Notes under the pieces: model-generated
Database searches by the model: none
What the model was told of the DNA's origin: nothing
Seen by the model: only the letters and a program-made list of their open reading frames with translations
Source of the DNA: a virus
IMG/VR virus record: IMGVR_UViG_3300042313_000061
Location: 1-28,516 of that record
Reading direction: 5' to 3' (one strand)
Length of the DNA: 28,516 nt
Shown here: one piece after another, positions 1-28,516 of the stretch
Numbering within the stretch: position 1 is the stretch's first letter
How the letters are laid out: every line of letters begins with the position of its first letter
Translations under genes and position numbers: made by a program

Positions 1-56
1 TCTCTACATTCCATAACGTGTGTCGTAGAACTGCATTTTGGGCATAATTTGACCAT
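1..56 (-). CDS. Partial zinc-finger protein, N-terminus only
   Basis: Only the first 18 codons are inside the window; the rest lies beyond position 1. The visible residues begin MVKLCPKCSSTTHV, so there is a C-x2-C knuckle at residues 5 and 8 and another Cys at residue 17. This resembles the start of Ogr/Delta-type or NrdR-type zinc fingers, which phages use as small transcription activators, but the stretch is too short to decide. It follows the terminase small subunit gene on the same strand after a 112-base gap. Confidence 0.45.
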   Translation of the reverse strand, partial: MVKLCPKCSSTTHVMECR

Positions 57-69
57 TATGGATAAACCC

Positions 70-97
70 TAGATATGGGGTATTTAAAAATAGTTAA
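70..97 (-). promoter_or_regulatory. Weak candidate promoter in the 57-168 gap
   Basis: The 112-base A/T-rich gap after the terminase gene contains TTAACT (92-97) and TATCTA (70-75) on the minus strand with a 16-base spacer, each 4 of 6 to the sigma-70 consensus. The -10 box would sit only about 13 bases before the ATG at 56. An imperfect palindrome (CCC/GGG ends, 68-81) overlaps the -10. In A/T-rich DNA such matches arise by chance, so this is a weak call. Confidence 0.2.
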
Positions 98-168
98 CAC
101 AATATGGTGATTATTATCGACAGGATTGCGGTTTTTGTGGTTAAAATACATTAGCAAATCGTGCGCTA

Positions 169-666
169 TCACAAGTCTTCCTCCTGTGTCGCTTCGATCT
201 GCGGCTCGATCAGATGTTGCACTGGTTGAGGATCTCGCCCCTCGATTAGATCTATTGGTTCTGCATTGCGATCACCAATCGTGAATGTGACGTTTAGTGG
301 CTTTGCTCCAGTGTTCTCTATTTCGATTTTATCGCCGTACTGCCGTGCGTTCCACTTACCTAGTAATCGTAGTCTAGTATCGATGCGTACTCGCTTCTCT
401 GCTGCGTCTAGCATTGGATCATCTGCAATGCGAATGCAATCATCTGCTAGTGCGTGAGTGCCGATTTTTCTTGCGTGTGCGGATTTGTTGCGAAAGTTTT
501 CGTTGGAAGATTCCCAACGCCATACTGTGGAATAGTTTGGCATACCTTCGAGATTACAGATGGATGAGAGTGTTTGACCTATTGAAAGTCGTTCACAGAT
601 TTCCTCTGCGATCTCCTCGTTATACTCTGGAGGTCTACCCATTTTCTTAGATGGTTTAAAACTCAT
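169..666 (-). CDS. terS: Terminase small subunit (Sf6 gp1-like)
   Basis: This 165-residue protein probably recognises phage DNA for packaging and recruits the large terminase subunit. The sequence starts with a basic GRPPEYNEEIAEEICERL segment (residues 10-27), then a helix-turn-helix-like stretch with the phrase PNYSTVWRW (about 43-51), then an alpha-helical part with ADDCIRIADDP and RLRLLGKWNARQYGDK (about 74-113). This order is typical of Sf6 gp1-type small subunits. Length is normal for the family. The large subunit is not in the window; the next minus-strand gene is a partial zinc finger, so it may lie further left or elsewhere. It follows the RusA-like gene after 23 bases. The assignment rests on remembered family patterns. 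Confidence 0.8.
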   Translation of the reverse strand: MSFKPSKKMGRPPEYNEEIAEEICERLSIGQTLSSICNLEGMPNYSTVWRWESSNENFRNKSAHARKIGTHALADDCIRIADDPMLDAAEKRVRIDTRLRLLGKWNARQYGDKIEIENTGAKPLNVTFTIGDRNAEPIDLIEGRDPQPVQHLIEPQIEATQEEDL

Positions 667-689
667 ATGGTGATTGTGACTGCTTAGGT

Positions 690-1094
690 TTACGCTTTGG
701 TAATTGTGACTTCAGTTCGTTGTTCTGCTTGGGTTTTGACTTTAACTTGCGAGAACGTGATGTTGACGCTTTCTGGGTTATCGTCTGGGATGAGGTGGGC
801 GTATCGGATTTGGTCGATAAGTGGTTTGCAGCCTCCTGCAAGATTATCAACGTCGAGAGTTTTGGTTGAGAATCTTGTAATTGCGAGAGTGTAGATCGGA
901 TTGCACTTAGCAGTGCAGTCCTTGCTAGTAGCTTTTGTTTTGTGTACTTTGACCAGTGAGCGTTTAGGAGCGTGTTTAGTGAGGGTGTCAAGTAACCTGC
1001 GAGATGGAGGTTTATAGTTGTCTGCATAGTAGTAGTGTCCGTCAGGTGCGAGGGAGTATCCTTTTTCCTTTAGTTGTTCAGTTGTCCAGTTCAT
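690..1094 (-). CDS. rusA: RusA-like Holliday junction resolvase
   Basis: RusA-type endonucleases cut Holliday junctions and branched phage DNA. The 134-residue product has the expected acidic core: LDVDNL with Asp81 and Asp83, Lys90 and Asp94 in the next helix, then IPDD at 103-105. The C-terminal strand TEVTI is also typical. I chose the ATG at 1094 because it overlaps the stop of the preceding zinc protein as ATGA and because MNWTTEQLKEKGYSLAPDG looks like a natural N-terminus. A GTG at 1163 would extend it by 23 residues into the other gene. It lies just upstream of the terminase small subunit, a common late-recombination and packaging arrangement. Confidence 0.75.
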   Translation of the reverse strand: MNWTTEQLKEKGYSLAPDGHYYYADNYKPPSRRLLDTLTKHAPKRSLVKVHKTKATSKDCTAKCNPIYTLAITRFSTKTLDVDNLAGGCKPLIDQIRYAHLIPDDNPESVNITFSQVKVKTQAEQRTEVTITKA

Positions 1095-1255
1095 TGTTCG
1101 ATTAGGTAATCTTCTGGTTTGGGATCCTGTTGTGCTTCGATTGTTTTGCCGCAGTTGTTGCACTTGCAGTTGCCGTGATCATCCACGTCCATGACGTTGT
1201 CGCAGCATTCTGGTACTTCATCTTGTTCTGGTGGGTCATTCCAGTAGTCGTTCAT
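1091..1255 (-). CDS. Small zinc-ribbon-like protein, 54 residues
   Basis: A short ORF starts with ATG at 1255 and ends with a TGA that overlaps the RusA-like start (ATGA), implying translational coupling. It is strongly acidic and has CC at residues 17-18 and CKCNNCG at residues 32-38, so five or more cysteines that could bind one zinc. The N-terminus reads MNDYWNDPPEQDEVPECC. I remember similar tiny acidic CC/CxxC proteins in phages, without known function. It may bind nucleic acid or a partner protein, but nothing here proves that. Confidence 0.65.
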   Translation of the reverse strand: MNDYWNDPPEQDEVPECCDNVMDVDDHGNCKCNNCGKTIEAQQDPKPEDYLIEQ

Positions 1256-1302
1256 TACGGGTATAGTTGTACATGATTTTGTGGATTTATACCTTATCTA
1301 GG

Positions 1303-1779
1303 CTATTTGATTGGTAAGGTTTCGATTGGGTTTAGTGCTGATTGTGGAACGAAGTAGCAGTCTGGATCTCCTTCTACGAAGTACTCTGGTTTCTTTCCGT
1401 GTTCGGGGTGGATCCAACCCCGTAGTGTTGCCTTGAGTCCACTGATTGTTACGAACACAAAAATGTAATCGTTGTTTGAGGAATCGTACAGTACAAGATG
1501 CCCGTTTGCGTGTTCCGTGGTGCGAACCTCGATGGATGCGCCTATGTCTGCTGCTTTGGTTATTTGCAGGGTGGACATCTGTGTTAGTCCCGTGAACTTA
1601 CTTACAGCAATCTCACCTAGCTCACCAAGGATGCTGTCTGCTAATCGTTGCGTCATCTTGCGGTAGGACTTACCACCATGATCGTGTCCCATGCGCTTGT
1701 TCTTAATGGCAACCAACTGGCGCACTGCGCCTTTAGTTGCGGCTACCATGAAATCCTCTGCTGTTAAGTCGATGATCAT
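1303..1779 (-). CDS. PD-(D/E)XK-like nuclease, unclassified
   Basis: The 158-residue protein has a helix with GELGEIAVSKFTG (residues 52-64), then ADIGASIEVRTTEH (77-90), followed by beta strands. Glu56, Asp78 and Glu84 would be the acidic residues of a PD-(D/E)XK core, as in phage and restriction-type endonucleases. The usual Lys of the E-x-K pair is Arg86 here, so activity is uncertain. The start overlaps the stop of the preceding 93-residue gene as ATGA. Its position between replication and resolvase genes fits a DNA-processing role. I infer the fold from the residue pattern only. Confidence 0.5.
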   Translation of the reverse strand: MIIDLTAEDFMVAATKGAVRQLVAIKNKRMGHDHGGKSYRKMTQRLADSILGELGEIAVSKFTGLTQMSTLQITKAADIGASIEVRTTEHANGHLVLYDSSNNDYIFVFVTISGLKATLRGWIHPEHGKKPEYFVEGDPDCYFVPQSALNPIETLPIK

Positions 1780-2057
1780 CGTGATTCCTGTATGAATTTG
1801 AGTGCTATTGCCATTAGCTCAGGGTAGTCGCGAAGTGCCTCTAGGTAGTTCTGGAACATATCATCGATTGCCTGTGCTGCGAATGGGTCAGGAATGATCT
1901 CAGCTTTGACCTGTGCGTCCTCCAATTCCTTGTTGGATGCTCTTAGTGCAAATATCGCAGCGGAACAGTATACTGCCAATTGTGCAGCAATGGGACGATA
2001 GTCCTTGCTGCAGTCCTTCAGACGTTCAACCTCGGAGGTGTATGGTGTTTCGCTCAT
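1776..2057 (-). CDS. Hypothetical protein, 93 residues
   Basis: I do not recognise this protein. It is soluble and mostly alpha-helical, with an Ala-rich helix around residues 23-40 (PIAAQLAVYCSAAIFALRAS) and an acidic C-terminal half. The stop overlaps the start of the nuclease-like gene as ATGA, and only one base separates its start from the stop of the coiled-coil gene before it, so it is part of the same operon. Confidence 0.65.
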   Translation of the reverse strand: MSETPYTSEVERLKDCSKDYRPIAAQLAVYCSAAIFALRASNKELEDAQVKAEIIPDPFAAQAIDDMFQNYLEALRDYPELMAIALKFIQESR

Positions 2058-2058
2058 A

Positions 2059-2505
2059 TTAATATTTATAGAATGGATTTAGCGGGTTGGGTTTACTGAT
2101 TTTATTATCGCTGGAAGCATTTCTTATGAATTCCACATAGTATTCTTTAGCGCACTTTAGTGCCTCATCTCGTTCAAGCTCTGCTCTAGCTGCCATGTCC
2201 ACAGCACACTTCCATTTGTTCTCCCAACCAACGATAGCATCCCTAGCCTCATCCCGCTCGCGTAAAGCTACGGAAAGCGGAGTTCCGCAAGCGTGATTGG
2301 TTGCTCCCTCTAAATAGCGTATGCGTTCGGTTTGCCTAAGATTTGTCTCCTTCAATACCCTTTTGTATGCCTTTGATTTTTGTGCATCAATTCTAGCCTT
2401 GTCGCGTTCGCGTTCCAGTTTGCGAGCAAATTCGGGCCAAACAATATCAACTCCATTCATTGGATATATTTCCGCGTCCGTCTCTGGTGTTGGTCGGTCA
2501 CTCAT
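2059..2505 (-). CDS. Coiled-coil hypothetical protein, 148 residues
   Basis: The N-terminus (SDRPTPETDAEIYP) followed by FARKLERERDKAR is a very common layout among phage hypothetical proteins of unknown role. Charged Arg/Glu/Asp heptads recur at about residues 27-45, 80-90 and 110-118 (RERDEARDA and ELERDEA), predicting coiled coil. The C-terminus is Asn/Pro-rich (KPNPLNPFYKY). Its start overlaps the stop of the neighbouring coiled-coil gene as ATGA, and the two share the ERDEA element, so they may be paralogues or partners. Confidence 0.65.
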   Translation of the reverse strand: MSDRPTPETDAEIYPMNGVDIVWPEFARKLERERDKARIDAQKSKAYKRVLKETNLRQTERIRYLEGATNHACGTPLSVALRERDEARDAIVGWENKWKCAVDMAARAELERDEALKCAKEYYVEFIRNASSDNKISKPNPLNPFYKY

Positions 2506-2792
2506 TTTGCGCCCTCCAATGCCTCTCTGGCAATCATCCCCATCTTTTCGCGATCTGCGTAAATATCTGTGCCATCAATAAATAAATCCTCGATCTTCAT
2601 CAACGCCTCCCTCGCCTCGTCACGTTCTTGGCAGAATCGTTCTGCTCTGCATTCGGCCTGAACAATCTGTGACAAAGCCTCGTCACGTTCTCGCTCCAGC
2701 CTAGCCAACTCGCTGGTGGAGTGCAACTCCAGTGCAGTTAGCCTGTCAGCCAGTTGCTTTGCATCCAAGTCTGCTGTTATAATTTCGTTCAT
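2502..2792 (-). CDS. Coiled-coil hypothetical protein, 96 residues
   Basis: A highly charged helical protein. LERERDEAL (about residues 32-40) and QERDEAREAL (about 55-64) are heptad-like repeats also found in the next gene. A C-terminal helix ends AREALEGAK. It is the first gene after a 174-base intergenic stretch with a candidate promoter, so it may head a transcription unit that runs to the terminase. Its leader is A/T-rich (TTATAAATATATG) with no Shine-Dalgarno site. Function unknown. Confidence 0.65.
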   Translation of the reverse strand: MNEIITADLDAKQLADRLTALELHSTSELARLERERDEALSQIVQAECRAERFCQERDEAREALMKIEDLFIDGTDIYADREKMGMIAREALEGAK

Positions 2793-2815
2793 ATATTTAT
2801 AAAATGGGGTGTGAG

Positions 2816-2843
2816 GTTTTATGTAGTTGCCTCACAGGGTCAA
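2816..2843 (-). promoter_or_regulatory. Candidate sigma-70-type promoter
   Basis: On the minus strand TTGACC (2838-2843, 5 of 6 to the -35 consensus) is followed after 16 bases by TAAAAC (2816-2821, 4 of 6 to the -10 consensus). The ATG of the coiled-coil gene at 2792 lies 23 bases further on. It sits in the 2793-2966 intergenic stretch, which otherwise holds no ORF of note. This is pattern matching only. Confidence 0.35.
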
Positions 2844-2929
2844 ATGATAACCAGCACACATAGTTGCCGCTACAATCCCTTAAAATTGGTCAGCGTTTTT
2901 TCGGATGCGCTGCCCCCGTTGTCCCCTGC

Positions 2930-2949
2930 TGATCGGGAATTCCCAATCA
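2930..2949. promoter_or_regulatory. 20-base dyad, possible operator
   Basis: The stretch TGATCGGGAATTCCCAATCA is a palindrome without a loop in which 9 of 10 base pairs match; only positions 2934 and 2945 break symmetry. A loopless dyad suits a dimeric DNA-binding protein better than an RNA hairpin. It lies in the 174-base gap between the SSB-like gene and the coiled-coil gene, about 90 bases upstream of the candidate promoter at 2816-2843. Confidence 0.4.
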
Positions 2950-2966
2950 AGCGAGGAAAGTGTTAG

Positions 2967-3239
2967 TTAAAACGGAATGTCATCTCCGTCATCATCTTTG
3001 GCCCGTGCTGGAGCGGATTTGGCCTTTGCAGGGGTTTTGGTTGCGCCTTGATCCTTTGGCTTGACTGACAAGCTAAAGAACTTCTTTCCGTCCTTCTTGG
3101 ACTCCTTGATCCACCCGTTGAGCCAGTAATCGGTTCCCTCAATGTTGATGGATCCGTTGTAGTCTGGGTGAGTGTCCAGTTCTTTGCGGTCGTTCTTGAA
3201 GAGTGATCCGCGATTCGTGTTATCGTATTGGTCTGCCAT
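2967..3239 (-). CDS. SSB-like protein with acidic C-terminal tail
   Basis: The 90-residue product has a compact N-terminal part (NRGSLFKNDRKELDTHPDYN, then a strand pair DYWLNGWIKES and KFFSLSVKP at about residues 37-63) resembling small phage proteins of the DUF736-like type. This is followed by a Lys/Ala-rich linker and the tail DDDGDDIPF. That acidic tail ending in Ile-Pro-Phe is the hallmark of bacterial single-stranded DNA-binding proteins, where it docks partner enzymes. The body is shorter than a full SSB OB fold of about 110 residues, so it may be a reduced or unrelated ssDNA-handling protein. It sits downstream of DnaB in the replication cassette. Confidence 0.6.
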   Translation of the reverse strand: MADQYDNTNRGSLFKNDRKELDTHPDYNGSINIEGTDYWLNGWIKESKKDGKKFFSLSVKPKDQGATKTPAKAKSAPARAKDDDGDDIPF

Positions 3240-3279
3240 ATTATTGTTATAGTTAGTTTATATTATCGCATCGTTTTTG

Positions 3280-3314
3280 TGGTGGATGCCACCAAGTCTG
3301 CATTAGGTTGCAGA
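3280..3314. repeat. Two adjacent small inverted repeats
   Basis: The 91-base gap 3240-3330 carries two perfect 6-base hairpins side by side: TGGTGG/CCACCA (3280-3285 and 3289-3294, 3-base loop) and TCTGCA/TGCAGA (3297-3302 and 3309-3314, 6-base loop). On the transcribed strand neither is followed by a T-run, so they are poor intrinsic terminators. They could be RNA-stability or regulatory elements between the 75-residue gene and the SSB-like gene. Confidence 0.5.
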
Positions 3315-3330
3315 AAGTGTTATGTTATGG

Positions 3331-3558
3331 TTAGTCGCTCCAGCAATCGTAGCTACCCTCGTAGACATATCCATCTTCGTCCTTCGTTTCATTGAAGGTG
3401 AACGATTGACCAAACATATCGTGAGATCCACAAAGGGACTCGATGATTTCTTTGGATAGATAGGACTTGGAAGTGATGCGGAATGTTCCCCAGTCCCGTG
3501 TGCCGCTGGCATTGCGAGACTTGTCTGCCTCGACTGTGATTACGTTGAGAGTTTTCAT
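3331..3558 (-). CDS. Hypothetical protein, 75 residues
   Basis: I chose the ATG at 3558 (MKTLNVITVEADK) because it follows the stop of the preceding small gene by one base; a longer reading to 3723 would lie wholly over that gene. The protein is a mixed alpha/beta sequence with TFRITSKSYLS (about residues 24-34), SFTFNETKDEDGYVYEGSYDCW at the C-terminus and two cysteines. Not recognised. Shadow frames on both strands in this area are not supported. Confidence 0.6.
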   Translation of the reverse strand: MKTLNVITVEADKSRNASGTRDWGTFRITSKSYLSKEIIESLCGSHDMFGQSFTFNETKDEDGYVYEGSYDCWSD

Positions 3559-3559
3559 T

Positions 3560-3754
3560 TCAATAGTAGTTGAACGTGTTGCCTCCGTAAACCTGATTGG
3601 GATTCCTGCGGCTCCACTCATCGTGGAAATGCTGTGCGTCAGAGTCGCTGCGCTCGGCCCTGTCAGCGAAGTGTTGCTCTGGGTCTTGGTGTTTGCGGTT
3701 AACCCGTGGAGATTCGTCATCATCCTGCGGGTCGAAGTCTGGTAGTGTTTTCAT
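3560..3754 (-). CDS. Hypothetical protein, 64 residues, very hydrophilic
   Basis: Starting at the ATG at 3754, the product is strongly polar with many Asp, Arg, His and Gln residues (for example DFDPQDDDESPRVNRKHQD), followed by HFHDEWSRRNPNQVYGG. No hydrophobic core is evident, so it may be partly disordered. A TTG at 3763 would add three residues. It lies between two other short genes with gaps of 1 and 5 bases. Function unknown. Confidence 0.5.
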   Translation of the reverse strand: MKTLPDFDPQDDDESPRVNRKHQDPEQHFADRAERSDSDAQHFHDEWSRRNPNQVYGGNTFNYY

Positions 3755-3759
3755 GTGGA

Positions 3760-4017
3760 TCAAATAATAAACCCCTTACGAGTGAAGAATTTTCCAATCG
3801 GGGAACTCCACTCGTCGGAAAGAGAGCAACGAATGTGAGTCTCAAAATCGTTTCCTTCACTCTCTGCTGTCTGGCGATTACATTCGATGTAATTCCAGAC
3901 TTCGATTTTGCCGAAACCACCAGTTTGAAACCACTTGCTTTTTTGAGAATCACTTGCTTTCAAATCTTGATCATAAATAGCGTTCAAGATTTCGAGTTGG
4001 GTTTTTTTTGCTTTCAT
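3760..4017 (-). CDS. Hypothetical protein, 85 residues
   Basis: From the ATG at 4017 the protein begins MKAKKTQLEILNAIYDQDLK, likely a helix, then FGKIEVWNYIECN (about residues 35-47) and a C-terminal ETHIRCSLSDEWSSPIGKFF. A TTG at 4080 in the same frame would overlap the upstream gene by 20 bases and is less likely. The leader context ATCAAATGAAAG resembles that of the genes starting at 11161 and 11890. No family recognised. Confidence 0.55.
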   Translation of the reverse strand: MKAKKTQLEILNAIYDQDLKASDSQKSKWFQTGGFGKIEVWNYIECNRQTAESEGNDFETHIRCSLSDEWSSPIGKFFTRKGFII

Positions 4018-4060
4018 TTGATATTGTGTATTTATTGGACTAACGGCACTACATCTAGGG

Positions 4061-4243
4061 TCAAAATTGAAACTCGTCAACAGAATTTTCTTCGATGTGC
4101 GAAAAATATTTATTGTAGATTTCTATTGCCAGATTGTATTTTTCCTGAGCGTCCGCAAACCTAGATTTCATGCGGGTCTGCCAGATTGCTGTTGCAGTGT
4201 CTAGCAGAAAGCAAGCCTCGTCGAAGTGGTGATTAGTGTTCAT
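4061..4243 (-). CDS. Hypothetical helical protein, 60 residues
   Basis: The gene overlaps the end of the DnaB-like gene by 11 bases, so translation may be coupled. The product is helical (ACFLLDTATAIWQTRMKSRF and AQEKYNLAIEIYNKYF) with an acidic C-terminus (EENSVDEF). It could be a small DnaB-associated factor by position only. Not recognised. Confidence 0.5.
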   Translation of the reverse strand: MNTNHHFDEACFLLDTATAIWQTRMKSRFADAQEKYNLAIEIYNKYFSHIEENSVDEFQF

Positions 4244-5528
4244 CTATTTGTTCAAATCTAGAAATATCTCCGCGCATTTTTACAGGCACGAATACGTCAC
4301 GTTGACCACGCCGATTCTTGTCTAGACGTACACGCGAAGTTGATTGGGTTTCTATTTTCTTCCTGAAGGATGACGCTTCTTTTTTCTTCTCATCTGGGTG
4401 AGAGATGATGACCAAAAAATCAGTGTGGTGACCGATTGCGCGGGACTCGCGTACTGCACCTTCGTCGTTGAGTTGTGATGCAGTCATAACCACGGATTTT
4501 GTTTTAAGAGCAGTTAACTTCAACCTGCGTGATAGTTCACTCACTGCCTGTTCTCGGTTGTCTGCGGTTGGCATGGTCACGATTTGTAAGTAGTCCACAA
4601 TGATAAGATCGGCCTTGCCAAGTGATGCGAGTCTCGATGCCTCTGCTACGATTTCTCCAACCTCGGAAAGATCATCTCGGATCGTGAGGTTCATTCCCAT
4701 GAGTTGGGTGATTGCGCTTGAGATATCCTTTGCTGATGCAACCCCTCTCCATTCTGTTACCCCTTCCATCTCACGCAATGGCAGTATTGTCTTACCCAGA
4801 AGATTGGAAGCTATACGTTGTAGAATAGCCTTAGCTGGCATCTCTAGAGAAAATATAGTTACTGATTTACCATTCAGCAGTGCCTGAAGTGCAGCTTGGT
4901 ACAGCAGGATTGATTTACCTCCAGAAGTCTGCGCTCCTACCACTAGCATCTCACCCCTCCTTGCACCTCCACCTAGTAGCTTGTCTAGCTTGGGTATTCC
5001 CGTTGGAAAATTCTCAAGCGGGGTCTTGTCCTCCAGATCATCCATAAAGTCGTTTAGATGGGCCTTCACGTCCTTGCATTGGCTCTCTGGTACGATTGCA
5101 TTGGCGAAGGACTCAGCAAGGCTAGAAAGGTCTGCTTTCATAGCGCAAACGTCATCATGGTTATCCTCCCACGTCCTAATGGCATCACGATACCCTTTTG
5201 CCTTGATCAATTGTGCGCGGTAGTCTGCTGCGGTTTCCACGCACATAGCACCGGGCGATAGAAAGATTGTCTGGAGTACATCCATAACTCCATCCTTCCC
5301 TCCGCAAGCATTCAGCTTGCCCGTTGTCTCAAGGTCACTCAATGCACCTAGTGCGTTGGTGCTTCCAGTCCGCTGGTAGACTCGCTCCAGTGCGGTGAAG
5401 ATGAGTTTATGTTGTGATAACGCAAACAGGTCTTCTGACCATGCGAGGTGCGGAAGAACCTCTGGGTCGATTGCGATTAGTGACAGTGCCGCTTTTTCGG
5501 CGGTGATTGCGATTGGTGTGTTTTTCAT
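4233..5528 (-). CDS. dnaB: DnaB-type replicative DNA helicase
   Basis: This RecA-fold helicase unwinds DNA at the phage replication fork as a hexamer. The 431-residue protein has an N-terminal helical domain (about 1-110; start AITAEKAALSLIAIDPEVL), a linker, and the ATPase domain. Walker A is AQTSGGKS (199-206), Walker B LIIVDYLQ (308-315), the SQLN element lies at 351-354, and KNRRGQR near 404-410 supplies the arginine-finger region. Length is slightly below cellular DnaB (about 450-470). The start overlaps the methyltransferase stop as ATGA. The replication protein encoded upstream at 6553-7227 is a plausible loader. The domain order and motifs are clear. Confidence 0.93.
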   Translation of the reverse strand: MKNTPIAITAEKAALSLIAIDPEVLPHLAWSEDLFALSQHKLIFTALERVYQRTGSTNALGALSDLETTGKLNACGGKDGVMDVLQTIFLSPGAMCVETAADYRAQLIKAKGYRDAIRTWEDNHDDVCAMKADLSSLAESFANAIVPESQCKDVKAHLNDFMDDLEDKTPLENFPTGIPKLDKLLGGGARRGEMLVVGAQTSGGKSILLYQAALQALLNGKSVTIFSLEMPAKAILQRIASNLLGKTILPLREMEGVTEWRGVASAKDISSAITQLMGMNLTIRDDLSEVGEIVAEASRLASLGKADLIIVDYLQIVTMPTADNREQAVSELSRRLKLTALKTKSVVMTASQLNDEGAVRESRAIGHHTDFLVIISHPDEKKKEASSFRKKIETQSTSRVRLDKNRRGQRDVFVPVKMRGDISRFEQIDEH

Positions 5529-6517
5529 TTGGTTATTAATTCTTCTAAAAGAGTTCTGAATGCTCGTTCTGCTGTTGCTGGGACAACTCCGTTTCCAAGC
5601 AGTCGTAGCTCGTCTGTACGGTTGTCACAGGTGACGCACAACTCGGCATAGTCCATCCTATCGGAAGTCCCATCAAAGTCTCCACCCAGCGAGGGTTCAG
5701 TTTGCCCGTTGCCCAAGACTTCTTCTCCTCTAGGTTCACCTTCTCCTCCAGATAAAGCGGCACACTCGTCTGTCCATTCCCCTGCCGGAACTTGAGGCAC
5801 TTCTCCATTGTTTCCTCGTCCCTCACTCGGTTGAGTGCTGTTGGAGTTGGCCACGACTCTTGGCGGTTCCCATCCATGCTGGGCTTCGCCGGGGCGGGAA
5901 GGCCATGCGCTACGCTGACAGCCTGACCCAGAGTCTGCTCCGACAAGTTGGGTCTGCTCGGAGGGTGTGTACCATTTATAGAGTCTTTCCAGTCCATCGC
6001 ATTTGAGGTGGGCCATGATAAACACTCGCTTTCTCTGGTGAGGTGCGCCGACTTCACGCGCAGAGAATATTCCAAACGACACTTTGTAACACATTTGTTC
6101 CAGTTCTCCAATGACTTCTCGGAGTCCAAGGGAGATATGTCCTTCGACGTTTTCAAAGAAGCAGAGCTTGGGTCGAAGAAGCCGAATTCCGCTTGCGATG
6201 TAAGGCCAAAGATGTCTTGGGTCTTCTGTGCCAAGTCTCTTTCCTGCTGCGCTGAACGGCTGGCAGGGGTAACCTCCAGTAAGGATGTCCACTCGGTCAC
6301 GAAATGATTCCCAAGGGAAGGTTTTAAGATCCGTCCAAATAGGTGCTGGCTCCATAAGTCCCGCTTCCATTTTAGCAACCAAGTTCGCACAGGCGAAGGC
6401 TTCGATCTCACAAAGAGCGACTGAGCGCAGATTTGCGATGACTCGTTTGAGTCCAAGTTCAATGCCGCCGTATCCAGCGCACAAGCCAAGGTGTGTAGTT
6501 GTTTTGGTAGTATCCAC
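5525..6517 (-). CDS. C5 cytosine DNA methyltransferase
   Basis: The enzyme transfers a methyl group from SAM to carbon 5 of cytosine in a specific DNA sequence, probably protecting phage DNA from host restriction. Counting from the GTG at 6517 (330 residues), motif I is GLCAGYGG (11-18), motif IV GGYPCQPFS with catalytic Cys85, motif VI ENV (122-124), motif VIII QRKRVFI (161-167) and motif X LLGNGVVPATAERAF near the C-terminus. The 180-300 region is low-complexity, rich in Gly, Ser and Glu. An ATG at 6595 adds 26 residues but overlaps the upstream gene by 43 bases. The stop overlaps dnaB as ATGA. A long second frame lies inside it (see 5545-6519). Confidence 0.93.
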   Translation of the reverse strand: MDTTKTTTHLGLCAGYGGIELGLKRVIANLRSVALCEIEAFACANLVAKMEAGLMEPAPIWTDLKTFPWESFRDRVDILTGGYPCQPFSAAGKRLGTEDPRHLWPYIASGIRLLRPKLCFFENVEGHISLGLREVIGELEQMCYKVSFGIFSAREVGAPHQRKRVFIMAHLKCDGLERLYKWYTPSEQTQLVGADSGSGCQRSAWPSRPGEAQHGWEPPRVVANSNSTQPSEGRGNNGEVPQVPAGEWTDECAALSGGEGEPRGEEVLGNGQTEPSLGGDFDGTSDRMDYAELCVTCDNRTDELRLLGNGVVPATAERAFRTLLEELITK

Positions 6518-6519
6518 AT
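5545..6519 (-). CDS. Overlapping ORF inside the methyltransferase gene, 324 residues
   Basis: In the +1 frame relative to the methyltransferase, on the same strand, 324 codons stay open from the ATG at 6519. The product contains FFDPSSASLKTS (about residues 114-125), WPTSNAMDWKDS (about 169-180), WPTPTAL (about 222-228), VPLYLEEKV and LNPRWVETLMGLPIGWT (about 278-294). I remember such phrases as a recurring protein pattern in phage genomes next to or fused with C5 methyltransferases. Part of the pattern is simply the alternate reading of methyltransferase motif VIII, so it may be a conserved shadow rather than a translated protein. Its ATG is two bases from the methyltransferase GTG. Confidence 0.35.
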   Translation of the reverse strand: MWILPKQLHTLACALDTAALNLDSNESSQICAQSLFVRSKPSPVRTWLLKWKRDLWSQHLFGRILKPSLGNHFVTEWTSLLEVTPASRSAQQERDLAQKTQDIFGLTSQAEFGFFDPSSASLKTSKDISPLDSEKSLENWNKCVTKCRLEYSLRVKSAHLTRESECLSWPTSNAMDWKDSINGTHPPSRPNLSEQTLGQAVSVAHGLPAPAKPSMDGNRQESWPTPTALNRVRDEETMEKCLKFRQGNGQTSVPLYLEEKVNLEEKKSWATGKLNPRWVETLMGLPIGWTMPSCASPVTTVQTSYDCLETELSQQQQNEHSELF

Positions 6520-6552
6520 TATTTTGTTTTCTATTTTTGTTTGTATTGATTG

Positions 6553-7227
6553 TTAGCAAGCCCGTTGGTAAGTCTCTTGTGCCTTGTAGACCCATTCAGC
6601 TTTGAATCCCTGCCATCCACGGGAGACGCATTCGGTTATCGCATCCTCCAGCGTCCAACCTGCGTTGTCCGCTTCGTTCTGAATGGCATTGAGTGCTGTT
6701 TGAGTCAGTGGTGATTTCTTTGCCTTCCTGATTTTAAGAAAATCATTCCAGACCTGCTCTGGAACTGAATCTGGTCTTATCAATTCTACTCTTATCTTCT
6801 CTTCTCTTATCTTATCGGTTCGCGTTGGGCTGCCCATAGGTTCGCTATGGGTTTCGATTGGGTTAGCCATGGGTAACCCATGGGTTTCACTTGGGTTAGC
6901 TTTGGGTTTCCTTCCACCCTTCTTTCCATTCTCCCAATTAGCTATCAGAGAGGAGTTATACTCATCCCACTGGTGAATTATAACATTATCACCTTCTCTG
7001 CGTATGAAACCAGCAGTCACAAATGCTGATTCAAACTTTTCAGCGTCACCATTGTATCGGCACAATGCTTTCAACCCCGCTGTTGGAAGGTTTGTGAACA
7101 CGCTTGTTTTCCTGTTTTGGCAATGGCCCCATATCCTGATGAGATACACGGGTGCGGATTCGTCGTTGAGTAAATCAACTAACATTCTTGTTTTCCAGTG
7201 ATCTGGAAAGTCTGGAGATACTATCAT
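6553..7227 (-). CDS. Phage replication initiator / helicase-loader-like protein
   Basis: The 224-residue product has an N-terminal winged-helix-like domain (MIVSPDFPDHWKTRMLVDLL through AGFIRREGDNVIIHQWDEYN, residues 1-90), a variable hydrophilic linker with KKGGRKPKA and two ANPxETH repeats (about 101-150), and a C-terminal domain with VWNDFLKIRKAKKSPLTQTA and CVSRGWQGFKAEWV. This N-domain, linker and C-domain layout is common in phage replication proteins that bind origin DNA and load DnaB. The dnaB gene is two genes downstream. The leader is A/T-rich and lies after a strong inverted repeat (7243-7296). Confidence 0.65.
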   Translation of the reverse strand: MIVSPDFPDHWKTRMLVDLLNDESAPVYLIRIWGHCQNRKTSVFTNLPTAGLKALCRYNGDAEKFESAFVTAGFIRREGDNVIIHQWDEYNSSLIANWENGKKGGRKPKANPSETHGLPMANPIETHSEPMGSPTRTDKIREEKIRVELIRPDSVPEQVWNDFLKIRKAKKSPLTQTALNAIQNEADNAGWTLEDAITECVSRGWQGFKAEWVYKAQETYQRAC

Positions 7228-7242
7228 ATTTTTATAAAGAAA

Positions 7243-7296
7243 ACCCTTCCTAAAGTAAGACTCCGTCTATCGAGCGACAACGGCAGTAGGAAGGGT
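7243..7296 (-). terminator. Long-loop hairpin, terminator or leader element
   Basis: ACCCTTCCTA (7243-7252) and TAGGAAGGGT (7287-7296) are perfect 10-base inverted repeats with a 34-base loop that could fold further (CCG/CGG near its ends). On the minus transcript the second arm is followed by TTTTCTTTAT, giving an intrinsic-terminator look. The second arm also contains AGGA about 20 bases before the ATG at 7227, so the stem might instead hide a ribosome-binding region. It occupies most of the 7228-7360 gap. Confidence 0.5.
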
Positions 7297-7313
7297 AAAT
7301 TCATTGGTTTTTA

Positions 7314-7333
7314 TCGATGGTCTTAAACATCGA
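7314..7333. repeat. Short inverted repeat
   Basis: TCGATG (7314-7319) and CATCGA (7328-7333) are perfect inverted repeats with an 8-base loop, located between the stop of the 116-residue gene and the larger hairpin at 7243-7296. No T-run follows on the minus transcript. It may be part of the same structured RNA; the 7-mer GCTCGAT occurs both beside this stem and inside the larger loop. Confidence 0.4.
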
Positions 7334-7360
7334 GCCTCACAAGAGACTAACGCAAACTAT

Positions 7361-7711
7361 CTAGCTTTTGGATTTCGTCAAATTGTTTTTTACTGACCAA
7401 TCCCAAACCTCCAAAAGTTCCTGTGCTTTGTGGTCAACATCATCTTGATTTAACCCATGTGACTTTAGTTCAACCCATGTACCATCTGGAAGTTCACCAG
7501 TGCATTTAACCTCATAGCCAACTCCAGCAACTGCGCTATACTTTCGATGGTCGTAGACGTAAACTTCGACCTGCTTCTTCTTTCCCTCATTGCAGCGGCA
7601 TTCTTCATGACCAGCAAAGGTTTTGTAAAATGAGATATCGGACTGACCAAGGAAGTCTTTGAATTGCTTCCATCCATTACCTGTTAGTTTATCGAAGTTT
7701 AGTTCTTTCAT
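7361..7711 (-). CDS. Hypothetical protein, 116 residues
   Basis: The product is mixed alpha/beta: an N-terminal helix (FDKLTGNGWKQFKDFLG), a Cys pair in HEECRCNEGKKK (about residues 35-46), a beta-rich middle (VEVYVYDHRKY, YEVKCTGELPDGTWVEL) and a C-terminal helix (VDHKAQELLEVWDW). The start overlaps the stop of the exonuclease-like gene as ATGA, so the two are probably co-translated. I do not recognise a family; location suggests a DNA-metabolism accessory. Confidence 0.6.
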   Translation of the reverse strand: MKELNFDKLTGNGWKQFKDFLGQSDISFYKTFAGHEECRCNEGKKKQVEVYVYDHRKYSAVAGVGYEVKCTGELPDGTWVELKSHGLNQDDVDHKAQELLEVWDWSVKNNLTKSKS

Positions 7712-8751
7712 GCTTTAACTTTCTTTGGTTTGTCTTCGACTAGCTTCACAATCTCCTCGGCAACATCTGGCAGGATCTGTGATAAATCGTATCCTACCGA
7801 ATCGCAATATTTGTGAAGTTTTGTAGCAGAGATGCTACCTCCGAATAGCTTAATGCTGTCGGATAATGACATTTCGGTTAAGTTACCGATATGCTCGATG
7901 ACTTCTTCGGGATATGTCTCGCGTCCCTTTTGGCGTTGCAGTTTCCAACCATAGACCTTCTCACCTGCCTGTAGCTTTTCCTTCAGTAGATCCTTTGCCC
8001 AATCGACAAGGTAGTTGTTGAAAATTTGACTCTGTTTCACAAACGTAGATAACCGCTCGATGTCACCAGCGAGATGCTCCTGCATTTGCGCTAGGTTGGT
8101 CTGTAGGTCGTTTTCCACAACTGTTAGTGTGTTGGTAAGTGGAACTGAGATTTGACCGCACGTTGCTGACTTTTTGCACCACTTGCAATAATCGCAAGCT
8201 GTCGGTGTTTTGTCTGGATCGTTGTATGCTGCAAGAACACCCTCCACAACTGCCTTAGCTTCCTCGATTGTCCAAGAGTGAGTGACCACCCGTTCCTGAT
8301 CACAGAACAGCAGGTGCGTAGTCCATTCGCGAATAGCGTATTCACCCGTCTCGAAATCATAACTCGCTGCCATGTTACCATACGCATAGGCACATTGCTG
8401 CTCGTAGTACGAACGTATAATTCCCGATTTTAAGTCTAGGCTGGTGTGGATAGCAGGAATGCGGCAATCCTCGGTTCCAATGTGGTCAATGCCGGGCGTT
8501 TTGACTTTCAAGCTATCTTCGTCTGTGACCACCTCGTGATCACCAGCGATAGTCTTGGTCATCTCGACTGCCCACATGACCGCATCAGCGTCCTTGGGAT
8601 TCAGGTTCAAGAGAGGTTTATTGTTTCCCATGAACATTTCACGGAATGCCTCGTCCATTTTAGTCCCGCGAGACGCAGCAGGGGAGTTACCCCCTGCTGA
8701 CTCGAAACATGGACACTCAGCCAGCTTGGGAAGCAGTGAATGACGGATCAT
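7708..8751 (-). CDS. RecB/Cas4-like PD-(D/E)XK exonuclease (DUF2800-type)
   Basis: Probably resects phage DNA ends to make single strands for the ERF protein. From the ATG at 8751 (ATGA overlap with ERF) the 347-residue protein has CPC at residues 13-15, the nuclease core with Asp89 in GIDHIG and Asp106-x-Lys108 in LDLKSG, and a Gln/Tyr helix (YYEQQCAYAYG, 115-125). A cysteine cluster CDYCKWCKKSATC (186-198) may bind an iron-sulfur centre, as in RecB/AddB/Cas4 nucleases. An in-frame ATG at 8766 adds five residues. DUF2800 membership is from memory. Confidence 0.75.
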   Translation of the reverse strand: MIRHSLLPKLAECPCFESAGGNSPAASRGTKMDEAFREMFMGNNKPLLNLNPKDADAVMWAVEMTKTIAGDHEVVTDEDSLKVKTPGIDHIGTEDCRIPAIHTSLDLKSGIIRSYYEQQCAYAYGNMAASYDFETGEYAIREWTTHLLFCDQERVVTHSWTIEEAKAVVEGVLAAYNDPDKTPTACDYCKWCKKSATCGQISVPLTNTLTVVENDLQTNLAQMQEHLAGDIERLSTFVKQSQIFNNYLVDWAKDLLKEKLQAGEKVYGWKLQRQKGRETYPEEVIEHIGNLTEMSLSDSIKLFGGSISATKLHKYCDSVGYDLSQILPDVAEEIVKLVEDKPKKVKA

Positions 8752-9404
8752 TTTGATGCCTCCCATTTGGCTACTGCTGCAAGAAACTTCTCTGGTGATA
8801 CGATAAGGTTGTCACGATACTTGCCAGCGGGAAGGTCGTTCCACAACTGACCAGTTTTGATCTCACCTTTGCTGATCAGATATCCTGTAGCCGCTTCAGC
8901 TTTTGGAGCGATTACTGACTCCACTTTTGTGAACCAGTTTGGATCCTCTTTGGGTGTTGCGGGTGCTAGTGCTTTTGGTGGTATTGTCCTAGCTTGCGGA
9001 ACGCTTGTGGAACGTCCCATTGCCAACTCGCCATCGTCATCGTCTGGACAGACCATGACTAGCGATTGCAAGGCATATCGACGTGCATAGGATATCAGGC
9101 TACCAATGCCCTGTGGGTCTTCTTTGACTGGTTTCATGTATGTCCTGCACTTGATCCACTGCCCACTTGAGTGTATCAGCATGGATTCAACGTAGTATCC
9201 ACTTGCGTCTTGGCTAGGCAACTGAACCACGGAGAGTCCGTTTGCGGTTAGTGCTGGTCGAACTGTTTCCCATACCTGCGCCAATGAAGCGTAGTTGGAC
9301 TTGAAGAACGGGTTCTTTGCGTCCTTGTGGACTGTTCCGTTCTCTGCCTGTGCTTTTGATAAAGCGATTGCTAGTTCTGCTATGTTTTCTGATTGTGTGT
9401 TCAT
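8748..9404 (-). CDS. erf: ERF-family single-strand annealing recombinase
   Basis: ERF proteins anneal complementary single strands in phage recombination and genome circularisation. The 218-residue product shows the family core: FFKSNYASLAQVWETVRPAL (33-52), NGLSVVQLP (55-63), a beta sheet ending in CRTYMKPV and GSLISYARRYALQSLVMV (101-118) followed by the acidic run CPDDDDGE. The C-terminal half is variable with a Pro/Ala-rich linker (about 135-152). Length is typical. It overlaps the start of the exonuclease-like gene by four bases, supporting a paired exonuclease and annealing system. Confidence 0.88.
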   Translation of the reverse strand: MNTQSENIAELAIALSKAQAENGTVHKDAKNPFFKSNYASLAQVWETVRPALTANGLSVVQLPSQDASGYYVESMLIHSSGQWIKCRTYMKPVKEDPQGIGSLISYARRYALQSLVMVCPDDDDGELAMGRSTSVPQARTIPPKALAPATPKEDPNWFTKVESVIAPKAEAATGYLISKGEIKTGQLWNDLPAGKYRDNLIVSPEKFLAAVAKWEASK

Positions 9405-9427
9405 TTGTTTTACTGGTTTTGGTTTGT

Positions 9428-9595
9428 TTACTGGTTGATGAAATCTTCAAATTTACTGCACGTTGTATCGTCACGTTTGCGCTTGTCGCAATACTGCTTG
9501 AAACGATGTAGGATATTTTGTTGTCCTAAGCGATAGCAAGCAAAGCAAGATGCGAAGGACAAGATGAAGTAGGAAACTGCGAATGATGTTGTCAT
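9428..9595 (-). CDS. Small membrane protein, 55 residues
   Basis: From the ATG at 9595 the protein begins MTTSFAVSYFILSFASCFAC, one hydrophobic segment of about 18 residues, then a basic region (HRFKQYCDKRKRDD) and an acidic end. This suggests an N-terminal membrane anchor with a cytoplasmic tail. The start overlaps the stop of another small membrane protein (ATGA). A longer frame to 9871 overlaps two other genes and is rejected. Function unknown; a lysis or membrane-linked role is possible but not shown. Confidence 0.6.
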   Translation of the reverse strand: MTTSFAVSYFILSFASCFACYRLGQQNILHRFKQYCDKRKRDDTTCSKFEDFINQ

Positions 9596-9723
9596 TGGTT
9601 TTTTGTAAGTATGAATGTTACTCCAAGGATAGCGATTGCTGGCGCGATTGCCGCGAACGCATCCAGCATATGCTGGAGCGTCACAAGCAAAGGGACTGAC
9701 GTGAATGTTTCGATGATGCTCAT
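9592..9723 (-). CDS. Very small membrane protein, 43 residues
   Basis: The ATG at 9723 shares a base with the stop of the upstream gene (TAATG) and the stop overlaps the next start as ATGA, so this tiny frame fills the gap exactly. The product is MSIIETFTSVPLLVTLQ followed by a hydrophobic helix (FAAIAPAIAILGVTFILT, about residues 23-40) and a short KNQ tail. One membrane span is likely. Not recognised. Confidence 0.6.
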   Translation of the reverse strand: MSIIETFTSVPLLVTLQHMLDAFAAIAPAIAILGVTFILTKNQ

Positions 9724-9941
9724 TAGAAAAGAGCAAGTGCGTTCCGTGCTTCCTCATCAGACAGGATGAGATCACTGCCGCAATCGAGGTAAGCGTGTTT
9801 GCCCGTGGATTGCTGCCAGCAGTAGAGAAGTCTGCGTCCGCTGCGTGACGTGAAGGGTTGCTCGGTTCCACCGCAAGCGGGAATCCAGTTTCCGTTTGCG
9901 GCTTTTTCTGCGAGGTGGTTGATGAGGTCTGTGATGTTCAT
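9723..9941 (-). CDS. Hypothetical protein, 72 residues
   Basis: From the ATG at 9941 the protein begins MNITDLINHLAEKAA, then GTEQPFTSRSGRRLLYCWQ (about residues 24-42), STGKHAYLDCGSDLILSDEEA and a short tail. I remember close relatives of this layout among phage hypotheticals. Two to three cysteines are present but no metal motif. The upstream in-frame extension to 10028 overlaps the next gene and is not used. The stop overlaps the start of the 43-residue membrane protein. Confidence 0.65.
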   Translation of the reverse strand: MNITDLINHLAEKAANGNWIPACGGTEQPFTSRSGRRLLYCWQQSTGKHAYLDCGSDLILSDEEARNALALF

Positions 9942-9976
9942 AAGAGTTGTAGAATAATCAAAGCGGGTTGGGATTG

Positions 9977-10144
9977 TCAACAAGGTTTTTTTGGAAATAT
10001 TCCTGCGGATTTTAAAGCGTCTTTGCACTGGTCGATCAGCAACGAGTCTTTGTGACCATATGCGTCAACAACTGCTTGCAATGCTTGCACCAATTTTGTG
10101 TGTGATGCGTTTTTGTAATGCTCGGAAGATTTGAATAGTTTCAT
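9977..10144 (-). CDS. Hypothetical protein, 55 residues
   Basis: A short frame opens with ATG at 10144 after an A-rich leader (AACAAAAAAATG) and ends 35 bases before the next gene. The product is helical: MKLFKSSEHYKNASHTKLVQ, then ALQAVVDAYGHKDSLLIDQC, then KDALKSAGIFPKKPC. No family recognised. Confidence 0.5.
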   Translation of the reverse strand: MKLFKSSEHYKNASHTKLVQALQAVVDAYGHKDSLLIDQCKDALKSAGIFPKKPC

Positions 10145-10159
10145 TTTTTTGTTGGGTAG

Positions 10160-11161
10160 TTATGCTGCTGTTTTGATTTCGCGAGCTTTTGCAATGCGAA
10201 AATCGAGATCTTTGTTAACAAATTTTGTTGGTCGTTTGTAGAAGCTGAAAAGAGGATCCTTTTGGCTAACTTCAAACGATGCTGTAAACGTGACTTCATC
10301 GTTTTTCTCAGCTTGGAATTTTACCCATTCATTGTTGATGATTTCGGAAGTCTCATGCTGTGTAGTTGGAAGGGTTCCATAGCACTTAGTTCCATTGTCT
10401 AGATTGATGAGACATTTGAATGCTCCACCAAAATCGCTATCGACCCACTTAATGCTTGCAATGACCCCAGAGATGGTTTGCTTGCCTTCAGGTGAGCGAA
10501 CACCAGACTCGATTGCTTTAGCCCGTTTTTCACCCTCCTGAGCGCAAGAAACAAGTGTTTCCTTAGCTTGATCGTAAAGCGAAATAGCAAATGCCTCTTG
10601 CTTTTCTGAAAGAACACCCTTTGCACGAACTTTTCCGCGAAGGTCGCGAAGTGTTGTGATGGGCCACCCTACCTTGTTCCAAAGAACATGGTTGTTTGGA
10701 AATGCTTTTGCGTACGTCAATGCTTCTGCGATTTCTGGTTTGTTTTTAGCAAACTCAGACTCACGAACATCTCCTGCCGTGCGGGCTTTTTGAGCTTTCT
10801 TGCCAGCGGCAACGCACTTCGCTGCATTAGCCTGTTTGGAGTCCAGCCAAGGCAATGTGTCTTTTAGCAAAGTCAGGTTCTCGCAGCAGTCACGTCCAAT
10901 ATCATAAAACAGTCCAGTGGAAGTATGCTGGACAACGCAGTTGTACTTTAAACTGTGACCGCAGATGGAGCATGACCAAGCAGTATCAACGGACTCAGTG
11001 TTGCACCAGAGGTTGTACTCTGTCTCGGAGCCGGGGAACGCATCGTGACGCACAATAGCGGAGAACCCGCACTCTTGATCTCCATCGATATCTTGCCAAG
11101 CAATGGCAACAAGTTTGAGATCTTCTGTTGGGATTTCGCGAATGTGATTTTTAACTTTCAT
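10160..11161 (-). CDS. Zinc-binding hypothetical phage protein, 333 residues
   Basis: I do not know its function, but the layout is one I associate with phage and plasmid accessory proteins. After a beta-rich N-terminus there is a probable zinc site: CSICG (Cys64, Cys67), NCVVQH (Cys75, His79) and GRDCC (Cys92, Cys93). The rest is a Lys/Ala-rich helical middle (about 105-225) and a beta-rich C-terminal domain (about 226-333; TISGVIASIKW, VTFTASFEVS), perhaps an OB-like fold. It lies between a second zinc protein and the recombination genes, which hints at nucleic-acid binding. The leader is CCAATCAAATG with no Shine-Dalgarno site. Confidence 0.6.
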   Translation of the reverse strand: MKVKNHIREIPTEDLKLVAIAWQDIDGDQECGFSAIVRHDAFPGSETEYNLWCNTESVDTAWSCSICGHSLKYNCVVQHTSTGLFYDIGRDCCENLTLLKDTLPWLDSKQANAAKCVAAGKKAQKARTAGDVRESEFAKNKPEIAEALTYAKAFPNNHVLWNKVGWPITTLRDLRGKVRAKGVLSEKQEAFAISLYDQAKETLVSCAQEGEKRAKAIESGVRSPEGKQTISGVIASIKWVDSDFGGAFKCLINLDNGTKCYGTLPTTQHETSEIINNEWVKFQAEKNDEVTFTASFEVSQKDPLFSFYKRPTKFVNKDLDFRIAKAREIKTAA

Positions 11162-11177
11162 TTGATTGGTTGGGTTT

Positions 11178-11200
11178 GGAGCGGGGGTGGAACCCGCTCC
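11178..11200. repeat. GC-rich inverted repeat between two genes
   Basis: GGAGCGGG (11178-11185) and CCCGCTCC (11193-11200) form a perfect 8-base stem with a 7-base loop in the 48-base gap between the 226-residue and 333-residue genes. On the minus transcript it is followed by AAACCC, not a T-run, so it is not a typical terminator in the direction of transcription; on the plus strand GTTTGGGTTTT follows. It may set differential mRNA stability. Confidence 0.55.
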
Positions 11201-11209
11201 GTTTGGGTT

Positions 11210-11890
11210 TTAGAGTTTAGCTTCAGCGTGTGCTGCCTTCGCGGCCTTGAATGCTGCTAGTTTGTTGACTACATCATCTGCGTGTTCAGTGAACCCATTA
11301 GCGCGAGCGTGATCAGCATACTTGTGAGCGTTTACTGTGGTTGGATAGGACAGATCGTAGCAGCTAACTACTTTTTCGATTTGCTCAACAGAACGGATCA
11401 ACTCACGTTTGGTGAGATCACGAAGACGAGCGAGATCACGGATCCCACGGGTCTTGGATTTTTGAGATGCAACCTTGGCTTGCTCTTCTTTAACGTCCGT
11501 CAGTGGCTTGACTGACCACGCTTCGCAACGGGGAGTTTGGAAACGGATAAACTCGGAAAGGTAGTGTTTTGTTTGATTGAACTCGTTCCATGCTTTTTTG
11601 AGGTTGCGTTGAGCTTCAGTGAGAGATGGTGAGTTAATGTTGCGCCATGAAACTCCGTACTCAAGTTCCTCGGAAGGAGCAACGAGATTTTCAAGACTCG
11701 TCTTGGAAGAAGCTAACGCTGATTCAGCGTAATCTTTGGAGATCTCAAAAGGAAGTCTTCCGCTACCATTGCATACTCCGTTGAATCCCCATCCGTATTC
11801 GACAGTGTATCCATGTTTGGCAAGTCTTCCGTTTGGGAGTTTTTGAGTTGATCCGCAGATTTGGCAGGTTCCGATTTGTGTAGCTTTCAT
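11210..11890 (-). CDS. Zinc-finger hypothetical protein, 226 residues
   Basis: From the ATG at 11890 the N-terminus has CQICG (Cys9, Cys12), LAKHGYTVEYGWGFNGVCNG (His26, Cys40) and then a helical body with YAESALASSKTSLENLV, a central LTEAQRNLKKAWNEFNQTK and a Lys/Ala-rich C-terminus. The HGY...C arrangement after CxxC is a zinc motif I recall from plasmid and phage hypotheticals. An in-frame start at 11932 adds 14 residues in a glutamine-rich stretch and is less likely. It is the first gene after the candidate promoter at 11941-11968, so it may head the replication operon. Confidence 0.6.
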   Translation of the reverse strand: MKATQIGTCQICGSTQKLPNGRLAKHGYTVEYGWGFNGVCNGSGRLPFEISKDYAESALASSKTSLENLVAPSEELEYGVSWRNINSPSLTEAQRNLKKAWNEFNQTKHYLSEFIRFQTPRCEAWSVKPLTDVKEEQAKVASQKSKTRGIRDLARLRDLTKRELIRSVEQIEKVVSCYDLSYPTTVNAHKYADHARANGFTEHADDVVNKLAAFKAAKAAHAEAKL

Positions 11891-11940
11891 TTGATTTGGT
11901 TTTTGGTTTCGTTGCTGGCGTTGCGCCTTCAACTACAAAC

Positions 11941-11968
11941 AAGATACCAAGCTGCTTGGGTTATGCAA
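11941..11968 (-). promoter_or_regulatory. Candidate promoter with operator palindrome
   Basis: On the minus strand TTGCAT (11963-11968) is followed after 16 bases by TATCTT (11941-11946). Between them lies the perfect inverted repeat CCAAGC-T-GCTTGG (11947-11959), filling the spacer. A repressor bound there would block RNA polymerase, so an operator is a natural reading. The 155-base gap 11933-12087 is A/T-rich and holds no credible gene. The first start codon is at 11890, about 50 bases downstream. Confidence 0.45.
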
Positions 11969-12087
11969 TAATTATTTTCATTTATTTTTCACTAGGATAA
12001 AAATAGTTACTTAATTCTGTTGACACCCGCAAATGCCGATAGAATCAAGCTGTGCGGATAAGAACCAAGCGACATACTAGCATCTAA

Positions 12088-12243
12088 CTAGGTTGCCGCG
12101 CAGATTTCCATCTTTCGAGGTCTGCCACCTTTCGCACCATTAGCCCGTGCTGCCTCAACTTTTTTATCGGTAGAAACGCATCCACCTTTGCGTCCAATCT
12201 CCGATAAAAACTGCCGCACTACATCAGGAATCGTTGTCTTCAT
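12088..12243 (-). CDS. Small basic protein, 51 residues
   Basis: From the ATG at 12243 the product reads MKTTIPDVVRQFLSEIGRKG at the N-terminus and ends with ARANGAKGGRPRK plus a short tail. The GGRPRK end resembles an AT-hook-like or other DNA-contacting basic tail, and I recall phage or mobile-element proteins of this size with a similar GAKGGRP end. It overlaps the preceding gene by 20 bases. It is the last gene before the 155-base gap with the candidate promoter. Confidence 0.55.
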   Translation of the reverse strand: MKTTIPDVVRQFLSEIGRKGGCVSTDKKVEAARANGAKGGRPRKMEICAAT

Positions 12244-12394
12244 TTTTGTCTCTTTCCTTGGCAACTCGCTTGAATGAATCCCAGTCGATATCGTCGTAGT
12301 TGTCCTGATATTTTCGCTCCCAAGTCTTGGTTCTTGGCTTATCTCCCTTGCCGTTTCGATGCCACTCATTGTTGTCAATCTTTCCGTGGCTCAT
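12224..12394 (-). CDS. Hypothetical protein, 56 residues, hydrophilic
   Basis: I chose the ATG at 12394 because AGGAG lies a few bases before it, one of the few clear Shine-Dalgarno sites in the window. The product begins MSHGKIDNNEWHRNGKGDKP and is very charged (KYQDNYDDIDWDSFKRVAKE), probably soluble and small. An upstream in-frame start at 12424 would enlarge the overlap with the 78-residue gene. Function unknown. Confidence 0.5.
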   Translation of the reverse strand: MSHGKIDNNEWHRNGKGDKPRTKTWERKYQDNYDDIDWDSFKRVAKERDKNEDNDS

Positions 12395-12611
12395 CTTGCT
12401 CCTTCGTTTTGAAAACTCCGTCACGAACGAAAATATGCTCCATCAATTTTGCTGCTAGGACGAACTTGAAACTCGTCTCTTGGAGTGTCCGCATCACGTC
12501 ATGGTAAACGTCATGTTGAGTGATTTTGGTTAGGTCGATTTGAGAAAGTACGGCATCAATTGCTTGTTGCGTCTCTTCTTCTCCCGCTTGTTTTGGTGTT
12601 GTATCTGACAT
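12375..12611 (-). CDS. Hypothetical protein, 78 residues
   Basis: The protein starts with a polar tail (SDTTPKQAGEEETQQA) and continues as helices (IDAVLSQIDL, HDVYHDVMRTLQETSFKFVL, AAKLMEHIFV) ending KTKEQDEPRKD. No known motif. The leader CAATAATAAATATG is A/T-rich without a Shine-Dalgarno site. It belongs to a run of tightly spaced short genes between the giant protein and the replication cassette. Confidence 0.55.
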   Translation of the reverse strand: MSDTTPKQAGEEETQQAIDAVLSQIDLTKITQHDVYHDVMRTLQETSFKFVLAAKLMEHIFVRDGVFKTKEQDEPRKD

Positions 12612-12616
12612 ATTTA

Positions 12617-12862
12617 TTATTGGTTGAATGTGTTTTTCTCACGCTCGATGAGCATGGCATCTGCGTCCACGAAGGACAACTCTGCCACTATCTCTGGCAA
12701 CTCGCCAGAGAATTCTTCGCTTGCCCTGTAGCCCCGCAGTGATGCCGCTGCGAAGTAGTCCCTCATGCCCATGCCAGAGTTTGGCTTGACGGATCCAGTC
12801 TTTGCGTCTCCACCGAAATGAGGCACTGGGAATGCAGGATGGTTGTTGCGTTTAATAGCCAT
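12617..12862 (-). CDS. Hypothetical phage protein with MRDYFAAASL element
   Basis: The 81-residue product has HPAFPVPH near the N-terminus and GMGMRDYFAAASLRGY at about residues 30-45. The combination of an N-terminal NHPAFP-type segment and G-M-x-x-RDYFAA-x-x-L is very common in phage hypothetical proteins of unknown function. The C-terminus is acidic with DADAMLIEREK. It overlaps the preceding gene by 11 bases. Confidence 0.7.
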   Translation of the reverse strand: MAIKRNNHPAFPVPHFGGDAKTGSVKPNSGMGMRDYFAAASLRGYRASEEFSGELPEIVAELSFVDADAMLIEREKNTFNQ

Positions 12863-13034
12863 TTAATTTTGCGAGGAACTCGCGTTGGATTTGCCTACGT
12901 TCTGGAGTGCGCGTCCAGAAGAACGCACAGGCTTGATCGACCACAATGGACAAGCGACGAATCCAAGGATCATCGTGTTCTTCGACTCCGCACTGGTTGC
13001 GTCCAATCCCTTTGACTGGTTTTGTATTTTTCAT
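12852..13034 (-). CDS. Hypothetical protein, 60 residues
   Basis: The product begins MKNTKPVKGIGRNQCGVEEH and includes a hydrophobic helix (RLSIVVDQACAFFW, about residues 27-40) and a basic end with TPERRQIQREFLAKLNGY. It looks like a small helical protein. The leader ATAAATAAATATG is A/T-rich. Not recognised. Confidence 0.5.
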   Translation of the reverse strand: MKNTKPVKGIGRNQCGVEEHDDPWIRRLSIVVDQACAFFWTRTPERRQIQREFLAKLNGY

Positions 13035-13054
13035 ATTTATTTATGTGTAAAAGG

Positions 13055-13189
13055 CTATTTTTTAGCCTTAGCTTTCTTTTGCACGGCATAGGCAATAGCG
13101 AGTGCTTGCTTCTGCGGCTTGCCGTGTTTCATTTCAGTTTTGAGATTGCGTTCAAAGCAATTCTGTGAGGCACATTTTCTTAGTGGCAT
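13055..13189 (-). CDS. Small basic protein, 44 residues
   Basis: The frame opens at ATG 13189 and ends 20 bases before the next gene. The product MPLRKCASQNCFERNLKTEM continues with KHGKPQKQALAIAYAVQKKA and a Lys-rich tail. The KHGKPQKQALAIAYAVQ segment resembles DUF6496-like or similar phage and virus small proteins with a K-Q-A-I-A-I-A core. Two cysteines sit near the N-terminus. Confidence 0.6.
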   Translation of the reverse strand: MPLRKCASQNCFERNLKTEMKHGKPQKQALAIAYAVQKKAKAKK

Positions 13190-13193
13190 GGGT

Positions 13194-13394
13194 TTATTCT
13201 TCTCTGTCTAGTTCTGTGTCGAATTCAGCCAACTCATACATTTCATCCATGTCTCCATTGGCATAGTCTTCTGTTAGCTGGATAATTTTTTCTTCTGATA
13301 CTTTTTTAGGGTTGTAAAACACATATTCATCTTGGACAGGAATCATCTCCCATCCCTTTGGCCCCTCTTCTTTGTCAGTTACAAGTATATTCAT
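13194..13394 (-). CDS. Small acidic hypothetical protein, 66 residues
   Basis: The start overlaps the stop of the giant protein gene as ATGA, so it is probably translated by coupling. The product is strongly acidic (many Glu and Asp, ending DTELDREE) with one strand-like segment (WEMIPVQDEYVFYNP, about residues 15-29). It might be a chaperone-like or regulatory partner of the giant protein by position only. Not recognised. Confidence 0.55.
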   Translation of the reverse strand: MNILVTDKEEGPKGWEMIPVQDEYVFYNPKKVSEEKIIQLTEDYANGDMDEMYELAEFDTELDREE

Positions 13395-16300
13395 TTTTTA
13401 AGTATTAATGGTATTTTTGACTTTTTCATCGTCCCAACAATGGTTTCTTTGCTTCCTGTTCTTACTGTTTCCTTGGGATGACTGCTTGCATAGTCAGGGA
13501 ACAACGTAACTGGATCTCTTGGTGTTTCAAGAATAAAATTATTTGCATCCTCTGGGCCAAGCATCATCCAATCATAAGATGGATGTATTCTGAACTTAGG
13601 GTTTTTTATGAACTGGTCACGAAGATATCTTTCAGTGTCGCTCATCTTAGCTTCTTGCTTTGGATCATTTCCAGTGTAGATAGCGAAAGCATCCATGTCT
13701 TTCGACAATTGAACCGCTGCTACGATATCTAAGTTTTTACCTTTATTGAAATCCATTGATTCTAATAGACGTTGAGCAACTGAAGGAATAAATGGTATTC
13801 CATCAATCCTATCCATTGCGCTTCCACGTTGGTTAAATGTGAATTTAGACGCTTCCTCTGAGAATGTTTTGTCCTTATATTTATTAACGATTTTCTTATA
13901 CCAATCTTGATCTTTATATTTACTAATATGAGCATCAAATGCCTTATCGAAACCTTCAATATTACCTTTAGTAGCTTGTGACTTCATTGATCCCAATGCA
14001 CCTAAGAAATCAACGCTAGGCTTATATTTCTCGATGTTTTTAGCTTCAAATCTTTCAATCAAATTAAACTCTGATTGGGTTATTTCGTTGTCTTTTAATA
14101 AGCTTTGAGCTTTCTTATATCGCTTTAAATGCTTTGCTGGATTTTTTGCTCCTAACTCAAGTATGACGTGCAATGCATCTAGTCGTTCCTGTGGAATAGA
14201 TGCGGACGTGGAATCAATTTCAGACATTACATCTTGAACAAACTTGCGATTGCTCTTATGCGCTTTTTCTTTCATCAATTGAATGAGTGCCATTCCAGAT
14301 GTTGTATTCTTAATGATATTCTTTGCCCTTGTAACAAAAGCAGCAGTCATATTTGCCCAAACAGGTTTAAATCCTCTTCCATCTGGTAATTTAGCTATTG
14401 CCTGATTCGATTTGAGCCAAGGATGCAATGGCCCACCCATGTTAGACCCCCTTGTGTTGTGCCTATCAGCCTCTAGCATTGCAACTTGTTCTCCAGATAT
14501 TGAAGATATATCAGAAACTCTAGGAAGAACTGTTGTTTTAGGATCAACTTCGTATTCAATAACACGATTATCTTCAGTTGGTTTTGTTGCTATTTTAAAG
14601 TATCCTCTATCTGGAAATTTAGATGGTAATTTTTTACCAATAGAATGAGTGAAATCAGGTTCTATATCTCTTTCAGGTTCTTTTTTAGCGGTTTTAGGCT
14701 TTTTAGCACCCTCCGATGGCATGAACTGCAAGCCAGTTGCTCTAGGCAACTCGTCTTGCACTGGCTTATCGTTCTTATCGAGAATCTTTATAAGATTCTC
14801 ATCGAAGACAACGTAGTTGTAGGTTCCGTCTCCTTGTTTTCGGGATGTTCCGTCCAGATAGCGGATTCCGGGGATGCCAAAGTCAAAAAGACGCATTGAA
14901 GCCGCTTCCGTATCGCCAAATGCTCCTTCTGCAAAAGCCCCGTAAATTCGCTCGCCTTTTGTTTTATTGGTTAATTCTTCACCATTTGGCAATCTGCCAT
15001 TAAGTCCCGCAAGAGATTTTTGCACCTTCTCACTCTGCTCACTCAATGGCTTATCCCAATCAAGCAAGTCTTCGTCTTTTACATCGAGATCTACTTTGTA
15101 GAGGTTGCCTTTAATTTCTTTTATATCATTTTCATTTAATGTTTTAACAAATTTAATAGCTTTATCAACGCTTTCTGGAGATTCCAAATCTAATTCTTTT
15201 TTCCATCGCGCAAGACTTTCTTTTGCTTGTTTTAAATTTCCAGATGTAAACGAAATGGAATCCCATACATGGTATGATGCTTCCGATCCAATCAAATCTT
15301 TTAATTGGTCAAGCGTCATTCCTTTTATTGTATATCTGTCACGAGGTGTAAGTTTGTCTCGATAAGAAGTTGCTGTTCCTTTTTTTTGTGCAAAGTAAAG
15401 CCCCCATCCATACGCTTGCGCTCCTTCGCCAGTGCCAATGTTTGCCAGCTTGAACTTGTCTACTTCATGCGGAGTTCCATGATAAGCAGGAAGGAAGTTG
15501 ATCAACCCAGCGGAGGATACCAATGCATTTGAGAATGGTTTGATAACTGCGTCTGGAGCAGGTTTTGCACTGGTGTTTATGTCAGAAGATTGTATGCTTT
15601 TTTCTGAGCTATCAGGGGTCAAAATCGGTTCAAAATGTGATAAAACATCATCAAATCCATTTAATGTTTTAAATCCATAAGGAGTTTGCGAGTGACTTGA
15701 AAACCTAAAATCTTTTGTTCCCGTTTTAATATATACACTTCCAGTTCTCAATGAGTTATCTATCTGAAATGGGATATTATTATTGTCTAAATATCTTATA
15801 GTTTTAGAAGCATCTCCAAATTGCTGTATAAGATCATTATTGAATCTTATTTTGTCTTTGAGTAATTCTTTTTCTCTTGCTTTCTTTTCTTCATCAAGTT
15901 GTTTTTTTAGTATATTTATACGATTTTTTGTTTGTTCTACGTTTGAATCAAGCAAATCAGCAAATTCTAACTGTCCTTCTCTATTTCCAATTGATTTAAC
16001 GCCAATATACCCTTCTTTATCTTCTGTTTTTGGAGCAAACTCTTTTAATTTTGATAATTTATCATTCGATTCAGTGCTTCCCAACTCCATATCTGGCAGC
16101 ATAGCCTTGCCCCTCACAGGAGGCTCAATTTCGCCCAGCGAGAGTCCCTTCGCTCCAACCACCTTGGTTGGTGCGGATATGCCCTCTAGGGGGCGTATAC
16201 GCGCAGAGATCGGCTCGTATTTGGTGGGTTGCTCTGCTGGCATGAACTGCAACTGACCACCTCTCACTTTACCTGCCATTTCGGGAGTGATGTCTACGCG

Positions 16301-19300
16301 CCAGATTGGGGTATCCTTCATGGAAGGGATAGTGTAACCACCCTTGTCAATGTCTGGCCCTTTTTGCATAATGCCAGAGTCAACCTTCTCAACCTTGCCA
16401 CCCATCTTTGCAATATACTTGCCAACCTCTTTAGGCATGATTTGGTCGTAGAATCCCTTCATGCCTTCACCACCGACTGTTAAGTCATCTCCAGTGGCAG
16501 TTCCAGAGTTTTCAGCAAGGATTTTCGATGCCACTTCTTTTCCTATCACCTCGCTTAATTGCTTGCCATTGGCATCAGCAGTATCGGAATCATAGACAGA
16601 TCCATCATCGTTGATTTTACCTGCTAATACTGTGTTTCCATTTTTAATGGCAGCAAACGCTTTTTGGTAACCCTTGGGAGTGTTCCATGTGATCTCATCG
16701 ACTGCCTGACGCATTGCTTGCTCATAGCGTTTTACCTGCTCGATGCCAGTAGTCCAGCCAATCCATTTCTTGTCTGCATCCACGGCATCTCGCAATGCGC
16801 GTTTGAAAAGTTGTAGTGACCAGTCTTTGCGGAATGGCGCGTCAGGGATGCCAGCATTGCGAGAAGTGAAAAAGTCTTGCGCTTCTTTTGGAGTATCACC
16901 AAATCCAACTATTTTTTTATTTTGATCAACAACAAAAAATTTTGCAGTTCCACCAAGTGGATCGTTTAATTGTGGGTTTTCAATTACTTTGTATCCAGAA
17001 GGCAATTCGTTTTCATACCCCTTCTCCCTACCAGCCTGATGCCTGTCAGACTGAAACTCCTCAACAAACAACCCCTCGTTACCCTGCGCGTCTGTGCGCT
17101 CGTTGAGACGCATATGCGCTACATAGTTGGGTGTGTCTGGGAAGTGGGAGGAGGTGTATGAGGGGATAGTTGGATCTATTTCATTTTTGTATTGATCAAA
17201 TAAGCGGTTTTTTTGAGTTTCATTTAAATCATCAAATGACCCAAGATTCATTTCTTCAAACCATTGCTTGAATGGAGGTTTGTTTTGCTTAACTGGCATT
17301 GTCATCACCACCTCTCGGTAGTTTGCGCCACCGGGGAGTTGGTATGTAGAGTATTTGGGATCTAATTTTTCTGCATTACGATCATCTGATAAATTATCAC
17401 TTAATATTTCATATTCTTTTTTTAAGTTTTCTGGAAGTGATTTTGGATCAATATTAGGTGGCCCACTATATTTATCTCTCAACAAAACTTCTCCAGTTGA
17501 TGATTCATCTATATATATTCCTGATTCACGAAACTTTTGTTTCGATGCGTTAAACCTTTTAAGTCTCATTTCTTTTTGGAGCGATTCGTCACTTAGAGTC
17601 ACCTCTTCAAACTTAACAGCACCCTCGTTGCGAAGATACTCCATAACCTTGTCTTTCGGAACCTTGCCGCTGTTCGCCGCTGCGAGACGATCAATCTCTC
17701 CAAGCACTCCAGACCATTTCAGTTCCTCGGCTTTTGCGTTCTGTGGGTTGCTTACGATTGCTTTGAGTTGATCTGGTGACGCAAATTTACCCTGCACCTT
17801 TTCGTCGATGGTCTTTTGAAGTCCAGAGTACATCCCACGCTCGGAGGTTGGATAGCGTTCCGTTTCCGTAGCCTCAATCGGATCTTCTGGCATGAAGTTG
17901 AGTTTTGCTTTCTCGTAATCAATTGGAAGTTTAGGAAGATGGTCTGCATCTAACAATTCTGCCATGTGATCGATCCGCATGGACATAATTGTTCGATCAA
18001 GACTCTTGTTTTTAGGATCACCTTTTCTTTTTGGAATAATTGTCCTATCCAAATTCAATGCTTGGGTTTCATTGGTAAACAAATTCAAAAAGTCATTAAG
18101 AATAGACTTCTTAACTTCTGCTGCTTGAACATCTGCATCCAATTGATTTGTTCCTATAGGTTGCCCTTGCTTGTCATAACCACTTCCTTCAATTCCCTTT
18201 GTCCAGTTGTCTAAATACTTTTTAGAAAAATCAGCCCAAAATGCTTCCTTGCTACCACCCCAAGGATTCAACCTGTTTGGCATACGATCACTCCACAGGT
18301 TTAATTTCTCAATCATTCTACCAGCGGAAATTGTTGTCACCAAGAAGTTGCCATCCTTTGACAAGTGAAGTCCGATTGGCACTACATCATAGATTTTAGG
18401 AGAGAATGCCTTGTAGTTGCCTTTATCGTCCATTACTGCGGCATAATCGACATAGAAGCGTGTTCCATCTTTCTTAACAATAGCTTCGTTGAGATCCAAT
18501 AGGTATTTTTTGATCTTTAGAGGAACAATGCCTTCAGGCAAGTCTTGAATAGCCTTAATCTGCATTGGAGTAAATGATCCCCGATATGTTTGAGAGTCTT
18601 CAGAAACCGCTTCAAATCGACCCGGTGTGCCGTAATCTGGAGTATCAATTGCCTGTTTGAACAACGATGCCCTATCTTGTTGGAGTTTTTTAAGGTCTTT
18701 AGGGTTTAGTAACCTTGGAGTTACACCATCAACCTCCGTGGCAACTTGCTTGGCGATTGACAATGTTCCACCCTCTGGAACTTGCAACTGACGCAATTGA
18801 ACTGGAATTTGACCATAGCCACTTAACCTCTCTTCCCCATCCTTGCTAAATCTCCATGATCCCTCGTATACAGATAGATCATTCACGTCAACTGCCGCAC
18901 CTACTGGGTTTCCATCAGCATCGAATACCTGTGCAACAACCTTTGTTGCAAACAGACCAGAATCCATTCCGTAGCGTTCTGCTGCTATCTTGCTTTTCTT
19001 GATTTCTGCCCTTGAGATTGGTGCTGCTTGCGGCAACGATGCCATTGTAGAAAAGTCACCATTCATGCTTTGGATTAATCGCACTGCATTCCTAGCAGCA
19101 GATTGTGCCTCTGGTGGTAGTTTTGCATTGGTCAAATCTGAAACAACATCTGAGGATGCGCCAAGACCAAGAACCTTGGTCACGGCATTCTTCAACAGAT
19201 TGTTTTTCATCTTCAATCGAGCGACATCGAGCAAATGAAGTTGCTTAGAATCTAGGTTCTTTCCAAGGTTTCTCGATAGTGTATTAGAAAATAACTCAGC

Positions 19301-22300
19301 AAGAATCTCTTCTTGCATATACGATCCAACATCCTTGGCATTTAATGAGTTTGTGTTGTAGTCCCAAACCCCAAGGCTTTGAGCAATCTCTGCAACCTGA
19401 TCCTTTGGTCTGTTTTTAAGATAGTCCTTAACGAACATCTCATTGAGTTGCTTTTCAGAGTACAATCCATTTGAAATCTCCTTAACAGCACCAGATGCGT
19501 CTTTGATTTCGTTTGTAAAAAGAACCTTTCGAGCGTCACCCATTGCATTCTGAATCTCTGGAATACGAGCGAAGTGGTGACCTGTTTCGTGATTGAGTGC
19601 TTCTGTTGGAGTCTCTCCAAAGATCATCATGCGATTCTGTAGAGCATCAGAATTTACTACAATGGATGGTTTAGAGGTATCGAAAACTAGACCCTTTGCT
19701 GCATCAGAAACCTGCATTCCGGGTCGATACTCATTACCCCCCGTTCCAGAGTAGAAACCTTGCTGAGTTGCACTCATCATCAAATCCTCGTCAGAAACAT
19801 CCCTGTACTCAGGCTTCTTCCTAAAATGATCAAAGATTTGCTGTGTAGATAAAATGTGGAATCCAACATTGTTCTGTCCAGCCTTCAGACTTCCATTAAT
19901 CAGCATATTGTTTCTAGCCAATTGCTGTAGGAAGTTCTTCCCAAATTCATTCCTTGTCTGTACGTTTGCTGTTTTCAACAAAGACAATGACTTTTGTTCA
20001 GCGGACAAAACCTTTTCCGCTTTCTTGATTTTATCTGGACTTGCACCTTCCGCTTGAAGACCCTGTAAATCACTCTGCGCTTGACCAATCTTGTTCTCTT
20101 GACGTTGCAAGACATTAGTCCAGTCAGTTAATCTATCGATTTCACCCTGTGTTTCTGGACTAGAATCACGATACGCTTTCAATGCATCCATACTGGCCTG
20201 TCTAGACCTTCTCTCAGCAATGACTGGATCTTCTCCAAGGAACTTATGGAACCCTTGCTGCATTGCACGTCCACCAAGACTAAACACAAGACCTGATCCA
20301 ATCATGCCCTTTAACTCTTCCTCGTCTGAGGAGTCGATCATTCCCATTGAAAGTCCAAGAATCGTTGGTTCAATGCCCATTTTTGCATATTCACCAATGT
20401 TAGAAATCAAATCATCACTGGCAAACCTCAATATGTTTTTAGTTGTATCGCTTACCTTACCAATACCTTCGTAATCGACAACCTCTCCTCCACCTTCTTT
20501 GATTCCTTTAGCCTTATCCTTTGCATCATCGAGCAACTTTTTGGTGTCGATGTATTCCTCAGTACCTTCTGAAAGTGTTTTTAGTTTTGCAGTAAGATTC
20601 TTAACTTCATCCTGCTGTTTTGCTATGCTTTCAAGAGTTGCTAATGGCCCCATCTCACCACCAGCAGAAATGCGTCTTGCAGCACTAATTTCTTTTATAA
20701 CTTTGGGTGTTTCTTTTAATGTCTTGAATCCAGCTTTTACACCAGCAGCAGTAAGTCCACCTGCAACCATGCCTCGCAATGGGTTCTCTGGATCAATTTC
20801 ATAACCCAATCCAATTCCAGTTACATACGGAGTGTATTTTGCGATTGTCTGGAATTTTGGACTTCTTTCAAGGTATTCACCAGTTGCTTCAATTCCTTTT
20901 GCTGTTGCTCCAGCCGCACGTTCAACTAGACCTGCTGTTTTTTTAGATTCTAGTTCCTTGAGTTGTTTTTCTTTTAAAACCCTTTGAGCTTTAGATTCAA
21001 GAGCATTGATCTCATCGTCTGTGTAGCGTAATTTTTTGAGTTTAAGTCTAGCTATTGGAGTTAGCATTTTTGACGCATTAACAACATTTAAGGCATAACC
21101 AAATGTATCAAGGCCAAACCCACCGGGGATAGCCACGTCACCGAATGCTTGCAATTCTGGATCCGTTTCAGGGATTGATTTCTTAGTCTCTTCGATTGAA
21201 TCAAGAACATTGGCCTCAATGGTAGCCTTTCGTTTTGACTCAGCTTCCTCCTTAGTCAACTTAGGATCCATTATCATCATTTCCTTCACGGAAGGAGTTG
21301 ATAAACTAGCAAAATAAGAAAATGTTGGAGCATAGATAGGCTTATAAACGTCCATTGCCCTAGCCCATGCACGGGGTTCTTCATATGTCATTTTGGCTTT
21401 TACTGAATCGAGAAGTTCCCTTGTTTTCCACCTTTCATATGCTTGTTCTTTAGTAAGCAATCCAGCTTGCTCACTTATTGAGTCCCAAGTTTGAAATCCA
21501 CCAGTAGCTAATTTTGTTCCTAAGAATGCAAGACTAGGTGGTAAATCAGCAAGTGGTGCTAGTGTTTCAAATGGAACTTGTTTAGCTTCCATTCTCTTCT
21601 GCTCATACTTTTGATCGAGTGCCTGTATTTGCTCTTTAGTAAGACCCTCTTTTATCTTCTCAAGGTATTTAGCGTCTGTGTATGAATCTGGGTTAGGTTG
21701 CTCACCTCCCTTTAGTGGGGTGTTAGAAATTTCCCATGCGCGTTTTCTCCACGCTTGAGCTTCTTGCTGTTTTTCTGGAGATAGCAATTGTTCAGCTTCT
21801 AACCCTTTTGCGTAATCAGATGTTTGACCAAGCAAAAATGGAACACCTTGTTTTACTGCTTTTGCTCCACCAACTAAAACGTCACCAACAAGTTCACTTG
21901 CCATTACCCCAAGATCTTTACCAAGAAAAGTAGCTGATGCTTTTGTTAGATTATAAAAATCTTCTTTAGTTTCTGGAATCTTATATGGAGTTGTTTCTCT
22001 TTGATAATCAAATATTTTTTGATTTAGAATGTCATCAAAAATAACATCTGGACGCTGTTTTTTAATTTCACTTAAATCTTTTCCACTTAAAGTATTTAAG
22101 AAATCAACTTCATCCTTGCCCCATTTTTCATCTGGAACATCTTTTACCATTGCCAAAAATTGATTGCTAGGAAGCGAGTAATCAACTTCAGGTTCTTTAG
22201 GTGGTGTTGGTTCTGGAAGTCGTGATGGTGTTGGTTTTGGCAACTCTGCAACTGGTTGACTTGCAGGAGATGGTGTAGGGGAAGGTTGAGGAGTAGTAAC

Positions 22301-22561
22301 TGGTGCTGGAGTAACCGCAACTTCTGGTTGAGGTGTTACAGACGGAACTGGAGCGGGAACAGCGGATTCAACAGGGATTGGAGTAACAGATGGGACTGGC
22401 GTAGGAGTAACGGATGGAACTGGTGCTGCTTCTGGCTTTTCTCCTAAAGCAGCATCAATTTCATCTAGTATTGCTTGAGTTGGATTCTTTGGTTCTTGCG
22501 CTTTGTCTGTTTGCGCTAAAGCCTCATCAATTGTTTTTAGCAATTCATTGTAATCACTCAT
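13391..22561 (-). CDS. Giant polyvalent virion-type protein, 3056 residues
   Basis: Such proteins are thought to be packed in the phage head and injected to act on the host. Residues 1-45 hold two IDxAL helices; 45-125 are Pro/Thr/Ser-rich with PVPSVTP repeats. Residues 125-870 are helical with Gly-rich hydrophobic patches, like ejection proteins. A zincin motif HETGH lies at 991-995. About 1170-1560 is a domain I cannot name. A large polyvalent-protein module (1560-2107) has FVEEFQSDRHQ near 1839 and VGGEGMKGFYDQIMPK near 2029-2044. An insert (about 2110-2350) includes coiled coil. An ADP-ribosyltransferase-like (ART-PolyVal) domain starts at YHGTPHEVDKF (2360) with GWGLYFA and GIPGIRYLDGTSR. 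A C-terminal helical region ends the protein. Domain names come from memory. Confidence 0.85.
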   Translation of the reverse strand: MSDYNELLKTIDEALAQTDKAQEPKNPTQAILDEIDAALGEKPEAAPVPSVTPTPVPSVTPIPVESAVPAPVPSVTPQPEVAVTPAPVTTPQPSPTPSPASQPVAELPKPTPSRLPEPTPPKEPEVDYSLPSNQFLAMVKDVPDEKWGKDEVDFLNTLSGKDLSEIKKQRPDVIFDDILNQKIFDYQRETTPYKIPETKEDFYNLTKASATFLGKDLGVMASELVGDVLVGGAKAVKQGVPFLLGQTSDYAKGLEAEQLLSPEKQQEAQAWRKRAWEISNTPLKGGEQPNPDSYTDAKYLEKIKEGLTKEQIQALDQKYEQKRMEAKQVPFETLAPLADLPPSLAFLGTKLATGGFQTWDSISEQAGLLTKEQAYERWKTRELLDSVKAKMTYEEPRAWARAMDVYKPIYAPTFSYFASLSTPSVKEMMIMDPKLTKEEAESKRKATIEANVLDSIEETKKSIPETDPELQAFGDVAIPGGFGLDTFGYALNVVNASKMLTPIARLKLKKLRYTDDEINALESKAQRVLKEKQLKELESKKTAGLVERAAGATAKGIEATGEYLERSPKFQTIAKYTPYVTGIGLGYEIDPENPLRGMVAGGLTAAGVKAGFKTLKETPKVIKEISAARRISAGGEMGPLATLESIAKQQDEVKNLTAKLKTLSEGTEEYIDTKKLLDDAKDKAKGIKEGGGEVVDYEGIGKVSDTTKNILRFASDDLISNIGEYAKMGIEPTILGLSMGMIDSSDEEELKGMIGSGLVFSLGGRAMQQGFHKFLGEDPVIAERRSRQASMDALKAYRDSSPETQGEIDRLTDWTNVLQRQENKIGQAQSDLQGLQAEGASPDKIKKAEKVLSAEQKSLSLLKTANVQTRNEFGKNFLQQLARNNMLINGSLKAGQNNVGFHILSTQQIFDHFRKKPEYRDVSDEDLMMSATQQGFYSGTGGNEYRPGMQVSDAAKGLVFDTSKPSIVVNSDALQNRMMIFGETPTEALNHETGHHFARIPEIQNAMGDARKVLFTNEIKDASGAVKEISNGLYSEKQLNEMFVKDYLKNRPKDQVAEIAQSLGVWDYNTNSLNAKDVGSYMQEEILAELFSNTLSRNLGKNLDSKQLHLLDVARLKMKNNLLKNAVTKVLGLGASSDVVSDLTNAKLPPEAQSAARNAVRLIQSMNGDFSTMASLPQAAPISRAEIKKSKIAAERYGMDSGLFATKVVAQVFDADGNPVGAAVDVNDLSVYEGSWRFSKDGEERLSGYGQIPVQLRQLQVPEGGTLSIAKQVATEVDGVTPRLLNPKDLKKLQQDRASLFKQAIDTPDYGTPGRFEAVSEDSQTYRGSFTPMQIKAIQDLPEGIVPLKIKKYLLDLNEAIVKKDGTRFYVDYAAVMDDKGNYKAFSPKIYDVVPIGLHLSKDGNFLVTTISAGRMIEKLNLWSDRMPNRLNPWGGSKEAFWADFSKKYLDNWTKGIEGSGYDKQGQPIGTNQLDADVQAAEVKKSILNDFLNLFTNETQALNLDRTIIPKRKGDPKNKSLDRTIMSMRIDHMAELLDADHLPKLPIDYEKAKLNFMPEDPIEATETERYPTSERGMYSGLQKTIDEKVQGKFASPDQLKAIVSNPQNAKAEELKWSGVLGEIDRLAAANSGKVPKDKVMEYLRNEGAVKFEEVTLSDESLQKEMRLKRFNASKQKFRESGIYIDESSTGEVLLRDKYSGPPNIDPKSLPENLKKEYEILSDNLSDDRNAEKLDPKYSTYQLPGGANYREVVMTMPVKQNKPPFKQWFEEMNLGSFDDLNETQKNRLFDQYKNEIDPTIPSYTSSHFPDTPNYVAHMRLNERTDAQGNEGLFVEEFQSDRHQAGREKGYENELPSGYKVIENPQLNDPLGGTAKFFVVDQNKKIVGFGDTPKEAQDFFTSRNAGIPDAPFRKDWSLQLFKRALRDAVDADKKWIGWTTGIEQVKRYEQAMRQAVDEITWNTPKGYQKAFAAIKNGNTVLAGKINDDGSVYDSDTADANGKQLSEVIGKEVASKILAENSGTATGDDLTVGGEGMKGFYDQIMPKEVGKYIAKMGGKVEKVDSGIMQKGPDIDKGGYTIPSMKDTPIWRVDITPEMAGKVRGGQLQFMPAEQPTKYEPISARIRPLEGISAPTKVVGAKGLSLGEIEPPVRGKAMLPDMELGSTESNDKLSKLKEFAPKTEDKEGYIGVKSIGNREGQLEFADLLDSNVEQTKNRINILKKQLDEEKKAREKELLKDKIRFNNDLIQQFGDASKTIRYLDNNNIPFQIDNSLRTGSVYIKTGTKDFRFSSHSQTPYGFKTLNGFDDVLSHFEPILTPDSSEKSIQSSDINTSAKPAPDAVIKPFSNALVSSAGLINFLPAYHGTPHEVDKFKLANIGTGEGAQAYGWGLYFAQKKGTATSYRDKLTPRDRYTIKGMTLDQLKDLIGSEASYHVWDSISFTSGNLKQAKESLARWKKELDLESPESVDKAIKFVKTLNENDIKEIKGNLYKVDLDVKDEDLLDWDKPLSEQSEKVQKSLAGLNGRLPNGEELTNKTKGERIYGAFAEGAFGDTEAASMRLFDFGIPGIRYLDGTSRKQGDGTYNYVVFDENLIKILDKNDKPVQDELPRATGLQFMPSEGAKKPKTAKKEPERDIEPDFTHSIGKKLPSKFPDRGYFKIATKPTEDNRVIEYEVDPKTTVLPRVSDISSISGEQVAMLEADRHNTRGSNMGGPLHPWLKSNQAIAKLPDGRGFKPVWANMTAAFVTRAKNIIKNTTSGMALIQLMKEKAHKSNRKFVQDVMSEIDSTSASIPQERLDALHVILELGAKNPAKHLKRYKKAQSLLKDNEITQSEFNLIERFEAKNIEKYKPSVDFLGALGSMKSQATKGNIEGFDKAFDAHISKYKDQDWYKKIVNKYKDKTFSEEASKFTFNQRGSAMDRIDGIPFIPSVAQRLLESMDFNKGKNLDIVAAVQLSKDMDAFAIYTGNDPKQEAKMSDTERYLRDQFIKNPKFRIHPSYDWMMLGPEDANNFILETPRDPVTLFPDYASSHPKETVRTGSKETIVGTMKKSKIPLILKK
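22334..22423. repeat. Short DNA repeats coding the Pro-rich region
   Basis: Within the N-terminal coding part of the giant gene a near-identical 17-base unit of the form GTWACRGAYGGRACTGG occurs at 22334-22350, 22383-22399 and 22407-22423. It encodes copies of PVPSVTP. The repeats suggest expansion by slippage or recombination and a length-variable flexible linker. Confidence 0.6.
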
Positions 22562-22567
22562 TAGTAT

Positions 22568-24316
22568 TTATTTCCCTGCTTTTTGCGCTTCTACTATTTT
22601 TTCCCGTATAACTATTAAATCTTGTCTTGCCTTAGCTTCTTCTGGACTGCCCTTTGGAAGAGTTGGTAATAGCCTTGCTATAGCAGTAGCTTGATTATTA
22701 AGATTTTCTTTATCGGAAGCAGTTTCTTCTGGAATATTAAACTCAAGTACAACATTTTCTGGATCAAATCCTTTTCGTTTAGCAAGTTTTGTGTATGTAG
22801 TTTTTAATTCTTTATATTCACCTAATCTTGCATCGTATTGTTTTTTAGATTGCCCTAAGAAATCATTTCTTTGATCGATATTTAAAATAACACCATCTAT
22901 TGCTTTATTATATGCGTTTGCAACCCTGCCCGGAATTCCCGTTGCATTTTGAGCAGTAGCATATTCTCCCTCTCTTACAGTGGAAGTTGGATCAAGCAAT
23001 TTCATAAATCCAAATATTAAAGCCATATCTGATGCTGGAGATGGTGGGTCTGTTTCTTTTCTTTCTCCAGCCGATCTAATTGATCTCCAAGCACTCTGAA
23101 TTGTTTTATAATCTTTTGTAAGTCCAAGATATTCTTGACGCAATTCTTTTTCATCTTTAAAAGAAGGTTCTGTTGATATTTTGGATTCTGCCAATTCTTT
23201 TCTAGTCAATTTCTTGGGAATATTTACCCTATATCCAACATTTCCACTTTTATTTTTAAACTGCGTAATTTCTGGATAAGCGTATTCACTTCCCATGATT
23301 TCAGCAACCTTGTCAGCGGCAGATGATGCGACACTTGGATCTGCCCACGCTTGAACATATTTACTAATATCTCTTGGTTGTGATGCCTGTGTTACTGGAA
23401 TAGCTTTCTCAACACGAACAGGAGCAACATCGCGCATTGGTTTGTCGAATTGGTATCCTACTCCAGATGGAACTGGTTCCATCTTTCCATCTCCAGAAAA
23501 TTCAGTCATTTTACCAGAGAACTCAGCCCTCATCTTTTTAGCCTCTTCAGGAGTATAAAGACCTCGGAATTTTGACATTAATCCAAATCTAGGCTCCTCT
23601 GGTGCTGGGGCTTGAGGTTGAGGTTGAGGTGGAGTATCAGTGGACATTGCTTGTCCTGATGGAATCAGAGTTCCAGCACTCATTGATGCCAATGCTTGTT
23701 GTTGTTGCGCTCCAGCAGTTCCAGCACTTGCTGTCAATTCAGCCAAAGGAGTATTGAATAATGCTGCAACTCGTTCGGGAGTTGGGTTAATTTGACCTAA
23801 AAAGTCAGAGTTTTCAACATCTTCTATATTAAACAAACTAGGTTGATTTGAAATATCTGCCTCTGGATCGGATGGCAAAACTGAATCACCTATAGGAGTT
23901 TCATCTTCAAAACTACCATAGTTAATAGTTTCCTCACCCTTATTTCCACCTCTTTCATTTACTCTTTTTTCAAGATCTTGATATCTTAACTCTTCCATCT
24001 GTAACTCTCTTGCAGTCTTTGCCGCACGAATTCCAGCAATCTTTTCTTCCTGAGCATATTTTCCCTTGAGTAATTCTGCTGTTTTTTTCTCGTCTTCCTT
24101 ATCATTAAATGCCTTGATAATTGGCTCAGAAAACCCCTGTAGACCTTGCGCCATGCCCACGCTGACTAACTCAGGTCTTGCAGAAGGAACCTGGTATTTA
24201 GGCATTGGAGTAAAGCTCACGCTTACTCCAACGTCCAAGGGTTTCAATGCAGAAAGAGGACTCGCTCCAAGATTTGCTGTCTGAGTGAAAGTGTAGCCAC
24301 CAGTGGGGAGTGCCAT
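22568..24316 (-). CDS. Phage structural/ejection-type protein, 582 residues
   Basis: I recognise the C-terminal element SPASDMALIFGFMKLLDPTS then TVREGEYATAQNATGIPGR (about residues 428-467) from proteins of podovirus-like virions, probably internal or ejection-related; its exact role is unknown. The N-terminus is PTGGYTFTQTANLGASPL. A charged coiled coil follows (about 72-125), then a Pro/Gln-rich spacer (QQQQ and PPQPQPQAPAPEEP, about 197-240) and a helical C-terminal half. It precedes the giant protein by six bases and follows the Met-Gly-Gly genes, so it likely works with them in the virion. It is soluble-looking, without a signal peptide. Confidence 0.7.
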   Translation of the reverse strand: MALPTGGYTFTQTANLGASPLSALKPLDVGVSVSFTPMPKYQVPSARPELVSVGMAQGLQGFSEPIIKAFNDKEDEKKTAELLKGKYAQEEKIAGIRAAKTARELQMEELRYQDLEKRVNERGGNKGEETINYGSFEDETPIGDSVLPSDPEADISNQPSLFNIEDVENSDFLGQINPTPERVAALFNTPLAELTASAGTAGAQQQQALASMSAGTLIPSGQAMSTDTPPQPQPQAPAPEEPRFGLMSKFRGLYTPEEAKKMRAEFSGKMTEFSGDGKMEPVPSGVGYQFDKPMRDVAPVRVEKAIPVTQASQPRDISKYVQAWADPSVASSAADKVAEIMGSEYAYPEITQFKNKSGNVGYRVNIPKKLTRKELAESKISTEPSFKDEKELRQEYLGLTKDYKTIQSAWRSIRSAGERKETDPPSPASDMALIFGFMKLLDPTSTVREGEYATAQNATGIPGRVANAYNKAIDGVILNIDQRNDFLGQSKKQYDARLGEYKELKTTYTKLAKRKGFDPENVVLEFNIPEETASDKENLNNQATAIARLLPTLPKGSPEEAKARQDLIVIREKIVEAQKAGK

Positions 24317-24319
24317 AAG

Positions 24320-24850
24320 TTAAGCCCCGCCAAATGTTAGTCCAGATGCGGAAGGAGTTGCAAATTGATTGACACGCTGATTAGTGCCACCGACCCCTTG
24401 GTTTGTGGCCCCAGCGGTTGTTAGAGCAGGGTTGACCATAGCTGGACTAGTAATGTTGCCAGAAGCGGATGGGAGGACACCTGAAGCAGCACCGAGGTTA
24501 GACATCGCACCCTGACGAGCGGCATTCACATCGTAAGCAGATCCAATGACTGAAGTGCCAACATTCTGTTGTGCAGTCAAATTACGTTGTTTGGATGCGG
24601 CTTCTTCAGCCGATTTAACAGCATTAATTCCACTTAAACTTTGCTGGGCTTTTTGCATTCCTTCACGGGCCATTGTAGCATTCTGTTGCTTTTGTGCATC
24701 TAGCAACGCTGCTTGTTGAGCTGCTTCAGTTTGCCGTCTTGTAATTTCAGCCTGATCTTGTTGCATTTGCATTTGCATCATTAAAAGATCACTGTTATTG
24801 CCTTGCTGTATTGGCGCTGGTGCTGGTGCTTGTCTTCCTCCTCCTCCCAT
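24320..24850 (-). CDS. Met-Gly-Gly family protein, 176 residues (C-term PSASGL motif)
   Basis: The N-terminus is MGGGGRQAPAPAPIQQ, followed by a Gln/Ala-rich coiled coil (about residues 20-75; QMQMQQDQAEITRRQTEAAQ) and a Gly/Ala/Ser/Thr-rich low-complexity tail ending NQFATPSASGLTFGGA. The same ending recurs in the next gene (NQFSMPSASGLKFGGT). AAGGAG lies eight bases before the ATG, a clear Shine-Dalgarno site. Composition and position suggest a small virion protein, but no family is recognised. Confidence 0.65.
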   Translation of the reverse strand: MGGGGRQAPAPAPIQQGNNSDLLMMQMQMQQDQAEITRRQTEAAQQAALLDAQKQQNATMAREGMQKAQQSLSGINAVKSAEEAASKQRNLTAQQNVGTSVIGSAYDVNAARQGAMSNLGAASGVLPSASGNITSPAMVNPALTTAGATNQGVGGTNQRVNQFATPSASGLTFGGA

Positions 24851-24876
24851 AATATTACTCCTTAATTTTAATTGTT
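24846..24876. repeat. Leader direct repeat, copy 1
   Basis: This 31-base stretch covers the first codons and leader of the 24320-24850 gene. It matches 25413-25443, the leader of the neighbouring Met-Gly-Gly gene, with a single mismatch. It includes the Shine-Dalgarno region. This points to tandem duplication of the leader with its gene. Confidence 0.7.
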
Positions 24877-24922
24877 AATTGTTTGTTAATGAAATACGAT
24901 CAATACTTCAAATTGTCAATTC

Positions 24923-25417
24923 TTATGTTCCACCAAACTTTAATCCACTAGCAGATGGCATAGAAAACTGATTTGTTTTTTGCTGTCCCATTCCAGTAGC
25001 CTGATTTGCAAGAGGTGCAACTGGAGAAAACACTGATGGAGCAGCAACAGATGACACTGTAGCTGGAGTTACTGTAGGTGTTGGATTAAGAATTGCATTA
25101 GTTGCTTTTTGATCAACTTGACTTACTGGTTGAGGGACAGGTTGAGCCACTGGTTGTTCGGGTAGACCAACTGGTTGTTGAACATTATTTTGATTTAAAA
25201 AAGCTGATGGGTTTTCCAATTCTCTGGAAATTCTCATCTGTCTATCTTGCATCATTTTATACAATTCAGTCTTAGCTCGATCAGCCTCACTGGGCATCTT
25301 GATCTTAGGTTTGTTTTTTTTAGGATCTCCTTTAATTGACCCAGTAACAGACCTAACAAACATTGCTCCAAGCGGATCAATTATGTTTTGACCCGGAATT
25401 ATTGATTTTCCACCCAT
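24923..25417 (-). CDS. Met-Gly-Gly family protein, 164 residues (C-term PSASGL motif)
   Basis: The N-terminus is MGGKSIIPGQNIIDPLGAMF, then a basic stretch (GDPKKNKPKIKMPSEADRAK), a helix with MMQDRQMRISRELENP and a Pro/Gln/Val-rich tail with QPVAQPVPQPVSQ, ending NQFSMPSASGLKFGGT. The shared start, leader and C-terminal motif mark it as a diverged paralogue of the 176-residue protein. The conserved C-terminus may be a binding tag for another virion protein. Gap to the next gene is 72 A/T-rich bases without a gene. Confidence 0.65.
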   Translation of the reverse strand: MGGKSIIPGQNIIDPLGAMFVRSVTGSIKGDPKKNKPKIKMPSEADRAKTELYKMMQDRQMRISRELENPSAFLNQNNVQQPVGLPEQPVAQPVPQPVSQVDQKATNAILNPTPTVTPATVSSVAAPSVFSPVAPLANQATGMGQQKTNQFSMPSASGLKFGGT

Positions 25418-25443
25418 AATATTATTCCTTAATTTTAATTGTT
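25413..25443. repeat. Leader direct repeat, copy 2
   Basis: Second copy of the 31-base leader repeat found at 24846-24876, one mismatch. It lies across the start of the 164-residue gene and runs into the end of the YkgJ-type gene. The Shine-Dalgarno here is AAGGA. Confidence 0.7.
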
Positions 25444-25719
25444 GAATTTCCTTCTAGCTTCTTTGCACAAATCAGATCCTGCTTTGAATTGTCTGCAAGA
25501 GTTTGGTCTGTCTGCGTATATTTTACAACATACCTTTTCTCCGACTTTTCCATCCAAGGCAATACATCTGGAATCAGTTGTTTTCATTAACGGATAGTCT
25601 TCCCTTTGCATTTCTTTCGGGATACCACTTGCGTCAGATCTATCTCTTCGCAGCACAGGCCAAGACCATTTAAAACAACAGCAAGCACCGCATTTTTCGC
25701 AATCGTATTCATCGTCCAT
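25435..25719 (-). CDS. YkgJ-type zinc/iron-cluster protein, 94 residues
   Basis: The protein starts MDDEYDCEKCGACCCF, the C-x2-C-x2-CC signature of the YkgJ (UPF0153) family, and has further cysteines in SRCIALD, VCCKIYADRPNSCRQF and SDLCKEA. YkgJ proteins bind zinc or an iron-sulfur cluster, and their biochemical role is poorly known. The length is near that of small family members. The start overlaps the stop of the polyglutamine Met-Gly-Gly gene (TAATG), so it is cotranslated with virion-type genes, an odd place for such an enzyme-like protein. Confidence 0.85.
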   Translation of the reverse strand: MDDEYDCEKCGACCCFKWSWPVLRRDRSDASGIPKEMQREDYPLMKTTDSRCIALDGKVGEKVCCKIYADRPNSCRQFKAGSDLCKEARRKFNN

Positions 25720-26264
25720 TAACCTGTTTTGTTTGCAAGTTTACTAATAATACCCATTGTTGGTGTTAAAATAGTTTTTGCTGCATCTTCCCATCCTTGG
25801 GCTACTTTTTCAGCACCAGATGGAGGAATACTATAACCTCCCATGGGAGAAAAGCCCCCTAAACTACCAGTTCCATCTCCAGAAGAACGCTGCATTGCTG
25901 TCCATGCTGACGCAGAATCAGACTGCGATTTTGCTGCGCGATCATATGGTGACGAGGTGGTTTGAGATGTTTTTCCTGCATTGCTTAGCAAATCTTTTAA
26001 TTGCTGCTGTTGCTGTTGCTGTTGTTGTTGTTTCTGTTCAGCAGAAGTCATATCTGGCTTATAGTCAGGTCGAGGTTGCGCTCCTGTTCCAAGTTCTCCA
26101 GCAAAGAAATTTTGCATTGTATCACCCGTCCGTCCAATTGCGTTAGATGCACTGCCAACAATTCCACCGAATTGGCTATTTGGAATAGGGAAGTTTATTG
26201 ATTCCCCTGCATTTGCTGCACCTGTCCACAGTTCAGGCATTTTTTGTCCGTTTGATCCACCCAT
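25719..26264 (-). CDS. Met-Gly-Gly family protein with polyglutamine, 181 residues
   Basis: The N-terminus is MGGSNGQKMPELWTGAANAG, followed by Gly/Asn-rich sequence (QFGGIVGSASNAIGRTGDTM), ten consecutive glutamines (about residues 79-88), a Ser/Thr-rich spacer and a Gly-rich segment (GSLGGFSPMGGYSIPPSG). A C-terminal amphipathic helix reads WEDAAKTILTPTMGIISKLA. It seems largely flexible. It follows the PAPS-reductase-type gene and is coupled to the YkgJ-type gene. A small virion role is inferred from the shared MGG start and neighbours. Confidence 0.65.
   Translation of the reverse strand: MGGSNGQKMPELWTGAANAGESINFPIPNSQFGGIVGSASNAIGRTGDTMQNFFAGELGTGAQPRPDYKPDMTSAEQKQQQQQQQQQQLKDLLSNAGKTSQTTSSPYDRAAKSQSDSASAWTAMQRSSGDGTGSLGGFSPMGGYSIPPSGAEKVAQGWEDAAKTILTPTMGIISKLANKTG
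26001..26030. repeat. CAA/CAG triplet run coding Gln10
   Basis: Ten consecutive glutamine codons (mixed CAA and CAG on the minus strand). Such runs expand by polymerase slippage; here the mixed codons suggest it is fairly stable or under selection for glutamine. Confidence 0.85.
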
Positions 26265-26268
26265 AATT

Positions 26269-27111
26269 TTATTCTATTTTGTTGTTCCAATTTACTGGTT
26301 TAAATCCCAAATCTGGTATCACGATGTCCTCGTAAGGTGCAAGATGTGAAATGTTAGTTATCCTTGCTTTTAACTTTGGACAATCGACGTGTGGGCCTTG
26401 GTGACGATCAACGCAGTTCAAACAGACAGGATAGAAGTCAGCATTAAGTGACTTATCGGGATTGTTCATCCATCCATGTTTGCCTTTTACATATCGAGTT
26501 GGATCTGGTTTTACGTTGTTTGTCTCTAGGTACTCGTAAATATCATCGTCAGTCCAATCTTTAAGAAGGTAAAGTGAAGTTGGATTTCCATCGACGTGCC
26601 TGATATCTTGCGATAGCGGAACGTGACCTTTGATCAAATCCGTATCCGTAAATTTAGTTCCAATATATACTCCTGACCACGGAAAATTAAATGTTCCAGT
26701 TGGACGCATCAAAAAGTCATCCACACCACACATAAAGGGTTCGTTTGCTTTAGGACGCTCAGTTCCCAAAGACAAAACAATGGAATTTTGACCCCACTGG
26801 AAATAGTGAAGCAAATCAAAGCGAACATCTCCAGTATGGACATCAGGCCCATCTGCAAGAGTGTGCTTGAAGGCTGGATATTCGTACATTGTCAATTGCC
26901 AATCCTTGATCAATTTGTCAGAATATGCATATCTTTCACGGAATTTAGGTTGCCGAAATTGTACTACTGGCAAATCAATCCCACACTTGAATTTCAGAAA
27001 GTGCAGAAGGGTAGTTGAATCCTTTCCACCAGACCAAAAGATGACCGCATTGGGCCATTGCTTGTTCCAGCGAATAGCTTTATCTATTGTTTTATTTATT
27101 AGGTTTTTCAT
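26269..27111 (-). CDS. PAPS-reductase-family PP-loop protein
   Basis: This 280-residue protein belongs to the adenine-nucleotide alpha-hydrolase superfamily. From the ATG at 27111 (TAATG overlap with the upstream stop) it has the PP-loop SGGKDS at residues 27-32, an ENxxK-free core with VVQFRQPKFRERYAYSDKLI (about 48-67), LSLGTERPKANEPFM and a C-terminal cysteine set CLNC (230, 233) and DCPK (244). Cellular PAPS reductases make sulfite, and the relative DndC works in DNA phosphorothioation; many phages carry members of unknown role. No dndA, D or E gene is visible, so sulfur modification of DNA is not supported here. It sits between two Met-Gly-Gly genes. Confidence 0.8.
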   Translation of the reverse strand: MKNLINKTIDKAIRWNKQWPNAVIFWSGGKDSTTLLHFLKFKCGIDLPVVQFRQPKFRERYAYSDKLIKDWQLTMYEYPAFKHTLADGPDVHTGDVRFDLLHYFQWGQNSIVLSLGTERPKANEPFMCGVDDFLMRPTGTFNFPWSGVYIGTKFTDTDLIKGHVPLSQDIRHVDGNPTSLYLLKDWTDDDIYEYLETNNVKPDPTRYVKGKHGWMNNPDKSLNADFYPVCLNCVDRHQGPHVDCPKLKARITNISHLAPYEDIVIPDLGFKPVNWNNKIE

Positions 27112-27926
27112 TAAACCATAACTCCTGCTCCAAGAGCAGCACCGCCAAGTTGCGCTCCTGCTCCAATCCATGCTTTTGTCATTTCATTTTTTTCTCTGGC
27201 TTGATTAGCTAGAAATTCATTCCGCATATTATTATAATTCTGCGTGTCAGCGATATTTGCTGTATGTGCATTTTGAATGTTACCAATAGAACGATTAATT
27301 GCATCCTGTGCAGTCTGACCTAGACCCTGCGCTCCAGATAGCACGCCACGTTGCCAGTCTTGAAGTCCTTGTCGATTTTGTGCCTTTGCTGCTTCTTGAC
27401 CCGAAATCAGTGCAGATGGGTCAATTCCACCCTGCATTTGATTAGCATCAAGATATTTTTGTCTCAACGCAAAATCCTCAAGCGCAATCTGTCTCCCTTT
27501 TTCAGTTGATTGATCGTACATTGCTGCTCGACCCATGCTAGAAGATGGATCGATTCCAGACTGCATCATTTGAGCCAAACCTTTAGTTTTAGCCCAATCG
27601 GTCATTTTTTGTTGCCAGCTTTCTGGAGATGTGAGTTTTTCAATTGTCTCACCAGCACTAGATCTCATCCTTGCGCTTGCAGGATCAACAGATTCTTCAA
27701 ACTTCCTTGCTCTATTAGCATTTTCAATACCCATTTCAAATGCTTGTTTAGATAATTGGGATCCATCAAATGTTTGCTCAATAGGCTTAACCTGAGTAGC
27801 CATTTCCAAGAATTTAGCTTGTGATTTTAATCCACCATACATCCCTGCATTTGCTTCAGAAGCTAAGAGCATATTAGCTTCAGGTGTAGGTTTCTGGATA
27901 TCTGGTGTGTATGTAGATCCGCCCAT
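27111..27926 (-). CDS. Met-Gly-Gly family protein, ejection-type, 271 residues
   Basis: The N-terminus is MGGSTYTPDIQKPTPEANML, then helical sequence rich in Ala, Gln and Met with LASEANAGMYGGLKSQAKFL (about residues 21-40), WQQKMTDWAKTKGLAQMMQ and many short helices. The C-terminus is a hydrophobic Gly/Ala run (WIGAGAQLGGAALGAGVMV) that may insert in membrane. This composition resembles podovirus DNA-ejection proteins, which cross the cell envelope at infection. Its stop overlaps the PAPS-reductase start. It is the longest of the four Met-Gly-Gly proteins. Confidence 0.65.
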   Translation of the reverse strand: MGGSTYTPDIQKPTPEANMLLASEANAGMYGGLKSQAKFLEMATQVKPIEQTFDGSQLSKQAFEMGIENANRARKFEESVDPASARMRSSAGETIEKLTSPESWQQKMTDWAKTKGLAQMMQSGIDPSSSMGRAAMYDQSTEKGRQIALEDFALRQKYLDANQMQGGIDPSALISGQEAAKAQNRQGLQDWQRGVLSGAQGLGQTAQDAINRSIGNIQNAHTANIADTQNYNNMRNEFLANQAREKNEMTKAWIGAGAQLGGAALGAGVMV

Positions 27927-27930
27927 ATTA

Positions 27931-28314
27931 TTAAGTAGTGATAGAGTAAATCTCTCTTTTGGTAGGAGTCAACCCTAATTTTTCCATTATTTCGTTTGTA
28001 AAGTTAATTCGTTCATCCCTTAAAGGGACACCAATATAACTAGGTGAGTTTGTAATTTGACAATATGTAACCCAATCTCTCATTACCTGAATAACGTCTT
28101 GTGGACGTGTGTGCTTTGGGTGAAATGCTGGATAAACAGTTGGCAAATATACATGGTCAGAATATCCAAATAGATTTCCATTAGAATAATGAGCATAAAC
28201 ATTAATGTTAGGATGCTCGATTATTTTATGATCAAATTCCTCGGCAAAATCAACCAATTCTAAGAATTCGTTTGTGCCTTTTGGAACGAGTTTGTATTGC
28301 ATTTTTGGTTTCAT
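27931..28314 (-). CDS. GNAT-acetyltransferase-like small protein, 127 residues
   Basis: From the ATG at 28314 the protein begins MKPKMQYKLVPKGTNEFLEL and includes INVYAHYSNGNLFGYSDHVY, TRPQDVIQVMRDWVTYC (about residues 75-95) and a C-terminal NEIMEKLGLTPTKREIYSIT. The central strand, long helix and C-terminal NEIMEKLGL segment fit the GNAT N-acetyltransferase fold, but no clear acetyl-CoA-binding Q/R-x-x-G-x-G/A is visible, so catalysis is doubtful. I recall phage proteins of this type near structural genes. A TTG at 28335 would add seven residues. Confidence 0.45.
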   Translation of the reverse strand: MKPKMQYKLVPKGTNEFLELVDFAEEFDHKIIEHPNINVYAHYSNGNLFGYSDHVYLPTVYPAFHPKHTRPQDVIQVMRDWVTYCQITNSPSYIGVPLRDERINFTNEIMEKLGLTPTKREIYSITT

Positions 28315-28321
28315 ATATATA

Positions 28322-28516
28322 TTAATTAAATCCAACTAAAATATCTTCTTTGTTGGAGGTTTGTATTGTATTGAATCTCTCAGCTTCCGCTTTAAGTATG
28401 ATTTGACGATCAAAATTAGACCCGCAAATCGCACATGGCAAGCAATTATTTTGACCAGTGCTAAACGGAATTGAAGAGTAAATAGGTACAACAGGGTCAT
28501 CACCAAACGGAGATAT
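28322..28516 (-). CDS. Partial protein, C-terminal 64 residues
   Basis: The frame enters from the right edge and ends with a TAA at 28322. The visible sequence contains a cysteine set CLPCAICGS followed by a helix (RQIILKAEAERFNTIQT) and the end LVGFN. The C-x2-C-x2-C spacing suggests metal binding. The start and most of the protein lie outside the window, so I cannot name it. The next gene starts eight bases after its stop. Confidence 0.55.
   Translation of the reverse strand: MSPFGDDPVVPIYSSIPFSTGQNNCLPCAICGSNFDRQIILKAEAERFNTIQTSNKEDILVGFN

Follow-up and report, generated by a model that had tools for sequence, protein, structure and literature searches.

Organisation of the locus

The window, i.e. 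the whole 28,516-nucleotide stretch analysed here (IMG/VR virus record IMGVR_UViG_3300042313_000061), carries on its minus strand a C5 methyltransferase open reading frame (5525-6595) and, in +1 relative to it, a second, ATG-started frame of 324 codons (5545-6519). The catalytic chain encoded in frame 0, referred to as alpha, is likely initiated at a GTG at 6517, spanning 5525-6517 (minus strand) with 330 aa, while an in-frame ATG at 6595 would make it 356 aa long; the +1-frame protein, beta, counts 324 aa. The two start codons overlap within ATGTGG (6514-6519, minus strand), the ATG at 6519-6517 belonging to beta and the GTG at 6517-6515 to alpha. An earlier description based on the letters alone (hereafter, the sequence-only reading) had reported this second frame and had placed the methyltransferase wobble base at the second base of the other codon, both of which agree with the sequence. 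The phrases that it quoted, WPTPTAL, VPLYLEEKV, LNPRWVETLMGLPIGWT and YSLRVKSAHLTRESECLSW, are all present, and they do recur in proteins near phage methyltransferases.

Sequence and alignment place alpha motifs I to VIII (HLGLCAGYGG ... GGYPCQPFS ... FFENVEGH ... APHQRKRVFIMA) at 6011-6493 (minus strand), and the same DNA encodes the N-terminal half of beta. Alpha residues 182-307 (5597-5974, minus strand), predicted to be disordered, occupy the usual place of the recognition domain and motif IX, and motif X (LGNGVVPATAERAF; 5558-5599, minus strand) is recognisable in the alpha sequence. In beta, a match to that portion of phrog_1008 which a single-frame C5 methyltransferase also has marks residues 165-271 (SWPTSNAMDWKD ... 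SWPTPTA ...; 5707-6027, minus strand) as the presumed target-recognition region, and residues 274-290 (5650-5700, minus strand) carry motif IX, LNPRWVETLMGLPIGWT, as assigned by hhalign to the single-frame enzyme L157.

A DnaB-like helicase is encoded downstream of the methyltransferase and a replication-initiation protein upstream, which assigns the locus to a phage replication module. Short repeats of the ATGGGTT / TTGGGTT type, encoding NPSETHGLPMANPIETHSEPMG, lie at 6820-6910 of the window within the replication-initiation-like ORF (6553-7227). Elsewhere in the window, a single ORF of 3056 aa (13391-22561, minus strand) gave a weak, below-cutoff match to ART-PolyVal, the ADP-ribosyltransferase of polyvalent proteins (E 1.2e-6), and another ORF (26269-27171, minus strand), adjoined by an uncharacterised ORF of 271 aa, weakly matched phosphoadenosine phosphosulfate reductase (phrog_424, E 7e-7; PF01507, E 6e-4, below cutoff).

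Openness of the second frame among relatives

Viral relatives were collected with the methyltransferase alone (71 loci) and with the second frame (the best 80 of 248), and removal of near-duplicates yielded 124 distinct viral loci, including one annotated phage record. The second frame was matched in +1 relative to the methyltransferase in all 124. In these relatives the alpha and beta frames are open over similar lengths, encoding proteins of approximately 240 to 590 residues, and their stop codons mostly lie within about 100 nt of each other. Two viral loci (L062 and L152) each have one stop in beta, which is conserved in other respects; the stop may reflect mutation, sequencing error or recoding.

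Stop codons were compared with the numbers expected under a synonymous shuffle that preserves the frame-0 protein and its codon usage. For the window gene, the probability of a +1 frame free of stops was 0.0008. In 101 homologous genes, no +1 stop was found against 542 expected, while the +2 frame behaved normally (1755 seen, 1789 expected). As this set had been pre-filtered for an open second frame, the test was rerun without the filter on 57 viral loci obtained using the methyltransferase alone as query, and one +1 stop was counted where 270 were expected; for 73 loci of bacteria or archaea, the count was three and the expectation 243. By comparison, 70 ordinary C5 methyltransferases used as control held 1188 +1 stops against 1405 expected, with at least eight in every gene. 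The 324-codon frame is therefore confirmed as real, a chance origin being very unlikely, and the suggestion that it is coding, advanced from the single sequence, is almost certainly correct.

Paired start codons

In each of the 117 viral loci whose 5' end is complete, the second frame has an ATG no more than 13 nt away from the methyltransferase start. The two starts are exactly 2 nt apart, overlapping as ATGTG, in 79 of these loci, and 5 nt apart, as in ATGACATGG, in a further 26. A second branch, found in Acinetobacter, Pseudomonas, Chromobacterium, Lelliottia and E. coli prophages, has a different conserved start pair, ATGAATGAGC or GTGAATGAGC, usually preceded by GGAG or GGAGG, with a beta that begins MSWLFSQALV. 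Such conserved pairing is hard to account for unless beta is initiated there.

Partition of the methyltransferase motifs

In C5 methyltransferase structures, motifs I-VIII and X make up the large domain, and motif IX and the recognition region the small domain (PMC5944983; PMC3404938). Alpha matched phrog_363 (E 2.9e-53) and PF00145 (E 1.2e-31), the latter over residues 37-200 only, i.e. through motif VIII. The chain has motifs I-VIII, including the PCQ catalytic motif within GGYPCQPFS, and in the window frame 0 ends with motif X; motif IX is absent from it, as is a recognition domain in the same chain. The AlphaFold model of alpha was confident for most of residues 1-180 and 308-330, with pLDDT below 50 over most of 182-307, and its best Foldseek match was M.HhaI, aligned over about 175 columns of 327 residues.

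Beta matched phrog_1008 (E 5.4e-17), a family that also matches the C-terminal half of the single-frame methyltransferase of Gordonia phage CheeseTouch (L157; E 6e-43), which PF00145 spans end to end. In hhalign comparisons, beta LNPRWVETLMGLPIGWT fell on L157 LNAAFAEWMMGLPDG, and beta LNPRWVETLMGLP was set against CheeseTouch LNAAFAEWMMGLP, with E 0.001 for the window family alone and 8.7e-13 for a wider beta alignment. Compared with an ordinary motif IX (VTPRERLRLQGIPDDWF), beta matched in the right place, if weakly (E 0.14). No model for beta was found in Pfam or NCBIfam, and hmmsearch of the beta profile against PDB chains returned no significant match; with the weak similarity to ordinary motif IX, this means that the homology runs via the actinophage single-frame enzymes. 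Since AlphaFold modelled beta alone poorly (mean pLDDT 56), the recognition domain is assigned to it by homology and not by fold. On these alignments, the C-terminal half of beta appears to be the target-recognition region and motif IX of the same enzyme, and alpha and beta would correspond to the large and small domains of a C5 methyltransferase.

Natural variants of the arrangement

Other divisions of the same parts occur among actinobacteriophages. Mycobacteriophages Maminiaina, Gladiator and Firecracker (L160-L162) have two annotated methylase genes with a short overlap, the first encoding motifs I-VIII and the second, in the +1 frame, the recognition region with motifs IX and X, and in these splits alpha stops soon after motif VIII. 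In actinophages Magnar and CheeseTouch (L155 and L157), the catalytic and recognition parts are fused in a single frame. A tree of the catalytic region, unrooted and weak in its deep branches, strongly supports a position of this single-frame pair within the split genes of actinophages. In L086, L097, L102 and L111, motif X is encoded by the beta frame and not by alpha, and a motif search by pattern finds it in beta also in L283 and L289; movement of motif X between the chains is expected if both are parts of one enzyme. The 3' end of L086, L097, L102 and L111 also encodes a Cys-rich alpha tail (e.g. CDDVICWKCGGHYADCPC).

The actinophage fusions and the early alpha stops of the mycobacteriophages would also suit programmed +1 frameshifting after motif VIII, by which a fused catalytic-recognition protein would be made and the second frame upstream of the shift would remain unused; frame-0 VFIMA and second-frame SWPT indeed share DNA at the end of motif VIII. 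We consider this unlikely, given that beta has an ATG of its own beside the alpha start in each of the 117 loci, that its frame is open across the whole motif I-VIII region, and that one shift in the window family would drop motif X, which lies in frame 0.

The sequence-only reading had placed all methyltransferase motifs in one frame and had seen in the other a separate protein overprinted on a complete enzyme. It was right about a coding second frame and wrong about its independence, since motif IX sits in the second frame. An unrelated phage protein with its own function would agree with the length and coding character of this frame, and with an N-terminal half of beta that has no recognised homologue outside the two-frame arrangement. 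This reading is very unlikely, as the C-terminal half of beta shares homology with the recognition region and motif IX of C5 methyltransferases, motif X is found in beta in some relatives, and frame 0 lacks what beta supplies. A frame 0 devoid of motif IX and of a folded recognition domain, with a second frame that provides them, points instead to two parts of one enzyme.

Selection on the two frames

Overlapping-gene dN/dS ratios (dNN/dNS of approximately 0.6, and dSN/dSS) at first seemed decisive as proof of coding, and were rejected as such because control genes without a second ORF gave similar values (dNN/dNS 0.60, dSN/dSS 0.64). As the naive ratios are thus biased, reliance was placed on stop counts, codon-position pattern, fourfold-site divergence relative to control, and starts. 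The comparisons between family and control that follow are approximate, because the control genes come from other hosts and have another base composition. At an alpha identity of 70-80%, the region beyond motif VIII showed a fourfold-site divergence of 0.180 for the family vs 0.494 for the control, and a ratio of position 3 to position 1 divergence of 1.02 vs 1.95. In the recognition region, divergence peaks at the base that is the third codon position of beta, and selection on the alpha frame is almost relaxed (dNN/dSN 0.75). The dNN/dNS value around motifs IX to X was 0.24, far under the control. Across motifs I-VIII, at 75-80% identity, a fourfold divergence of 0.379 vs 0.545 indicated modest extra constraint, and wobble entropy by column barely set the family apart from the control, including in the motif I-VIII region. 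The constraint on methyltransferase wobble sites anticipated by the sequence-only reading is thus strong after motif VIII and weaker over motifs I-VIII.

Together with the stop counts, these comparisons show a second frame that stays open and under constraint in divergent homologues, as in an overlapping gene pair. An artefact, in which the frame is open simply through codon usage or strong conservation of the frame-0 protein, is scarcely credible: naive ratios below 1 do occur in controls lacking a second ORF, but under a shuffle that fixes both this protein and its codon usage, stops are still expected in the hundreds, the codon periodicity of the recognition region is that of the second frame, and the frequent stops sought among close homologues did not occur.

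Breadth in bacterial and archaeal genomes

One genome for each species of bacteria or archaea was scanned with a three-sequence alignment as query; 227 beta relatives were identified, of which 80 were kept. Beta lies in +1 in all 80 kept loci; the motif IX pattern was found in the alpha frame of none of them and in the beta frame of nearly all. Among their sources are Pseudomonadota, Bacillota, Spirochaetota, Verrucomicrobiota, Planctomycetota, Acidobacteriota, Bacteroidota and archaeal assemblies. Such a locus also occurs in four complete E. coli genomes, where it is annotated as a DNA cytosine methyltransferase without a separate beta. The two-frame layout hence appears to be widespread in phages and bacterial genomes, and usually annotated as one gene.

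Some loci showed further peculiarities. A prophage region of E. coli PT62 (L325) contains two C5 methyltransferase genes (42-1028 and 3000-3759), separated by roughly 2 kb in which a RuvC gene lies, and the second has an unannotated beta ORF of 251 aa in +1. In L113 (2501-4000, beta frame), the methyltransferase carries an insertion through which frame 0 stays open, the other frame encoding an HNH endonuclease (PF01844, E 2.5e-4); it resembles the hidden HNH of mycobacteriophage ShiLan (PMC11855218). The annotated internal CDS of Streptococcus phage P0095 (L163) was considered as a beta and rejected, as motif IX is in frame 0 and the second frame is full of stops.

A probable two-subunit enzyme encoded in overlapping frames

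By computation, both frames are coding, their dual starts are conserved, and the motifs are split between them. Translation of beta, heterodimer formation, methylation and a role for the N-terminal half of beta are inferred. Very probably, the locus encodes a two-subunit C5 methyltransferase, with a catalytic alpha and a recognition beta in two almost coextensive frames. Frame 0 would yield alpha, with the large catalytic domain (motifs I-VIII and X) and a disordered linker in place of the recognition domain; the +1 frame would yield beta, whose C-terminal half would be the small domain, comprising the target-recognition region and motif IX. Both chains would be initiated at the overlapping start codons (ATGTG in the window), and a single initiation region would be expected to give comparable amounts of the two. 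Joined in a single enzyme, the two chains would modify phage DNA, probably as protection against host restriction.

Two-polypeptide enzymes of this type have precedents in M.EcoHK31I and M.EaeI. The beta gene of M.EcoHK31I reportedly overlaps alpha in another frame, an observation attributed to Lee, Kam and Shaw in 1995.

In published motif content, M.EcoHK31I has motifs I-VIII and X in alpha and motif IX in beta (PMC3404938), and that its two proteins are required for methylation is stated in the title of Lee, Kam and Shaw (1995), as cited there. Alignments show the same division of motifs in the window locus. The recognition domain of M.EcoHK31I is, however, predicted in alpha (PMC3404938), whereas in the window it apparently lies in beta, and the equivalent alpha stretch is predicted to be disordered. 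The window locus further differs in its nearly coextensive frames, overlapping start codons, phage-borne nature and wide distribution. M.AquI is likewise a naturally split, two-chain C5 methyltransferase, but its split falls inside the variable region, and its beta carries both motif IX and motif X (PMC3404938); the gene pairs of the mycobacteriophages are closer to it than the window is. To the M.EcoHK31I precedent, the present locus and its relatives thus add breadth, near-identical starts, coextensive overlap, motif X moving between chains, and the assignment of recognition to beta.

PHROG families 363 and 1008, matched by window alpha and beta respectively, are both labelled DNA methyltransferase, labels that are silent on the two families sharing DNA in different frames. 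In Paenibacillus phage Shelly, g56 ('g55 internal gene') is a +1-frame ORF inside a methyltransferase and matches phrog_1008 (E 8e-74), yet it is annotated as hypothetical and starts further inside alpha, not at the alpha start. The HNH of ShiLan is also an out-of-frame protein inside a phage methylase gene (PMC11855218), but represents a mobile endonuclease insertion and not the enzyme's own second half. Literature searches, which covered few subscription papers, returned no report of this two-frame arrangement in phages.

With less assurance, we consider it reasonably likely that these loci represent a C5 methyltransferase class of phages and prophages that is both broad and old, distributed over several bacterial phyla, with catalytic and recognition subunits in near-coextensive frames and overlapping starts. 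Annotation would then drop one frame, many annotated enzymes would be catalytic halves, and the N-terminal half of beta would have been born by overprinting on the catalytic motifs.

If this holds, many phage and prophage cytosine methyltransferase genes annotated as one protein encode two, and the missing protein probably sets DNA specificity, with the expectation that cloning or recoding the annotated frame alone would give an inactive enzyme. It would also offer an exceptionally clear example of an enzyme whose two interacting parts share almost all of their coding DNA, in which the evolution of long same-strand overlaps would become testable in a simple assay, with the actinophage single-frame versions available for comparison.
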